DNA of 64,000 nucleotides from Domibacillus sp. DTU_2020_1001157_1_SI_ALB_TIR_016 (lineage in GTDB: Bacteria; Bacillota; Bacilli; Bacillales; Domibacillaceae). Below are positions 1 through 64,000 of this stretch, piece after piece (the first letter of the stretch is position 1; the number at the start of each line of letters is the position of its first letter). A program made the translations under genes and the position numbers. The stretch spans positions 2,604,001 to 2,668,000 of the forward strand of contig NZ_CP135439.1 in assembly GCF_032341995.1 (NCBI RefSeq). The letters run 5' to 3'. The notes below the pieces were generated by a model that saw only the letters and a program-made list of their open reading frames with translations, had not been told where the DNA came from and did no database searches.

Positions 1-111
1 AACGAAAACTCCTGTTTCAAAGTGAAATGGCGCTCCGTTCATTGAAGATATTACATACACGACCATTTCAGATAGCAAGAATGTCCAGACGAACATCATG
101 ATATACTGCAT
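1..111 (-). CDS. yjzD: YjzD-like small membrane protein (DUF2929), 3' end outside window
   Basis: The reading frame begins at an ATG preceded by GGAGG at good spacing and runs 37 codons to the window edge without a stop, so it is partial. It starts MQYIMMFVWTFLLSEMVVYV and continues with an SSMNG turn, the single amino-terminal membrane helix expected of the DUF2929/YjzD family. In B. subtilis yjzD lies close to comZ, and comZ is the next gene here, divergently arranged, which supports the call. The function of the family is not known; a membrane location is the only clear inference. Confidence 0.7.
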   Translation of the reverse strand, partial: MQYIMMFVWTFLLSEMVVYVISSMNGAPFHFETGVFV

Positions 112-269
112 AGGGCAGCCTCCTTTGCTTCTTTTTATGTACTCTGTTCATAATAGTAGCATATTTATCGGCTCGTGGGCGCAAAAAGTGTTTCTTTTTC
201 TTGACGATTTGCGCAGATTGAATAAAATGAAGGAAAGAACTGGCTGAAGCCAAAAAAGGAGAACCTATA

Positions 270-452
270 ATGGAAAAAAATATGGAATTTATGCAAATCG
301 CAATGAAATACCTGCCGGAAGCCCAGCAGAAAATGCAGGAAGCCGGCATTGAGTTTTCACCTGCAATGGCAGAGCCGTTTTTTGGCTTGTTTATGAAAGT
401 CATGCAGGAAGCTTACGATCTTGGTAAAAAAGAAGCCTTGCTCGAAGAATAA
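270..452 (+). CDS. comZ: ComZ, competence regulator
   Basis: This 60-residue soluble protein matches ComZ of B. subtilis (63 residues) through most of its length; the segment FMQIAMKYLPEA near residue 7 is almost the same. ComZ lowers expression of the comG operon for the DNA-uptake pseudopilus, so it acts late in competence. The ATG follows AAAGGAG at about eight bases. A strong hairpin terminator comes after it, so it is probably monocistronic here. The master regulator comK is 18 kb away in the same window. The call rests on sequence similarity and the yjzD-clpB neighbourhood. Confidence 0.85.
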   Translation: MEKNMEFMQIAMKYLPEAQQKMQEAGIEFSPAMAEPFFGLFMKVMQEAYDLGKKEALLEE

Positions 453-513
453 AAAAATCCGCTGCATGTAAAATGTAGAAATGCGGCTATGTTCATGTTT
501 TTAACATAAAGAA

Positions 514-564
514 AGGGCGTCTTATAAGCCGGAAAACCGGCTTATAAGACAAGCCCTTTTTTTT
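514..564 (+). terminator. Rho-independent terminator after comZ
   Basis: A long GC-capped hairpin (GGGC, then TCTTATAAGCCGG, loop AAAA, then the complementary arm) is followed by eight T residues on the + strand. It ends comZ transcription and separates it from the convergent clpB. Confidence 0.85.
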
Positions 565-672
565 ATGGCCATAACACAGCATGCGCCGGACATATTCTTG
601 TTCACGAAAGCCCAAAAAAGATATTCCGGCCATCCTTGGCCCTTATCACTTCAGGCAAGGTGACACTTCATC

Positions 673-3255
673 TTATTTCACAACAAGTTCGCCATTCACT
701 ACATCAACGACAGCTTCAGTTCCTGGCAAAACCGTTCCAGCAATAATCGCCCGGGCTGCCTGCGTCTCGATATTACGCTGAACAAACCGCTTAAGCGGCC
801 GCGCACCGAAAACAGGATCATACCCTTCCTCTGCAATTTTCTCTTTTGCCGCTTCTGTTATCTGAAGCGTAACACCGCGCTCAAGCAGGCGTTCCGCCAA
901 CCCTTCAAGCACTTTGCCGGCGATGCCTTTTAAGTTTTCACGTGTAAGCGGCTTGAAAAGAACAATGTCATCTACCCGGTTTAAAAATTCCGGACGGAAA
1001 TGGCTGCGCAGCTGCGCCATTACATTGTTTTTTGCTTCTTCTGCAATCTCTCCTTCTCCACCCGCTTCAAGCAGGAAGGATGAACCAATATTTGAAGTCA
1101 TAATGACCACTGTGTTTTTGCAGTCAATCATGCGGCCTTGAGAATCTGTAATGCGGCCGTCATCAAGCATCTGCAGCAAAATATTAAACACATCTGGGTG
1201 CGCTTTTTCCACTTCATCAAGCAGCACGACAGAATATGGACGGCGCCGGATCGCTTCGGTAAGCTGTCCGCCCTCTTCATAGCCAACGTATCCCGGAGGG
1301 GCACCGACAAGTCTCGACACCGAATGCTTCTCCATATATTCAGACATATCAAGGCGGATCATCTGGTCCTCGCTGTCGAATAAAACATCGGCGAGCGTTT
1401 TAGCAAGTTCTGTTTTTCCAACGCCGGTCGGACCAAGAAACAGAAACGAACCAATCGGCCGATTCGGATCTTTAATACCTGCCCGTGCCCGCAGAACAGC
1501 ATCGCTCACAAGAGACACGGCTTCATCCTGGCCAATTACCCGCTCGTGCAGAATATCTTCAAGGCGAAGCAGTTTCTCACGCTCTCCTTCCACAAGCTTT
1601 GTTACCGGAATGCCGGTCCACCGGGCGACGATAGAAGCAATTTCTTCTTCTGTTACTTCTTCTCGCAGCAGACGGTCGTCTTTTTCAGACGAAGCCGCCG
1701 ATTCAAGGGCAGCCAGCTCTTTTTCCACTGCCGGAATTCGGCCGTGGCGCAGTTCGGCTGCCCGGTTTAAATCATATCTGCTTTCTGCATCCTCAAGCTC
1801 GCGGCGAAGCCGGTCGAGCTCCTCACGCTTGTCTTTGACGCTCATAATGGCTTCTTTTTCACTCATCCACTGGGCCTTCATCGCATCAGCCTGCTCTTTT
1901 AAGTCGGCCAGTTCCCTTTGAATCTGCTCAAGACGCGCTGCGCTTTCACGGTCTTTTTCTTTTTGAAGGGCCGCTTCTTCAATTTCAAGCTGCATAACCC
2001 GGCGCATCACGGCGTCAAGTTCAGACGGCATAGAATCAATCTCGGTCCGAATCATCGCGCAGGCCTCATCCACCAGGTCAATCGCTTTGTCAGGCAAAAA
2101 GCGGTCCGTAATATATCGATTTGATAATGTTGCCGCGGCTACAAGCGCCCGGTCATGAATATTTACACCGTGATGAATTTCAAACCGCTCTTTTAAGCCG
2201 CGCAAGATGGAAATCGCATCTTCAATGGTTGGTTCAGAGACGAGTACGGGCTGAAACCGGCGCTCTAAAGCCGGGTCTTTTTCAATATATTGGCGGTGTT
2301 CATCCAATGTAGTGGCACCGATACAGTGCAGCTCTCCCCGCGCAAGCATCGGCTTCAGCATATTGCCGGCATCCATCGACCCTTCTGTTTTACCTGCACC
2401 GACAATGGTATGAATTTCGTCAATAAACAGGAGAATGCGTCCCTCGCTTTTTTTCACTTCATTCAAGACCGCTTTCAGCCGCTCTTCAAATTCCCCGCGA
2501 AATTTCGCGCCGGCAATGAGTGAGCTCATATCGAGTGAAAAAATAGTTTTGTCTTTTAAGCCATCCGGCACGTCTTTACGGACGATCCGCCAGGCAAGCC
2601 CTTCAACGATCGCCGTTTTTCCTGTGCCCGGCTCACCGATCAATACGGGATTGTTTTTTGTTTTCCGCGACAAAATACGGATCACATGGCGAATTTCCTC
2701 ATCCCGTCCGATCACCGGGTCGATTTTTCCTGCCCGGACTTCTTCAACCAGATCCCGTCCGTATTTTGCTAATGCTTCGTAACCTGATTCCGGATTTTGT
2801 GTTGTCACTTTTTCATTCCCCCTTATTTCATGAATAGCCTCCAAAACGGCGTTCTCTGGCACGTTTTCCTGCTTCATAAAATCGGCTGTTTTCGTACCGG
2901 CCGAAAAGATGGCAGCGGCCATATGTTCAACCGATAAGTATGCATCTTCCCACTTTTTTTGTATCTCAGCCGCTCGTTGAAACCATGTGTTCAGCCCGCC
3001 TGACAAGTAAGCACCGTATTGCACGTTTCCTGACACAGCAGGCTTTAGCTGAATTTCCTTTTGGACAAACTTAAGGAAGGCGGCTTTTGATAGGCCGGCG
3101 CGTTCAAAAATGCGGCTGAACAGGCCGTCTTCTTTTGAAAGCAGCGCTGTCAGCATATGTACGGTATCCACGTCTGAATGGTTTCGTTCAACCGCGCTCT
3201 GCTGGGCAGCTGCCAGTGCTTCCTGCATTGTATACGTCATTTGTTCCATGTTCAT
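673..3255 (-). CDS. clpB: ClpB, ATP-dependent protein disaggregase
   Basis: The 860-residue length and domain order are those of ClpB. An amino-terminal Clp repeat domain covers about residues 1-145. The first AAA+ domain has Walker A GEPGTGKT at 207-214 and Walker B LLFIDE. A charged middle coiled coil separates it from the second AAA+ domain, with GPTGVGKT and VVLLDE. ClpB is a cytoplasmic hexamer that pulls polypeptides out of aggregates and hands them to DnaK. The second ATG-like codon MNMEQM is used as start; AAGGGGG lies upstream. The middle domain distinguishes it from ClpC and ClpE. A CtsR operator overlaps the start of the transcript, so it belongs to the class III heat-shock regulon. 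Confidence 0.97.
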
Positions 3256-3270
3256 ATGCTTAAAAACCCC

Positions 3271-3287
3271 CTTGACCTTTTTTGACC
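3271..3287 (-). promoter_or_regulatory. CtsR operator of clpB
   Basis: On the - strand the sequence GGTCAAAAAAGGTCAAG is two heptads separated by three bases, matching the CtsR consensus (A/GGTCAAA-NAN-A/GGTCAAA) in all but the final base. It sits just downstream of the -10 element and upstream of the ribosome binding site, a position where a bound repressor blocks transcription. Confidence 0.88.
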
Positions 3288-3296
3288 TTTTGTTTT

Positions 3297-3325
3297 ATTT
3301 TAAAATATCCTTCCCTTTTACGCAA
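3297..3325 (-). promoter_or_regulatory. Sigma-A promoter of clpB
   Basis: TTGCGT and TAAAAT are separated by 17 bases on the - strand, immediately upstream of the CtsR operator. Confidence 0.6.
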
Positions 3326-3452
3326 AGAAAACGGCATGAAAGAAGCGTATTTACTGCCAGACAAACAAGCTCCATCCAAGTTTACCCTTTTTCTGGCTTT
3401 CTTTTTGAATAAAAGTTTCCTCTCTTAAAGAATACAGAATCAGGTTGAAACG

Positions 3453-3481
3453 TTGTAACATCCTGTTTTTCCCGTTAAAAT
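3453..3481 (+). promoter_or_regulatory. Sigma-A promoter of the Fnr-type regulator
   Basis: TTGTAA and TAAAAT are separated by 17 bases. The ribosome binding site AGAGGTG follows ten bases later, so the leader is short. Confidence 0.55.
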
Positions 3482-3503
3482 AGTAGAAAAAGAGGTGAAT
3501 ACC

Positions 3504-4196
3504 GTGGCGTTTGAACCCGCTCTTGCACAAGCACTAGAGCAGTTATTTACAGAAGAGCGGAAAGTACGTTCTTTTCAAAAAGGAGCCTATCTTTTCCAAG
3601 AGGGTGAGCCCGCTGATGATATTTTCTGGCTTCGCTCTGGAAAAGTACAAGTGGGCAAGATTGTGCCGGATGGGCGCGAGCTGACGATCCGCGTATCAAA
3701 AAAACAGGACATGCTTATCGAAATGACCCTGTTTGAAGAAGAAGCTGTTTATATGATGAATGCAAAAGCACTGGAATATGGGGAAGCCTGGACGGTTCCA
3801 CGCCGTTTTTTAGAAAAACTTTTGTCCTCAAAGCCGGAATTGATGGTTTACTGGCTCCGTTACACGCAAACTGAGCATTTGCGGACTCAGTCCAAGCTGC
3901 GTGATCTCGTACTGAACGGGAAAAAAGGCGGTGTTTATTCTACTCTCATCCGGATGGGAAATACGTTTGGCAAACAAACAGAAGACGGCCTTTTTCTTGA
4001 TGTACCCTTGACCAATCAGGAAATGGCCAATTTATGCGGAACATCCCGGGAAGTTGTTAACCGCCTTCTCGCACAGCTGAAAAAAGAAGGCGTCATTAAA
4101 ATGAAACGAAACCAGATTACACTTTGTGATCTTGATTATTTAAAACGCGGAATCAACTGTGAAAATTGTCCGATTGATATTTGCCAAATCGATTAA
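3504..4196 (+). CDS. Crp/Fnr-family regulator with C-terminal cysteine cluster (Fnr-like)
   Basis: A cyclic-nucleotide-binding-type beta-roll (about residues 20-110), a long dimer helix and a winged helix-turn-helix (about 160-215, LTNQEMANLCGTSREVVNRL) make a 230-residue Crp/Fnr protein. The tail carries CENCPIDIC, a C-x2-C-x4-C motif at residues 219, 222 and 227. The B. subtilis Fnr [4Fe-4S] oxygen sensor uses the same spacing plus an aspartate in the dimer helix; D134 is a candidate for that ligand. It probably senses oxygen and switches anaerobic genes. The GTG at 3504 is preferred because the upstream in-frame GTG at 3495 lies inside the Shine-Dalgarno sequence. A redox-sensing Crp paralogue other than Fnr is the main alternative. 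Confidence 0.75.
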   Translation: MAFEPALAQALEQLFTEERKVRSFQKGAYLFQEGEPADDIFWLRSGKVQVGKIVPDGRELTIRVSKKQDMLIEMTLFEEEAVYMMNAKALEYGEAWTVPRRFLEKLLSSKPELMVYWLRYTQTEHLRTQSKLRDLVLNGKKGGVYSTLIRMGNTFGKQTEDGLFLDVPLTNQEMANLCGTSREVVNRLLAQLKKEGVIKMKRNQITLCDLDYLKRGINCENCPIDICQID

Positions 4197-4198
4197 AA

Positions 4199-4227
4199 AA
4201 GAAGGTTTTATAACAGAACCTTTTCAG
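4199..4227 (+). terminator. Weak terminator after the Fnr-like gene
   Basis: AAGGTTTTATAACAGAACCTT can fold into a short stem followed by TTTTC. A second + strand stem with a T-run (AGAGCCG...CGGCTCTTTTT) lies about 80 bases further on. Confidence 0.4.
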
Positions 4228-4364
4228 ATTGCAGACAAGTAAAATCTTTTGCCAAAGAACCTCTTTATTTCTTTTTCATGCAAGGAGTTGGGAGGTTCAA
4301 ATAAGAGCCGATAAGGCGGCGAGCGCACGGCTCTTTTTAAGAAGCGATGTTTCCCGAAAAGTCT

Positions 4365-4426
4365 GCTGCCTGATTTCGGCAGTGAGAGTTTTCATAAAAA
4401 AAGACTGACGACAAAGTCGTCAGTCT
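4365..4426. repeat. Dispersed repeat copy A with terminator hairpin
   Basis: This 62-base segment aligns without gaps to 53476-53537: the last 36 bases are identical and the first 26 have ten mismatches. The identical part is a perfect hairpin (GACTGACGAC, loop, GTCGTCAGTC) whose T-run lies on the - strand, so here it serves as terminator for yitW. Confidence 0.75.
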
Positions 4427-4455
4427 CAGAAGGCTCCATAATGGAACCTTCTTTT

Positions 4456-4764
4456 TTACTGAATGCCTAAAGCGATTTTCGCGTAGCGTGACATCATATC
4501 ACGTGACCAAACTGGCGTCCAGACGATATTTGTTTCAACGTCCGTTACTTCTGGAATTTCAGAAAGCGCTGCTTTTACCTGGTCAACGATCACGCCGGCA
4601 AGCGGGCATCCCATTGATGTTAACGTCATCGTAACCGTTGTTTTTCCGGCTTCATCCATATCTACATCGTACACAAGCCCGAGATTCACAATATCAATGC
4701 CCAGCTCCGGGTCAACAACCTGTTCAAGCGCACCCATAATATTTTCTTTTAAATCCTGATCCAT
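4456..4764 (-). CDS. yitW: YitW, MIP18/DUF59 Fe-S cluster assembly factor
   Basis: The 102-residue protein is close to B. subtilis YitW. It has the family core DPELGIDIVNLGLVYDV (about residues 18-34) and TLTSMGCPLAGVI with the conserved cysteine near residue 54. DUF59/MIP18 proteins help insert Fe-S clusters into client enzymes in the cytoplasm, alongside the Suf system. The ATG at 4764 is chosen because AAAGGAG lies nine bases before it; the longer frame has no ribosome binding site. It is divergent from yitU, as in B. subtilis, with a 144-base shared control region. Confidence 0.9.
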   Translation of the reverse strand: MDQDLKENIMGALEQVVDPELGIDIVNLGLVYDVDMDEAGKTTVTMTLTSMGCPLAGVIVDQVKAALSEIPEVTDVETNIVWTPVWSRDMMSRYAKIALGIQ

Positions 4765-4845
4765 GTAAAACACTCCTTTCAATGTATGCGTATAGCTTTA
4801 TCATAACAGACATTTCTTCGAATGATGAGTAAAAAGCCTGTTTCT

Positions 4846-4874
4846 TTGCAAACGTCGCCCCAACCCTCTACACT
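4846..4874 (+). promoter_or_regulatory. Sigma-A promoter of yitU
   Basis: TTGCAA and TACACT are separated by 17 bases. An AAAGGAGTG ribosome binding site and the ATG follow at once. Confidence 0.55.
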
Positions 4875-4908
4875 GAAAGCAGAACCGACAAAGGAGTGAC
4901 TCGCCTAT

Positions 4909-5727
4909 ATGGAAAAGCATTTAATCGTGTTAGACCTCGATGGTACGTTATTAACGGATCAAAAAACCATTTCCCCCCGCACAAAACGCACCCTTCAAAA
5001 AGCGATGGAGCACGGGCATGAAGTAATGATTGCCACAGGCCGCCCGTTCCGCTCAAGCGCTCCTTATTATGCGGAGCTCGGATTAACAACACCAATTGTC
5101 AATTTTAACGGCGCCTTTGTTCATCATCCCGGCAATCAAAAATGGGGCTTCTTTCACGAACCGATGGAGTTAAAAACCGCCATTGATATCGTTGAAGCAT
5201 GCCATGATTTTGACTTTTACAATATTATTGCAGAAGTGCTCGATAACGTTTATTTTCATTATCATGATGAAAAGCTTATTGATGTTTTTAACATGGGCAA
5301 TCCTGCAGTCACAACAGGTGACCTGCGCCAAAAGCTGACCGATCATCCAACAAGCATGCTGATTCATGCAACAGAAGAGCAGGTACCGGCTATCCGCCGC
5401 CATTTAAGCGATGTGCACGCAGAAGTGATTGACCACCGCCGCTGGGCCGCTCCGTGGCATGTGATTGAAATTGTCAAAAGCGGCTTAAGCAAAGCAGTCG
5501 GCTTAAAGCGTGTATCAGACTGGATCGGCATCCCGCCGGACCGGATTATTGCATTTGGTGATGAAGATAATGATCTTGAGATGATTGATTACGCCGGCAC
5601 AGGTGTAGCGATGAGCAACGGTATTGATGCCTTGAAATCGATCGCCAATGACATTACCGCTTCAAACGAAGAAGACGGCATTGCGGTTTTCCTGGAAGAG
5701 CGCTTATCCTTAAAAACGTTCGCATAA
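4909..5727 (+). CDS. yitU: YitU, Cof-type HAD phosphatase
   Basis: This 272-residue protein is a Cof-family HAD hydrolase. Motif I DLDGTL has the nucleophile D9 and acid/base D11. Motif II is ATGRP, the conserved lysine is in VKSGLSKA, and motif IV is GDEDNDLEM. A C2-type cap lies between motifs II and III. B. subtilis YitU is one of the phosphatases that dephosphorylate the pyrimidine intermediate of riboflavin synthesis, and this protein is similar over its full length. Activity on other sugar phosphates is also usual for the family. The gene ends in a terminator shared with the GH13 gene. Confidence 0.85.
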   Translation: MEKHLIVLDLDGTLLTDQKTISPRTKRTLQKAMEHGHEVMIATGRPFRSSAPYYAELGLTTPIVNFNGAFVHHPGNQKWGFFHEPMELKTAIDIVEACHDFDFYNIIAEVLDNVYFHYHDEKLIDVFNMGNPAVTTGDLRQKLTDHPTSMLIHATEEQVPAIRRHLSDVHAEVIDHRRWAAPWHVIEIVKSGLSKAVGLKRVSDWIGIPPDRIIAFGDEDNDLEMIDYAGTGVAMSNGIDALKSIANDITASNEEDGIAVFLEERLSLKTFA

Positions 5728-5732
5728 AAAAA

Positions 5733-5767
5733 GGCCTCTCAGCAAATTTGCTGAGAGGCCTTTTTTT
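5733..5767. terminator. Bidirectional terminator between yitU and GH13 gene
   Basis: A perfect hairpin (AGGCCTCTCAGCAAA and its complement) is flanked by A-rich and T-rich runs on both strands. The - strand gene ends within the T-run. Confidence 0.85.
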
Positions 5768-7262
5768 ACGATTGAGCTGCCCTTTTGCCGCGCTTCCATA
5801 CCACATAAAGAAACAAAACAAAGATAATCCAGACCGCTGACATAGCCGCAATAAAGGCGTAATTTATGCCGGTTTTCTCCGCCAGTGCATAAATTTCCGC
5901 TTCCTCACGGTCAAGAATAATGGTAAATTCCCCATCTGCCGCACGCGACATGTCACCGGCAAGCAATCCTCTCAGCTCTTTGTTCTCATCCAGTTTAGAA
6001 GCTGGAATCGCAATGCTTTGTGTTTCGCCTGTGTTATTGATTGCCACCACAACTCTTTCATCCTCGTATTGCCGCTTAAACACCGTCATGCCGTTCCGAT
6101 TAAAAATCGGCTCATAGGAACCACGTCTAAGCGCCGGGAGTTTCTGGCGTAAGGCTGCGATCTGCTTGATATAATCCACCAGCTCCTGATCGGTACGGAA
6201 ATTCATCAGTCCGTGCGCGTCCGGGCCGGTTTCTCCGTTTTGCGCGATTTCCGATCCATAAAAAACTGCTGGAGTTCCAGGAGATGTGTACAAATACGTA
6301 AGTGCCATCCGCCAGCGTGTGCCCGGAAACATGTTTTCTTCCGCCATATCCCTTGTAAATCGATCTGTTACGACAGAGTCCGTTAAATGAACCGTTTCCA
6401 ACGGATGCTCCAGTACGTTTTCTTCCTGGAGAAGGAGCTCTTCTACCACATTCGAAGAGCGGTCTACTGTCGCAAACTGCTTGCGCAACGGCTCCTGCGT
6501 CCAGGAAGAAGTCACCGCATCAAGCCCGGCTTTTTCATAAGCGGCGGCTCCCTGTATGGTGGTTTCCGTCATTTCTCCTATTAAGTGCAAATTAGGCATA
6601 GCTTCATGAAAAGCATTCCAAAAAGCAGGCTTTGCTGCGGAAGCATTGCTGAAAAAATACCCATCAATACCGGTCCGGCCGGCCAGCTTCACAGCTGCTT
6701 CTACGAGCGCCGCCTGTACATCTGGATTCTCTGTGTTTAAAAGAGCCATTTCGCCAAGCCAGTCCGGCTTCTGCAAAACAGAGACATTTGTAAACCAATT
6801 CTCTTTGCCGGCTTCACTTAGCCATACGTGCTTTGTGCTTACACGTACAGCCGGAAAATCCACTAAAACACGAATATTTTGTTTATGTGCACTGTCAACG
6901 AGTTCTTTTAACTGCTGCTCATTGCCAAATTGCGTGTTTAGCTTTGTGTAGTCCGTTATGCTGTAGCCATGGTAAGCACCTGCTTCGTTTTCAAACACAG
7001 GTGAAATCACGATTGACGTCATGCCCAGCCCTTTTACATAATCAAGCTGATCTTGAATTCCTTTAAAGTCACCGCCCTGGTAAGCAGATGCATCATCATT
7101 ATTCGTTTGTTTATCATTTGAACGATCTCCGTTCATAAACCGGTCCGTCATTAAAAAATACATCGTTTCATCCTGCCAGCCTTCCTTCTTTTCTTCGGCA
7201 GATACCATACCTCCAGATAAAAGAAGAAGCGGAATGATAAGTGAAAGAAATCGTTTTCTCAC
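5766..7262 (-). CDS. Membrane-anchored GH13 alpha-amylase-family protein, probable pseudoenzyme
   Basis: The 498-residue protein has a signal peptide (about 1-22), a GH13 TIM barrel with a C-terminal beta domain, and a membrane helix near residues 471-493 followed by basic residues, so it would sit on the outer face of the membrane. Region I reads DFPAVRVSTKH where active relatives have an Asn-His pair. Region II reads GIDGYFFSNA: the invariant Arg is F203 and the nucleophile Asp is S205. Region III keeps the acid/base Glu (E230 in LIGE). Region IV reads DSVVTDRFTR where NHD is usual, so the second Asp is V298. The frame is intact and secretion signals are kept. The GTG at 7262 follows AGGGGGA. 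A binding or scaffolding role is inferred; starch hydrolysis is unlikely. Confidence 0.8.
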   Translation of the reverse strand: MRKRFLSLIIPLLLLSGGMVSAEEKKEGWQDETMYFLMTDRFMNGDRSNDKQTNNDDASAYQGGDFKGIQDQLDYVKGLGMTSIVISPVFENEAGAYHGYSITDYTKLNTQFGNEQQLKELVDSAHKQNIRVLVDFPAVRVSTKHVWLSEAGKENWFTNVSVLQKPDWLGEMALLNTENPDVQAALVEAAVKLAGRTGIDGYFFSNASAAKPAFWNAFHEAMPNLHLIGEMTETTIQGAAAYEKAGLDAVTSSWTQEPLRKQFATVDRSSNVVEELLLQEENVLEHPLETVHLTDSVVTDRFTRDMAEENMFPGTRWRMALTYLYTSPGTPAVFYGSEIAQNGETGPDAHGLMNFRTDQELVDYIKQIAALRQKLPALRRGSYEPIFNRNGMTVFKRQYEDERVVVAINNTGETQSIAIPASKLDENKELRGLLAGDMSRAADGEFTIILDREEAEIYALAEKTGINYAFIAAMSAVWIIFVLFLYVVWKRGKRAAQS

Positions 7263-7327
7263 TGCTCGTTTCCCCCTGCGCCAAAATGTCCCATCCTCAT
7301 TTAGAGTACGCTTTTTCCCCCATGACG

Positions 7328-7495
7328 TCAATGAAAGCAGAGATTGTTCAAGAAAACGACACGGTTCCATACCCGCTGTTTATGAAATAAACGCGAGAAT
7401 TTCTTTTTCTTAAAACAGGAAACTATATATACAGCTAAAGCAAGCCCGCCTGGCCCCGTTCCAACAACTGCGATTCTTTTTGGTATAAACCTCAT
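7328..7495 (-). pseudogene. 5' remnant of a FAD/NAD-dependent oxidoreductase (CrtN-like)
   Basis: The first residues, MRFIPKRIAVVGTGPGGLAL, are a dinucleotide-binding beta-alpha-beta start with GxGxxG, as in phytoene desaturase-type amine oxidases, which begin at their amino end in this way. After about 22 residues the similarity stops, the sequence becomes basic and unstructured, and the frame ends after 55 residues. I read this as the 5' stub of a decayed or deleted gene, truncated next to the GH13 gene. A chance match is possible because the preserved segment is short. Confidence 0.4.
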
Positions 7496-7573
7496 CCTCT
7501 CTTTTATATGAACAAATATTATGCAAAAAATATACACAAGTGTCAGATTGGGCGCAGCTTTCGATATGTATAT

Positions 7574-7612
7574 AAAAAATAACCGTCGCTCCTTTACGGG
7601 AATGACGGTTAT
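7574..7612 (-). terminator. Terminator of the 48-residue membrane protein gene
   Basis: ATAACCGTC pairs with GACGGTTAT across a 16-base loop, followed on the - strand by six T residues. The stem includes the stop codon of the small gene. Confidence 0.75.
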
Positions 7613-7755
7613 CGGCGAGGTGAATCCTCTTTTTCTTCTATTGGCACTAATTCACTTGCTTCCTGCGGGCCGGCTTTTTTCATATAAACTGAAACAGTCT
7701 GCACTGACACAAAAAACGAAACAAAAACAAGAATCCATAAAATCACGGGAAACAC
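7609..7755 (-). CDS. Small single-pass membrane protein, 48 residues, unrecognised
   Basis: A GTG start follows AAAGGAGG at about six bases. The first 24 residues are one hydrophobic helix starting MFPVILWILVFVSFFVSVQT; the rest is a short acidic, soluble tail ending in two arginines. A TATAAT -10 box lies 26 bases upstream (7776-7781) and a hairpin terminator overlaps the stop, so the gene has all the signals of a real transcription unit despite its size. It follows yisL in the same direction, after the yisL terminator. I do not recognise the family; a membrane location is the only supported statement. Confidence 0.65.
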   Translation of the reverse strand: MFPVILWILVFVSFFVSVQTVSVYMKKAGPQEASELVPIEEKEDSPRR

Positions 7756-7783
7756 AAAGACGCCTCCTTTTCGTCATTATAAC

Positions 7784-7812
7784 AAAAAAAGCTGCGCTTT
7801 TTGCACGCAGCT
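7784..7812 (-). terminator. Terminator after yisL
   Basis: AGCTGCG pairs with CGCAGCT across a nine-base loop and is followed by seven T residues on the - strand. The -10 box of the next small gene begins just beyond the T-run. Confidence 0.75.
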
Positions 7813-7830
7813 CTTTCCAGGGCTCTTTTA

Positions 7831-8178
7831 TTAAGCAATGCCTGGGAGGGCAAAACCTAAAATAACCGTCAGAACAAGCACAATAAACGCGCCGGCCAAA
7901 ACACCGCCGTTTTTTTTGCCTTTTTTCTTCCGTACGAGCGTCATTTCCATTAATCCGATCGTGACTATGCCCAAAAGCATTTTGATGCCATACAGGGCTG
8001 GATTCAAGCTGTCGAACGTGGTAAATAGCGCAAAGCCGGTAATTAAAATCAGCACATAAAACAAGCGAAGCCCCATATGTACACCGGTTGATGGCTTTCT
8101 TACTGCGATCAAAAACAGTACGAGCGCAATGACCCACGTTGTAATATGTACGTGTGTGGATTGTGTTAAAAAGTCCAT
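7831..8178 (-). CDS. yisL: YisL family membrane protein (DUF1516)
   Basis: The 115-residue protein has four predicted membrane helices. It shares with B. subtilis YisL the start HVHITTWVIAL and the internal segment KMLLGIVTIGLMEM, followed by a run of lysines. The function of DUF1516 proteins is unknown. AAGGAGGGG precedes the ATG. The gene follows yisK by 37 bases on the same strand, as in B. subtilis, so they are probably co-transcribed; a terminator closes the unit. Confidence 0.9.
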   Translation of the reverse strand: MDFLTQSTHVHITTWVIALVLFLIAVRKPSTGVHMGLRLFYVLILITGFALFTTFDSLNPALYGIKMLLGIVTIGLMEMTLVRKKKGKKNGGVLAGAFIVLVLTVILGFALPGIA

Positions 8179-8215
8179 AAAAGATCCCCTCCTTTTTCTT
8201 TCTTATTCTACCATA

Positions 8216-9076
8216 CTACTCTTGAACGGTATTCGACAACGTTCCAACGCCCTCAACTGTAATTTCAATCGTATCTCCTTTTTGCAATGTACCTTTCGGC
8301 TCCATCGCAAACCCTACTCCCGCCGGTGTTCCCGTTGCGATAATATCGCCCGGCTCAAGTGTCATGCCTTTTGAAAGAACATGAATCACTTCATCAATAG
8401 GAAAAATAAAGTGAGAAGTGTTGGACTGCTGTCTTATTTCCCCATTTACTATTGTTTGAATCGCTAAATTGTGAGGATCCGCAATTTCATCTTTTGACAC
8501 AATCCAGGGTCCTATCGGGCAGCTGCCATCCAGGCTTTTACCGATAAAAAACTGTTTATGGCGGCTTTGCAGATCGCGTGCGGTAATATCATTCAGCACA
8601 GTGTAGCCAAACACATAGTCAAATGCCTCTTCACGAGCAATTTCTTTTCCTTTTCTGCCGATAATGACAGCCAGTTCTCCTTCATAATCCAATGAATCGG
8701 TCAATGAATCATAAGCAGGAATAGGTGCTCCATGTGCACTGACTGCGGTCGGTGCTTTTGTAAAAATCATCGGATGCTCCGGTACACTTGCTTCTCCACC
8801 CATTTCAATGGCATGATCCCGATAGTTTTTCCCCACGCACATGACATTTTTAAGCGGGCGCGGGATAGGTGCCAGCCATTCAATAGATGCTTCTTCTACG
8901 GAAGGTACGGATTCCGGATTACGGCAGACAGATGCTAAAAACTGTCCTTCTTCAATGGCAGCCGCCAGCGTGATTGGGGCACCATCTATATCTGAAACAG
9001 CAGCTACTGCCTGTTTTTCTGCCAAATAAAAACCGTACTTTTCTTTTCCCTCATGTTTAAAGCTCATCCACTTCAT
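8216..9076 (-). CDS. yisK: YisK-like fumarylacetoacetate hydrolase-family enzyme
   Basis: The C-terminal two thirds is the FAH fold. Metal ligands are E132 and E134 in DYEGELAVIIG and D163 in NDITARD; the typical GKNYRDHAIEMG and TGTPAGVG loops are present. B. subtilis YisK is an oxaloacetate decarboxylase that also associates with the cell-shape protein Mbl; this 286-residue protein is similar except in its shorter amino-terminal domain. The ATG at 9076 overlaps the TGA of the upstream DUF418 gene (ATGA), so the two genes are translationally coupled. The longer frame running back into that gene is rejected. Other 2-oxo acid substrates are possible. Confidence 0.85.
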   Translation of the reverse strand: MKWMSFKHEGKEKYGFYLAEKQAVAAVSDIDGAPITLAAAIEEGQFLASVCRNPESVPSVEEASIEWLAPIPRPLKNVMCVGKNYRDHAIEMGGEASVPEHPMIFTKAPTAVSAHGAPIPAYDSLTDSLDYEGELAVIIGRKGKEIAREEAFDYVFGYTVLNDITARDLQSRHKQFFIGKSLDGSCPIGPWIVSKDEIADPHNLAIQTIVNGEIRQQSNTSHFIFPIDEVIHVLSKGMTLEPGDIIATGTPAGVGFAMEPKGTLQKGDTIEITVEGVGTLSNTVQE

Positions 9077-10251
9077 TTTCTCATCCCCTTTTTTCCGTAA
9101 GTAACAAACCGCCAGATAGCTTCCATCGGTCCGCGCTGAAACCGGCTCAGCCACAGCCCGGAAACCATTACTTGCAGGGCAAAAACAGTGACGCAAAGCA
9201 AAATGCCTGTCGTGACCGTAACCTGTCCGTAAAAACCGAGACCATATGCATAAAACAAAAGCGAACCGATCACCGACTGCATCAAATAGTTGGTCAGCGA
9301 CATTTTACCGGCCTGTGCAAAGGGCAAAAGCAGCTTGGACGGACGAGTTAAGGTACACAAATAAACAACGAGCACCGCATAAGAAGCCGCAAGTACCGGG
9401 CCTCCAAGAGAATCCTGCACATACATATACGCTATATGACTTGGACCGAGCAGGTGCGGAACACCTTTAAGCAGGAGCCCTGCTCCGAAAAAAAGTGCAA
9501 ACATCCGAAATGTTTTTTTCGGATGAGCGGCCCATTTTTGGATAAGGCGCTGCTTGTATACACCCGCGCCAATGAGTAAAAATGGAAAAATCGTTATTGT
9601 CTGAAATCCAAAGGCGCCGTCAAAAATGTTATTGTTCGTCCAATCGTGAATACGCTGCTCTGTTACCTCTGCGTACGACCCGCTTCCATAGGCTGCAATC
9701 GAATCGGAAACAGAGGTAATATCCGTCCAAAACAAGGCATTATACGGATCAGACTCGGCAGATACAAAAAGAAGCACGCTGAACAAAACAGCTGGTACAA
9801 GCAGGAGAATAAGCCCCATTCGAAGAAGCGTTCCTGCGGAAAAACGCAGAAAAAACAAAAGCAAAAAGCCGCATACTGCGTAAATAAACAAAATGTCCCC
9901 CGGCCAAATAAAGATAGCGTGAGCAATGCCTAAAACAAGCAAAAACGAAAAACGCCGCACGCCTGTCCAGGCAAATGTCCCCGTTCTCTCGAGCGCTTTT
10001 TCATGCTGCATAGCTGCGCCGAATCCAAACATAGCCGCAAAAATTGGATAAAAGCTCGCCTGCACAAGCACGTCAATCCAGGAAAACGCCAGTTTATCCT
10101 GAGGGGCTTCCCACCATTCATACGGGTTGTAATAAAAATAAGGAGAATGAAACGACAGCATATTCACAAGGAAAATACCGAAAAGAGAAATACCTCTCAA
10201 AATATCGATGGACGCAATCCGCGCCGTTTCATTCTGCTTTACAGACTGCAA
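9073..10251 (-). CDS. DUF418/YeiB-family multispanning membrane protein
   Basis: A 392-residue hydrophobic protein with about ten predicted helices. The amino end SIDILRGISLFGIFLVNM and the C-terminal DUF418 block (about residues 225-385, with GKMSLTNYL) are family marks, also seen in B. subtilis YxaH and YrkO. The biochemical role of the family is not established; transport of a small molecule is often suggested. The start is TTG after AAAGGAAAGGG. It is coupled to yisK by a four-base overlap, which suggests a shared process, though B. subtilis yisK lacks this partner. Confidence 0.8.
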   Translation of the reverse strand: MQSVKQNETARIASIDILRGISLFGIFLVNMLSFHSPYFYYNPYEWWEAPQDKLAFSWIDVLVQASFYPIFAAMFGFGAAMQHEKALERTGTFAWTGVRRFSFLLVLGIAHAIFIWPGDILFIYAVCGFLLLFFLRFSAGTLLRMGLILLLVPAVLFSVLLFVSAESDPYNALFWTDITSVSDSIAAYGSGSYAEVTEQRIHDWTNNNIFDGAFGFQTITIFPFLLIGAGVYKQRLIQKWAAHPKKTFRMFALFFGAGLLLKGVPHLLGPSHIAYMYVQDSLGGPVLAASYAVLVVYLCTLTRPSKLLLPFAQAGKMSLTNYLMQSVIGSLLFYAYGLGFYGQVTVTTGILLCVTVFALQVMVSGLWLSRFQRGPMEAIWRFVTYGKKGMRK

Positions 10252-10308
10252 CCAATCACACCCTTTCCTTTTATGATTACTTGCTTATCATAACAGAAAA
10301 GGAACAAT

Positions 10309-13300
10309 TTACGTATATTCCACTACATGGGCGCCATCTAAGAAAAAGACAAATTTCCCGTCAATTGGGCGCTTCCAAATTCGCTCGACCGCTTTGGCAT
10401 AAAGCCCGATTTGTACGTTGTATCGCTTAGCCAGCACCGGCTTCGCTTCCTTGAAGCCGCCGGCGAAACGATCCGTGACCCGGTCTGTTTTATAGTCGAG
10501 TAAATACAAGCGGCCTTTGTATTCAAACAAGCAGTCAATAACCCCTTGAATCAAAACAACTTCATCGGATTCACCCAGACCTGCTTCACGTGCAGTCATG
10601 CCCATATTAAAAGGCAGTTCCCGCTGAACGTGATCAGCAGCGAGAAGCATTCTACCCGGCTCGGTGGCAAAAAACGCCACAATATCTCCCGCATTAACTG
10701 CTTCTGCCTGCTCAATCGTAAGCAGCTCTTTTCCGATCAATTCATCCAAAAGCCGTTCTACTGACACTTCAGATGGAGTGCGGTTTAAATCGATGTGCTG
10801 CATAACGGTATGAACGGCTGTCCCTATTTCTGCCGGTGACAGCTGCTTTTCCTGAACAAAGCGGGGACGGCGGAAAATAGGACGGCGGTAGGATCGGGCT
10901 GCTTCATTGGACGCTCCTTCACTGTAAATATCATTCGATCTTTTAAGGTCAGACACGGATTGTTTGGAACGGAGCCGGACAGATTCAGGGAATTGGTATT
11001 CCCATGTCATCCGCTCTTTAATTTCTTCTTTTGCCGGTGACTGCTCTGGAGACGGCTTTCGTTCTTTCAATAAATCCAGCCAGGACTCTTCCTGCTCTTC
11101 ACTTTCTGCGCGGGAAGCAATGAGGCTTTCAGCCGCTGTAACCCCAAGCTGAAAGCGGGATGGATGATCTGCGAAAAACGGATGGCCGCCTTTCACGTCA
11201 CTGTGCCGCATCAGTGCCGGGCCAATCCAGTCAATGTAAGAACCAGCCGAAGCCCGGACCGCGTCCCCGAGCAGCCGTGACGGGTGCTCTCCTGACAGTG
11301 CCCACGCCTCCATTTTTTTCTCTAATTTTTTCACGGACGCTGTGACGACCAGCCGTTCTTTTGCCCGGGTCATCGCCACATACAAGACGCGCATTTCTTC
11401 TGCCAGAAGCTCCAGCTTCTTTTTGCGCTGAAAAGCAAGCTGTACAAGCGACGGCCAGGCAATTCGTTTCTGAGGATTCATATATTTCACAGCAATGCCA
11501 TAATCCTTATCAAACAGGACACGCCCGTTTAAATCCATCATATTAAAACGGCGGCCGGCTGCTGCTGTAAATACAACAGGAAACTCCAGCCCTTTACTCG
11601 CATGAATCGTCATAATGCGGACGACGTCTTCCTGCTCAGATAAAGCACGTGCTGTGCCCAAGTCATCTCCCCGCTCACGCATCCGCTCAATAAAGCGCAA
11701 AAAGCGAAACAGGCCGCGGAATGATGTTTCTTCGTACTGCCTTGCCCGGTCGTACAGAGCCCGCAAATTAGCCTGGCGCTGCTTTCCGCCCGGCATTCCG
11801 CCTGCAAAAGCATAAAACTGTGTGTCGCGGTACAAGACCCAGATTAAATCAGATAGAGCGCCACTGCGCCCAATGGAGCGCCACGCCTCAAGTTTTTCCA
11901 TAAACGGCGCTACTTTCTCCATTAACGCCGCATCGCCCCGGCCGTTTTCCATAAAAGCAAGCAGGGCTTCAAAGTAGCTTCCTTTTTTCGAAGCAAGCCG
12001 GATCGCAGCCATTTCATCTTCTGTACAGCGGACAATTGGCGAACGAAGCACGGCTGCAAGCGGAATATCCTGAAATGGATTATCGATAACATGGAGCAGC
12101 GACAGCATCACAGAAATTTCGGTCGCCCGGAAATAGCCGCCAGATGTATTGGCATAAACGGGGATGCCCGCATGCTTAAATTCTTCGATCATTTCTGGAA
12201 CCCATGTAAGAGAGCGCATTAAAATGACGATATCCCGGTATTGAACCGGCCGCATGGAATTGGTTTTCGAATCCCAAATTGGATGTCCGGATTCGATCAG
12301 CTCTTTGATTTTTGAAGCAATGAAGCGGGATTCCAATTGAGACTGTTCTGCATCTTCACGATCCATTTCGTCCCCGTCTGTTTCTTCCGGAGCGTCGCTG
12401 TCAATAATGGCTACTTCAATTGGATAATCTGCTTCCGGATAAGACGCCCCTAAAACAAGTGCTTCTTCTTCTCCATACTCAATTTCCCCTACTTCCGTTC
12501 CCATAATTTGCTCGAAAATATAGTTTGTTCCATCAAGCACTTCCCTGCGGCTGCGGAAATTACGAGATAAGCTGATTTTCAAACCGGCATCTGCGCCTTC
12601 TGGATGAAAACGATTGTACTTGCCAAGGAAGAGACCTGGCTCTGCAAGACGAAAACGATAAATAGACTGTTTAACATCGCCTACCATAAAGAGATTGCCC
12701 GACTGTTCCTGATCATAGGAAACAAGGCGGACAATCGTTTCCTGAACCATGTTTACATCCTGGTATTCATCTACGAGCACTTCTTTAAAACGACGCCGAT
12801 AAGCCTGGGCTGCTTTAGAAGGCTGGCCGCCTTCCGTTAAAATAGCCATCGCATAGTGCTCAAGATCGCTGAAATCTGTCAGGCCTTTTTCCCGCTTCGC
12901 TTCGGCATACCGGGCTGAAAACGTCAGAACAAGCTCGGACAAGCGTTTCACAATCGGCTGCATTTCCGCCAAATCCTTCAGCCAGTTTTCAGGCTTCCGG
13001 CTAAAAAAGGTGTCTTTTAATTCGGTTACTATTTTTTTCGCTCTGTCCCGAACACCTTTAGACCGCTCCTTCAGCTCTTCATTGTAGTCATCGCCTTTGC
13101 ACGTTTTTAAAGTCGGAAATTTAACCGACTGAAATGCGCTGTACCATTCCTCCCACGTTTTACACTCAAGCAGTGCGGTTACTACGGCGAGGTCTGCGGT
13201 GAAATTTTCTGCCCGCGGCACCGGACCGCCAGGCATCTCCGTCATTTCCAGCCCTTCGCGAAGCAGCGCCTCGGCACTTTGAAGCTGAAACCGAATATCT

Positions 13301-13980
13301 TTCTTCAATGGTTCTATAAAAGGAAGATCGTCAATTGCTTCAGCCGGTTCATACAAAGAAGGGAGTTCACTCAGCCAGCGGTCCGGATCTGGATGGGACC
13401 GCGCAAAATTAAATAATTGAATAACGGACTGCTGAAGCTCTACATCGCTTCTGTCTCCTGAAAAGGTATCAACCAATGCGAAAAAAGCTTCGTTGTCCGG
13501 GCGGGCATACTCTTCCTCAAGCAAACCCTCAAGTACTTCATCCCGAATCAGGACGGCTTCTGTATCGTCTGCGATACGAAAGCCTGGATCAATATCAATT
13601 AAATAGTAATACTTTCGAATAACCTCCAAACAAAAAGAATGGAGAGTTGAAATAGATGCTTTGTTTAATAATCGAAGCTGGCGGCGGAGCCGGCTTGAAG
13701 CAGGATCCCTTTCAATCTCCCTTTCCAGTGCTTCGCCGATCCGCTGCCGCATTTCTGCTGCTGCTGCATTGGTGAACGTGACAACTAAAAGCTCATCTAC
13801 ATCCACCGGTGCTTCCTGACGAATCATTTTTTGAATGATCCGTTCTACTAGAACAGCGGTTTTGCCAGAGCCGGCTGCCGCAGCGACCAGAATATCGCTT
13901 CCTTCTGCATAAATCGCTTTCCACTGATCGTCCGTCCAGCGGGCTCCCTCTGGTTTTTCGGGAACTTTATAGCTGTTCAT
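10309..13980 (-). CDS. addA: AddA, ATP-dependent helicase/nuclease subunit A
   Basis: AddA (1223 residues; 1232 in B. subtilis) is a UvrD-type helicase fused to a RecB-type nuclease. Walker A AAAGSGKT is at residues 34-41; the DEYQD box and later helicase motifs follow; the nuclease motif LLDYKTD lies near residue 1177. With AddB it processes double-strand breaks, stops at Chi and loads RecA, so it serves recombination, repair and competence-based transformation. The ATG overlaps the 3' end of addB by 14 bases, indicating co-translation. Nothing in it looks truncated or altered. Confidence 0.97.
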   Translation of the reverse strand: MNSYKVPEKPEGARWTDDQWKAIYAEGSDILVAAAAGSGKTAVLVERIIQKMIRQEAPVDVDELLVVTFTNAAAAEMRQRIGEALEREIERDPASSRLRRQLRLLNKASISTLHSFCLEVIRKYYYLIDIDPGFRIADDTEAVLIRDEVLEGLLEEEYARPDNEAFFALVDTFSGDRSDVELQQSVIQLFNFARSHPDPDRWLSELPSLYEPAEAIDDLPFIEPLKKDIRFQLQSAEALLREGLEMTEMPGGPVPRAENFTADLAVVTALLECKTWEEWYSAFQSVKFPTLKTCKGDDYNEELKERSKGVRDRAKKIVTELKDTFFSRKPENWLKDLAEMQPIVKRLSELVLTFSARYAEAKREKGLTDFSDLEHYAMAILTEGGQPSKAAQAYRRRFKEVLVDEYQDVNMVQETIVRLVSYDQEQSGNLFMVGDVKQSIYRFRLAEPGLFLGKYNRFHPEGADAGLKISLSRNFRSRREVLDGTNYIFEQIMGTEVGEIEYGEEEALVLGASYPEADYPIEVAIIDSDAPEETDGDEMDREDAEQSQLESRFIASKIKELIESGHPIWDSKTNSMRPVQYRDIVILMRSLTWVPEMIEEFKHAGIPVYANTSGGYFRATEISVMLSLLHVIDNPFQDIPLAAVLRSPIVRCTEDEMAAIRLASKKGSYFEALLAFMENGRGDAALMEKVAPFMEKLEAWRSIGRSGALSDLIWVLYRDTQFYAFAGGMPGGKQRQANLRALYDRARQYEETSFRGLFRFLRFIERMRERGDDLGTARALSEQEDVVRIMTIHASKGLEFPVVFTAAAGRRFNMMDLNGRVLFDKDYGIAVKYMNPQKRIAWPSLVQLAFQRKKKLELLAEEMRVLYVAMTRAKERLVVTASVKKLEKKMEAWALSGEHPSRLLGDAVRASAGSYIDWIGPALMRHSDVKGGHPFFADHPSRFQLGVTAAESLIASRAESEEQEESWLDLLKERKPSPEQSPAKEEIKERMTWEYQFPESVRLRSKQSVSDLKRSNDIYSEGASNEAARSYRRPIFRRPRFVQEKQLSPAEIGTAVHTVMQHIDLNRTPSEVSVERLLDELIGKELLTIEQAEAVNAGDIVAFFATEPGRMLLAADHVQRELPFNMGMTAREAGLGESDEVVLIQGVIDCLFEYKGRLYLLDYKTDRVTDRFAGGFKEAKPVLAKRYNVQIGLYAKAVERIWKRPIDGKFVFFLDGAHVVEYT

Positions 13981-16900
13981 CGCTCTCCTCCTTCATCATT
14001 TGAATAATCTCTTCATTTTTTTTCGGCCGGATGATCCGGTAGTTGTTTTCATCCAGTGTATCGTCAAACTGGCATACCTGCCGGTAAGAACAAAATGTAC
14101 ATGGCGTTTTTTTATTGTAACGGTATGGCGTAATGTCCACACGGCCGGATACAATGGCATTGCCCGCTTTTTCGTACAAGCCGCGGACATGCCCTCTCAT
14201 CGCGCTGAACTCGCTGTCATCGGCTGTTTTCGAACGTGCGGACAAGGAACCGTCTTTTTTAAAGCCCGCTGGAATAATCAGTGAGTCTCCTGTTTCAAGC
14301 TGCTTGTCCATTAAATGAATGGCCTCGTCTTCCTCCAGCACCAGCCCTTTCATTCGGAAGCTTTTCATCATTTCTTTTTCAATTTCATCAATCGTCATAA
14401 ATTTTTTCGTATTTAAGAACGGATTGTGGACATGAAAATATAATACGCCCCCCGGCCGTGCTTTCGTGCCGGTTAAAAGCGGTGAATGCGTAACGACGAT
14501 ATCAAGGTACGTCAGCATCTGCATCGCAAAGCCATAGTAAATCTCGGTCATATCCACATCCCGCGTGCCGGATTTATAATCGATAACGCGTAAATACGTA
14601 TCGTTCTCTCCATGCGCACGGTCAACCCTGTCGATACGGCCGGCAAGCGACATGCGTGCTCCATTTTTCAATTCAAAAACGAGCGGCGGCAGTTCAGAAC
14701 GCGGTCCAAATGCAAGCTCAATCCCAAGCGGTGAAAACCCGCTTATTTTTGCTTGTTCACTTAAAACCGTTGAAGCACGGGCAATAATCTGCTCGAGCTT
14801 ATTCTGAATATAAAGGTGCCGGTGGGAACTCATTAAAATGCGGTTTTGAAGCTTCGGAGCAAGCTCCTCTACAGCTGTTTTGGCAAACGTCCGGCATTGT
14901 TCCGGTGTAAGCTCCGGCCATTTCATCCCTCTTTTTTCTACTTCTTCTGCAATCCATTTGAGTGCACCATGGAAAAGGTCGCCAATATCTGGCGCTTCAA
15001 GACGGTACACAAGGCGGTCACGCAGCTTTAAGCCATGGCTGGCAAAATGGCTGAACGGGCATGAGTGAAACGTCTCCATCCGCGAAACGCTGGCAATCAT
15101 ATCCGTTCCATATAAATCAAGGCTTGTTTGATCTTTCAGCGGTGTTGTTTTATTTTCATAGGCGAGACTGTCGAGAACGAAGCCTGCTTTTTTTCTGCTG
15201 CTTTCCAGATACAGGTTATATACATCCCACCAAAATGGATAAACCGGGTATCCCCGCTTTTTCATTTGAAGCTGGGAGGTTAAATAAGACAAAGTCGGCT
15301 CCGGATGGCAAATGTATGCAAGCTGCTCCTCCGCCGGCAGATCAGCCGGATCGTTGGCAACGACTGTTTCCTCCATTTGTTCAAACCATTCCCGCATTCT
15401 TTTTAAATAAGGAGACGGCTGTAGGGACTTTCCTTCCGCATCTGCAATAGGCCATGAAACGTACAAGCGGTGTGATGGAACAGTAAAAGCCCGGTAAGCA
15501 ATGAGTTCTTCATCAAGCAGTTTCGTTTTGCTGCCCGGTGCCACATGCATCCCAGAAGACAGAAGCGCCTCTCTTTCTTCATCATCTAAAATGCCGTCCT
15601 CCATCTGACGGGCGGGAAAAACGCCATCATTCATGCCGACAATAAAAGCGGTATGAATATCGGCGAGTCTCGATTTATCCGGGTTGGCTACAATCACTTG
15701 ATCGGCTGCCGGCGGCACAATTGAAAATTCAAGTGCTTCAAGCCCGGCATCGAGCACTGCAGCGAATTTTTTGGCATCCATTTCTTCACTGCCAGCTACC
15801 TCTGCATACTCATCGAGCATCCCGATCACCGCATCCCATGCCTGGTTGTGCTGTGCTGCTTCAGCCAGCTCACCGCGCTCCTCCGCTTCAATAGAGAGCT
15901 GCTCTATTTTCTGGGGTATATCCAGCTCTTCAATATACTGATAAAGAGCACGGCAGCATTCCATCGCATTTTTAGCGCGTTTCATCCGCTTTTCAAGCCG
16001 GAAAAGCGGCGCTGCAATCGTTTCTTTCATTACGTTTAAACGTTCTTCAAATGCCCGTTCCTCATCCGTCTGGGCAACAGCGGTAAATTCAAGTCCCATG
16101 TAACGGCGGTAGGTCCAGCGTTCGCCGTTCGTCCAGCGCTCGCCATAAATTCCATGAGCCAGCACATAGTTTTCAAGCAGGTCCATTCCACGCCGAACCT
16201 GTTCGCGCGGCTGGTCAAATGAAAAAAGCAAATCGGTTTTAACTGCACGAAAAACTGCTTCGTAACGCCAGTTTCCGCCGATTACTTCCAATGAAGAACG
16301 AATCAGCTCAACGAGCGGATGATTAAGCATCGGCCTTTTTTGATCGATAAAAAACGGGATGCTGTAGTCATCAAAGACGGTCTCGATAATAGACCGGTAG
16401 TCTTCCCCGTTTCGTGCAAGGAGTGCCATTTGCTTGTAACGCAGTCCTTCTGTGCGGGAAAGGCGGCGTATTTCACGCGCTGCTGCTTCAACCTCCGCCC
16501 GTCTGCTTGCCGCCTGCCAGAGAGCGGTGCCGCTGCTGTGAGCCAGGGCTCGTGCCGGACGTTTATCGAACTGCATTTCAAGATGAATAAGAGAAGCCTC
16601 TTTCTGGCGTTTATGTCCATACAGGATCAGATCTTTTTTTATATCGATTTCCTCTTCTGCCGCAATCCGATACAAATCATGATACGCACGTCCCGGCTGG
16701 CGGAACAAATGCGTGTCCTCGGGCGCCTCATCCCGGAACGGACGGTCAGTTGTCAGGGCAATCGTGACTTCATTGGCTGTTTTCATTAATACTCTTATTA
16801 CGTCATATTCCTGCGGCGTAAAGCTGTGAAATCCATCTATATATATATCAGCTTCCCGCACATAAGACGAGGAAGCGGCCATTTGGGCAAGGAGCCTCAA

Positions 16901-17437
16901 GTAATCCTCGGAATCTATATATTTGCCGGCAAGCGCGTGCTCATATGACGTATAAATCATTTGCAGGTCACTCAGTTTGTCTGCGAGAGCAGCCGGTACA
17001 TGCCTGCGATGCTCTTCCATTTCTTCAGGCACAATTAAATACTGGCGAAATTCTGTCAGCATCTGTTCAACTGTGCTGACAAACCCAGTTTTATCGGCTG
17101 CTTTTGCAAAAACGGCTAAATCCTGGCGGTTTTCTTCAATAATTTTTCGAATTAAGATATTGCGCCCGGCTGGCGTTATATGCTGCCTGCTCATACCGCC
17201 TTCCTGCTGCAGAACACGCCAGGCAAGACGTGTCAGGCTGTATACCTGCGCCCGGATAATACCGCCGACTTCCTGGTCAGACGCCAGGCGGTACTCTGAC
17301 AAGAATGACATTTGCTCAGGTACAATATAAATAAGCGGCTTTCCGTCTGGCTGCCGGATAAGACGTTCTTTTATTTCATTTATAATATGCTCTGTTTTTC
17401 CCGAACCGGAACGTCCGATAATAAATTGTAAAGCCAT
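13967..17437 (-). CDS. addB: AddB, ATP-dependent nuclease subunit B
   Basis: AddB (1156 residues) has a degenerate helicase half with Walker A GRSGSGKT at residues 8-15 and a RecB-type nuclease with VIDYKSG in its C-terminal third. Four cysteines bind a [4Fe-4S] cluster in this family: one in FHSCPFSH near residue 790 and three at C1113, C1116 and C1122. Chi recognition resides in this subunit in B. subtilis. AAAGGAGG precedes the ATG. It is the first gene of addBA and has its own consensus-like promoter. The usual downstream sbcD and sbcC genes are absent; a DUF418 gene follows addA instead. Confidence 0.97.
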   Translation of the reverse strand: MALQFIIGRSGSGKTEHIINEIKERLIRQPDGKPLIYIVPEQMSFLSEYRLASDQEVGGIIRAQVYSLTRLAWRVLQQEGGMSRQHITPAGRNILIRKIIEENRQDLAVFAKAADKTGFVSTVEQMLTEFRQYLIVPEEMEEHRRHVPAALADKLSDLQMIYTSYEHALAGKYIDSEDYLRLLAQMAASSSYVREADIYIDGFHSFTPQEYDVIRVLMKTANEVTIALTTDRPFRDEAPEDTHLFRQPGRAYHDLYRIAAEEEIDIKKDLILYGHKRQKEASLIHLEMQFDKRPARALAHSSGTALWQAASRRAEVEAAAREIRRLSRTEGLRYKQMALLARNGEDYRSIIETVFDDYSIPFFIDQKRPMLNHPLVELIRSSLEVIGGNWRYEAVFRAVKTDLLFSFDQPREQVRRGMDLLENYVLAHGIYGERWTNGERWTYRRYMGLEFTAVAQTDEERAFEERLNVMKETIAAPLFRLEKRMKRAKNAMECCRALYQYIEELDIPQKIEQLSIEAEERGELAEAAQHNQAWDAVIGMLDEYAEVAGSEEMDAKKFAAVLDAGLEALEFSIVPPAADQVIVANPDKSRLADIHTAFIVGMNDGVFPARQMEDGILDDEEREALLSSGMHVAPGSKTKLLDEELIAYRAFTVPSHRLYVSWPIADAEGKSLQPSPYLKRMREWFEQMEETVVANDPADLPAEEQLAYICHPEPTLSYLTSQLQMKKRGYPVYPFWWDVYNLYLESSRKKAGFVLDSLAYENKTTPLKDQTSLDLYGTDMIASVSRMETFHSCPFSHFASHGLKLRDRLVYRLEAPDIGDLFHGALKWIAEEVEKRGMKWPELTPEQCRTFAKTAVEELAPKLQNRILMSSHRHLYIQNKLEQIIARASTVLSEQAKISGFSPLGIELAFGPRSELPPLVFELKNGARMSLAGRIDRVDRAHGENDTYLRVIDYKSGTRDVDMTEIYYGFAMQMLTYLDIVVTHSPLLTGTKARPGGVLYFHVHNPFLNTKKFMTIDEIEKEMMKSFRMKGLVLEEDEAIHLMDKQLETGDSLIIPAGFKKDGSLSARSKTADDSEFSAMRGHVRGLYEKAGNAIVSGRVDITPYRYNKKTPCTFCSYRQVCQFDDTLDENNYRIIRPKKNEEIIQMMKEESDEQL

Positions 17438-17463
17438 CCGGATTCCTCCTTTTACTTCTTTTC

Positions 17464-17492
17464 AGTATAACAAAGATCATACGTTCGGTCAA
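17464..17492 (-). promoter_or_regulatory. Sigma-A promoter of addBA
   Basis: TTGACC and TATACT with a 17-base spacer on the - strand, about 25 bases upstream of the addB start. Confidence 0.7.
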
Positions 17493-17503
17493 AAGAACAA
17501 AAT

Positions 17504-17528
17504 AAAAACGGCCCTTAGCCGTTTTTAT
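17504..17528 (-). terminator. Terminator after the TVP38-family gene
   Basis: AAAAACGGC pairs with GCCGTTTTT across a short loop and is followed by ATTTT. It overlaps the stop codon of the gene. Confidence 0.75.
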
Positions 17529-18094
17529 TTTTGCAGACGCTTTTCCAATTGTTTTCCTGCTGCCCATAAAAGAGCAATCGCTGCGATAATAACTGCCGTT
17601 CTTCCCGGCTGATGAATAAGAGCGAAAAGATCGTGGCCGACGTAGCTGATCGTAAAAATCATGACAGTTTTTCCCGCCATAACGGCAAATAAATATTGAA
17701 CCACACTAATATGAGACAGGCCCGCTACGATATTAACAATCGCAGAAGGCGTGAACGGGAAGCACAGCATCAAAAAAATGGGCGCAAAGCCATGCCTGTC
17801 CATCCAGTTCATCATTTGCGCAACCTGCTTGTTTCGCTGCAGGAAACGTAAAATACGCTGCTGTCCTAATCTTCTTACAAGCAAAAAAACAAGGAAAGAC
17901 CCGGTGACGGCCCCTCCCCATGAAATTAAAAAGCCGAGCCAGAGCCCAAACGCATTTACATTTGCAAGAACAAAAGCAAAAAGCGGCAAGAAGGGCAGGA
18001 ATGCTTCAAGCAGCGGAAGCAGGAAGCCCGGCAGCGGCCCAAATGACTCGTACCGCTGAATCCATTCCATAATATGATCTATTGAGAAATTCAT
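17525..18094 (-). CDS. TVP38/TMEM64-family membrane protein (YhjE-like)
   Basis: A 189-residue protein with about five helices and the VTT/SNARE-associated domain: the segment GGAVTGSFLVFLLVRRLG and the FPFTPSAIVNIVAGL loop, with its conserved prolines, are typical. Relatives in this superfamily (DedA, TMEM41B) move or scramble lipids, so a role in membrane lipid handling is likely but not shown. In B. subtilis the similar yhjE lies in the comK-addB interval, and this gene has that same place. It ends in its own terminator before addBA. The symbol is left blank because several paralogues exist in Bacillus. Confidence 0.8.
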   Translation of the reverse strand: MNFSIDHIMEWIQRYESFGPLPGFLLPLLEAFLPFLPLFAFVLANVNAFGLWLGFLISWGGAVTGSFLVFLLVRRLGQQRILRFLQRNKQVAQMMNWMDRHGFAPIFLMLCFPFTPSAIVNIVAGLSHISVVQYLFAVMAGKTVMIFTISYVGHDLFALIHQPGRTAVIIAAIALLWAAGKQLEKRLQK

Positions 18095-18130
18095 TGACTT
18101 GTTCCCTTTCGTTATCCATCCTTGTTGTGC

Positions 18131-18697
18131 TCATTCCCTGTTTCGGGTATAAAAAAACGAAATGATATTTTCTTTTACACCGACAACATATTGAGCACGA
18201 GTGACTTTTTCGGTTTGTATAGAAGGTGAGCTGGCATTACCCCTTTCATAAAGTTCTTTTGTCATCATAATCTGATTATGAACAGCAAGAGGCGAGACTG
18301 GCACCATAATGGCTTGGTCGTCTGTAAATGTTACTTTTGTTTGTTTTTTATCGATTTTTTCTAAGAATTTTAAATGGGAAAGTGTAATCCATGTACATTC
18401 AGGTTTTAAATGAGAAATCGTCGGGAATAGATAAGTACCTTTCAAATGATCCACATTAACCGGAACTTTTCGATTGATGCCAAGGACTCTGGTAGACGCT
18501 TCTCTCCGGCCGTCATAGGTTGAAAGGTAGCGAATGCAGCTTTGCCGAATAATTTTCAGCGGCGTTTTCTTTATCATAACCGGTTCTTTGTTTTTTTCAT
18601 ACACTTTTGTGTATTCTCCAAAACGAATCGGTTCCAGAGAAAGAGTACGTTCATTGATAATATATTCGCTGTTTACATCATTCGGCTGGTTGTTCAC
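18131..18697 (-). CDS. comK: ComK, competence transcription factor
   Basis: The 188-residue protein matches ComK (192 in B. subtilis) across the DNA-binding core: PLKIIRQSCIRYLSTYDGRR, the KVPVNVD turn and TYLFPTISHLKPECTWI. ComK binds AT-rich K-boxes as a pair of dimers and turns on DNA uptake and recombination genes, including addAB in B. subtilis, which lie next door here. The GTG start follows GGGTGAG at eight bases. The upstream DNA is very AT-rich, as expected for autoactivation, but I could not find a clean pair of AAAAN5TTTT boxes. Next to it is the IDEAL-domain gene yhzC, the B. subtilis arrangement. Confidence 0.93.
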   Translation of the reverse strand: MNNQPNDVNSEYIINERTLSLEPIRFGEYTKVYEKNKEPVMIKKTPLKIIRQSCIRYLSTYDGRREASTRVLGINRKVPVNVDHLKGTYLFPTISHLKPECTWITLSHLKFLEKIDKKQTKVTFTDDQAIMVPVSPLAVHNQIMMTKELYERGNASSPSIQTEKVTRAQYVVGVKENIISFFYTRNRE

Positions 18698-18811
18698 TTG
18701 ATCGACTCACCCGTTTCTTTCATTTATTTGAACGACTTTATTCTATCATTTAGCAGTAAAATTGTCCCATTTGCCACGAGAAATAATTTTCTAAAAATTT
18801 TAAACTTTCTG

Positions 18812-18840
18812 TTGATTAGTTGTTTGGAATCCCATATAAT
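18812..18840 (+). promoter_or_regulatory. Sigma-A promoter of the IDEAL-domain gene
   Basis: TTGATT and a perfect TATAAT are separated by 17 bases, 28 bases upstream of the start codon. Confidence 0.75.
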
Positions 18841-18868
18841 AAAAAAAAGGTATCTGAGGTGATTAAAA

Positions 18869-19102
18869 ATGGAAAACAACAATTACTTTGCTGAGATGAT
18901 GAAGTCCCCGATGCCCCGTGAAAAAGAAAAAACAGTAATGAGCGAATTTATTGACAGCTTTTTAAGCGATATTCTATACAAAAAAGAAAAAGCCGCATTA
19001 ATGGAAAAAATCGATCTTTCACTTGATAAAGGCGACCGTTCCGCTTTTATTGCCCTATCTGATGAATTAAACCGTTTGGAGAAAACCTATCGCGCATCTT
19101 GA
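18869..19102 (+). CDS. yhzC: IDEAL-domain protein next to comK (YhzC-like)
   Basis: A 77-residue acidic protein. Its C-terminal half carries the IDEAL motif (KIDLSLDKGDRSAFIALSDE, about residues 47-66), a short helical domain found in small Firmicutes proteins. The function is unknown; B. subtilis yhzC is likewise the divergent neighbour of comK. GAGGTG precedes the ATG by about seven bases and a strong promoter is visible. A hairpin terminator lies 50 bases after the stop. Confidence 0.85.
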   Translation: MENNNYFAEMMKSPMPREKEKTVMSEFIDSFLSDILYKKEKAALMEKIDLSLDKGDRSAFIALSDELNRLEKTYRAS

Positions 19103-19153
19103 TGCTTCCCTTCACACTGGTTTCCCCAAACGACAAAATCCCATACTTAACCT

Positions 19154-19189
19154 AAAAGCCCCCGTATCCTTCTAGATACGGGTGCTTTT
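19154..19189. terminator. Bidirectional terminator between yhzC and azlD
   Basis: AAAAGC-CCCGTATC pairs with GATACGGG-GCTTTT around a six-base loop. The symmetric A and T flanks let it act for both convergent genes. Confidence 0.8.
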
Positions 19190-19207
19190 GAGCGTGCATT
19201 TCCCCTC

Positions 19208-19516
19208 TCACATTAAAAAAACGGATAAAACCGTTAAAATTCCAATTGACCCAAGAACCGTAATAATAATATTAGCGCCTGTAAACGCAAGAATAAAAGC
19301 TGCCGCTGTTCCAATTAAAGCAAAGGCCGTATTTTCATGAAAGGTTAAAATTCCTGGAAAAATAAGCGCGCCTAAAGTAGCATACGGAACGTTCTGCAGT
19401 ATTCCCTGCCAAAAAGAAGGAAGCTCTTTGCCTTTAAACAAAACAAATGGCAGCATACGCGGAATATATGTTACGAGAGTCATCCCTATCACAATCGCCG
19501 CAATCGTTATACTCAT
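19208..19516 (-). CDS. azlD: AzlD-family branched-chain amino acid transport protein
   Basis: A 102-residue membrane protein with three to four helices; TYIPRMLPF (about residues 16-24) is the AzlD family mark. AzlD pairs with AzlC as a small plus large subunit that exports branched-chain amino acids and analogues such as 4-azaleucine. The start overlaps the end of azlC by four bases (ATGA). The Ile/Val/Leu operon in the same window makes a role in balancing these pools plausible, but this is inference from family knowledge. Confidence 0.88.
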   Translation of the reverse strand: MSITIAAIVIGMTLVTYIPRMLPFVLFKGKELPSFWQGILQNVPYATLGALIFPGILTFHENTAFALIGTAAAFILAFTGANIIITVLGSIGILTVLSVFLM

Positions 19517-20226
19517 TCTCTGCTCCCCTTTCTTTTTGCCTGGTCAGCTGCTTCAATACTGATCGCGGCAATAAGCGTTGACATAATAATAGACCAGCCG
19601 CTTGAAAGAGCATCTGAGTACGTAAAAATACAGTTTAATACCGCTGCAGTAGAAGCCAGCAGGACCGCTTTTGCGCTTTTTTTAAGCGACGGCACCAAAA
19701 GACCAATAAACATGGCGTATAAAGCAATGCCCATACTTTCCTGAACAACAGGCGGCATAGCACTTCCTGCCAGATAGCCGACTCCCGAGGCGAGCACCCA
19801 GCTGGAATAAGAAATAAGCACAAGACCTGCCATAAAAGAGGAATGAAGCGTTCCGCTTTTCATTGCCGCCACTGAAAATGTTTCATCTGTCACGCCAAAA
19901 GCATAAGCGGCTTTTTTCCAGAGGGACTCTTCTTCCGCTTTTTCATTTAAAGCAGTTGACATTAGAAAGTGGCGGATATTCAGAATAAAGGTCGTCAGCA
20001 CAATTTCAAAAATCCCTGTGCCGATCGTGATCAATCTTAAAGCTATATACTGAGCGGCTCCGGCAAAAACAAAGATGCTCAATGACATCGCTTCGGCCAA
20101 TGTTAATCCCGCACTTTTAGCGAGCAGGCCATATGTAAGAGCTGCCGGCACATAACCAATGGCAATGCCTATGCCGGCTGCGAGCCCATCTTTAAATTCG
20201 CTTTGCGCTGCCGCTGTTGTTTCCAC
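19513..20226 (-). CDS. azlC: AzlC-family branched-chain amino acid permease
   Basis: The 237-residue membrane protein has about six helices and the AzlC marks GYVPAALTYGLLA and FVFAGAAQYIAL in its amino half and NIRHFLMSTAL near residue 85. AzlC is the large subunit of the AzlCD exporter. The ATG is followed by a soluble amino end of about 15 residues. The order azlC-azlD with a four-base overlap shows an operon; no local lrp-type azlB regulator is present here. Confidence 0.9.
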   Translation of the reverse strand: METTAAAQSEFKDGLAAGIGIAIGYVPAALTYGLLAKSAGLTLAEAMSLSIFVFAGAAQYIALRLITIGTGIFEIVLTTFILNIRHFLMSTALNEKAEEESLWKKAAYAFGVTDETFSVAAMKSGTLHSSFMAGLVLISYSSWVLASGVGYLAGSAMPPVVQESMGIALYAMFIGLLVPSLKKSAKAVLLASTAAVLNCIFTYSDALSSGWSIIMSTLIAAISIEAADQAKRKGSRE

Positions 20227-20287
20227 TTCGTCCCCTCCATTTACTCATTTTTCAACAAATTATACTCTTTTGCGTGGAGTCCAACAA

Positions 20288-20317
20288 TAAAAAAATGCAC
20301 CGGCAGCAGGCTGGCGC
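20288..20317 (-). terminator. Terminator after lcfB
   Basis: An imperfect stem (GCGCCAGC with GCCGGTGC, one mismatch and one wobble) is followed on the - strand by seven T residues. Confidence 0.6.
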
Positions 20318-20322
20318 GTGGA

Positions 20323-21876
20323 TTATCTCTGTTTCTCAATTTGTTTTTTAAGAGATCTTCTTAAAATTTTTCCAGTCGTGTTTTTCGGCAGCTCTTTTAA
20401 AAACTCTACGGATGATGGTACCTTATACGAAACAAGTCTTTCTTTGCAATATGTCCGGATCTCTTCTTCGGTTAAAGAATCTCCATATTGAACAACAAAA
20501 GCGAGAACCGCTTCTCCATAATCGGGATCCGGGACACCAAGCACAGCGGCTTCTCTAATACCGGGGTGCTCATATAAGACTTCTTCTACTTCACGCGGAT
20601 ATACATTGTACCCGCCTACTAATATCAGATCTTTTTTCCGGTCTACAATATAAAAATAGCCCTCATCGTCCTGGCAGGCCAAATCCCCGGTATACAGCCA
20701 GCCGTCCCGAAGAACAGCCGCTGTTTCTTCCGGCATTTTATAATATCCTTTCATCACATTTGGCCCTCTCACAATCAATTCACCTACCTGTCCAAGTGCT
20801 ATTTCTTCGCCGAGTTCATTGACGATTTTGTTTTCAACGTTCGGAATAGAGCAGCCAATCGAACCGGCTTTACGTGGACGGTCAAGCGGGTTAAAACAAG
20901 TAACCGGGCTTGCTTCTGACAGTCCGTATCCTTCTGAGACGCGCACATAAAATGTTTCCTCGAACTGCTTCAAAAGGGAGACAGGCATAGGCGCTCCGCC
21001 GGAGATACAAAGGCGGACAGACGAAAAATCAGCCGGTTGTGCCTTTGAATGTTGTATTAAAAAAGAATACATGGTCGGCACTCCAGCAAACACAGTCGCT
21101 TTGTGTTCTTTAGCTGCCTGAAACACTTCGTTCGGGCTGAATGAAGGCAGAATAATGATTTCAGCTCCGCAAAGAAGAGGCGTATTCAGCATGACCGTTA
21201 AGCAAAAAATATGAAACATCGGCAGAGCGGTGATGACAATATCTGAATTCGTCATAGATAAGTATTCGGCAATATCCCGCGCATTTGAATACATATTTTT
21301 ATGCGTCAGCATGACACCTTTCGGATGGCCGGTTGTACCAGATGTATATAAAATCACAGCTGTATCTGCTTCGCACAAATCAAGCCTGCAAAGGGGATTT
21401 CCACACTCAGCTAATTCAGAAAACGTTTTCAATTTTAGGGAAATAGAAAGATCCAGCTTATCAGATTTATGTGCAAAGGGATGATCAGATGTACAGAGAA
21501 TAAACTGGCTGACAGACGGAAGTTCCTGATGCATACTCTCCATAACGGGAAGCAGCTTGTCCGTTGTCACAACTGCTTTTGTATCACTATTTTGTAAGAT
21601 ATAAAGCAATTCGTTTCGTGTATAAGCTGGGTTGATTGGAACTACAATGAGACCCGCCCGCAGCGCGCCATATAATGAAACGATAAACTGCGGTGAATTG
21701 TCCAGCAATAAAGCAATATGGTCCCCCTTTTGAAAACCAAGTGACTGCAGGCCGGCCGCAAATCGTGTAGCATTCTCGTTCAGCTCCTGATAAGTCGCAG
21801 ACGTATTTAAAAATGCATATGCTCTTTTGTTCGCTTGAATAGACGCCATTTCTTCAAGTGCCCATGATACATTCAC
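20323..21876 (-). CDS. lcfB: Long-chain acyl-CoA ligase (LcfB/YhfL-like)
   Basis: An AMP-forming adenylating enzyme of 517 residues. The P-loop-like motif A3 YTSGTTGHPKGVMLTH is near residue 178, SEGYGLSEASPV forms motif A5, YTGDLA motif A7, and the catalytic lysine is in PKNTTGKILRR near the end. It is similar over its length to B. subtilis YhfL (513 residues), a fatty acid CoA ligase that activates fatty acids for degradation at the membrane. The GTG at 21876 follows GGGGGAGG by eight bases; the upstream in-frame start lacks a site. yhfI and yhfH lie just upstream as in B. subtilis. Confidence 0.88.
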   Translation of the reverse strand: MNVSWALEEMASIQANKRAYAFLNTSATYQELNENATRFAAGLQSLGFQKGDHIALLLDNSPQFIVSLYGALRAGLIVVPINPAYTRNELLYILQNSDTKAVVTTDKLLPVMESMHQELPSVSQFILCTSDHPFAHKSDKLDLSISLKLKTFSELAECGNPLCRLDLCEADTAVILYTSGTTGHPKGVMLTHKNMYSNARDIAEYLSMTNSDIVITALPMFHIFCLTVMLNTPLLCGAEIIILPSFSPNEVFQAAKEHKATVFAGVPTMYSFLIQHSKAQPADFSSVRLCISGGAPMPVSLLKQFEETFYVRVSEGYGLSEASPVTCFNPLDRPRKAGSIGCSIPNVENKIVNELGEEIALGQVGELIVRGPNVMKGYYKMPEETAAVLRDGWLYTGDLACQDDEGYFYIVDRKKDLILVGGYNVYPREVEEVLYEHPGIREAAVLGVPDPDYGEAVLAFVVQYGDSLTEEEIRTYCKERLVSYKVPSSVEFLKELPKNTTGKILRRSLKKQIEKQR

Positions 21877-21923
21877 CGTTTCGTCCTCCCCCATGTCAAA
21901 CAAATAACAAATCTGTTTTCTCT

Positions 21924-21951
21924 ATTATATAAAACAACAAAAAAGCCGCAA
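21924..21951 (-). promoter_or_regulatory. Possible lcfB promoter overlapping the yhfI terminator
   Basis: TATAAT on the - strand has TTGCGG 16 bases upstream, and this -35 lies inside the terminator stem of yhfI. No FadR-like palindrome was seen. Confidence 0.4.
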
Positions 21952-21962
21952 GTGCGGCTTTT
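21939..21962 (-). terminator. Terminator downstream of yhfI
   Basis: AAAAGCCGCA pairs with TGCGGCTTTT and is followed by T residues on the - strand. The 136 bases between it and yhfI hold no recognisable feature. Confidence 0.7.
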
Positions 21963-22098
21963 GGTCTGCCAGAAAATTCCTGCTTTCAATGTTGCCTGCC
22001 AACTGTGAATGCTCATAACTTTAACCGCTTCCCATCCGGCAGCGTTCCTTGAAGGACAAGTGTTTTGAATCAGCCTGCTTTCTAACTTTACTTATATT

Positions 22099-22833
22099 TT
22101 AAAAACCAATTTCCAAGTTTTCTCTTGCGAGCATAATAGGGCCGCTAAATTCTTCGCCGGCTTCCTGGACTAGCTGATCAAGTTCTCCAAAGTGAGGCAA
22201 ATGAGTCAGCACTAATGTTTTTACTTGTGCTTCCCTGGCAAGGATGCCGGCTTCCTGCGCTGTCATATGCCCGGCCGAAGAGCCATCCATTCCTTTATAT
22301 AAGTTGCTTTCAGCAAGCAGTACATCTGCACCTTGTGCAAAAGATGCAAGCTCCCTTTGAAAGGCGGTATCCGCTGTATACACCACCGTATCTGTTCCGT
22401 CTGTAATTTTGATGGCATAGCAAGACGCCGGGTGATTTGTTTTGAAAAATGAAATTGAAAAAGGCCCGGCTTGAAGTGTATCCGCAGGATTATAAGCAAC
22501 GCCCTTCGTTATATTTTTGTACGTCAAGGTTTGGAATCCGTCTGCTTCATTATGTCCGTAAATAGCAAGAGGCTCTTCCCTCGTTTTACTTGTAAAAGAA
22601 TCAATTAAAAGCGCATGCTGCAATACACCAATATCCGCTACATGATCTGCGTGATAATGGGACAGAATAACAGCATTAAGATCTGCTGGCTTTAAATGAT
22701 TTTGCAGTTTCGATAAAACAGCGCTGCCGCAGTCTACAAGCAGTTTGAAACCGTCATGTTCAACCAGATATCCGCTGCTGGCCTCATTCGCTTTCGGAAA
22801 GCCGCCCCAGCAGCCTAGTACAGTTACATTCAT
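22099..22833 (-). CDS. yhfI: YhfI, metallo-beta-lactamase-fold hydrolase
   Basis: The 244-residue protein has the zinc-binding signature HYHADH (about residues 59-64), further His and Asp ligands in FKTNHPASCYAI and YTADTAF, and a final HLPHF. It is the same length as B. subtilis YhfI and belongs to the RNase Z-like branch of the MBL fold. Cyclic nucleotide or phosphodiester cleavage is likely from the family; the substrate is not known. It is divergent from yhfH with a 145-base shared region. Confidence 0.85.
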   Translation of the reverse strand: MNVTVLGCWGGFPKANEASSGYLVEHDGFKLLVDCGSAVLSKLQNHLKPADLNAVILSHYHADHVADIGVLQHALLIDSFTSKTREEPLAIYGHNEADGFQTLTYKNITKGVAYNPADTLQAGPFSISFFKTNHPASCYAIKITDGTDTVVYTADTAFQRELASFAQGADVLLAESNLYKGMDGSSAGHMTAQEAGILAREAQVKTLVLTHLPHFGELDQLVQEAGEEFSGPIMLARENLEIGF

Positions 22834-22905
22834 GTATGTATGCTCCTTTCTTTTTTCATTGTATTCCCTTATTCCAAAAAAATAAAATAAATTTTCAGAA
22901 AACGG

Positions 22906-22934
22906 TTGACGATTTGATTCTGTTATAATACACT
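22906..22934 (+). promoter_or_regulatory. Sigma-A promoter of yhfH with adjacent palindromes
   Basis: TTGACG and TACACT are 17 bases apart. Just downstream are two short perfect palindromes, GTTAATAAC and GTTATATAAC, in the 5' leader, a possible repressor site. Confidence 0.6.
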
Positions 22935-22978
22935 GTTAATAACAAATCAATCAGTTATATAACAAAGGAGAGACAAAC

Positions 22979-23110
22979 ATGATCACAGACATCGTTGAGT
23001 TTTTCAAAAACCTTCCGCCAAAACAATGCACAAGCTGCGGTTCTCATATCGAAGAACAGCATGACTGCTACAGCAATACATGCTCAACTTGCGCATCAAA
23101 GGATCTGTAA
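22979..23110 (+). CDS. yhfH: YhfH-like 43-residue zinc-ribbon protein
   Basis: The ATG follows AAAGGAG by eight bases. The protein starts MITDIVEFFKNLPPKQC and carries two CxxC pairs (C17/C20 and C35/C38) plus C30, enough for one zinc site. B. subtilis YhfH has the same FYKNLPPKQC start and the same position beside yhfI. No function is known for the family; a zinc-stabilised binding module is the most that can be said. It has its own promoter and terminator, so it is expressed alone. Confidence 0.8.
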   Translation: MITDIVEFFKNLPPKQCTSCGSHIEEQHDCYSNTCSTCASKDL

Positions 23111-23129
23111 CCCTGTCGCCTGCGTCATA

Positions 23130-23163
23130 AAAAACCCCCTGCCTCAACCGGCAGGGGGTTTCA
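23130..23163 (+). terminator. Terminator after yhfH
   Basis: AAACCCCCTGCC pairs with GGCAGGGGGTTT around a six-base loop. Its symmetric ends may also stop the convergent operon from the other side. Confidence 0.8.
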
Positions 23164-23172
23164 TTTACGTTT

Positions 23173-23595
23173 TTATTGCGCTTCTTTATCCGGCTCAGCC
23201 GGCGTGACAGCATTACCGACAGAAAAAGCCGATTTTGGCATTGTGTGCAGCCCTCGTGCTGTAACGTGCACTTGTACATAATAAACAGCTTCTTCGTTAA
23301 ATGTTTTGGAAACAGTATATACTCCATTTCCTTTTGAGACGGCATCGAGCATTTCGCTGTTTTCTTGATGGCCATCTTTCCAAATTTCATATTTTACTTC
23401 ATCGGGATTATCAACCGGATCGCCGTCTTGGGTAATGGTAGTAGAAACCGTGACTTCTTCGCCTGTATCCACTTTTTCTGGCACATGAAGAACAGCTTCA
23501 ACCGGCTCGGGAAGCGGAGGCGGCTCGTTTTTTTCAGGTGTACAGGCGGCCAGCAACAATCCAAGCATCATCATGCATACTGCTTTCCTGTTCAT
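23173..23595 (-). CDS. FixH/YtkA-like lipoprotein
   Basis: A 140-residue lipoprotein: signal peptide with lipobox LAAC, the lipid-bearing cysteine at residue 18, then a proline-rich spacer and a beta-sandwich of the FixH/YtkA type (about residues 36-115, with GNGVYTVSKTF and YYVQVHV). It would be held on the outer face of the membrane. It is last in a four-gene operon and overlaps the histidine kinase gene by four bases. YtkA-like domains are often found with copper or cell-envelope proteins, but no metal motif is obvious here. A sensory or target role for the kinase is inferred. Confidence 0.75.
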   Translation of the reverse strand: MNRKAVCMMMLGLLLAACTPEKNEPPPLPEPVEAVLHVPEKVDTGEEVTVSTTITQDGDPVDNPDEVKYEIWKDGHQENSEMLDAVSKGNGVYTVSKTFNEEAVYYVQVHVTARGLHTMPKSAFSVGNAVTPAEPDKEAQ

Positions 23596-24971
23596 GTTTC
23601 CTCTCCTTCTTCCATCAGCGCCGGCAGAGTAACGGTAACGGTTGTCCCTACTCCTGCTTCGCTTTGTATGTTAAGCTCTCCTCCATGACGTTCAACAATC
23701 TGCTTCACAATCGACAAGCCCAAACCTGATCCGCCATCTTCACGGGTACGCGCTTTATTGATACGGTAAAATTGGTTTGTAACCTTCGGAATTTCTTCCT
23801 CAGGCATGCCGGCTCCAATATCACGAACGATCCATTTAACTTGATCTTTTTCTTGTCTGAGCGTAATGTAAATGGGCTTATTTTTTTGCGAATACCGCAC
23901 CGCGTTGTCAATAATATTGGTCATCACTTGACTCAGCCTGTCTTCATCCCCATATACAATCGTTTCCTCATCTATGTCAAGCGCAAAACGGTCATGCTTC
24001 AGCCGAAACGTGTCGACAGTCCGGTAAACAAGATCGGCAAGCGGAAGAAAGGTTTTTTCTATGTTCATTTTATTCGAATCGAGCCGGATTAATTCAAGCA
24101 GATCGTTTACAAGGCGCTCCATTCGAGCTGCCTCGCGCTGAATAATACTGAGCTGCTGTTCCGGGCGGCCGATACCGTTTATCATTGCTTCACTATAGCC
24201 TTTTATATAACTGAGCGGAGTACGAAGCTCATGTGAAACAGTTGCCAAAAATGTTTTCCGCTGTTCGTTTTCTTTTTGAATTGCTTCAGCCATTTCATTG
24301 AACGTACGCGCAAGCTGGCCAAATTCATCCTTTGATTCAGCCGGTACGCGTGCCGTATAATCCCCTTTTGATAAGCGGACGGCCGCTCCTTTCATCTCTT
24401 CAAGCGGCTTGACTACATGGCGGGTCCATCTCATGCCTCCATATAGGAGAACAGCCGTCAGCAATGCAGCCCCCGCTGCCCAGAACAAGATCAGGCTCGA
24501 CACAAGTTCATCAATTCGTTCGAGGGGTATATACAAATAAAGAATGCCTTTTAACTGCTTGTCGTCCAAAAGTGGATAAATAACGGAAATAATCTGCCGG
24601 TCAAACCGCTCGGAATAACCGGTTTCTTCAATCATTTTATTTTCCAGCAGCTTTTCTCTTTCTTCCGGCCCGATCAGTGTTTCATAATCCGCTTCATATG
24701 GAATACAGGCAGCAAGCTCCCTCGGATTATGTACGGCGAAAGCTTCAAATGGTGACTTTTCACTGAACCAGGCGACGCGCTCTACAAATGCAGCGTTCAA
24801 TTCTCCTCCCTCATAATCGTCCGACAGATTTTCTGCTGCAGCTTTCAGTTCGTCTTTAACGCTTTCTACATACAGCTTTTCATACAGCGTATAAGCGATG
24901 CCAAATGCAGATCCAACTGCAAGAAGAACAAAAATAAACAGCGTCATCCACAGTTTTTTCCGAAAGGTCAT
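23592..24971 (-). CDS. Sensor histidine kinase
   Basis: The 459-residue protein has a first membrane helix (about 8-30), an extracellular domain of about 125 residues, a second helix (about 157-178), a HAMP linker, a HisKA domain with the phospho-accepting histidine in ATVSHELRTPLSYIKGY, and a HATPase with DNAVRYS (N box), DIGAGM and GGSGLGLSI. This is a class I membrane kinase. Its cognate regulator is immediately upstream with a four-base overlap. The external domain is not one I can name; together with lipoproteins at both ends of the operon it suggests an envelope signal. Confidence 0.9.
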   Translation of the reverse strand: MTFRKKLWMTLFIFVLLAVGSAFGIAYTLYEKLYVESVKDELKAAAENLSDDYEGGELNAAFVERVAWFSEKSPFEAFAVHNPRELAACIPYEADYETLIGPEEREKLLENKMIEETGYSERFDRQIISVIYPLLDDKQLKGILYLYIPLERIDELVSSLILFWAAGAALLTAVLLYGGMRWTRHVVKPLEEMKGAAVRLSKGDYTARVPAESKDEFGQLARTFNEMAEAIQKENEQRKTFLATVSHELRTPLSYIKGYSEAMINGIGRPEQQLSIIQREAARMERLVNDLLELIRLDSNKMNIEKTFLPLADLVYRTVDTFRLKHDRFALDIDEETIVYGDEDRLSQVMTNIIDNAVRYSQKNKPIYITLRQEKDQVKWIVRDIGAGMPEEEIPKVTNQFYRINKARTREDGGSGLGLSIVKQIVERHGGELNIQSEAGVGTTVTVTLPALMEEGEET

Positions 24972-25645
24972 ATTGTGCCGTCCACAAATTTATAGCCAAT
25001 TCCCCAAACGGTTTCAATGGAGGCTCCTTCGTGCTTCAATTTCATCCGTAATGTTTTAATATGTGTATCTACTGTTCGGGTGCCGCCCCTGTACTCTGTT
25101 CCCCAGACGGTTTCAAGCAGTTCTTCCCGCGAAAAAATCCGCCCCCGGTTTTTTGCAAGAAGAACGAGCAAGTCAAATTCTTTCATTGTCAGCCCGACGG
25201 CTGTACCGTCTACCTTTACCACCCGGGAATGAATATCGATCAAAAGAGTTTGATACTGGATCGTTTCCCGTTTATCCGTCGAAGAGCCGAATCGCCGAAG
25301 CACTGCTTGAATACGGGCAGTCATTTCTCCAGGAGAAAAGGGCTTCACAATATAGTCATCTCCTCCAAGCGAAAAGGCGCGCACCTTGTCCCACTCTTCT
25401 CCACGTGCGCTCAAAAAAATAATGGGGATATTGCTGTAAGAACGGATGGCCTCGCACACGGCAAAACCATCGCGCCCGGGCATCATAATATCCAGCAGTA
25501 TAAGGTCCGGCTGAAACTCTTTTAATTTTTCTTCCGCTTCCTCTCCATTTAAAGCTGAGCTGACGGTGTACCCGGCATTTTCCAGATACATCGTGACCAA
25601 ATCCACCATATCCTGCTCATCATCTACAACTAATAAATGCGTCAT
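24968..25645 (-). CDS. OmpR/PhoB-family response regulator
   Basis: A 225-residue regulator. The receiver domain has the acidic pair DDEQD near the start, phospho-acceptor Asp in LILLDIMMPG near residue 52, conserved Ser/Ala and Lys in VKPFSP; the C-terminal winged helix ends in VDTHIKTLRMKL and WGIGYKF. The ATG at 25645 follows GAAGGTGA; the longer frame with two leucine codons is rejected. It begins one base after the stop of the beta-propeller gene, so translation is coupled. Direct repeats of TTCACA at the operon promoter are a candidate binding site. Confidence 0.92.
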   Translation of the reverse strand: MTHLLVVDDEQDMVDLVTMYLENAGYTVSSALNGEEAEEKLKEFQPDLILLDIMMPGRDGFAVCEAIRSYSNIPIIFLSARGEEWDKVRAFSLGGDDYIVKPFSPGEMTARIQAVLRRFGSSTDKRETIQYQTLLIDIHSRVVKVDGTAVGLTMKEFDLLVLLAKNRGRIFSREELLETVWGTEYRGGTRTVDTHIKTLRMKLKHEGASIETVWGIGYKFVDGTI

Positions 25646-25646
25646 C

Positions 25647-26591
25647 TCATTCACCTTCTTCAACAAAAATCATAAATGGTCCTTTACCTATATTAATAGT
25701 CTTGCGTTTTTCAAGTGTTTTTTCTTCATACAAAGAAAGCGTCCCGCTGTCATAGCCGGCTGAAAGAATGGTTTTTCCAAGCACGGCAATGGCGAATGGA
25801 TTGGCCGGCGCGTCCGTTTGCGCCGCTAATTTTCTTTCTGGATCAAAAGCAAACAGCTTATTCGATCCATGGCTCGCGGCATACATAAACCCGCTTTTTG
25901 CAGCAAAAGCAATGGGCATGACCGGTGCATCTGCTGTTCCAGTCAATGAACCGGTTTCAAGTGAATAGACATGAATGGTTTCACCGGCACGAGCCCCAAC
26001 CCCATGGCCGCCAACCCACAGCTCGTTTTTTTCTTTATCTACAGCTAAGCCAGTCGAAGACGTTGGGATGGCAAATTCCCGGGTAATGCGGTGTGTATGT
26101 ACATCCAATTCTGATAGTACCGTATCCCGGTAATTAATAATATACAATTTCCCTTTATATTCAAGCATGGTCATCGGGTAATGCCCCGTTCGTGTTTTTT
26201 TCGTTTCCCGGCCTTCGCTATTTAAAAAATGGACCGCTCCGTCTTCTTTCACTGAAAGTGCCACTTCATTTGTTTCTTTGACATAAGCCGCACCTGTCAC
26301 TCCTTTTGGCACTTCCCACTCCGCAAGCTCTTTGCCCGTCTCAACCGAGTAAAGCTTGGCATGAGTAAGTTCTGTGCCGTACAAAAGCATTTTATCGTCA
26401 AACAGAAGACTGCCTGTGTATGGTTCGTCAAACGCCCACTCAGCAAGTATGGTCCCATTGGGTGCGATAAAGGTTATACCCGGCTCTTTAATGGTTAAAA
26501 CAGCGGCAAACTTATCTGCATGAACCGGCTCAAACGCTGCGCGGCCGCAGCCGGCAAGCAGCAAAAGCATAACCAGTATAATACTCTTCAC
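25647..26591 (-). CDS. Beta-propeller (YncE-like) lipoprotein
   Basis: The 314-residue protein starts with a signal peptide and lipobox LLAGC (cysteine at about 15), followed by repeated blades of about 40 residues, for example LYSVETGKELAEW, SELDVHTHRITREF, IHVYSLETGSLTG and LFAFDPERKLAAQ. This is a YncE-like propeller anchored outside the membrane. It is the first gene of the operon with the two-component system. GTG at 26591 follows GGGAGGCGC. A role as signal-binding partner of the kinase is an inference from the arrangement; no enzyme motif is visible. Confidence 0.8.
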   Translation of the reverse strand: MKSIILVMLLLLAGCGRAAFEPVHADKFAAVLTIKEPGITFIAPNGTILAEWAFDEPYTGSLLFDDKMLLYGTELTHAKLYSVETGKELAEWEVPKGVTGAAYVKETNEVALSVKEDGAVHFLNSEGRETKKTRTGHYPMTMLEYKGKLYIINYRDTVLSELDVHTHRITREFAIPTSSTGLAVDKEKNELWVGGHGVGARAGETIHVYSLETGSLTGTADAPVMPIAFAAKSGFMYAASHGSNKLFAFDPERKLAAQTDAPANPFAIAVLGKTILSAGYDSGTLSLYEEKTLEKRKTINIGKGPFMIFVEEGE

Positions 26592-26619
26592 TTTTATGCG
26601 CCTCCCTGCTTTTCCTTTC

Positions 26620-26651
26620 ATTATAGGGATTGGGTGTGAAATAAGTGTGAA
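26620..26651 (-). promoter_or_regulatory. Operon promoter with tandem TTCACA repeats
   Basis: On the - strand two TTCACA hexamers start 11 bases apart, then nine bases, then TATAAT. The distal hexamer covers the expected -35 position, where no good -35 is seen. Hexamers with 11-base period are the binding pattern of PhoP/OmpR-type regulators, so activation by the operon's own regulator (or by PhoP) is likely. Confidence 0.6.
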
Positions 26652-26660
26652 GATTATTCG

Positions 26661-26682
26661 AAAAAGACGGCTGAAGCCGTCT
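26661..26682 (-). terminator. Terminator after yhgE
   Basis: GACGGC, loop TGAA, GCCGTC, then TTTTTC on the - strand, directly after the yhgE stop codon. Confidence 0.8.
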
Positions 26683-28964
26683 CATGCTGCTTCAAGCCGC
26701 CCATACTGCTTTTTGTACTGGCCGCGGAAATACAAAGCAGTTACCGTTATATTAAACAGGGTAAATCCAATTAAAACAGCGGCATTCTGCCACATAAATG
26801 TATAATCACCACTTGAAATAACGGCTCTAAACGCATTGATCGAATAAGCCATTGGCAAAAAGCTGGTCAAGTGCTGCAGTGCTTTCGGAATAAGCTCGAG
26901 CGGGAACGTTCCGCCGCTTGCTGTCAGCTGGCTGATCAAAATCAGCACTGCTACAAAACGGCCCGGATTGCCAAGAATCGTGGTCAGCATTTGAATGAGC
27001 GTCATAAAAGCAGCGCTCGTGATAAACGCCAATATAAAAAAGCGCGGTACGCTTTGCACATGTAAATGAAGCACGCCGAGCAAAAAGATCGATGCAGCTG
27101 CTGCCTGACACGCACCGACAAGCAGAAAGATACCAAGCTTTCCACGAAACCAGGCAAGTCCGCTTTTCGGCTGCTCCGGCACTTCTTTGAGCGGGAAAAT
27201 AATCGTCAGCATAATCGCACCAACAAACAAGCCGAGTGACAGCATATAAGGCGCCATGCCTGTTCCGTAGTTTGGCACTTTGTGTAAGGACTCTTTTTCT
27301 ACCTGCACCGGTTCTGCCATCATATTATACGTATCATCATCAGCTTTCACATCTCCTGCTTCACCCGCTGCTTTTGACAATTCCGCCTCCAATTTTTTTG
27401 TGCCTTGTTCCAGATCAGCAGATCCTTTGGCGAGTTCCGCAGAACCATCAGCCAGCTTCCCTGCCCCGTCAGATAACTGATGGGACCCGCCGGCAAGCTC
27501 CGATAATCCGGTTGAGAGGTCACCCGCTCCTTTTGCCACTGTATCGGCTCCTGATTTCGCTTCGGCTGTTTTTTCGGTCAGCGTGTTTAATCCGGTTACG
27601 AATGTCCCGCTGCCTGATTGAAGATTTTTCGTGCCTTCATTTAGTGTAGCGGCTCCCGACTGGAGGTTCCCAAGACCCGCCTGCAGCTGCTGCTGGCCTT
27701 TTTGTATCTCTCCAAGTCCAGCCGATAATTCATCCAGCTTGCCAGGCATCGTCTGTGAAACTGATTTATTTAATTCCCGTGCTCCTGATCCAATCTGGCT
27801 GCTCCCACTTTGCAGCTCATCAACTCCCGCTGAAATGCCTTCATTCAACTTTTCCTGCTGCGCAGCCATTTTTGTTTGCGTAGCAGCAATCTGTTCTTCC
27901 GTCATCACCTGTGATAACACCGGCAGCAGCTCATCCATTTGGGCTTTTTGCGCTGCACTAATTTGACTTTTCAACCTTGCTTCAAATTGATCCATGCCAG
28001 CGTTTAATTCATCTGCGCCTGAAGCAAGAGAAGCCGCTCCATCCGCCAAGGCTGGAACCTGTTCGCGAAATTGGTCTACGCCGCTTTTTGCAGCAGCGGT
28101 TCCGTCTATCAGCTTCGGCATACTACCATTTGCTGATGCAAGACCGTCTTTAAGAGAAGCCGACCCGGCAGCAAGCTGATCGATGCCCGCCTGCAGATTC
28201 TGTCCTCCGTCTGCAAGCTTTGCCTGTCCGTCTGCAAGCTGACTAAGGCCGCTGGAAAGAGAAGCCGCTCCGCTTGCGACCTGCTTCGACCCTTCCGTTG
28301 CTTTGTCTACTCCAGAAGCAAACGAAACCGAATTGTTCGCAAGATCGGCCAGATTTTTTTTCAATTCATTCGTGCCTTTTGTTATGTTCAGCGCGCCTTC
28401 GTCAAGCTTTTCGGCTCCTTTTCCAGCTTCTGTATAACCGTCTCCCATTTTCTTAACAGCGTCAAACATCGACTTTGCGTACGTTTTTGTGACGTCCTTT
28501 TGAATAGAAGCCCGAATTTCTTTCATCGCAGACTGGCCAATTTGCGAGGAAACAAAATTGTAGCTTTCATTTGACGTATAAATTAATTCAAGCTTTTCCG
28601 GTTTTGCATCCATTAACGTCGTAGCGTTTTGAGAGAAGCTTTCAGGTATTTCGATCATCATATAATATTCCTGCTGTTTTAAACCGTCGAGTGCTTCTTT
28701 TTTAGTGACGATGCGGAAATCAAAATCATTGCTTTTTTGGAGCTCTTTCTCGAGATCATCACCAATATGAAGGCTTTCTCCTTCGTAATCCGCTCCCTTA
28801 TCGTTATTGACAACTGCAACCGGCAGCTGGTCCAAATGTCCGTATGGGTCCCAAAATGCCCATAAAAAAATACCGGAATATAAAAGCGGAATCAGCATAA
28901 TGGCAATGATCGAAATGCGCAGCATACGATTTTGGCCGATTTCTTTTATTTCTTTCCAAAACAT
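26682..28964 (-). CDS. yhgE: YhgE/Pip-family membrane protein with long repeat coiled coil
   Basis: The 760-residue protein has a membrane helix at about 15-37, an extracellular part, and five to six helices in its last 200 residues, as in YhgE, Pip and EsaA. Residues about 190-560 are a long series of short repeats built on LxxGxxxL with many Ser, Ala and Gly (for example GAASLSSGLSQLADG), expected to form an extended extracellular coiled coil. Pip proteins are phage receptors in Lactococcus; EsaA-type relatives work with type VII secretion. No type VII genes are in the window. The adjacent TetR gene yhgD and the shared operator show its regulation. Confidence 0.9.
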   Translation of the reverse strand: MFWKEIKEIGQNRMLRISIIAIMLIPLLYSGIFLWAFWDPYGHLDQLPVAVVNNDKGADYEGESLHIGDDLEKELQKSNDFDFRIVTKKEALDGLKQQEYYMMIEIPESFSQNATTLMDAKPEKLELIYTSNESYNFVSSQIGQSAMKEIRASIQKDVTKTYAKSMFDAVKKMGDGYTEAGKGAEKLDEGALNITKGTNELKKNLADLANNSVSFASGVDKATEGSKQVASGAASLSSGLSQLADGQAKLADGGQNLQAGIDQLAAGSASLKDGLASANGSMPKLIDGTAAAKSGVDQFREQVPALADGAASLASGADELNAGMDQFEARLKSQISAAQKAQMDELLPVLSQVMTEEQIAATQTKMAAQQEKLNEGISAGVDELQSGSSQIGSGARELNKSVSQTMPGKLDELSAGLGEIQKGQQQLQAGLGNLQSGAATLNEGTKNLQSGSGTFVTGLNTLTEKTAEAKSGADTVAKGAGDLSTGLSELAGGSHQLSDGAGKLADGSAELAKGSADLEQGTKKLEAELSKAAGEAGDVKADDDTYNMMAEPVQVEKESLHKVPNYGTGMAPYMLSLGLFVGAIMLTIIFPLKEVPEQPKSGLAWFRGKLGIFLLVGACQAAAASIFLLGVLHLHVQSVPRFFILAFITSAAFMTLIQMLTTILGNPGRFVAVLILISQLTASGGTFPLELIPKALQHLTSFLPMAYSINAFRAVISSGDYTFMWQNAAVLIGFTLFNITVTALYFRGQYKKQYGRLEAA

Positions 28965-28980
28965 ATGATTACCTCCATAG

Positions 28981-29003
28981 TGACCAAATCGTTCATTCGG
29001 TCA
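28981..29003 (-). promoter_or_regulatory. YhgD-type operator upstream of yhgE
   Basis: TGACCAAAT and ATTCGGTCA are near-perfect inverted arms around five bases. It is a close copy of the palindrome in front of yhgD, lies between the two genes and ends about 16 bases before the yhgE start. Confidence 0.7.
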
Positions 29004-29026
29004 TTTTATTTCAAAAAGAAAGCCCC

Positions 29027-29599
29027 TTACCGGGACAGTCCTTTAAATATAAACAGCTCAAACAGTTTAGCAATTTCTTCTTTTGACAGCGTGCGGCCGC
29101 GCCGCTCCCAGTCCGCTACGAGCGTAACATAAAGCTTCAGCATCACAAAAGCGGCAATCTCAGGATCTGTCTGCTCAATTTCATTTTTCTTCATCGCTTC
29201 TTTCACTTTAGCGGCAATATAAGCGACAATGGCATCTTCCATTTTTTTTAATGCCTCGGCTGCTGCGGGTGTACCCATTTCCTTTTCTTCCTGGAACAGC
29301 TTGATCGCAAGCTGATGCTTTGTGCGGAAAACAAGCATTTCAAACAGCGCCAGATGAACATTTTCCTGGAAGGAATGTGCCGGGTCAATGACGGCTTCTG
29401 CCGCTTCTTTCATTTCTTCGATCAATGTCACCCAAATATCTTGAAATAATTCATCTTTATTTTTAAAAAAGGTATAAATAGTGCCTTTGCCGACATTGGC
29501 CAGTTTCGCCACCTGATCCATTGTGGTGGCCTTGTAGCCAAACATTGTAAACGATTTTGTTGCGGCTTCAATAATATCTTTTTTCCGTTCCGACGCCAC
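29027..29599 (-). CDS. yhgD: YhgD, TetR-family repressor
   Basis: The 190-residue length matches B. subtilis YhgD (191). The helix-turn-helix TTMDQVAKLANVGKGTIYTFFKNKDELF (positions about 26-53) is a standard TetR motif; the ligand domain is helical. The GTG at 29599 follows AGAGGTGGAG; the longer frame would start upstream of the operator-proximal leader. It sits directly upstream of yhgE in the same direction. Matching palindromes precede both genes, so it likely represses itself and yhgE. The inducing ligand is unknown. Confidence 0.9.
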   Translation of the reverse strand: MASERKKDIIEAATKSFTMFGYKATTMDQVAKLANVGKGTIYTFFKNKDELFQDIWVTLIEEMKEAAEAVIDPAHSFQENVHLALFEMLVFRTKHQLAIKLFQEEKEMGTPAAAEALKKMEDAIVAYIAAKVKEAMKKNEIEQTDPEIAAFVMLKLYVTLVADWERRGRTLSKEEIAKLFELFIFKGLSR

Positions 29600-29614
29600 T
29601 TCTCCACCTCTTTT

Positions 29615-29637
29615 TGACCAAAATAACATTTTGGTCA
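29615..29637 (-). promoter_or_regulatory. YhgD autoregulatory operator
   Basis: A perfect inverted repeat, TGACCAAAAT-N3-ATTTTGGTCA, lies between the promoter and the ribosome binding site of yhgD. Confidence 0.8.
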
Positions 29638-29653
29638 TTTAGTTCTGATGCTT

Positions 29654-29682
29654 ATTTTATGCTTCTCGTCTTTGCTTGTCAA
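29654..29682 (-). promoter_or_regulatory. Sigma-A promoter of yhgD
   Basis: A perfect TTGACA and TAAAAT are separated by 17 bases on the - strand, just upstream of the operator. Confidence 0.8.
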
Positions 29683-29683
29683 T

Positions 29684-29710
29684 AAAAAATCCCGCCGAAA
29701 AACGGCGGGA
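29684..29710 (-). terminator. Terminator after hemH
   Basis: CCCGCCG pairs with CGGCGGG, followed by ATTTTTTATT on the - strand. It closes the hemE-hemH unit directly after hemH. Confidence 0.85.
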
Positions 29711-29716
29711 TAGACG

Positions 29717-30661
29717 TTATAGTTTTCCTTCTTCCTTTAAGTGCTTCATGACTACAGCACCAAGTGCCTCAATAAATTCCGGACGGGCGTTTGGCATGGC
29801 TGGACGGTAGTATCCAGCACCGATTTCATCTGTAACAACCCGGCATTCATAATCATTATCGTACAGCACTTCAAGATGATCCGCCACAAATCCGGCCGGC
29901 ACATACATAAACGCTTTATAGTCGTTTTGCTCATATAAATCACGCGTTAAATCCTGAACATCCGGCCCAATCCATGGCTCCGGCGTATTGCCGGCACTTT
30001 GCCAGCCAACAGCATACTGCTCAACGCCCGCTGCGCCGGCAATTAAGTCGGCTGTTTCTTTCAGCTGCTGTGGATATGGATCACCCGCTGCAATGATTTT
30101 TTCCGGCAGGCTGTGTGCGGACACAATCAGTACAAAGTTCTTTCTTTCTTCCTCACTCATCGTTTGGAGGGTCGCTTCAATTTGATCTGCCCAGTATTGA
30201 ATAAATTTAGGCTCCTGATACCAGCTTTCAATTGACGTAATGGAAGGTCCGTTAATATTCGCTGACTCTTCAGCCGCCCGCTCATTATATGACTTCACAC
30301 TAAACGTAGAAAAGTGCGGCGCCAATACGATTGAAACAGCTTCCTCAATGCCGTCCTGCTTCATTTGATGTACAGCATCTTCAATAAAAGGCTCGATGTG
30401 CTTTAAGCCAATATACAGCTTAAATTCGATTTCCTGCTGCATATTGTTTAAGAAATCTGTAAGCTTCTGCGCCTGCTCTTCGGTGATTTTAGCAAGCGGC
30501 GAAATACCGCCAATGGCTTCATAGCGGCTTCGCAAATCTTCCAGCGCTTCCTCTGACGGCTTGCGGCCGTGCCGGATATGCGTATAGTATCGTTCAATAT
30601 CTTCTTCCTTGTAAGGCGTTCCGTACGCCATAACAAGAAGGCCCATCTGTTTTTTAGTCAT
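29717..30661 (-). CDS. hemH: Ferrochelatase (coproporphyrin type, HemH/CpfC)
   Basis: The 314-residue protein matches monomeric, soluble Bacillus ferrochelatase: start [20 protein letters not shown], then GGISPL, the metal-site histidine in [10 protein letters not shown] near residue 183, and the conserved acidic residue in [11 protein letters not shown]. In Gram-positive bacteria it inserts iron into coproporphyrin III, and ChdC then makes haem. GAGGTGG precedes the ATG. It follows hemE by 78 bases on the same strand; the usual third gene hemY is not here. Confidence 0.95.
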
Positions 30662-30738
30662 GCTGCTTCCACCTCGTTTGATTCATTGCTTCTTTTGTCT
30701 AGTATGACATGAAAAAAAGATTCGTTAAAATAAATGGC

Positions 30739-31770
30739 TTATCGTGCTGTATATTCATGAACAAATGCAGTCAGGCGCTTTAACGTATCTGGATTTACTT
30801 CCGGGAATACACCGTGCCCAAGATTGAAAATATGGCCCGGTGACGCCAGCCCCTGATCTAAAATCGCCTTCGTGCGCTCTTCAATGAATTCCCACGGAGC
30901 CAGTAAAATGGCAGGGTCCAAGTTCCCCTGCAACGTTTTGGTCAAGCCCATTTCCCTTGCTTCAGCGATTTGGGTGCGCCAGTCGAGTCCGACTACATCA
31001 AGCGGAAGGTCATGCCACTCTTTTGCTAAATGGCTCGCGCCTACTCCAAACATAATCAGCGGCACTCCTTCTGAACGAAGCTCGCTGAAAATCCGTTCCA
31101 TCACCGGTTTAATAAACGTCCGGTAATCAGATACGTTTAGCGCACCTACCCACGAATCAAAAATCTGTATGGCTTTGGCGCCTGCTTTAACTTGGGAACG
31201 AACATATGTAATCGTCATGTCCGCTAATTTATCCATAAGCGCGAACCATGCTTTTGGCTCCGCGTACATAAATGCTTTTGTTTTATTGTAGTTTTTGGAT
31301 GGTCCGCCTTCGATCATATAACTGGCCAGCGTAAAAGGTGCACCGGCAAAACCAATTAACGGGACGTTCAACTGCTCTTCTGTCAGCAGCCGGATGGTCT
31401 CAAGCACATAAGGCACGTCGCTTTCCGGGTCGATCTCTCCAAGTTTTTCTACGTCCTGCAGCGAGCGGATCGGATTTGATATCACCGGGCCGATCCCAGA
31501 TTTTATATCTACATCCACTCCAATAGACGGAAGCGGGGACATAATATCTTTATAAAGAATCGCTGCATCAACATCGTACTGCTCAACCGGCAGGCGTGTA
31601 ACATACGCACAAATTTCCGGATGGTGTGTAATTTCAAACAGCGAATATTTTTCCTTCAGCTTCCGGTATTCCGGCTGTGAACGTCCTGCCTGGCGCATAA
31701 ACCAGACAGGTGTATAGTCTGTTTTTTCTCCCCGTGCCGCTTTTAAAAATGTATCATTCAAATGCCTCAT
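30739..31770 (-). CDS. hemE: Uroporphyrinogen decarboxylase
   Basis: The 343-residue TIM-barrel enzyme has both signature regions: [16 protein letters not shown] (residues 21-36) with the substrate-binding arginines, and [17 protein letters not shown] near residue 139. It removes the four acetate carboxyls of uroporphyrinogen III to give coproporphyrinogen III. An AAAGGTGG site precedes the ATG, and a sigma-A promoter is visible. It is the first gene of hemE-hemH. Downstream on the other strand is the haem-degrading hmoB. Confidence 0.97.
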
Positions 31771-31821
31771 ATGGATTGAGAGCCACCTTTCAACTATGAC
31801 AGATTAGAATTACTATTATGT

Positions 31822-31850
31822 ATTATAGCTTACAATATGGTACTTTTCAC
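31822..31850 (-). promoter_or_regulatory. Sigma-A promoter of hemE-hemH
   Basis: GTGAAA and a perfect TATAAT with a 17-base spacer on the - strand, about 50 bases before the hemE start. Confidence 0.6.
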
Positions 31851-31941
31851 TAAAGAGGTGTACTGTTCGCAAATTTGCCAAAATAATGTGTGGAAATTGG
31901 AAAGAAGGGTACAAAAAAAGATATACTAGAACGTGAGGTGA

Positions 31942-32454
<513 letters not shown>

Positions 32455-32458
32455 TAAC

Positions 32459-32480
32459 AGCCAGGGGGTATCCCCTGGCT
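32459..32480 (+). terminator. Terminator after hmoB
   Basis: AGCCAGGGG pairs with CCCCTGGCT around a four-base loop. The T-run comes late (after TCTTGCCG), so it may be weak. Confidence 0.55.
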
Positions 32481-32491
32481 TCTTGCCGTTT

Positions 32492-33073
32492 TTATGCTTG
32501 AAGGCGGCGATTAAGCCGCTTGTTTAAGAAAAAAGCAATCAGCAGAAAAATTCCGCCGCCCAGCAGCCAGCCAGCTGCTACATCCGTTGCATAGTGGGCA
32601 TGACCCGCTACCCGGCTGGCGCCTGCTAAAAAGGCAAGCAGCAGTGCAGCCGCATAAAAAGACATGGTTTTTTTCACATATAAACAAAGAAAGTAGGCCA
32701 CAAACAAATAAAAAATAAGACCAATCATGGCATGACCGCTTACAAAGCTGAACCCATCTTCTCCATGTGGAAAGGGCGGCCGCTCGCGGGCGACCCACTC
32801 TTTCAATGCTTTATTTAGTACATTTCCGAGTCCTACACCAATCAAAACGGCCGTCATACCTGCTATGTTTCGCTTCCAAAACAGAAATACAATAAGCAGA
32901 ATAGCCCCTCCGCTTAAAACAGCTTGAGATCCAAGCACGCTGAAATGGGCAAAAAAAGAATCTCCATCAAAAGCATCTAGCATAGCGCGGTCGATGCCTG
33001 ATGCCCAGCCAGAATCAAATCCAAACAATAAAACCGCAAATACAGTCAAACAAGCTAAACTAATCCAGAGCAA
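32492..33073 (-). CDS. PAP2-family membrane phosphatase
   Basis: The 193-residue protein has about six helices and all three PAP2 motifs: KEWVARERPPF (motif 1, near residue 90), SGHA with the catalytic-pair histidine (near 113), and SRVAGHAHYATDVAAG (motif 3, near 152). Such enzymes dephosphorylate undecaprenyl pyrophosphate or phosphatidyl lipids on the outer membrane face. The substrate cannot be told from sequence. The start is TTG after GGGGTGTAGAGG. It is the last gene on this strand before the convergent hmoB. Confidence 0.85.
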   Translation of the reverse strand: MLWISLACLTVFAVLLFGFDSGWASGIDRAMLDAFDGDSFFAHFSVLGSQAVLSGGAILLIVFLFWKRNIAGMTAVLIGVGLGNVLNKALKEWVARERPPFPHGEDGFSFVSGHAMIGLIFYLFVAYFLCLYVKKTMSFYAAALLLAFLAGASRVAGHAHYATDVAAGWLLGGGIFLLIAFFLNKRLNRRLQA

Positions 33074-33143
33074 CCTCTACACCCCTGTATGTTTTTCAAC
33101 AGTGTAGCATGACCAATGAACTAGTGCCATACAAAATCCTTTT

Positions 33144-34352
33144 TTAAAAGCGATTCATTTTTTTCAACCGACCTGGTGTGTATATCCAAACAAAGAAAAG
33201 CGTGAACGTAACAGACGCAGACAAAACAATAGCGGCTTCCAGCCATCCGCCTGACAGAGCGGCAATGCCGAATACAACCGATTGAATCAGCAGTACACGC
33301 ATCAGTAAAAGCTGAAGTGCCCTTTGTTTTCCTTCTTCCCCTTCCGGATAAAGTTTCGGCCAGATCAGATAGCCGTGTTTGGCCCAAATAGGCAGTAATT
33401 GAAATCCGGTTAAGTACAAAAAGAGCAGCGCAGAAATGAGCTGAATCGGCAGCAGGCCGCTTAAGGTCATAATCAATGCAGCGATCACAGTCAGCCGGAC
33501 AAACAATCCAATATATTCATTCATCCGCACAAAGGTCCGGAAAAGCAGATACGTGTACGTGCCCTTTTCGGGTCCCGGCAGCAGGCCATCCAGCCAGGCA
33601 CGGCGCTTTACCGTTCCACGCAAATGCGGCACATCTGTAAACATATTCGCCAGCCGGTAAAAAGCCGCCATTCTTTTTCCTTCAAGCTCAGCCAGCAGTT
33701 CCCATTTTAAAGGACGGTTTCCGATCCGTCTTATATAAAACAGCCATAGCAGTCCAAGCAGCACAGCGGCACCGGCCCATACATACTCCGTTAAAAAAAC
33801 AGCCAATAGAAAAGTGACATTCAGCAGAAAACGAACTGCTATATCCATTGTTCGTGTTTGGCCTGTCAGCGTGTTTAACGCACGAAAACGACAAAATAAA
33901 TTCCAGATCTTCGCGGCCAAAACAGCGCCTAAAAATACAAAAAAGTTTTCATATCCTGTTCCCGCGGCTTTTGCGTACATCGGCATAGCAAAAGCTAACA
34001 GCGCAATGAGTACATAGCTTTGTGCTGCAAAGCTCGTCCACACCGCTTTTTGAAAATAAGCTTTCAACTCACTTTCAAGCGGAAGCAGGTACACCGTATC
34101 AGGCGGCTTTATATAGGTGTAAACGGGGCTCCAGGCAAGCACGGCACCGAGCACAGCTGCCATAATAAAAGGGGCCGGAAATGATTCATCAATGGTGCGT
34201 ATCCAGCCGCTGTAATAGTACAAAACCGCCCCAAGCGCAAAAACGAGCACAAAAGCCAGATGATCATTAAACATATAACGTGTATACTTGCGGATTTCCG
34301 CATAATATGCAGAAGCACGTTCTTTAAACAAATCGTTCGCTGAAAAATTCAT
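33144..34352 (-). CDS. ecsB: EcsB, membrane component of Ecs ABC transporter
   Basis: The 402-residue protein has about nine helices in paired groups and is close in length to B. subtilis EcsB (408). Its start FKERASAYYAEIRKYTRYMFNDH and the YTYIKPPDTVYLLPLE loop are typical. EcsAB affects secretion, SigW activation and regulated proteolysis by RasP, probably as an exporter. It begins four bases before the end of ecsA. ecsC, normally third, is not downstream: a copy is found at 58 kb on the other strand. Confidence 0.93.
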   Translation of the reverse strand: MNFSANDLFKERASAYYAEIRKYTRYMFNDHLAFVLVFALGAVLYYYSGWIRTIDESFPAPFIMAAVLGAVLAWSPVYTYIKPPDTVYLLPLESELKAYFQKAVWTSFAAQSYVLIALLAFAMPMYAKAAGTGYENFFVFLGAVLAAKIWNLFCRFRALNTLTGQTRTMDIAVRFLLNVTFLLAVFLTEYVWAGAAVLLGLLWLFYIRRIGNRPLKWELLAELEGKRMAAFYRLANMFTDVPHLRGTVKRRAWLDGLLPGPEKGTYTYLLFRTFVRMNEYIGLFVRLTVIAALIMTLSGLLPIQLISALLFLYLTGFQLLPIWAKHGYLIWPKLYPEGEEGKQRALQLLLMRVLLIQSVVFGIAALSGGWLEAAIVLSASVTFTLFFVWIYTPGRLKKMNRF

Positions 34353-35086
34353 AGTGCTGCTTCCTTCGTCAATTCTACATAAATATCATCCAGTGCAGCG
34401 CCCGGCATACTGAAATTACGGCGCAGCTCTTCCATTGTGCCTTTCGCACGCACGTGCCCTTCATGTAAAATCACAAATCTGTCACAATACTTTTCCGCCG
34501 TCGCCAAGATGTGTGTGGACATTAAAATGCCCGCACCGCTTCTTTTCATGTTATCCATTAGATCGAGAAGCGAACGGATACCGAGCGGGTCAAGTCCTAC
34601 AAATGGCTCATCGATAATATAAAGTGCCGGTTCCGTTAAAAACGCGCCCATAATCATCACTTTCTGTTTCATTCCTTTTGAAAAGTGAGCCGGAAACCAT
34701 TTCATCTTTGCATCGAGACGAAATTCTTTTAAAAGCGGGCCGATGCGTTTTTCATACTCCGCTTCTGATAAGCCATAAGCAGCGGCTGTTAACCGCATAT
34801 GTTCCTCAAGTGTCAGCTCATCATAAAGCACCGGTGTTTCCGGTATAAATGAAAACTGGCGCCGGTACACGGATGGATTTTCTTCAAGAGTGCGCCCATT
34901 GATCGAAACGCTTCCTTTCGTCGGCTCCATTAAGCCAATAATATGCTTGATAGCTGTACTTTTACCGGCTCCGTTTAATCCGATCAGCCCGACAAGCTCG
35001 CCCTTGCCGACTTGAAATGAAACGTCGTGCAGTACTGGTTTCCGGGTATATCCTCCGGTAATATTTTCCACAGATAATAATGACAT
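34349..35086 (-). CDS. ecsA: EcsA, ATPase of Ecs ABC transporter
   Basis: A 245-residue ABC ATPase with Walker A GLNGAGKST at residues 36-44, the Q-loop at FIPETPVLY, signature FSKGMKQKV, Walker B LYIIDEPFVGLD and the H-loop STHI. In Bacillus loss of EcsA lowers protein secretion and competence. It is divergent from hit, as in B. subtilis, and overlaps ecsB. AAAGGACG precedes the ATG. Confidence 0.95.
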   Translation of the reverse strand: MSLLSVENITGGYTRKPVLHDVSFQVGKGELVGLIGLNGAGKSTAIKHIIGLMEPTKGSVSINGRTLEENPSVYRRQFSFIPETPVLYDELTLEEHMRLTAAAYGLSEAEYEKRIGPLLKEFRLDAKMKWFPAHFSKGMKQKVMIMGAFLTEPALYIIDEPFVGLDPLGIRSLLDLMDNMKRSGAGILMSTHILATAEKYCDRFVILHEGHVRAKGTMEELRRNFSMPGAALDDIYVELTKEAAL

Positions 35087-35215
35087 TCGAAAACGTCCTT
35101 TCTCCTCAAATCGTTACCCGTATCATATCAAAATTATCCCTTTTGCACATAGTTCCCTGCACCTGGAATGTATGCTACACTTTTCTTAGCCAATACATAA
35201 AAGGAGTGCTGAATC

Positions 35216-35626
35216 ATGGACAACTGCATATTTTGTAAAATTATAAAAGGAGACATTCCGTCAGCAAAAGTATATGAAGACGAAAATGTCTATGCTTTTC
35301 TCGATATCAGCCAGGTAACAAAAGGCCATACACTGGTGATCCCAAAAGCACATCATGAAAACCTTTTCGAGCTTCACTCAGAAACAGCCGGCCCTTTCTT
35401 CGAATCGGTACAGAAAGTAGCGAAGGCCATTCAAGCTGCCTTCTCTCCTAAAGGGTTGAATTTATTAAACAATAACGGTGAAACAGCCGGACAGACGGTT
35501 TTCCATTACCATATGCACTTAATTCCGCGTTACGGAACAGATGACGGCTTCCATCCTTCATTTAAAGAAAGTAATGGCCAGTACGATTTAGCGCAAATTG
35601 CTTCTTTGATCCATTCTCGCCTTTAA
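35216..35626 (+). CDS. hit: HIT-family nucleotide hydrolase (Hit)
   Basis: The 136-residue protein has the histidine triad HYHMHLIP (about residues 101-108, active-site His the second) and an amino-terminal CIFCKI pair that with two histidines can hold zinc. HIT proteins cleave AMP from phosphoramidates and dinucleoside polyphosphates. AAAAGGAGTG lies before the ATG. B. subtilis hit has the same place opposite ecsA. Confidence 0.95.
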   Translation: MDNCIFCKIIKGDIPSAKVYEDENVYAFLDISQVTKGHTLVIPKAHHENLFELHSETAGPFFESVQKVAKAIQAAFSPKGLNLLNNNGETAGQTVFHYHMHLIPRYGTDDGFHPSFKESNGQYDLAQIASLIHSRL

Positions 35627-35727
35627 GAAGAAGCCGCTGACCGATGTTTGTCCGATTCTTTTTTCGGGAACGATAATTCATATATGTATGAGTAGATACG
35701 AATAACATGACTAAAGAGGTGGAAAAC

Positions 35728-36099
35728 ATGAATAAGAAAGCCCTATTTGCAGGATTTGCAGCTGGACTTGCCGGCGGTGCGGCGGCAGCGCTGTTGAATG
35801 CGCCGGCAAGCGGACAGGAAACACGTAAAAATTTAAAAAACAAGCAAGTATCCGCCAAGCTGGCTTCGATGGAAATCAAGGATAATGCCGGCCAGGTAAA
35901 AGAGTCCGTTAAGCATCTTGTTCAAACAGCGAAACAGGAAGTGCCTGAAAAAGTAAATAGTTTAAAAACAAATGCGGCTCTTTGGAAAGAAAGTATTGAG
36001 CCAAATGTTAAAACACTTCAAAAAGAAATTTCCAATATTCAACATACCGTTGAAGACCTGCAGGAAACTCTGCCGCAGCCGCCGGGCTCAGGCAAATAA
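35728..36099 (+). CDS. yhaH: YtxH-domain protein (YhaH-like)
   Basis: A 123-residue protein with an amino-terminal hydrophobic, glycine- and alanine-rich segment (FAGFAAGLAGGAAAALL, residues 7-23) that inserts in the membrane, the YtxH mark APASGQETRKNL, and then a long amphipathic helical tail. YtxH proteins are linked to stress and cell-envelope conditions; B. subtilis yhaH is sigma-B dependent in part. The ATG at 35728 follows AGAGGTGG; the longer frame is rejected. It lies between hit and hpr, as in B. subtilis, with trpP and serC missing. Confidence 0.85.
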   Translation: MNKKALFAGFAAGLAGGAAAALLNAPASGQETRKNLKNKQVSAKLASMEIKDNAGQVKESVKHLVQTAKQEVPEKVNSLKTNAALWKESIEPNVKTLQKEISNIQHTVEDLQETLPQPPGSGK

Positions 36100-36139
36100 A
36101 ATAAACGAAAAGGGAATTCCCTTTTCGTTTATTTTATTT
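36094..36139 (+). terminator. Perfect 46-base palindrome, yhaH terminator
   Basis: Both arms are 23 bases (AAATAAAATAAACGAAAAGG... centred on GAATTC) with no mismatch. The upstream arm includes the stop codon of yhaH and the downstream arm ends in a T-rich run, so it acts as a terminator. Confidence 0.8.
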
Positions 36140-36229
36140 TTCAGCTTATTCAAAAATTTTCGTTAATTTCCTCTTTCTATTTTTTTATTTTATTGGCATA
36201 ATATAAAGCAATAAAATAATAGATTTGAG

Positions 36230-36832
36230 GTGGACGACATTCATAAAGCAAACGATTCTGCATCGACCCATCATTATACAATGAAAGAAGCATTTATGTT
36301 CAGCCAGCGGATGGCCCAGCTTTCAAAAGCGCTATGGAAAGCAGTCGAAAAAGACTGGCAGCGCTGGATTAAACCTTATGATTTAAATATTAACGAACAC
36401 CATATTTTATGGATTGCTCATCATTTACAAGGGGCTTCTATCTCCGATGTGGCTAATTTTGGTGTTATGCATGTATCTACGGCGTTTAACTTCTCTAAAA
36501 AACTAGAGGAACGCGGTCTTTTGACATTTTCTAAAAAAGAAGATGACAAACGAAATACATATATCGAAATTACGCCTGCCGGCCAAGAATTAATTTTTGA
36601 TTTAATGGAGCAGTATGATCCTGAATCCAACCTCGTCTTCTCTGGTACTGCGCCGCTGCGCGAATTATTTGGAAAGTTCCCCGATATGGTCGAACTAATG
36701 GCGATTATTAGAAATATTTATGGGGATGATTTTATGAATATTTTTGAGACCTCTATTCACAATATCGAACGGGACTTCGATGAAGAAAACGGAGAGTTAA
36801 AGCGGGCTAAACGTTCACAGGCGTCCGAGTAA
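36230..36832 (+). CDS. hpr: Hpr/ScoC, MarR-family transition-state regulator
   Basis: The 200-residue protein is nearly colinear with B. subtilis Hpr: [50 protein letters not shown] (the recognition helix) and [15 protein letters not shown]. Hpr represses extracellular proteases, sporulation and competence genes during transition to stationary phase. The start is uncertain: GTG at 36230 directly abuts GAGG, whereas the ATT at 36239 is better spaced (finding). hpr sits upstream of prsA as in B. subtilis. A candidate -35 TTGGCA lies about 35 bases upstream in AT-rich DNA. Confidence 0.93.
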
Positions 36833-37244
36833 GCAGACTGCTGGCCGGATGCTTTTTTATGCGGGAAAAGCGGTTCGTTCTTTTTCTCCGAATCCGTTCA
36901 AACAAACAGTTCCCCGCTTTTTATCCTGATTGGTCCAGCCTGCCGCAGACGTCCTGGCCGGCCAATCTTAACACCCTGTTCTCTTTCAAAGCTGTTCGCT
37001 TAAAGGAATCTTTTTTGATATGACCGTGTAAAAACCGCTGCCCGTCTATGCCAGCAAGGTTCTGCTTGAATTTCTTTCTGAGAAGCTTCGTCTTCTTTCC
37101 CCGACCATGCAATGATTAGGCATTAATGGAAGTACTGGTATCGAAATAAATGGATTCATAGAAGCATTATAAGCGGGTTCTATTTTCAATTTTTTCGACC
37201 TTTTGATATAGTTAAAGGTACAGAGCTTACAGAGGGGGCATCAT
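36833..37244. other. Intergenic stretch without supported gene
   Basis: These 412 bases lie where B. subtilis has yhaI. AAAAGCGG near 36864 can pair with CCGCTTTTT near 36916 as an hpr terminator with a long loop. A 63-codon - strand frame (36921-37112) lacks a ribosome binding site and resembles nothing I know. The last 60 bases presumably hold the promoter of the following small gene. I see no other structure. Confidence 0.5.
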
Positions 37245-37433
37245 ATGGCGGCATTAATTATTACATTTATTCTTTTCTCCGTCTTTATTTTGTATCATAT
37301 AAATCGAATGACAAACTTACTGTGTATTCAAAAGGAAATTCCGGAAGAGCGGCATGAAAAAATATTCCGGACCGTAAATATTTTAATGGTTATTTTACTT
37401 TGCTCTTCTTACATTGAAATATTATATGTATAG
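37245..37433 (+). CDS. Small two-helix membrane protein upstream of prsA
   Basis: The 62-residue protein has a helix at residues 3-20, a short charged loop with IQKEIPEERHEKIFRT, and a second helix at about 44-61. An AGAGGGGG site lies before the ATG, and a terminator-like stem follows. A small membrane protein gene is found at this place in other Bacillus genomes (the yhaK/yhaL region), but I cannot match the name, so the symbol is left open. Function unknown. Confidence 0.7.
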   Translation: MAALIITFILFSVFILYHINRMTNLLCIQKEIPEERHEKIFRTVNILMVILLCSSYIEILYV

Positions 37434-37434
37434 G

Positions 37435-37468
37435 CCTGTTCTTTTTCAGAAGACGGGTCTTTTCTTTT
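37435..37468 (+). terminator. Terminator before prsA
   Basis: GGCCTGT pairs with ACGGGTC (two wobbles) across a 13-base loop and is followed by TTTTCTTTT. Confidence 0.5.
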
Positions 37469-37540
37469 CCCAAGCCGGCAACTGTGTTATAGTTGTCTGT
37501 GGAATAGAGATTAAATGAACATTAGGGAGTTGTTTTTTGC

Positions 37541-38521
37541 ATGAAGAAATGGGCATTGCCATTATCGCTTGCAGCAGGCGTGCTGGCGCTTTCCGGCTGT
37601 GGAAACAGTGAAGGAAACGTTATCGCTACATCAAAAGCTGGCGACGTAACGGACATGGAGCTTTACGCAGAAATGAAAGAAAAATACGGCCCGCAAATGG
37701 AACAGGCCCTGCAGGAACTAATGCAGAAAAAAGTTCTTTCCGACAAATATGAAGTGACGGATGAAGAGCTTGATAAAGAAGTTAAAACGGCAAAAGAACA
37801 GCTGGGCGACCAGTATGAAATGTTCTTGGCTCAATACGGACTTGATGAAGATGGCTTTAAAGAATTCCTAAAGCTCGAGCTTCTTCGTGAAAAAGCAGCG
37901 CTTGCCGATATAAAAGTAACGGATAAAGAAGTCAAAGAATATTACGATTCATGGCAGCCGGAAATTCAAGTCAGCCACATTCTTGTAGAAGATGAAGCCA
38001 AAGCAAAAGAAGTAAAGCAGAAATTGGCTGATGGCGGCGACTTTGCGGAACTTGCGAAAGAATATTCAACGGATACCGGATCTGCCGAAAATGGCGGCAG
38101 CCTTGGCTGGATCGACAATGCCGGCCGCGCGCAATTTGTACCTGAATTTACAAAAGCACTGAGCACTTTGAAAGTAAATCAAGTAAGTGAGCCGGTTAAA
38201 TCAGATTATGGCTACCATATCATTAAAATTACGGATCAAAAAGAAAAAGCTTCATTTGAAAAAATGAAGAGCCAAATGACAGAAGAACTAAAAAAATCTA
38301 AAGTAGACTCTGCAGCGCTTCAAGAAAAGCTGGATAAAGTGATGAAAGACGCTGATGTAGAAGTGAAAGACGAAGACTTTAAAGGCGCTTTTGACACGGA
38401 AGACGCTACAACGACAGAGGAAACTGTTCCAACTGAAGAAGGAACCACAACAAAAGACAATGCCTCTACAACAGAAGATACAACAAACAGCGATGCTGCT
38501 CAGACAGAAGAAGCAAAATAA
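37541..38521 (+). CDS. prsA: PrsA, extracytoplasmic foldase lipoprotein
   Basis: The 326-residue lipoprotein has a signal peptide with lipobox LSGC (Cys20), a chaperone-like domain on both sides of a parvulin peptidyl-prolyl isomerase domain (about residues 143-235: VSHILVED, GGSLGWID, GYHIIKI) and a C-terminal low-complexity tail (about 280-326) rich in Thr and Glu. PrsA folds exported proteins such as amylase, PBPs and proteases at the outer face. Regulation by Hpr is known in B. subtilis, and hpr is close by. The Thr/Glu tail is longer than in B. subtilis PrsA (292 residues). Confidence 0.95.
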   Translation: MKKWALPLSLAAGVLALSGCGNSEGNVIATSKAGDVTDMELYAEMKEKYGPQMEQALQELMQKKVLSDKYEVTDEELDKEVKTAKEQLGDQYEMFLAQYGLDEDGFKEFLKLELLREKAALADIKVTDKEVKEYYDSWQPEIQVSHILVEDEAKAKEVKQKLADGGDFAELAKEYSTDTGSAENGGSLGWIDNAGRAQFVPEFTKALSTLKVNQVSEPVKSDYGYHIIKITDQKEKASFEKMKSQMTEELKKSKVDSAALQEKLDKVMKDADVEVKDEDFKGAFDTEDATTTEETVPTEEGTTTKDNASTTEDTTNSDAAQTEEAK

Positions 38522-38522
38522 C

Positions 38523-38550
38523 AAAAAAGCACCCATACGGGTGCTTTTTT
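38523..38550. terminator. Bidirectional terminator between prsA and yhaM
   Basis: AAAAAAGCACCC, loop ATAC, GGGTGCTTTTTT: a symmetrical hairpin between convergent genes. Confidence 0.85.
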
Positions 38551-38551
38551 C

Positions 38552-39496
38552 TTAATTCGAAAAGCGCGGCTTGTAAAAAGTTCGGTTATCCAGCGGAAAA
38601 ATCCGTTCAGTAAACTCGCCCGGCTTCGTCCGTTCGAGCGCACGGTCGAGCATATTCATTTTAGCGTCAAGATTGTCAATATAGTGAAGCATTTCCGCTT
38701 CTTTGATCATCGGAGGCTTCGGGCTCCCCCACTCTGCTTTTCCATGATGAGACAGCACAATATGCTGAAGCACCATCACTTCTTCTCCTTCAATACCAAG
38801 CTCTTTCGCCATCTGGCCGATTTCATTGACCATAATGGAAATATGACCGATTAAGTTTCCTTCTGCTGTGTACGTTGTCGCTACCGGCCCTGAAAGTTCA
38901 ATGACTTTGCCAAGGTCATGTAAAATCACACCCGCATACAGCAAGTCACGGTCAAGCGATGGATAAAGATCGGCAATGGACTTTGCCAGCTGCAGCATTG
39001 ATACAACATGGTATGCAAGCCCGGAAACAAATTCGTGATGGTTTTTTGTTGCAGCCGGATACTCTAAAAACGGCTGATGGTATTTTTTCAACAGCGCGCG
39101 TGTAATACGCTGAATATGAGGATTTTTCATTTCAAAAATAAACTGGGTAATCGTTTCCGTCATCTCTTCCTGGCTGAGCGGCGCTGTTTCAACGAAGTCA
39201 CCCGCATCCATTCCGTCCTGTGGAGAAGCTGGACGAATCTGCCGAAGCTTCAGCTGCATACGGCCCCGGTAATTTTGAATATCTCCCGCCACTTTTACGA
39301 TCGTCTGAGGCGTATACATTTTGATTGTTTCTTCTTTTGCATCCCATAGCTTTGCTTCAATTTCTCCGCTTGTATCTTGAAGCATAAGCGTTAAATACGG
39401 ATTTCCATTAACCGCTGTGCTTTTTACCGCTGAGCGGATCATCAGAAAGCAGTCAACACTTTCTCCTGCTTCATACTGTGTAATGCCTTTTCCCAT
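38552..39496 (-). CDS. yhaM: YhaM, 3'-5' exoribonuclease
   Basis: The protein is 314 residues, the same as B. subtilis YhaM. The amino part is an OB fold (about 15-95, with [19 protein letters not shown]); the C-terminal part is an HD domain with metal ligands in [20 protein letters not shown] and [10 protein letters not shown]. YhaM degrades RNA and single-stranded DNA from 3' ends in the cytoplasm. The ATG at 39496 follows AAGGAGG; the 40 extra residues of the longer frame are rejected since they would start before the ribosome binding site. Confidence 0.95.
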
Positions 39497-39637
39497 TGCA
39501 CCGTCCTCCTTATTCCCTGCATCGTTTCTTTCTATTATACCACAGATCATATGTTCTTTCTTGTTCCTGCCTCTTTTTTGTTTCATCCTTATTTTATACA
39601 ATGATTGAAACAACATAAAGGGGGATTGAAGCTGAAC

Positions 39638-39820
39638 ATGTATAAGCTGACTGTCTTCGAAAAAAACGGAAAAAAGCTGCTCGATCAGTCCTTTGAAGCG
39701 GATTCAGACGAAGCAGCAAAAACACACAGCTTTGAGCTGATTCAAAAGCTCGCCGGTGAGGATAAAACATATCGTTGTACGTCTTCGGACGGGAGATTGC
39801 TGCTTTTTCATACTGAGTAA
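39638..39820 (+). CDS. yhzD: YhzD-like small protein
   Basis: The protein of about 60 residues matches B. subtilis Yhz[21 protein letters not shown] at the start and [14 protein letters not shown] at the end. Function unknown. The ATG at 39638 is 13 bases past GGGGG, which is long; an in-frame CTG at 39632 is better placed and aligns with the Met of YhzD. It lies between yhaM and yhaR, convergent with yhaR. Confidence 0.8.
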
Positions 39821-39833
39821 GCAGAAAGCGCAT

Positions 39834-40631
39834 TCAATTAATGAATGCGCCCTTTGTCCGCCGGTTAAATACCGGCTTTCTTTTTTCTAAAAATGCCGCT
39901 ATTCCTTCCTGATGGTCGGTGCTTCTCCGCATTTTCAACTGCCCCTGCTTTTCAAGCTCTAACGTTTTTAACAGCTGCGGTCTGTTCATATCTGCCATAA
40001 TTTTCTTTGTCTTGATCATGGCTTGGATAGGCTTTTGCTGTAATTCTTTAATTAAATATTCCACTTCTTTCCCAACAGTGCCGGGCATGACAGAACGGTC
40101 TGCCAGTCCGATCTCCGCTGCTTCCGCTCCGCTGATCACTTTGCCGTCCCAAATGATTTTCTTGGCTTTTGCAGCACCGAGCCGGTTCTCAAGCATAAAA
40201 TGTCCGCCTCCGTCTGGTATAAGACCTATTTCAATAAAATTCACAGCAAGCCTGGAATCCGTTTCGCATAAAACAAAATCCGCTGCTAAAGCAATGCTTA
40301 ATGCAAGCCCAGCAGCTGCTCCATGAATCGCTGCGATCGTCAGCTTCGGCATGGTATAAAAATAAAGGGCGATGTCTGAGATAAGTTCCATAACGGGCTC
40401 AAATGGCATTTCATTCGCTGCCGACAGCATTTCTTTTATGTCTCCGCCTGCTGAAAATACAGGGCCTGTCCCTGATAAAATGACTATATCCACTTCATCA
40501 TTCCGGCTGATTTCTTTTAAACAGCTGCACAGTTCTTTCAGCATATCCACGTTGAGGGCATTCAGCACATTTGGACGATTCAAATCAATATAAGCTGTTT
40601 CGTGTTCAATGGAACAAAGTACATATCTCAT
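39834..40631 (-). CDS. yhaR: Enoyl-CoA hydratase/isomerase family protein (YhaR-like)
   Basis: The 265-residue crotonase-fold protein has the CoA oxyanion-hole segments FSAGGDIKEM (near residue 60) and IHGAAAGLALSIALAADF (near 103), and the catalytic Glu in NFIEIGLIPDGGG (near 140). The first Glu of classical hydratases is replaced by Ser, as is common in PaaG/YhaR-type isomerases, so isomerase or related chemistry is more likely than hydration. A short hairpin (GCGCATTC/GAATGCGC) at its 3' end serves as a weak terminator. Confidence 0.85.
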   Translation of the reverse strand: MRYVLCSIEHETAYIDLNRPNVLNALNVDMLKELCSCLKEISRNDEVDIVILSGTGPVFSAGGDIKEMLSAANEMPFEPVMELISDIALYFYTMPKLTIAAIHGAAAGLALSIALAADFVLCETDSRLAVNFIEIGLIPDGGGHFMLENRLGAAKAKKIIWDGKVISGAEAAEIGLADRSVMPGTVGKEVEYLIKELQQKPIQAMIKTKKIMADMNRPQLLKTLELEKQGQLKMRRSTDHQEGIAAFLEKRKPVFNRRTKGAFIN

Positions 40632-40712
40632 TTTGCCGCCTCCCCTTTTTCACTTTTATCATACCGAAAAGGAGCCAAAATTTGAAGTATTTTGAATAAA
40701 CAGACGTTCCCT

Positions 40713-41852
40713 TTATAAAGAGAACGCTGACATAACCAAAGCCTGCAAAATGCCGATTAAGCCGCCAAGCAGAGCTCCGAGCCATGTAATCATTTTTAAT
40801 TCACGATGAGCAATTTCAAGAACAATTCTTTCGAGCCGTTCAGTTGAAAATGCTTCAATCTGGCTGCGGACAATACTGTCAATTTTCAGCTTTTGCATAA
40901 TAGAAGGAACGCGCTTTGCTGCTCTTGCCAATCCTTCCTCCGCAAGCTTTGGAACAAAGTCACGTATGAGCTTGTCTTCATATGGCGCCAAATAAAGAGA
41001 TACTGGCCGGTTCAATAATTCTTCTATATTAAGCTGATTGAAGATAAACACTTTCGTTTTTTGAAGCGCTTTTTCATCTGAAAAATGTTCAAGTATGTGT
41101 GACCATTTCCAGTCAATCATTCGTTCCCATTCGTTTTTCAGCATGGTATTGACCAAATCTTTTGCTCCCGGACTTGTAAAAAACTTTACAATCTCCAGAC
41201 GAATTTTTTCTTCGAGAGATGTATTGCCTACCACCATCCGAATCATGCTGCCGATTCGTCCCCATTCAGATAAAAAATCGTTTGTCATCCGTTTTACCCG
41301 GTGCCGCCCTTCTTCACTGGAAAAATAATCAGCTCCTTTTGTTAAAAGGTATGATGAAATGTCGGGTATTTTTGCTTCTGCCCGGTCCAGCCACTCAGCC
41401 GGCAGTGATTCTTTAACAGGCTGATCTGTGTAAAAATCTTTTATGCTTGCGTATTTTTCATCCACCCATTTTTTAAGATGTGCTTCTATTTTTTTCTCTG
41501 GCTGTGAAATGTGTGCTTTTTGAAAGATCTCAGCAATCGTGATCTCCGACCGAAGCCACTTTTTCGCCTCTGTCTGTACAACCGCTCTTATTTCTTCCCG
41601 AAATTCAGGTTCTATCATCTTTTGTTCAATACTGCTTGGCGTAAGCAGATGTTCATCCACCACTTTTCCGATCTGCCTGGCAAGCTCCGCTTTTCTTTTT
41701 GGAATCAGCCCTGGTGTAAAGGGAACGCGCCATTTGCCAATGTAGTATTCCTTATATGGCCGAAACAACATACGGATCGCTATAGCATTTGTTATACCGC
41801 CGATCAGCGCTCCAATCACACCCATAAACAATACCAGCCACAATATGCCCAA
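40713..41852 (-). CDS. yheB: DUF445 membrane protein (YheB-like)
   Basis: The 379-residue protein (377 in B. subtilis YheB) has an amino-terminal helix followed by TNAIAIRMLFRPYKEYYIG and PFTPGLIPKRKAELARQIG, both typical of DUF445, a long helical cytoplasmic or surface domain, and a final membrane helix with MITWLGALLGGLIGILQAL. Function is unknown. The start is TTG at 41852 after AAAGGCGGG; the longer frame would run through the cstR terminator. B. subtilis yheB lies beside the SASP gene sspB, as here. Confidence 0.85.
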   Translation of the reverse strand: MGILWLVLFMGVIGALIGGITNAIAIRMLFRPYKEYYIGKWRVPFTPGLIPKRKAELARQIGKVVDEHLLTPSSIEQKMIEPEFREEIRAVVQTEAKKWLRSEITIAEIFQKAHISQPEKKIEAHLKKWVDEKYASIKDFYTDQPVKESLPAEWLDRAEAKIPDISSYLLTKGADYFSSEEGRHRVKRMTNDFLSEWGRIGSMIRMVVGNTSLEEKIRLEIVKFFTSPGAKDLVNTMLKNEWERMIDWKWSHILEHFSDEKALQKTKVFIFNQLNIEELLNRPVSLYLAPYEDKLIRDFVPKLAEEGLARAAKRVPSIMQKLKIDSIVRSQIEAFSTERLERIVLEIAHRELKMITWLGALLGGLIGILQALVMSAFSL

Positions 41853-41876
41853 CGTTTTCCCGCCTTTCTTTATAAA

Positions 41877-41911
41877 AAACGATGCCGTTCCAATGGGAGC
41901 CGGCATCGTTT
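41877..41911 (-). terminator. Terminator after cstR
   Basis: AAACGATGCCG pairs with CGGCATCGTTT across a 13-base loop, followed by T residues on the - strand. Confidence 0.8.
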
Positions 41912-41913
41912 TT

Positions 41914-42177
41914 TCATCTGCTTTTTACAATCATATTCACTGCTGCTTGAATGGCATCATCGGCTTTTTCGCCGTTTTCATGGGCACTGCGAATACATGC
42001 TTCCAGGTTTTGCGCGACAATTAAGCCGATTGAACGGTCGACTGCGGAACGAATGGCGGAAAGCTGCGTGACAACTTCACGGCAGTCTTTGTCTTCCTCC
42101 ACCATTTTCATAACTCCGCGCACTTGGCCTTCAATACGGCTCAGCCGATTTTTCACATCACGATTGTATGTTTTCAT
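41914..42177 (-). CDS. CstR-like persulfide-sensing repressor (CsoR/DUF156 family)
   Basis: The 87-residue four-helix protein begins MKTYNRDVKNRLSRIEGQVR and has two cysteines at 32 and 61. CsoR copper sensors have a His four residues before the second Cys; here that residue is Asn57 (QNLEAC), as in CstR of Staphylococcus (ENLIEC). So it should sense reactive sulfur by disulfide/persulfide formation rather than copper. CstR usually controls sulfurtransferase and sulfide oxidation genes, but none are here; the gene stands alone with a terminator. ATG at 42177 follows GGGGAGATGG. B. subtilis YrkD is a similar protein. Confidence 0.85.
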   Translation of the reverse strand: MKTYNRDVKNRLSRIEGQVRGVMKMVEEDKDCREVVTQLSAIRSAVDRSIGLIVAQNLEACIRSAHENGEKADDAIQAAVNMIVKSR

Positions 42178-42312
42178 CGTCCATCTCCCCGTTCTGCTCT
42201 CCCTTTTTACTTTATAAGCCAGTTTTTTTGTATCCATAGTATAGCACAGCCCTTTCCAAAACGCTTGCCACAGGCATTTTCCTTTAGTGGAAACAACTAC
42301 CTACAAATATTG

Positions 42313-42342
42313 CGGATAAAGAAAAGAGTTCAATCCATACTA
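42313..42342 (+). promoter_or_regulatory. Sigma-G/F-type promoter of the SASP gene
   Basis: CGGATA and CATACTA are 17 bases apart; the -10 is a good match to the forespore consensus CATNNTA, and the -35 keeps four of six positions. Forespore expression is expected of SASP genes. Confidence 0.65.
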
Positions 42343-42355
42343 GGATTACAATCAA

Positions 42356-42420
42356 CAGCGGGTCTTATCCGGCAGTCCGGACGATTTATCGTAGCGGTGC
42401 AACTCCGTTAGTACCCGGCC
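42356..42420 (+). ncRNA. Folded 5' leader of the SASP gene
   Basis: CGGGT (42359-42363) pairs with ACCCG (42413-42417) and closes a junction with hairpins TCCGG-CAGT-CCGGA (42368-42381) and TAGCGG-N7-CCGTTA (42392-42410) plus a small ACGA/TCGT stem. It lies between the forespore promoter and the ribosome binding site GGGAG. I recognise no riboswitch class; the function, if any, is unknown. Confidence 0.45.
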
Positions 42421-42447
42421 AATTAAAAAATAGGGAGATGAACAGTT

Positions 42448-42651
42448 ATGGCAAACAACAACAGTTCTAACCAATTACTTGCACCAGGAGCACAACAAGC
42501 TATCGACCAAATGAAGTACGAAATCGCTTCTGAATTTGGTGTACAGCTAGGTGCTGACGCTACATCACGCGCTAACGGTTCAGTTGGTGGCGAAATCACA
42601 AAACGTTTGGTGCGCATGGCTGAACAGCAACTAAACGGCTTCCAAAAGTAA
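42448..42651 (+). CDS. Alpha/beta-type small acid-soluble spore protein
   Basis: A 67-residue SASP with both signatures: [29 protein letters not shown] core (about residues 24-48, containing the GPR protease site after EFGV) and [11 protein letters not shown] near the end. These proteins coat spore DNA, turn it to the A form and protect from UV and peroxide; they are degraded at germination. A sigma-G-type promoter and a terminator mark a single gene. It is similar to SspA/SspB/SspD; which paralogue is not decided. Confidence 0.95.
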
Positions 42652-42667
42652 TAGGGTAATGACCCAG

Positions 42668-42702
42668 CAATCCGCCTCAAATATTGAGGCGGATTGTTTT
42701 TT
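42668..42702 (+). terminator. Terminator after the SASP gene
   Basis: CAATCCGCCTC, seven-base loop, GAGGCGGATTG, then six T residues. Confidence 0.85.
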
Positions 42703-44089
42703 ATTTCTTTTTCGGCAGATTTACCATTTTCCCCGGGTCAATCCACTGCTCATATTGCTCCTCGGTTACATAACCGGATGCAAGAGCGGCTTCTTTTAAA
42801 GTGGTTCCCTTTTGGTGAGCGGATTTCGCAATACTTGCTGCTTTTTCATAACCGATGTGCGGGTTTAAAGCCGTTACAAGCATCAGCGACTGCTCCATTA
42901 AAGATTGGATACGTCCCATATTCGCTTCAATACCGACTGCACATCGTTCATCAAATGAGACAATACCGTCAGCTAAAAGACGAATCGACTGCAGCGTATT
43001 ATACACAATAACTGGCTTAAACACATTTAATTCAAAGTTTCCCTGGCTCGCTGCAAATCCAACCGCAGCATCATTGCCAAATACCTGGACAGCAGCCATC
43101 GTCAGCGCTTCACTTTGGGTCGGGTTTACCTTTCCAGGCATGATCGAGCTTCCCGGCTCATTCGCCGGAATCGTCAGCTCTCCAATACCGCTTCTTGGCC
43201 CGCTGGCAAGCCATCTTACATCATTGGCAATTTTCATTGCATCTGCTGCCAGCGATTTTAATGCGCCGTGAAAAAAAACAATTTCATCGTGGCTTGTCAG
43301 TGCATGAAATTTATTAGGAGATGAAATAAACGGATAGCCCATTTGTTTTTCCAGCTGTTCGGCTGTTTTTTCACCAAATGATGGATGGGCATTAATACCG
43401 GTACCAACCGCTGTACCGCCAATTGCCAGGTAAAGCAGCTCCCGCTGGGCCAGTTTAATCATATCGATACTGCGGACGATCATGTGCCGCCAGCCGGATA
43501 TTTCCTGCCCAAGGGATAAAGGTGTTGCATCCTGCAAATGGGTACGGCCGATTTTGATTATATCCATAAATGCTTTTTCTTTTTTCTTTAAGGTTTTTTT
43601 AAATTGCTTTAGGGCCGGTTTTAAACGCTTTTCGGTTTCATCATACAAAGCAATGTGCATGGCGGTCGGAAACGTGTCATTCGAACTCTGTGACATATTT
43701 ACATCGTCATTTGGGTGAATAAACTCTTCTTTCCCTGAGATTTCAGAGGCGCGCCGTGCTACAACCTCATTTACGTTCATATTCGATTGCGTGCCGCTTC
43801 CGGTCTGCCAGACGACCAGCGGGAAATGCTCGGGACCAATATCACCGTTCAGAATATCGTCACAAGCTGCCGAAATCGCACTCATTTTTTCTTCGGGCAG
43901 CTTTCCAAGACTTTCGTTTACAATGGCAGCCGCCTTTTTTAAATGAGCAAAGGCGTAAATCATTTCTATTGGCATTTTTTCCGTGCCAATCGGAAAATTT
44001 TCTAAGCTCCGCTGTGTTTGTGCACCCCAGTATTTATCCGCCGGTACCTGAATTTCCCCAATCGTATCCCGTTCGATTCGAGTGTTCAT
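42701..44089 (-). CDS. fumC: Class II fumarate hydratase
   Basis: The 462-residue protein is a homotetrameric, iron-independent fumarase: [13 protein letters not shown] (near residue 98), [17 protein letters not shown] (near 126), the catalytic His in [10 protein letters not shown] (near 188), and the signature [11 protein letters not shown] near residue 318. It interconverts fumarate and malate in the citric acid cycle. AAAGGAGG precedes the ATG. It is a single gene between the SASP gene and the 22-residue peptide gene; B. subtilis citG lies elsewhere, so this location is different. Confidence 0.96.
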
Positions 44090-44233
44090 TATGTATCCTC
44101 CTTTAATATAGTATCTCGTTACACTTTTCCCGCTTTTCCCTCCATCATTCCCAAAATCTTAAAAAAGTAGTTTATTTCCCTAAACCAATATACGAACGGA
44201 TGCTTCTTATTCTTGAACATTTTGCTTCTCTGC

Positions 44234-44259
44234 GTTTAAGCTGTCACTCCTTAGGGAAT
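44234..44259 (+). promoter_or_regulatory. Sigma-B-like promoter of the 22-residue peptide gene
   Basis: GTTTAA and GGGAAT are 14 bases apart, matching the general stress sigma-B pattern. The ATG is 37 bases past the -10. No equally good sigma-A pair was found. Confidence 0.6.
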
Positions 44260-44295
44260 CTTATGTATAACAAAATAAAGCGTGGGGTGAACGGA

Positions 44296-44364
44296 ATGTT
44301 AAGAACAATTTTAATGATCATTGGGGCTATCGTTGTCATATCATGGATTGTATCTATGCTCTAA
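44296..44364 (+). CDS. 22-residue hydrophobic membrane peptide
   Basis: ATG follows GGGGTGA by seven bases. The peptide starts MLRTILMIIGAIVVISWI and is one membrane helix with a single Arg near its start. It has its own sigma-B-like promoter and a strong terminator eight bases after the stop, so it is likely expressed although very short. Bacillus genomes contain several such single-helix peptides of unknown function; toxin or membrane-stress roles are possible but not shown. Confidence 0.6.
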   Translation: MLRTILMIIGAIVVISWIVSML

Positions 44365-44371
44365 TAAACCA

Positions 44372-44404
44372 AAAAAGACCTTTCTGGTAGAAAGGTCTTT
44401 TTTT
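44372..44404. terminator. Bidirectional terminator of peptide gene and ilv-leu operon
   Basis: AAAAGACCTTTCT, loop GGT, AGAAAGGTCTTTT. The - strand side is the end of the leuD transcript. Confidence 0.85.
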
Positions 44405-44406
44405 AT

Positions 44407-45006
44407 TTAGCTGTATTGTTTACCGTATACTTTTTCTTCAAACTGGCGAATGCGGTCTTCAGCTGTTAACGTAACCGAGATCTCATCCCAGCCATTCAAC
44501 AACATTTTCTTCCAGTACGGATCAATGTCAAAGTGAGCTTTAAAGCCGCTGTCATCACTCACTGATTGCTCTTCAAGGTTAATATGAAGTTTAAAGCCCG
44601 GTGTGGAAGATTTTTGAAGCAGGGTTTCCACTTCCTCATCCGTCAACTTTACGGCAAGAATTCCGTTTTTAACACTATTGTTGTAGAAGATGTCCGCGTA
44701 GCTCGGTGCAATAATAACGCGGAAGCCATAATCAAGCAAAGCCCACGGAGCATGCTCACGTGAAGAGCCGCATCCAAAGTTTTCACCGGCCACTAGAATT
44801 TCGGAATCCGCAAATTGCGGGTCATTTAAAATAAAATCCTCTCGTTTGTTGCCATCATCATCAAAACGCCAGTTGTAAAAAACAAATTGGCCAAAACCTT
44901 GACGTTCGATGCGCTTTAAAAACTGTTTCGGAATAATTTGATCCGTATCGATATTTGCCCGGTTAATCGGGCACACTGTTCCTGTAAATTGATTGATCGG
45001 TTCCAT
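44407..45006 (-). CDS. leuD: 3-isopropylmalate dehydratase small subunit
   Basis: The 199-residue swivelling domain has the family core GENFGCGSSREHAPWAL (near residue 71), with the substrate-binding Ser-Ser-Arg. With LeuC it isomerises 2- to 3-isopropylmalate in leucine synthesis. It is last in the operon, 15 bases after leuC, and ends at a strong terminator. GGAGGAG precedes the ATG. Confidence 0.97.
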   Translation of the reverse strand: MEPINQFTGTVCPINRANIDTDQIIPKQFLKRIERQGFGQFVFYNWRFDDDGNKREDFILNDPQFADSEILVAGENFGCGSSREHAPWALLDYGFRVIIAPSYADIFYNNSVKNGILAVKLTDEEVETLLQKSSTPGFKLHINLEEQSVSDDSGFKAHFDIDPYWKKMLLNGWDEISVTLTAEDRIRQFEEKVYGKQYS

Positions 45007-45021
45007 AACGGCTCCTCCTTC

Positions 45022-46434
45022 TTATTGGTTTACGCCTGCTAGTTCACGTACATCTGTAAAACGGCCCGTAACCGCCGCAGCTGCCGCCATTGAGGGGCTG
45101 ACAAGGTGCGTGCGGGCGCCGCTGCCTTGACGGCCTTCAAAATTACGGTTAGATGTAGAAGCACAGCGTTTGCCCGGAGGCACAATGTCATCATTCATAG
45201 CAAGGCACATTGAACAGCCTGACTCACGCCACTCAAATCCGGCATTGATAAAAATTTGATCCAGTCCTTCTGCTTCCGCCTGCTGTTTAACCGTTTGAGA
45301 ACCAGGAACAACAATAGCTGTTACATGATCCTGTACTTTGCGTCCTTTTGCCACTTCTGCAGCAGCACGCAAATCGCTTAAACGAGAGTTTGTGCAGGAA
45401 CCAATAAATACATAATCAACCGGAATTTCAGTTAATTTCGTACCCGATTCAAGTCCCATATACTCAAGCGCATGGCGTACAGATTCTTTGTCCGCTTCTC
45501 GTTCAAAGTTATCCGGTGACGGAACAACACCTGAAATACCGCTGCCCATTGATGGGTTCGTTCCCCATGTCATTTGCGGCTCAATTTCTGCAGTGTCGAT
45601 TTCCAGCGTTTTGTCATATTCTGCACCTTCATCAGATGCAAGAGCAAGCCAAGTTTTCGCTGCTTCTTCAAACTCTTCACCCTGTGGTGCATAACGACGG
45701 CCGCGTAAATATTCAACAGTCGTCATATCTGGGCTGACAAGACCTGCACGTGCTCCAGCTTCGATGGACATGTTGCAGATTGTCATGCGCTCCTCCATAG
45801 AAAGAGAGCGAATAGCTTCACCTGTGAATTCCATTACATAGCCCGTCCCGGCATTTACACCAAACTTTGCAATAATCGCTAATATAATGTCTTTCGCTTG
45901 AACACCAAAACCAAGCTTGCCATTTACTTTAATTTGCAATGTTTTCGGCTTCTTTTGCCAAATCGTCTGGGTAGCAAGTACGTGTTCTACTTCACTTGTT
46001 CCGATACCGAAAGCAAGTGCACCAAACGCACCATGCGTTGATGTATGGCTGTCGCCGCAGACGATTGTTTTGCCCGGCTGTGTAAGACCAAGCTGCGGCC
46101 CGATAACGTGCACAATCCCTTGGTCTGGGTGATCAATATCGGCTAATTCAATGCCGAACTCACGGCAGTTTTGTTTTAATGTTTCCATCTGTGTTTTGGA
46201 AATTGGGTCATTAACAATGTGGCGATTGATTGTTGGAACGTTGTGATCCATAGTGGCGTATGTTAAATCGGGCCGTCTGACACGGCGTCCGTTCATACGT
46301 AATCCTTCAAATGCCTGTGGTGATGTCACTTCGTGGACAAGATGCAAATCGATGTAGAGCAGATCCGGCTTCCCTTCTTCTCTGCTTACAACGTGATTTT
46401 CCCAAATTTTTTCGATAACCGTTTTTTTCGTCAT
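45022..46434 (-). CDS. leuC: 3-isopropylmalate dehydratase large subunit
   Basis: The 470-residue aconitase-family subunit has the [4Fe-4S] cysteines in IGSCTNSR (near residue 344) and [10 protein letters not shown] (near 404-410) and the [17 protein letters not shown] block near 130. It works as a heterodimer with LeuD. It follows leuB by 99 bases, which hold a hairpin, the longest gap in the operon. AGAGGGGGG precedes the ATG. Confidence 0.97.
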
Positions 46435-46482
46435 TGTACAGCCCCCCTCTTATGTGCATTTTGATAAAAAACGAGGACCCCG

Positions 46483-46511
46483 CCTTCTTCTGCAAATGTT
46501 ACAGAAGAAGG
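46483..46511 (-). other. Intercistronic hairpin between leuB and leuC
   Basis: CCTTCTTCTG and CAGAAGAAGG form a ten-base perfect stem with a nine-base loop. There is no T-run directly after it, so it may stabilise or process the mRNA rather than stop transcription. Confidence 0.5.
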
Positions 46512-46533
46512 TTGAATCCACGTGGCGTTTCCT

Positions 46534-47643
46534 TTACATGTATACAACTTCGCCGGCCGATGCTGTTGTTTCTTCAGCGATACGGCTTGTAACAAGCTCA
46601 ATCATTTTATCTGTTCCTACCACTGTGCTGCCTTCCATTTGCAAGTCTGGTGTGCAGTATCCGTCATTTAAAATAGATTGCACAGCCCGCTCAATGGCTT
46701 CACCTTCAGCGCGCATATCCAGTGAATATTTCAGCATAAGAGCAGTGGACAGAATCATAGCCAACGGATTCGCTTTGTTCTGGCCGGCAATATCTGGTGC
46801 CGAACCGTGAACCGGCTCATACAGCCCAAGGCCGCTTTCCGATAAACTTGCCGATGGCAGCATGCCAAGTGAACCTGTAATCATGGACGCTTCATCGCTT
46901 AAGATATCGCCGAATAAGTTTTCTGTTACGATAACGTCAAACTGGCCCGGACTAGAAATCAGCTTCATAGCTGCCGCATCAACGTACATATGGTCAACTG
47001 TAACCTCTGGATAGTCTGCTGCTTTTTCATTGACAATTTCACGCCACATCCGGCTCGACTCCAGCACGTTGGCTTTATCAACGGATGTAAGCCGCCCATC
47101 ACGTGCTTTTGCGAATTCGAATGCTTTAATAACGATGCGCTCGATTTCCGCCCGTGTATATTGAAGAGTATCCACTACGACTTCGTTGTTTTCACCGCGG
47201 CGTTCGCTCGGTTTCCCGAAGTACAGGCCGCCCGTCAATTCACGCACGATGAGCATATTGACCTTTCCGGCAATTTCAGGCTTTAGCGGAGAAGATTGCA
47301 CAAGCGTTTGGAATGATGGAATCGGACGCAAGTTGGCAAATAAGCCAAGCTCCTTCCGAATAGCAAGCAGGCCGCGCTCCGGGCGTTGGGCCGACGGCAG
47401 GCTGTCCCATTTAGGACCTCCTACCGCACCGAGCAAAATCGCGTCACTTTCTTTGGCAAGTGCCAGCGTTGATTCTGGCAGCGGCGTCCCGTGCGAATCA
47501 ATTGCAGCACCCCCAATATCAGCGTATTCTATCTCAAATTCGTGGCCAAAGCGTTTACCGACTGCTTCAAGAGCAGACGCGGCACCTGATGCGATTTCCC
47601 GGCCGATTCCATCGCCCGGCAAAATGGCAATTTTCTTCTTCAC
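46534..47643 (-). CDS. leuB: 3-isopropylmalate dehydrogenase
   Basis: The 369-residue enzyme has the start IAILPGDGIGREIASGA, the metal- and substrate-binding region YVDAAAMKLISSPGQFDVIVTENLFGDILSDEAS (residues about 210-243) and GLYEPVHGSAPDIAGQNKANP near 270. It oxidises and decarboxylates 3-isopropylmalate with NAD. The GTG start follows GGAGGG. leuA, which should precede it, is missing: only 51 bases separate leuB from ilvC. Confidence 0.97.
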   Translation of the reverse strand: MKKKIAILPGDGIGREIASGAASALEAVGKRFGHEFEIEYADIGGAAIDSHGTPLPESTLALAKESDAILLGAVGGPKWDSLPSAQRPERGLLAIRKELGLFANLRPIPSFQTLVQSSPLKPEIAGKVNMLIVRELTGGLYFGKPSERRGENNEVVVDTLQYTRAEIERIVIKAFEFAKARDGRLTSVDKANVLESSRMWREIVNEKAADYPEVTVDHMYVDAAAMKLISSPGQFDVIVTENLFGDILSDEASMITGSLGMLPSASLSESGLGLYEPVHGSAPDIAGQNKANPLAMILSTALMLKYSLDMRAEGEAIERAVQSILNDGYCTPDLQMEGSTVVGTDKMIELVTSRIAEETTASAGEVVYM

Positions 47644-47694
47644 GTAAATCCCTCCGTTGCTTGAAATAACTTCTTTAAACTAGTTGAAAAACGA

Positions 47695-49266
<1,572 letters not shown>

Positions 49267-49270
<4 letters not shown>

Positions 49271-51006
49271 TGCGGTTTCACCCCGATCATTTCATGAAGT
49301 CCTTTGCCTGGTGCGATCATCGGATAAACCATTTCTTTCGGTTTAATACGGCAATCGATCAATACAGGCTCGTTATCTGTCAGCGTTTCACGCATAACTT
49401 TTTCTGCTTCTTCCTCTGTTGTAACGACATAGCCGCGAATGCCATAAGCATCGGCCAGTTTAACAAAGTCCGGCTGAACCGGAATCAATGATTGAGAATA
49501 CCGCTCTTCGTAAAATGTTTCCTGCCACTGGCGTACCATACCAAGCGCCTGGTTATTATAAATGACAATTTTAACCGGCAGCTTCAATTCTGCAACAAGT
49601 CCAAGCTCCTGCAAAGTCATTTGGAAGCCTGCGTCACCGGCTACCGCCACGACTGTTTTATCCGGCTTTGCAATTTGCGCGCCGATCGCAGATGGGAAAC
49701 CAAAGCCCATTGTTCCAAGCCCACCTGATGTTACCCATTGGTCTGGTTTTTTGAATCCGTAGTATTGCGCTGTCCACATCTGGTGCTGGCCAACATCTGT
49801 TGTGACTACTGCGTCTCCATTCGTTACATTATGAATAATGCGCATTAATGATTGAGGAGAGATGCCTTCCCCGCCTTCTGTATTCCAAAGCGGATTGTCT
49901 TCCTTGTCTTTTTGAAGCTTTTGGCGCCATTCTTCTGCCTGCGGCACTTCTAGATCAAGGCTGAGAATTTTTTTCAAGGCTTCTCTTGCATCCGCTACGA
50001 TTGGGATATGGGTTGGAACGTTTTTGCCAATCTCTGCCGGGTCGATATCAATATGCGCGACCGTTGCATTCGGAGCAAAATGAACCAGATTTCCAGTTAA
50101 GCGGTCATCGAAGCGAGCGCCGATGTTGATCAACAGGTCTGCTTCATAAAGAGCTGTGTTGGCCGCGTATGTTCCATGCATTCCGCCCATTCCAAGGAAC
50201 AGTGGATGATCAGCTGGAAATCCGCCAAGGCCAAGCAGTGTGTTTACAACTGGAATTTGCATTTTTTCGACAAATTCGAGCAATTCTCCAGATGCTTTTG
50301 CAAAAAGAACACCTGCACCAGCTAAAATAACCGGCTTTTTCGCTTTTGCGAGCGCACCGCGAAGCTTTTTCACCTGGAGGCTGTTCGGTTTAAAGTTCGG
50401 CTGGTATCCCGGCAGATTCAGTTCATCTACAAATTCTGCATTCCCGATTGTCGTTGCAATGTCCTTTGGAATATCGATTAAAACAGGACCCGGACGGCCA
50501 GTTGTAGCAATGTGGAAAGCTTCATGGACGATTCTTGGAAGATCTTCCATTGAGCGAACCTGATAGTTGTGTTTTGTAATTGGCATTGTAATACCGATTA
50601 CATCAGCTTCCTGGAATGCATCTGATCCGATGACGCCAGTGGCTACCTGTCCTGTAAAGATTACAAGCGGCAGAGAATCCATCATGGCATCCGCAATACC
50701 CGTTACAAGGTTTGTTGCTCCAGGACCAGATGTGGCCAATACAACACCTGGTTTGCCAGAAACACGGGCATATCCTTCTGCTGCATGGATAGCTGCCTGC
50801 TCATGCCGGGCAAGAATGTGACGGATCGGATTTTTATAAAGTGCATCATATAATGGAAGAACCGCACCGCCTGGATAACCAAACATCACTTCTACGTTTT
50901 CATTTTTCAATGTTTCGACAAATAGGTCGGCACCATTCATTGGCTCTGTTCTTTTAACTGGTTCATTTTCAAATTTCAATTCCGGTGCTTTTGCATTTTG
51001 ACTCAT
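49267..51006 (-). CDS. ilvB: Acetolactate synthase large subunit
   Basis: The 579-residue ThDP enzyme has [18 protein letters not shown] with the catalytic Glu block ([20 protein letters not shown]) in its amino domain, a FAD-type middle domain, and the ThDP-binding [12 protein letters not shown] with [12 protein letters not shown] in its C-terminal domain. It condenses pyruvate to acetolactate or acetohydroxybutyrate. The ATG at 51006 follows GGAGG; the 14-residue extension of the longer frame is rejected. First gene after the T-box. Confidence 0.97.
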
Positions 51007-51059
51007 TTTGATCTCCTCCAAATAATGGTTTTTTGTCCGTATTGGCAAGAGGGTTCTTC

Positions 51060-51400
51060 TTTACAAAGGTACAAATACCCGTTTTAAAGCAAAAAGAAAA
51101 GTCCTTTCACGCCTGCGACTGCCGAAACAGCAACGCAGGGGTGAAAAGACTTCTCCTTTTCACGGTACCACCCTGATTCACGAATTTTCTTACAAAAATC
51201 CGCCTTATGAACCGATAACCGGCTCGTTTTGGTAACGGGTAGCTCAGCACCCGGCTTTTCCTACTGGATGACGTTCAGAAAAGCACTCAGAGGGGATGTC
51301 GCGATTAGGATGCACTCCCGGCTCTCAGCTATAACCGGTTCTCTGTGAAATGCAGTTCCTAACACTTTTTCCTCGTCAACGATTTATATGCAATACATAT
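51060..51400 (-). ncRNA. T-box leader of the ilvB operon
   Basis: On the - strand AGGGTGGTACCGTG (51161-51174) matches the T-box sequence in all but one base. It is followed by a large terminator (51091-51150) that it can disrupt, and preceded by a long Stem I region (about 51250-51390) with the conserved CCAGTAGG-type linker. Uncharged tRNA binding would allow read-through into ilvB. The specifier is either AUC (51297-51295, Ile) or CUC (51292-51290, Leu); by position after GAC the AUC reading is slightly favoured. It separates ilvD from the rest of the operon. The remaining bases to ilvB hold only the ribosome binding site. Confidence 0.93.
51091..51150 (-). terminator. T-box regulated terminator
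   Basis: A stem of about 23 paired positions (GTCTTTTCACCCCTGCG with its complement) and a TTTTCTTTTT tail on the - strand, in the ilvB leader. Confidence 0.88.
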
Positions 51401-51401
51401 G

Positions 51402-53069
51402 TTAAATTTTCATAACTCCGCCGGTATTAGCAGAAGTAACAAGCTTAGAATAACGAGCAAGCCAGCCTTTTTTAATTTTCGGCTCCGGCTGTACAAAATC
51501 TGCACGGCGTGCTGCCAGCTCTTCTTCTGACAAGTCAACGTTCAGTGTACGATTTGTCAGGTCAATTTTGATTCGGTCGCCATTATGGATAAAAGCAATT
51601 GGTCCGCCTTCAGCTGCTTCTGGTGAAACGTGTCCGATTGAAATACCACGTGATGCACCAGAGAAACGGCCGTCTGTCATAAGCGCGACTTTTGTCGAAA
51701 GTCCACGGCCAGCGATCGCTGATGTTGGAGTCAGCATCTCCGGCATACCCGGTCCGCCTTTTGGCCCTTCATACCGGATTACGACGACGTGGCCTTCTCT
51801 AACGGTTCCATTATTGATGTTCTCAATAGCTTCTTCCTGCGAGTCAAATACGATTGCTTCTCCATCAAATGTTTTAATAGATGGATCAACGGCTCCTACT
51901 TTAATAACTCCGCCAAGCGGGGCAATATTTCCGTATAGAATGGAAAGGCCGCCGACTGGGCTGTATGGATCTTCTTTCGTCCGAATTACGTTTGTATTCG
52001 TGATATGGGCATCTTTAACATTTTCATAAACGGTTTTGCCCGTGATCGTCAAGCGATCGCCGTCAATGCCATTTTCAAGCACGCACAGTTCACGGATAAT
52101 CGCGCTGATGCCGCCTGCTTTATTAACATCATCCATTGTGTAGTCTGATGCTGGACTTATTTTTGCCAAATATGGAATTCTATTGGCTACTTCATTTATA
52201 CGATTTAAATCATACTCAATTTCTGCTTCATTTGCAATGGCTAATGTGTGAAGAACTGTATTTGTTGAACCGCCCATCGCCATATCAAGAGCAAAAGCAT
52301 CATCAATCGCCCGTTCTGTTACGATGTCACGCGGTTTTAAATCATTTTCAATTGCGTTCATCAAGTATCCGACTGCTTCTTTAATTAAACGGTGGCGTTC
52401 AGGACTAGTTGCCACAATCGTTGCGTTTCCAGGCGGTGTAAGCCCGAGCATTTCCATCAACGAGTTCATGGAGTTAGCGGTAAACATCCCTGAACAAGAC
52501 CCGCAAGTCGGACAAGCATTCGACTCGATATCGAGCAGCTCTTCCGCTGACATTTTGCCGGAAAGGTGAGCTCCGACTCCTTCAAATACAGACGTCAGCG
52601 TTAATGGTTTCCCTGTGGAAGAAACGCCGCCTTCCATCGGTCCTCCTGACACAAACACAGCTGGTACGTTTGTCCGCACAGCGGCCATAAGCATACCTGG
52701 TGTAATTTTGTCACAGTTTGGAATGTAAAACACTCCGTCAAACCAATGCGCATTAATGACTGTTTCAGCTGAATCGGCAATCAGCTCGCGGCTTGGAAGA
52801 GAATAACGCATGCCAATATGGCCCATTGCGATACCGTCATCTACGCCGATTGTATTAAACTCGAACGGAACGCCGCCAGCTTCACGAATCTCTTTTTTTA
52901 CGACTTCAGCAAATTTGTTTAAGTGAACGTGTCCTGGAATAATATCTATATAGGAATTACATACGCCGATAAATGGCTTATGTAAATCCGCCGTTTTTAC
53001 ACCAGCAGCATACAACAAGCTACGGTGCGGGGCACGTTCAACCCCTTTTTTAATCATATCACTGCGCAT
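51402..53069 (-). CDS. ilvD: Dihydroxy-acid dehydratase
   Basis: The 555-residue Fe-S dehydratase has cluster cysteines in [10 protein letters not shown] (near residue 38), [12 protein letters not shown] (near 119) and [20 protein letters not shown] (near 190), and the C-terminal [23 protein letters not shown] block. It makes the 2-oxo acids of valine and isoleucine. GGGGGAGA precedes the ATG. It has its own promoter flanked by CodY-like boxes and lies upstream of the T-box, so it can be expressed without ilvB. Confidence 0.97.
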
Positions 53070-53129
53070 TGTATCTCCCCCATGATGACTTGCCTTTCAA
53101 ATTGCTCAATAATCTGTAAAAATCATTTA

Positions 53130-53144
53130 TTTAATCTGAAAATT
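53130..53144 (-). promoter_or_regulatory. CodY-like box downstream of ilvD promoter
   Basis: AATTTTCAGATTAAA on the - strand matches the 15-base CodY consensus (AATTTTCWGAAAATT) at 11 positions, with a perfect first half. Confidence 0.6.
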
Positions 53145-53164
53145 AAGTTTATATTGTGGTCACA

Positions 53165-53193
53165 ATAATACCGCTCTTTTCGACTTTGGTCAA
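53165..53193 (-). promoter_or_regulatory. Sigma-A promoter of ilvD
   Basis: TTGACC and TATTAT are 17 bases apart on the - strand, about 95 bases upstream of the ilvD start. Confidence 0.7.
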
Positions 53194-53207
53194 CACCTTT
53201 TCTGTCA

Positions 53208-53222
53208 AATTTTCTGACAAGA
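53208..53222 (-). promoter_or_regulatory. CodY-like box upstream of ilvD promoter
   Basis: AATTTTCTGACAAGA matches the CodY consensus at 12 of 15 positions. It lies 15 bases upstream of the -35. Confidence 0.6.
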
Positions 53223-53354
53223 CTAAATTATTTTTAAAGTTTCTTTTTTGTGAACGCTTCCCGCTATGTATATGTAAAAAGACTGGTGAATAATCATCCA
53301 GATTAGAACGGCAGAAAAATAAAATGATTTGTTAAAGTACCTTTTTGTTTTTTG

Positions 53355-53470
53355 CATGCTAGAAGCGCGACATGTTTTGGGCCCACGGGCTCGCTTTTGC
53401 ATGGGACAGGTATTGATTCGTATCCGGCGTTATGCGGCTAAATCGGCTTGAACTGGCCTGCTAGTCCCAT
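53355..53470. other. Highly structured intergenic element next to repeat copy B
   Basis: A stem CATGC-t-AGAAGCG (53355-53367) pairs with CGCTTTT-GCATG (53392-53403), and a second stem ATGGGAC (53401-53407) pairs with GTCCCAT (53464-53470). The stems share three bases, so they compete or must breathe. Between them are GC-rich short repeats. It lies between the PBP terminator and the ilvD promoter. No reading frame or known RNA family was recognised. The bases from 53223 to 53354 hold no visible feature. Confidence 0.45.
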
Positions 53471-53475
53471 AGGCG

Positions 53476-53537
53476 GCTGCCCCTTTTCGACAATGGAAAC
53501 GTTCATAAAAAAAGACTGACGACAAAGTCGTCAGTCT
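53476..53537. repeat. Dispersed repeat copy B, terminator of the PBP gene
   Basis: The second copy of the 62-base repeat at 4365-4426 (52 of 62 bases the same; the final 36 identical). The hairpin with its - strand T-run ends the class A PBP gene. Confidence 0.75.
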
Positions 53538-53570
53538 TAGGCGGGATGAATAAGCATCCGGCTTTCGTTT

Positions 53571-55529
53571 TTAAAACCATTCGTTCCATTTTTCTACGAT
53601 TCCATCATACCAATGTTCCTCTTCAGGCTTTGCATTGTCATCAATGGCGTCTACATCAAACGAAGTTTCTCCGATGTAAGGAAGAATCTTAGACACAACT
53701 TCACCAAATAACGGTACAGCCCCATCCGAACTGTTGGTTGTCATGTAATTTGTTTTACTTACTTCTTCTACGCCAACCCAGACAGCCCCTACCAGGTTCG
53801 GTGTGTATCCGACAAACCATTGGTCTTCAGTGCCGTCAATGCCTTCGATCGGCACTTGTGTAGAACCGGTTTTCCCGGCAATATCTACCCCATCTACCTG
53901 GGCGCGTTTGCCGGATCCCCTCTCTACTACCCCGAGAAGCATGGCTGTCATTTCGTCGGTTACTTCTTTTGACGTTACTTTAACTTCCTTCGGCTCCCAT
54001 TTTGGCTTGATTTCTCCTTCAGGGCCGATAATTTTTTGAATGAAAAATGTTTCTTTTCGAACACCGTCATTTGAAAACGCTGAATAGGCTTCAGCCATTT
54101 GAAGGGGGGACACACCAGGCGTAATATCACCAAGGGCTAACCCCAGCTTTGGATCTTTTGCCTCAAGGCCAAAACGCTCTAAGGAATTAACGCCTTTTGA
54201 CAGGCCAATTTGGTCTAAGAGCCAGACGGCCGGCACGTTCGCTGACTTTTCAATCGCCCGGTACATTGGCATTTCTCCTTCATACGTATCACTGTAGTTA
54301 GACGGAGAATACGCACCTTCACCTTTTCCAAAAGACATTTTTTCATCCACCAGCATATCGGTTGGTTTATAACCTTCTTCAAGAGCAGGCGTATATACAG
54401 CCAGCGGCTTAATGGTGGAGCCTGGTGACTTTTTCATCTGAGTAGCAAAGCTGAAGCCGCGGAAAACGTGTTCGCCCCGCCGGCCGACAACCCCTAAAAC
54501 GCCGCCGCTTTTTGGATCCATTAACACAGCCGCGCTTTGTGTATCTTCTCCGTTGACTGTTTGAGGGAAAACTGTACTGTTTTCATATACGTCTTCCAGC
54601 CCGGCCTGTACGTTTTGGTCCATCGCTGTATAAATATTGTAACCTTGCGACAGGAGATCGTCCTGCGTTAAACCGTAGCGTGAGATCGCTTCATTGATGA
54701 CAGCATCGGCGTAATGAGCGTACTTTCCTTTCAGCGGATCACCGCTTGCATCCTTGAGCGTTACTTCTGTATTGGCAGCTTCGTCTGCTTCATTCTCGGT
54801 AAGATAACCGTATTTCACCATCTGATTTAACACAACCTGGCGGCGGTCAACTGCGTTATCCATGCTGTCGATCGGATTGTAACGTGATGGCGCCTTTACC
54901 ATTCCGGCAAGCATAGACGACTCCGCAAGAGTCAGCTCGGAAACGTCTTTTCCAAAATATCTTTTAGCTGCGTTTTGCACTCCCCAAGCTCCATTTCCGA
55001 AATAGCTTGTATTCAAGTACATTTCTAAAATCTCTTCTTTTTTGTATACTTTTTCAATCTCAATAGCGAGAAACAATTCTTCTATTTTCCGCCGGTATGT
55101 TTTTTCCGGCGACAGAAGCGCGTTTTTCGTCAGCTGCTGCGTCAGCGTGCTGGCTCCCTGTACCCTTGAACCTGCCATAAGGTTGGTAAAGGCAGCACGG
55201 AAAATGCCTTTTACGTCAAACCCGCCATGTTCGTAAAAACGATTGTCTTCCACTGCCACAATCGCTTCCTGCAGATGCTCCGGCATTTTTTCGATCGATA
55301 CACTGTTCGTTCGGGTTGCAGAGAGTTTACTTGCTTTGTCTCCGTCTCTATCATAAATAATGGTTGACTGTGAGAGTCCTTGCTTTAATGTTTCCACGTC
55401 GGCGGATTTCATAAAATAAAAACCTGCACCAAGGCCTGCCAAAACAACGATTGCAGCAAGCAAAATAGCAATTTGGGTCAGGTGAAACTTTCGCCAGAGA
55501 GTTTGGATCATTCTCATAACTACTTTCAT
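53571..55529 (-). CDS. Class A penicillin-binding protein
   Basis: The 652-residue bifunctional protein has one amino-terminal membrane helix (about 17-39), a GT51 glycosyltransferase domain (catalytic E94 in EDNRFYEHGG, then GASTLTQQLTKN) and a transpeptidase domain with active Ser371 in STIK, SAN at 429-431 and KTGST near residue 557. It polymerises and cross-links peptidoglycan outside the membrane. By size and lack of a C-terminal extension it is nearer PbpF/PbpG of B. subtilis than PonA; the symbol is left open. In B. subtilis pbpF lies by hemE, not by ilvD. Confidence 0.93.
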   Translation of the reverse strand: MKVVMRMIQTLWRKFHLTQIAILLAAIVVLAGLGAGFYFMKSADVETLKQGLSQSTIIYDRDGDKASKLSATRTNSVSIEKMPEHLQEAIVAVEDNRFYEHGGFDVKGIFRAAFTNLMAGSRVQGASTLTQQLTKNALLSPEKTYRRKIEELFLAIEIEKVYKKEEILEMYLNTSYFGNGAWGVQNAAKRYFGKDVSELTLAESSMLAGMVKAPSRYNPIDSMDNAVDRRQVVLNQMVKYGYLTENEADEAANTEVTLKDASGDPLKGKYAHYADAVINEAISRYGLTQDDLLSQGYNIYTAMDQNVQAGLEDVYENSTVFPQTVNGEDTQSAAVLMDPKSGGVLGVVGRRGEHVFRGFSFATQMKKSPGSTIKPLAVYTPALEEGYKPTDMLVDEKMSFGKGEGAYSPSNYSDTYEGEMPMYRAIEKSANVPAVWLLDQIGLSKGVNSLERFGLEAKDPKLGLALGDITPGVSPLQMAEAYSAFSNDGVRKETFFIQKIIGPEGEIKPKWEPKEVKVTSKEVTDEMTAMLLGVVERGSGKRAQVDGVDIAGKTGSTQVPIEGIDGTEDQWFVGYTPNLVGAVWVGVEEVSKTNYMTTNSSDGAVPLFGEVVSKILPYIGETSFDVDAIDDNAKPEEEHWYDGIVEKWNEWF

Positions 55530-55571
55530 TTTGTTTGGTTCCCTTCTTTGTGATACATGCGGCCTTTTCTC

Positions 55572-55599
55572 ATTTTAAGCACATTTCGCTAAATTGCAA
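55572..55599 (-). promoter_or_regulatory. Sigma-A promoter of the PBP gene
   Basis: TTGCAA and TAAAAT with a 16-base spacer on the - strand, about 40 bases before the start. Confidence 0.55.
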
Positions 55600-55698
55600 C
55601 GAATATGATAAAACAGGCCCTGTTTTCTAGTACGAATGAGAGGCTCAAAAGTTACATGCCTTTTTTTGGTACATAAAGCAGCTACCTGGCTACCTCCA

Positions 55699-55730
55699 TA
55701 AAAAAACAAGCAGTGCGCACGGCCCTGCTT
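55699..55730 (-). terminator. Terminator after tatA
   Basis: CAAGCAG pairs with CTGCTTG over a GC-rich loop, followed by seven T residues on the - strand. Confidence 0.7.
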
Positions 55731-55732
55731 GC

Positions 55733-55915
55733 TTATTTTGAGTCTATTTTCTTTTGCTCATCTGTATCGTCGTCGTCCATAACGTTTTTCATGCCGCGCT
55801 TAAATTCATGAAGTGTCTGGCCGGCGGCGCGTCCAAGCTGTGGCAATTTCTTCGGTCCAAATAACAACAAGGCGACAATCAAAATAATGGCAACTTCGCC
55901 AAATCCAAGGTTCAT
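55733..55915 (-). CDS. tatA: TatA-family twin-arginine translocase subunit
   Basis: A 60-residue protein: short outer end, one membrane helix (about 5-20), the hinge FGPKKLPQLGRAAGQTLHEF and an acidic tail. TatA oligomers form the export path for folded proteins with twin-arginine signals, together with a TatC. No tatC is adjacent, so it resembles the solitary TatAc or works with a TatC encoded elsewhere. GGGGCTAAAC precedes the ATG. Confidence 0.93.
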   Translation of the reverse strand: MNLGFGEVAIILIVALLLFGPKKLPQLGRAAGQTLHEFKRGMKNVMDDDDTDEQKKIDSK

Positions 55916-56021
55916 GTGTTTAGCCCCTTTTCTTTGTTGATATGCTTATTATAAAGGATAAACGGCCCTTTGAACGAAAAAAGAGAAACAGATTTGTGTC
56001 TATTTCCCTCTTTACTCGTTC

Positions 56022-57263
56022 CTATGCGCGGCCAACCGCTTGAAGGTTTCTGTTTTTTTCTGTTTCCCCAACGTACAGAGCGCATGCTGCATCACCTGTG
56101 ATATTAACAGCCGTCCGTGTCATATCAAGCAGACGGTCAATTCCGATAATTAAACCAATTCCCTCAACCGGCAGTCCGACACTGCCAAGCACCATCGCCA
56201 GCATAATAAGCCCGACGCCGGGTACACCAGCTGTTCCAATGCTGGCCAAAACAGCTGTTAGGACGACAGTCGCCAGTTCTCCCATTGTAAGATCAATTCC
56301 ATAAGCCTGGGCAATAAACATCGTTGCTACCCCTTGCATGATAGCGGTTCCATCCATATTAATGGTTGCGCCAAGCGGCTGTACAAATGAACTGATTGGC
56401 TCAGGCACTTTCAGATCTCTTTGGGCTACTTCCATGGAAACAGGCAGCGTCGCATTACTGCTTGATGTACTGAATGCGACTCCCATTGCCGGAGCAAACT
56501 TTTTAAAAAACCAAAGAGGATTTTTCTTCGCCAGGAAAGCAACGGTGCCCCCATATGTGATGGCGCTGTGGATAAACAATGCCGCTAATACAACAAGCAT
56601 GTATGAACCCATTGCCAGAATGGCATTCCAGCCTTGTGTGCCAATTGCTGTAGCAATTAAAGCAAAGGTTCCATATGGCGCAAACCGCATAACAAGCCCT
56701 ACCAAATACATCATAATTTCATTTCCCTGGTTCACTAAACTGAGGATGCCTTTTGTTTTTTCGCCAAGTGCAGTCAGGGCAAAGCCGATAAAAACGGCAA
56801 ATACAATTAGTTGAAGCATATTTCCTTCTGCCATCGCATTGATAGGATTTTTCGGAATAATATTCATAAGCGTTTCACTGACAGGCGGTGCTTCTTCTGT
56901 TGAGAATTCAGCGCCTGCTGTATCAAACTCTCCGGCTGCGCCCGGCTGAATCACAGCAGCAAGGATCAAGCCGATGATAACCGCGATACACGTTGTAATT
57001 AAAAAATAGCCTATCGTCTTTGCACCAATACGACCCAGCTTTTGTGGATCGCCAAGACCGGCCGATCCAAGCACAATGGAAAAGAAAACAAGTGGCACAA
57101 CAAGCATGTTAATCAGGCTCAGGAAAATCTGCCCGACCGGTACGAATAAATACGTATTCAGTACTTCAAATACATTTGGTGCAGTCAAGTTTAAAAGGAG
57201 ACCGACAATCGCTCCGAGGACAAGCGCTGCCACAATCTTGGTGGTTAAATTCATTTTTTTCAT
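56022..57263 (-). CDS. Dicarboxylate/amino acid:cation symporter (DAACS)
   Basis: The 413-residue protein has the eight-helix plus two-hairpin layout of the GltP/GltT/DctP family: serine-rich FSTSSSNATLPVSME (near residue 265), NMDGTAIMQG (near 300), and GIDRLLDMTRTAVNITGD (near 375), which carries the substrate-binding Asp and Arg-Thr residues. It takes up glutamate, aspartate or C4 dicarboxylates with Na or H ions. Arg in LDMTRTAV suggests acidic substrates. GGGGTGAG precedes the ATG; a long 5' leader of about 160 bases follows a promoter at 57440-57467. Confidence 0.92.
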   Translation of the reverse strand: MKKMNLTTKIVAALVLGAIVGLLLNLTAPNVFEVLNTYLFVPVGQIFLSLINMLVVPLVFFSIVLGSAGLGDPQKLGRIGAKTIGYFLITTCIAVIIGLILAAVIQPGAAGEFDTAGAEFSTEEAPPVSETLMNIIPKNPINAMAEGNMLQLIVFAVFIGFALTALGEKTKGILSLVNQGNEIMMYLVGLVMRFAPYGTFALIATAIGTQGWNAILAMGSYMLVVLAALFIHSAITYGGTVAFLAKKNPLWFFKKFAPAMGVAFSTSSSNATLPVSMEVAQRDLKVPEPISSFVQPLGATINMDGTAIMQGVATMFIAQAYGIDLTMGELATVVLTAVLASIGTAGVPGVGLIMLAMVLGSVGLPVEGIGLIIGIDRLLDMTRTAVNITGDAACALYVGETEKNRNLQAVGRA

Positions 57264-57439
57264 TTACTCACCCCTTTTTGACTGTGCAAATCCTTGCTTT
57301 TTTTCTACTAAAAACACGTAAAATAACAGCGGTATTTTAAGAAGTAACATACCACTCCTTTTAAAGATCTAAACCCCTGTTTTTATTCTTTGATTCCTTA
57401 GCGTTTTTACTTCTTTTTTGGTTATTGCAAGTCTTTGGA

Positions 57440-57467
57440 ACTATACCTTAATATTCACTTTGTGCAA
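57440..57467 (-). promoter_or_regulatory. Promoter of the DAACS symporter gene
   Basis: TTGCAC and TATAGT with a 16-base spacer on the - strand. The leader to the start codon is about 170 bases and holds no clear riboswitch fold. Confidence 0.5.
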
Positions 57468-57483
57468 CAAATTTTACAGGAGC

Positions 57484-57509
57484 GCTTATCATTATGAAAA
57501 TCGGGGTAT
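57484..57509 (+). promoter_or_regulatory. Sigma-B-like promoter of the ArsC-like gene
   Basis: GCTTAT and GGGTAT are 14 bases apart. The -10 is a perfect sigma-B match, the -35 only partial, and no good sigma-A alternative is seen. Confidence 0.45.
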
Positions 57510-57547
57510 AAAAGAATATAACCACCACGTCAAAGGGGTCAACCGGT

Positions 57548-57967
57548 ATGAAAAATAAAACTATTTTATTTCTGTCACCGTTTAATCATTTGAGCATGAT
57601 GGCAGAAGGATGGGCGGCAAGATTAAATGAGCCCTCCTGGAATGTAATCAGCGCTGCTTGCTCACGTGCAGACTATGACGCCCTTCCTGTTAAGGCGATG
57701 AAAGAAGTAAACATTGACATCGAGAGTAAAACACCGTATTCGCTGAAGCCTCAGCTCGTAAATGAGGCGGACATCGTGGTTGCTATTTATGATTTTCAAC
57801 GTGATAGCCTCCCTGCTCTTTTGAATGAATCCGAGCAGAAAGTGTTACGATGGAATATATTCAATCCAATACATTGTGATCATTTAACTGATCGATGGGC
57901 CGCTTATCAGGAAGTGTGCGATGAGCTTGCTGTAAAGATACAGGAGCTTAAAAAACAACTTATTTAA
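57548..57967 (+). CDS. ArsC/LMW-phosphatase-fold protein without catalytic residues
   Basis: The 139-residue protein is colinear with thioredoxin-coupled arsenate reductase (B. subtilis ArsC, 139 residues): ILFL then MAEGWA, VKAMKEVNIDI and a C-terminal RWAAYQEVCDEL helix. But the P-loop is SPFNHLS (residues 10-16) in place of CTGNSCRS: the nucleophile Cys is Ser10 and the essential Arg is deleted. The redox cysteines of ArsC (82 and 89) are Y81 and L88, and the general-acid Asp is Asn106. The frame is intact and a ribosome binding site (AAAGGGG) is present, so this is a maintained pseudoenzyme or a protein with a new role. It precedes ecsC by 100 bases. Confidence 0.8.
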   Translation: MKNKTILFLSPFNHLSMMAEGWAARLNEPSWNVISAACSRADYDALPVKAMKEVNIDIESKTPYSLKPQLVNEADIVVAIYDFQRDSLPALLNESEQKVLRWNIFNPIHCDHLTDRWAAYQEVCDELAVKIQELKKQLI

Positions 57968-58067
57968 ACCTTTACGCCTTTGCGGTTGGGCCAGCGAGGG
58001 TATTTTTTTTTGAAACTAAATTTTTTAGCATCCGTATAACTCATTTAGAGAGGCAGGGATTATAATT

Positions 58068-58880
58068 ATGGAAACAAAACAAACACTGATCGAACAGCTG
58101 CAGCAAATTGGGCAGTGGGAAAAGGATCAAAAAGGATTGTGGATTTGGGACCGTGCAGCCCGTCTTCCTTTTGCTATCCTTGATAAACTGACTCCTTCTT
58201 TTATTCAGCGAAAAATTGGCTCGCTGCTAGATGAACTCGGCTATTATATTCAAAGCGGCGGCAAGTATTTAACGAGGCAGGACAGCATCTTAAAAAAGCT
58301 GGAGCGTAACGCCGAAGTACCTGTTCACTCTATAGAAGACGTAAAAAAACTGCCGATTTCCGTTATGGACGAGACTGCTTTTTCGATTCAAAAATCGCAT
58401 GCGGGCGCCGCTACCGTTCAAGGTGCTACAACAGGCATTGGAGGCATTTTTACGCTGGCGGTTGATATCCCTGCCACATTGGCGATCTCTCTAAAGATGC
58501 TTCAAGAAATCGCTGTGGCTTATGGATATGATCCTAATGAGCGGGAAGAACGGATTTTCATTATTAAATGCCTGCAATTTTCTTCCTCCGATATTGTTGG
58601 GAAACAATCTATTTTAAAAGAAATTGCGAACTATGCCGATCGGGGGAGCAGCAAAGAAATGATTTCGCAAATGCAGGGCTGGCGGGAAGTGGTGCTTTCC
58701 TACAGAGAGCAATACAGCTTAAAGAAAGTGTTTCGTCTTGTGCCCGTAGTGGGCATTGTTTTCGGAGCACTGTCAAACCGCTCGATGATTGAAGAATTGT
58801 CCGATACCGCCATCATGCTTTATAAAAAACGGCGTATTTTAGAGAAACTAGCAGAAACCGAATCAGACATCCGCCTTTAA
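58068..58880 (+). CDS. ecsC: EcsC-family protein
   Basis: The 270-residue protein has the EcsC-type core: an amphipathic start, GATTGIGGIFTLAVDIPATLAISLKMLQEIAVAYGYD (about residues 121-157, hydrophobic and glycine-rich) and a second hydrophobic region near 225-245. In B. subtilis ecsC is third in ecsABC; here it is 23 kb away on the other strand behind the ArsC-like gene. Its function is unknown and it is dispensable for Ecs in B. subtilis. Its last codons form one arm of a 21-base-pair hairpin shared with the convergent gene. Confidence 0.85.
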   Translation: METKQTLIEQLQQIGQWEKDQKGLWIWDRAARLPFAILDKLTPSFIQRKIGSLLDELGYYIQSGGKYLTRQDSILKKLERNAEVPVHSIEDVKKLPISVMDETAFSIQKSHAGAATVQGATTGIGGIFTLAVDIPATLAISLKMLQEIAVAYGYDPNEREERIFIIKCLQFSSSDIVGKQSILKEIANYADRGSSKEMISQMQGWREVVLSYREQYSLKKVFRLVPVVGIVFGALSNRSMIEELSDTAIMLYKKRRILEKLAETESDIRL

Positions 58881-58903
58881 TGCGGATCGTCTGATTCGGT
58901 TTC
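58854..58903. terminator. Long hairpin built from the 3' ends of two convergent genes
   Basis: Arms of 15 bases (58854-58868 and 58889-58903) pair perfectly and continue with six more pairs after one bulged base; the seven-base loop contains both stop codons. The + strand tail TTTCTTTTG makes it a terminator for ecsC; it probably acts on both strands. Confidence 0.85.
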
Positions 58904-59554
58904 TTTTGTAAGCTTCTCAATCACCTTTTTATTTCCGTATAAGTACAGCTTGTCACCTGCCTGAATCGTTTCCTCTGTTAAATTCTCGCGTACATTTACT
59001 TCTCCTCTTTTAATGAATAACAAATTGGCATCATGCCCATGCTCAAAGACATCCTCCACCTTTTTTCCATCAAGCTTCGTGCCTTCTTCTACCACTACAT
59101 CTGTTACAATGTCATCTTCTTGAAGAAAAAGCGCTTCTTTCACTGGCAGTTCGGAAATATCTAGATTTTTTTTCATCTCATGTTTAAATCGGTGCTGAAG
59201 AAGCTTTTTAGTCACTGGTGTTTTACCGAGAATGTAAATGGCTAGCAGTACGGAACTAATAATCATCAATTCCTTTAAGCGCAGGTCATTAGCTAAAATA
59301 TTGGTAATCGCTGAGATAATAACGGCCAATGAAAAAGCACCGAACAGAATGAGAAACATACTGATTCGGCGTCGTACGGGATGATCAATAATAAGCTGTG
59401 ATTCATCTGTTGTAAATCCGGTGCCTGTCAGCATGGAAATCGCCTGATACCGGGCTACCTCTTTTTCAAGTCCTGTTAAGTGAAACGCGATTACAGATAT
59501 TTCAATGACAAGCACCACAATGACCAAATAAAGTAAAATAAATACAAATCCCAT
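58877..59554 (-). CDS. Membrane protein with C-terminal TrkA-C (RCK_C) domain
   Basis: The 225-residue protein has three helices (about 3-28, 63-86, 92-110), the loop YQAISMLTGTGFTTDESQL between the first two, and a soluble TrkA-C domain (about 140-215, GTKLDGKKVEDVFEHGHDANLLFIKRGE). TrkA-C domains bind ligands such as c-di-AMP in potassium transport proteins. The loop has a weak likeness to potassium-pore segments, but two more pore repeats would be needed. The ATG at 59554 follows AGAAGG. It lies 52 bases after spoVR on the same strand and may be part of the same sporulation-time unit. Confidence 0.7.
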   Translation of the reverse strand: MGFVFILLYLVIVVLVIEISVIAFHLTGLEKEVARYQAISMLTGTGFTTDESQLIIDHPVRRRISMFLILFGAFSLAVIISAITNILANDLRLKELMIISSVLLAIYILGKTPVTKKLLQHRFKHEMKKNLDISELPVKEALFLQEDDIVTDVVVEEGTKLDGKKVEDVFEHGHDANLLFIKRGEVNVRENLTEETIQAGDKLYLYGNKKVIEKLTKETESDDPH

Positions 59555-59606
59555 ATCTTGCTGCCTTCTTTCCGGAACGGCTTTTCTTTCAATGTTCCCG
59601 AAGGCA

Positions 59607-60920
59607 TTAACCGGTAAACATGCCGCCATACTTCCTTTTTAACCCGTCCTTTCCGTAAGTAAAAATAGTCGTCCGTCCATCAATAACGGTTGTTAAATGA
59701 ACGGGTTTTCCCCATAACGTATAGAGATTTGGAATGGTTTGCTCCAAATATCCAACGTCCAGTTCTTTTCCTTCATACGAATGTAAAATATGCAGGTCTT
59801 CTTTTCCGTCTGTGACGTAAAGAGATGGGAATCCTCCGTTTACCTTTGAGGAAACAAGCTGATCCTGCACCGATGCCCACTCCTTATCAGTGATCGTCCA
59901 GTGGGCTCCTTTTTTCTCAAACAAATACAGATCCTCCTGCTCAACAAATTCTTTCGTCAAGTAGTTGCGGAGAAAAGAAATATCGGATTCTCTGGCGCGG
60001 ATATCAAACAAAATCTCGCGGTTTCCATATTGTTTTTCAATGTATTCATATAATTTAACCCCAAGATAATAAGGGTTGATGCCCATTTTAGACGGCTGTA
60101 CAACATCCGCATTCAAACGCGCATATTCAATGGCCTCAGATTCTGTTAAGGACAGCTCTCTCATAATCTTCATATGCCAGTAAGAGGCCCAGCCTTCATT
60201 CATAATTTTTGTTTCCATCTGCGGCCAGAAGTAAAGCATCTCCTGCCGGATTAACATGACAATTTCACGCTGCCAGTCTGTTAAAACCGGACTGTTCGCA
60301 GCGATAAAAGCAAGAAGGTCTTTTTCAAAAAATGTTTCCTCTACTTGCTTGGGAGCCGATTCTTTTTCCCAAAGATCATCGTATTCGTAACGGTGAGTGA
60401 ATGGCTCGTCGATTTGATGAGAGCCGATATGTGCCAGGGGATCTACATGCTCCTCAATGGATAAAACGGCGTCAAGAAAAGCTTCCACCTGCTCAATTCC
60501 ATGTTCATCTGTTAACTGGCTGATCCGCTCTGCTGCAGAAGCCATTGATTTTTCCATTTGGTTATTTGTTTTTTCAAAGTGGACATTATTTTTAAAAAAG
60601 TCCGAGTGAGCTAAAACATGGGCAACAATAAGCTTGTTTTGAACGAGTGAGTTTGTATTGAGCAAAAAAGCCTGGCACGGATCTGTATTCATTACCAGCT
60701 CGTATATTTTGCTGAGCCCCATCTCATAGTGGAGCTTCATTTTGTAAAATCGCTTCCCAAACCGCCAATGCGAAAAACGGGCAGGCATTCCATAAGCACC
60801 AAAAGTGTAAATAATATCTGCCGGGCAAATTTCATAACGCATTGAATAGAAATCAAGCCCGAATCCTGCAGCAATATCTGTAATTTCTTCGATTGCATAT
60901 TGAAGATCAGCATGCTTCAT
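59607..60920 (-). CDS. spoVR: SpoVR family protein, spore cortex formation
   Basis: The 437-residue protein belongs to the SpoVR family (468 in B. subtilis): [26 protein letters not shown] near the start, [13 protein letters not shown] near residue 255, and [16 protein letters not shown] near 296. SpoVR is made in the mother cell and affects cortex synthesis; its enzyme activity is unknown. ATG at 60920 follows GGGGGATTCGG. A sigma-E-like promoter lies just upstream. Confidence 0.93.
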
Positions 60921-60940
60921 CCGAATCCCCCCTGAATCTA

Positions 60941-60968
60941 TGTGTATGCGTACGCCCATTAAACATGA
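60941..60968 (-). promoter_or_regulatory. Sigma-E-like promoter of spoVR
   Basis: TCATGTT and CATACACA on the - strand, 13 bases apart, match the mother-cell sigma-E pattern well at both elements, though the spacer is one base short. Confidence 0.55.
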
Positions 60969-61000
60969 AAAAAGAGGCGGATTTCATCCGCCTCTTTTTT
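60969..61000. terminator. Terminator after pgcA
   Basis: GAGGCGGA, loop TTTC, then TCCGCCTC with runs of A and T on each side. On the - strand it ends pgcA just before the spoVR promoter. Confidence 0.85.
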
Positions 61001-61039
61001 TATATGCTGCAGCCCAAAGAAGCCGCCAGCTCTTGATCA

Positions 61040-62773
61040 TTATTTCAGCATTTCATTTACACGCGCCATGAAATCTTCTTGAACGAGTGCAAGCTTTTCC
61101 GTTACTTCCTCCAACGAATCGGCTTTTACCCCAAAGTAAAATTTCACTTTTGGTTCTGTTCCCGATGGACGAGCGCACACCCACGTTCCATCTTCAAGGA
61201 AATATTTTAATACATTTGAAGAAGGCAGCTCGATCAGCTGTTTTTCATTCGTAGCAATCGCCGTACGCTCCCCTGTCTGATAATCTTCTACGGCTTCGAC
61301 CCGGATGCCTGCAATTGATTCAGGCGCCTGCGCGCGGAAAGAAGACAGCAGCCCCGCAATTTGCTCTGCCCCGTCTTTTCCTTTTAACGTCAAAGACTGA
61401 AGGCCTTCCTTGAAGTAGCCAACACGCTCATATAAATCTATCAATGCTTCATGCAGGGTTTTCCCCTGCTTTTTGAAGTACGCGCATGCTTCAACAGCCA
61501 GAAGCGCTGCCTGCACGGCGTCTTTATCACGGGCAAAATCTCCAATTAAGTATCCATAGCTTTCTTCATAACCAAACAAGAATGTAAATTCGCCTGATTC
61601 GTTATACTGCTCAATTTTTTCGCCGATAAATTTAAAGCCGGTTAACACGTCTTCGCATGAAACACCATATTGAGCTGCTGCTGCACGTCCCAGCTCAGAC
61701 GTTACAATGGTTTTGAAAATACGGCCGTTTTCAGGCAGTGTGCCTTTTTCTTTTTTGCGGGCCAAAATATAATCCACCAGCACAGCGCCTGTTTCATTTC
61801 CTGTCAGCAAAACATATCCGCCGTTTCCGTCTTTTACAGCGACACCAAGACGGTCTGCATCCGGATCTGTCGCAATCAAAATATCCGCATCCACTTTTTG
61901 TCCATCACGGATAGCCAGCTCAAACGCTGCTTTTTCCTCAGGATTTGGAGATTTTACGGTTGAAAAATTGGCATCTGGCTGCTCCTGTTCAGCTACAACA
62001 GTCACATTTTGATATCCAAGCGCCTCAAGTGCCTGGCGTACAGGCTTATTACCAGTACCGTGAAGAGGAGAAAACACAATATTGACATCGGATTCTTGTG
62101 CTGCTTCCGGCCACTCTGAAATAGTCACAAGATTGTCCACATATGCCTGATCGATTTCTTTCCCGATCATTTGAATTAGTCCCTGTTCTTTTAACAGTTC
62201 CTCATCTTTTACCTCGATCTGGAGTTCATCACCTGCTGCGTTCACTTTATCGATGACACGATCAGCTGCTTCCGGAGCAAGCTGGGCACCATCCGGCCCG
62301 TACACTTTATAGCCGTTGTACTCAGGCGGGTTATGGCTTGCTGTAATCACGATACCAGCAAAAGCATTCAGCTCACGTACGGCAAAAGACAATTCCGGTG
62401 TTGGGCGAAGCTCGTCAAAAAGATATGTTTGAATACCTGCTGAAGCGAGTGTTTTCGCACTTTCAAGCGCAAACTCCGGTGATTTATGGCGAGAGTCATA
62501 GGCAATCGCTACACCGCGTTTTTTCGCTTCTTCTCCTTGCTCTGTTATGTAAGCTGCCAAACCTGCAGACGCTTTTCGAATCGTGTATACATTCATCCGG
62601 TTCGTGCCAGCGCCAATTTCGCCGCGCATGCCGCCCGTACCAAATTCAAGATTTTTATAAAAAGCATCTTCTAAACTTTTTTCATCTTCTTCGATTGAAA
62701 GAAGCAGCTCACTCATTTCTGCATCAAGTTCCGAATAGTTTTTCCATCTTGTATATTCTTCTTTCCAGGCCAC
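61040..62773 (-). CDS. pgcA: Alpha-phosphoglucomutase/phospho-sugar mutase PgcA
   Basis: The 577-residue enzyme has the phosphoserine loop [13 protein letters not shown] with Ser146, the metal loop DPDADR near 300, the sugar-binding GYEESYGYL near 400, and the C-terminal phosphate-binding [12 protein letters not shown]. It interconverts glucose 1- and 6-phosphate for UDP-glucose, glucolipid and teichoic acid synthesis. The GTG at 62773 is chosen because GGAGG is eight bases before it, whereas the ATG six codons upstream nearly touches it; it also lines up with the start of B. subtilis PgcA. Confidence 0.95.
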
Positions 62774-62903
62774 AGGCATTCCCTCCAAAACTATGATTTC
62801 CTATATCATACCATTTGTTGTTCTTATTTCACAGAATTATTAACAGTAAACCTCATTCATTTTTAACCAAAAACAACCAGGATACAGGAGACGCTCAGAA
62901 TGT

Positions 62904-62933
62904 TTTACTTTTCTTCTTTATTCAGACTATAAT
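62904..62933 (+). promoter_or_regulatory. Promoter of bdbC and the thioredoxin gene
   Basis: TTTACT and TATAAT with an 18-base spacer; the first ATG is about 40 bases on. Confidence 0.55.
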
Positions 62934-62974
62934 GCTAATGTTCAGCAATTATTTTGATGAAAGGCGGGGATCTC

Positions 62975-63391
62975 ATGCAAAAAAAAGAAAACCTGCTTTT
63001 CACCGCATGGGCTGCTTCATTTACAGCCATGCTAGGCAGTCTTTATTTCTCAGAAATTGCCGGCTATGAACCTTGTGAGCTTTGCTGGTATCAGCGTATT
63101 TTGATGTACCCTCTCGTATTGATTCTTGGGATTGCGATCGCCAGAAGGGACACGAAAGCCGCTGTTTATTCGCTCGCGATGTCTGGTATTGGCGGTCTTA
63201 TTTCCCTTTACCATTATGGCATTCAAAAAATCGATTTTTTAACGGATGCTGCTCCTGCCTGCGGCCGGGTGCCGTGCACAGGGATGTATATCAACTGGTT
63301 CGGTTTCGTTACCATCCCGTTTCTCGCGTTGACTGCATTTACGATTATTTTCGTGGCCAGCTTGATGATTTTAAAAAGAAAAGGGGCGTAA
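62975..63391 (+). CDS. bdbC: BdbC, DsbB-like thiol-disulfide oxidoreductase
   Basis: The 138-residue protein has four helices and two cysteine pairs: C34-E-L-C37 in the first outer loop and C96/C101 in the second, as in DsbB. The length is the same as B. subtilis BdbC. It takes electrons from an extracytoplasmic thiol oxidase and passes them to quinone. ATG at 62975 follows AAAGGCGGGG. It is followed by a membrane-anchored thioredoxin in place of bdbD, likely its redox partner. Confidence 0.93.
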   Translation: MQKKENLLFTAWAASFTAMLGSLYFSEIAGYEPCELCWYQRILMYPLVLILGIAIARRDTKAAVYSLAMSGIGGLISLYHYGIQKIDFLTDAAPACGRVPCTGMYINWFGFVTIPFLALTAFTIIFVASLMILKRKGA

Positions 63392-63395
63392 ATCA

Positions 63396-63872
63396 TTGAA
63401 GAAAGTGATTATTTTTGCGGTGGTTCTCGTTGCTGTTTTTGGCGCGATTGCCTTTGTAACGCAATATCAAAAAGAAGAAGCATCGAAAGGAAATCCATAT
63501 GGCAAGGATGACCTTCATACTGAAACGGTCAAGCAGCTGAATGACCCAAACTACCAAAATATTATCCTGCCTGATGACCTTGAGAAAAAATTAGAGGACA
63601 GCGAAGATGCGGTTGTTTATTTTTACAGCCCGACCTGCCCACACTGCCAGGAAACCACGCCTGTTTTAATGCCCATTGCGGATGATGAAAATGTAGAAGT
63701 ACTTCAGTATAATCTGCTTGAATTTGAACAAGGCTGGACAGACTATGGGATTGAATATACACCAACACTTGTTTATTTTGAAAACGGGGTAGAAAAAGAC
63801 CGCCTTGTCGGCAGCCAGCCGGAAGCGGAATGGACTGCGTTTTTAAACCAGACAAAAGAAAATAACCAATAA
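63396..63872 (+). CDS. Membrane-anchored thioredoxin-like protein with CPHC active site
   Basis: The 158-residue protein has an uncleaved amino-terminal helix (about 3-21) and a thioredoxin fold (about 55-155) with CPHC at 81-84 and the cis-proline in YTPTLVYF. CPHC is the active site of DsbA oxidases, whereas thioredoxins have CGPC. With bdbC directly before it (the TTG start is five bases after the bdbC stop), it most likely introduces disulfides on the outer face, in the place of BdbD (222 residues). A reducing role is not excluded. AAGGGGCG precedes the start. Confidence 0.8.
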   Translation: MKKVIIFAVVLVAVFGAIAFVTQYQKEEASKGNPYGKDDLHTETVKQLNDPNYQNIILPDDLEKKLEDSEDAVVYFYSPTCPHCQETTPVLMPIADDENVEVLQYNLLEFEQGWTDYGIEYTPTLVYFENGVEKDRLVGSQPEAEWTAFLNQTKENNQ

Positions 63873-63874
63873 AA

Positions 63875-63914
63875 AAAGCGGCCTTCCCTAAATGGGAAAG
63901 CCGTTTTTTATTTT
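63875..63914 (+). terminator. Terminator after the thioredoxin gene
   Basis: AAAAAGCGGC with AGCCGTTTTTT and an inner CTTCCC/GGGAA stem form a hairpin with a T-run on the + strand. Confidence 0.8.
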
Positions 63915-63957
63915 GAAAAAGTCGTCCGCTTCTGTTCAATAAAAAAGGACAGCGGAA

Positions 63958-64000
63958 ATGGAAAAGAAATCTGATAACTTTGTAATGTATGAATACTTTC
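63958..64000 (+). CDS. Start of an unrecognised gene, cut by the window edge
   Basis: ATG follows AAAAGGA at about eight bases and opens a frame with no stop for 14 codons (MEKKSDNFVMYEYF). A possible -35 TTGAAA lies at 63914. Too little is visible to name it. Confidence 0.45.
   Translation, partial: MEKKSDNFVMYEYF

Follow-up and report, generated by a model that had tools for sequence, protein, structure and literature searches.

The gene at 5766..7262 (minus strand) of the window, by which we mean the whole 64,000-nucleotide stretch of DNA analysed, encodes a membrane-anchored protein of the GH13 family that, judging from its sequence, is very probably not a working hydrolase; that selection has kept it we hold with equally high confidence. 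In our preferred reading, to which we give a probability of about 0.5, the ancestral amylase had a second, non-catalytic job at its membrane-proximal end, for which the protein would have been kept once catalysis became dispensable. Loss of catalysis is very likely tied to the uncoupling of the gene from the malEFG operon.

The gene has 498 codons, with a GTG start at 7262 and a stop ending at 5766; an in-frame upstream extension to an ATG at 7370 is possible and would give 534 aa. The protein matched the Pfam families of the alpha-amylase catalytic domain (E 1.2e-35) and Alpha-amylase_C_2 (E 1.5e-30), and the nearest solved sequences were those of the GH13_45 amylases of Anoxybacillus and Geobacillus 5a2b, 5a2a, and 4e2o (E 1e-106 to 1e-98). 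It has the three-domain GH13 fold, arranged as export signal, barrel, domain C, and C-terminal membrane anchor. The export signal (residues 1 to 22; 7197..7262, minus) is putative, read from a hydrophobic N-terminus only and not from a signal-peptide predictor. Thus, the open frame, export signal, and anchor described in the initial annotation are present, the anchor as judged by hydropathy. There is no cysteine among the 498 residues.

Alignment of GH13 regions I to IV (numbering of the window protein) bore out the losses that the same annotation had listed, i.e., the nucleophile Asp, the transition-state Asp, the region II Arg, and both His. In region I (residues 132 to 142; 6837..6869, minus), Val-Arg stands in place of Asn139-His140 after the retained D135, and region II (residues 198 to 208; 6639..6671, minus) has Phe and Ser instead of Arg203 and the nucleophile Asp205. 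Region IV (residues 292 to 302; 6357..6389, minus) keeps the first Asp of D295-N296-H297-D298, followed by Ser-Val-Val. E230 in region III (residues 225 to 233; 6564..6590, minus) is unchanged. The triad positions therefore read Ser205, Glu230, and Val298 and not the complete Asp-Glu-Asp of the BaqA type. Among the 29 nearest database relatives, position 205 was always Ser, position 203 always Tyr or Phe, and position 298 never Asp. The claim that the acid/base Glu remains holds for the window protein but not for its surroundings, since 5 of these 29 relatives have lost it (Asp in one, Gly in four). Of the next 91 relatives among the matches listed, 50 had a full triad and the rest were broken in assorted ways.

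Two sequence marks of the subfamily have gone as well. The tryptophan pair is replaced by Lys-Leu at 192-193 (WW was found in 6 of 23 copies of the window's family), and the LPDlx motif (CSR-V) by Met-Ala-Leu at 172-174, with LPD in 0/23 copies of the family versus 109/110 intact copies elsewhere in our set. Seven aromatic residues lie within 465-490; five positions are listed for the subfamily. As the triad and both marks failed, we call the protein a GH13_45-derived pseudoenzyme and not a GH13_45 amylase. The DRFxNGDxxND...GGD segment (residues 40 to 65; 7068..7145, minus), which we take to be the calcium-site motif of related amylases, is retained in broken copies.

All 24 genomes of the window's family carried one copy, which rules out the single-strain decay raised as an objection in the initial annotation; in one of them (G008) a stop was flagged within the matched stretch, yet an open reading frame of 520 aa remains. 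At the level of the order, 229 of 397 sampled genomes had a match at E 1e-60, one per genome except for two in G146, and 168 had none (up to three candidates were scored per genome, and scoring more for 79 genomes left the outcome unchanged). We read 257 loci, namely 80 from a scan of genome contigs (the best-scoring of 543), 140 regions from 139 genomes, and short loci from the family and order scans. Removal of 29 with identical last 300 residues left 228 distinct proteins; alignments used 82 (model) and 27 (locus search) of 121 proteins. All three triad residues were present in 110 copies (intact), two in 12 (part-broken), one in 50, and none in 56 (the last two groups together, broken). 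The triad was thus partly or wholly lost in 118 of 228 copies, a proportion that belongs to a non-random sample made of the best-scoring 80, all 79 weaker-scoring genomes, and 60 better-scoring ones. Glu230 was found in 41 of the 106 broken copies, replacements at 205 and 298 were of many kinds, and cleft residues that bind sugar in intact copies have been replaced differently in different broken lineages. Of the 118 broken or part-broken copies, 116 are at least 430 aa long and two are shorter, a rate of disruption similar to that of intact copies (1/110). By the hydropathy criterion only, a C-terminal hydrophobic segment was found in 118/118 of the former and 110/110 of the latter. The loss of catalytic residues is not a local decay. 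One copy, represented by L041 and L211, has an intact triad and lacks both substrate His (Ser140, Lys297), possibly an early stage of decay.

The window gene lies between a yisL-type gene (DUF1516; 7831..8178, minus) upstream and a HAD-family hydrolase gene (4909..5727, plus) downstream. In intact relatives, the malEFG operon sits between the yisL side and the amylase, the usual order being cyclomaltodextrinase (on the opposite strand), malE, malF, malG, amylase, and lacI, and in 102/110 copies the first marker met on the same strand, no more than 300 bases upstream, is malG. Broken copies have recurrent flanks, addA/addB, yisK, yisL, DUF2777, and asnO on one side and SDR, yajQ, cvfB, degV, yitT, HAD, mip18, and clpB on the other. 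These gene names are of the B. subtilis type; the Pfam families were computed. Markers of both sides were found at 70 of 89 broken, 10 of 12 part-broken, and 14 of 99 intact loci, the intact ones having only right-side markers in 56/99 cases and neither side in 23/99. At intact loci without both flanks, either the operon fills much of the fetched stretch or the gene sits elsewhere.

Across the 200 loci with long flanks, malEFG adjoined 97 of 99 intact copies (the exceptions being L093 and L226) and was missing beside 96 of 101 broken or part-broken ones (the five exceptions being L104, L139, L241, L250, and L254), an association with a Fisher p of 4e-48 when kinship is ignored. The 140-region subset by itself gave 66 intact copies with the operon and 2 without, 4 broken or part-broken with and 68 without, and both triad states occurred within nine families. 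In a tree of neighbouring genes (154 loci having two or more of them), the triad state changed at least 19 times. Comparing 13 independent pairs there, all on supported branches, gave an operon agreement of 11.1 and a disagreement of 0.0 (median p 0.001; averages over 200 pairings). The tree of the protein itself without the cleft required at least 14 changes, and its 7 supported pairs gave a median p of 0.03 (range 0.016 to 0.125). Counting losses only, with Exiguobacterium as outgroup, the two trees gave 26 and 14, respectively; both were built with FastTree and may misplace long branches.

The transporter has not been lost generally. Among the 24 family genomes, four had a MalF-like gene at E 1e-40, the window's own genome not being one of them; at E 1e-60, 31 of 67 genomes with a broken copy had one elsewhere. 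These 67 are the operon-free members of the 140-region set with a broken copy, less the two-copy genome G146. For this reason, the link is better described as a local uncoupling of gene and operon. The window's genome has a cyclomaltodextrinase on its other contig, sharing 57% identity with a relative's enzyme; its MalE-like proteins are all distant (best 27%). L226 and L093, with full catalytic residues and no adjoining malEFG, are candidates for a step between operon loss and catalysis loss. At L139, whose amylase is part-broken, malG and lacI have each come apart into two frames, so the operon there may be decaying. A replacement amylase was considered for the broken copies beside malEFG, given the second GH13 gene downstream in L241, L250, and L254, and was rejected because the intact L088, L212, and L257 also have one and L104 has none.

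We estimated dN/dS with a Nei-Gojobori script for pairs of at least 72% identity and a dS of 0.1 to 1.6. Over all pairs the median was 0.116 in broken (n = 81) versus 0.058 in intact copies (n = 98), and over disjoint pairs 0.113 (range 0.050 to 0.271, n = 25) versus 0.066 (0.031 to 0.130, n = 31). Broken copies are under purifying selection, and this, together with the presence in every family genome and the preserved lengths, sustains the earlier proposal that the gene is retained by selection. By region, the values in broken versus intact copies were 0.108 and 0.051 for residues 25-134 (ratio 2.11, bootstrap 1.64 to 2.81), 0.184 and 0.049 for residues 135-300, the cleft half (3.74, 2.89 to 4.92), and 0.074 and 0.049 for residues 301-380 (1.51, 1.06 to 2.22). 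Domain C (residues 381 to 460; 5883..6122, minus) evolved equally in both, at 0.099 and 0.111 (0.89, 0.66 to 1.20), as did the hinge and transmembrane anchor with its basic tail (residues 463 to 498; 5769..5876, minus), at 0.127 and 0.138 (0.92, 0.57 to 1.55). The barrel is relaxed in broken copies, whereas no relaxation was detectable in domain C and the anchor. The idea that domain C is actually better kept in broken than in intact copies was not borne out, since a domain C profile of the window's family gave lower median scores to other broken copies (112.5, n = 83) than to intact ones (142.4, n = 110).

A nine-position signature spanning domain C, hinge, and anchor (N410, R431, G432, R440, R452, E453, G465, N467, and F481), picked after viewing the conservation table, was matched at seven or more positions by 104/106 broken, 12/12 part-broken, and 85/110 intact copies. 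Against the 24 intact pairs that keep it, the broken-to-intact ratio was 1.00 (0.73 to 1.36) for domain C and 1.37 (0.83 to 2.30) for the anchor. Intact copies matching four or fewer positions belong to Fictibacillus, Exiguobacterium, and a few others, and in seven pairs of low-signature intact copies the cleft was constrained (0.051) and the anchor loose (0.319). Two genomes hold a pair of copies: Ornithinibacillus contaminans has an intact copy with 3/9 positions adjoining operon genes (L100) and, on another contig at the yisL place, a triad-less one with 8/9 (L116), while in G146 an intact copy with 5/9 adjoins the operon (L145) and the second copy (L203) has two triad residues and 7/9. The two halves look like a double dissociation, to be read with the signature being post hoc and the whole-domain profile not favouring broken copies.

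The search for a partner gene revealed no conserved adjacent gene at broken loci and no shared promoter pattern upstream of broken copies. The nearest upstream marker was yisL in 43 of 106 broken copies, at least 300 bases away in 24 of the 43; it was not accepted as a partner, as it also flanks some intact copies (L110, L226). A 48-codon frame at 7609-7755 (minus) with a GTG start, a good ribosome site, one predicted transmembrane helix, and an acidic tail clusters in eight loci, the two named ones being Domibacillus and the six others from the window's family; restricted to this family, the membrane peptide was rejected as a general partner. For 98 broken orphans, the sequence ahead of the start site, as estimated from alignment, was scanned for consensus patterns of the cre, sigma-W, sigma-B, and sporulation types; these occurred near or below shuffle expectation. 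Another short frame, 7328-7495 (minus), opens like a nucleotide-binding Rossmann motif (RIAVVGTGPGGLALAVY) and is perhaps the relic of an oxidoreductase gene.

We propose the following course of events. By place and similarity, the window gene is the orthologue of the membrane-anchored GH13_45 amylase that directly follows malEFG in the maltodextrin-uptake operon of other Bacillales. With the malEFG genes gone from this place in the window's family, hydrolysis would have lost its value and the cleft then decayed, the correlation being what we observed and the order of events what we infer. The protein would have been kept because of a second job that needs no catalysis. The main seat of that job would be domain C, the short hinge, and the transmembrane helix, whose modelled arrangement would place the folded barrel right at the outer surface of the cytoplasmic membrane. 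We somewhat favour placing this job in domain C and the anchor, its membrane-proximal location being an inference. Taking the GH13-fold heavy chains of animal amino-acid transporters as a model, the protein might most plausibly act as an accessory or scaffold subunit contacting a membrane protein or a membrane-side ligand through that face. This scaffold role is a guess, and that the partner is a membrane protein we regard as a tentative suggestion.

A non-hydrolytic role, as put forward in the initial annotation, agrees with the loss of residues under selective retention, but the polysaccharide binding or sensing it had in mind gained no specific support: the cleft half is the most relaxed, its replacements vary, and domain C and the anchor are held equally with and without catalysis. 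That the inactive barrel serves to keep an alpha-glucan or wall polymer near the membrane, bound in the old cleft or on its surface, is in our opinion unlikely. The retained fold would suit it, as would the Tyr97-His98 kept in the window protein and the old active-site positions of Domibacillus (12 copies), which show no less conservation than other barrel positions (mean identity 0.80 versus 0.75); in families f2 and f23 they are likewise no less alike. However, in six of the nine families with three or more broken copies these positions are less alike than the remaining barrel (0.24 versus 0.46 in f7), and weighted retention in broken copies is low for Trp85 (0.07), His140 (0.16), Arg203 (0.29), and His297 (0.10). 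It is also rather improbable that the whole ectodomain bears the second job, with domain C and the anchor seeming special merely because they never depended on catalysis. In broken copies the barrel on either side of the cleft half is still strongly constrained (0.108 and 0.074), which speaks for this and against a seat confined to domain C and the anchor, and a search for domain C plus anchor matched only 14 short proteins, which may include fragments. Yet relaxation upon loss of catalysis is confined to the barrel, and the seven low-signature intact pairs show the reverse.

We judge it very improbable that the protein still hydrolyses with an atypical triad, the claim made for Priestia megaterium BmaN1. 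Two papers report BmaN1 activity (PMC5347038, PMC11448133), and our L128 has a tail almost identical to the published BmaN1 tail and shares the Lys and His replacements. Against it stand the many kinds of replacement at 205 and 298, Thr and Ala at 205 with Arg at 298 in the near relatives L137 and L173 (where Gly follows 205 in L173), and, in the window protein, Ser-Asn at 205-206 and Val at 298, besides the loss of Glu230 in close relatives. There is scarcely any likelihood that the gene is a slowly decaying relic kept by chance after operon loss. Its broken forms do evolve at about twice the intact dN/dS, two are shorter than 430 aa, and the 168 genomes of the order without a match indicate that the gene can be lost; even so, it persists in all family genomes, nearly all broken or part-broken copies reach 430 aa with intact ones disrupted about as often, and the 25 disjoint pairs stay at 0.05 to 0.27.

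GH13_45 has been studied as a source of raw-starch amylases, with its conserved C-terminal segment read as a starch-binding motif in PMC11448133; here the segment looks like a selected membrane anchor even where starch cutting is unlikely. The repeated loss of catalysis with unchanged constraint elsewhere amounts to a natural experiment separating two jobs of one protein, the second of which becomes testable through gene removal. Our literature search, with most subscription papers outside it, retrieved no paper tying these losses to the malEFG operon and none separating constraint on domain C and the anchor.

Degenerate GH13_45 proteins are already known. Sarian and others (2017) describe BmaN1 and a smaller sequence group with irregular substitutions of the whole triad (PMC5347038), and starch hydrolysis by BmaN1, a broken member, is reported in that paper and in PMC11448133. 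The latter, by Frima and others (2024), reports a predicted transmembrane helix in the BmaN1 C-terminus and discusses the region as raw-starch binding. Other papers state that a majority of the subfamily is without complete conserved regions (PMC12695923) and that GH13_48 members may be inactive where the catalytic residues are missing, BmaN1 being cited as an active case (PMC11239784). The proposed BmaN1 triad (Lys-Asp, His), found in L128, L129, L133, and L134, is not kept in L137, L173, and L175, loci of the same genus code that have Thr or Ala and Arg instead; such variation among near relatives would, at the level of sequence, call the published catalytic model into question.

Compared with the GH13_45 amylases BaqA, ASKA/ADTA, and GTA, the window protein is without the triad, the tryptophan pair, and the LPD motif, and its gene has no adjoining malEFG operon. 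It resembles the BmaN1 group (L128, L129, L133, L134) as a GH13_45 descendant with a broken triad, a kept anchor, and no adjoining malEFG. However, that group has Lys, Glu, and His where the window protein has Ser, Glu, and Val, lacI still adjoins it, and two papers report it active; its mark, Lys-Asp at the first Asp of the triad and His at the second, is replaced here by Ser-Asn and Val. The SLC3 heavy chains rBAT and 4F2hc, like the window protein, carry a GH13-family ectodomain on one transmembrane helix, and PMC8537225 describes them as ancillary subunits, called fake or orphan alpha-glucosidases. Their anchor lies on the N-terminal side and they are linked covalently to a partner, whereas the window protein has a C-terminal anchor and, being free of cysteine, no means for an SLC3-type disulfide link to a transporter subunit. 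A bolder reading, to which we give a low probability, is that of a bacterial counterpart of animal SLC3: an amylase that doubled as accessory subunit of a membrane complex, would have shed catalysis at least 14 times while keeping the accessory job in domain C and the anchor, dropped the opposite half in Fictibacillus and Exiguobacterium, and in two genomes split the jobs over two genes.
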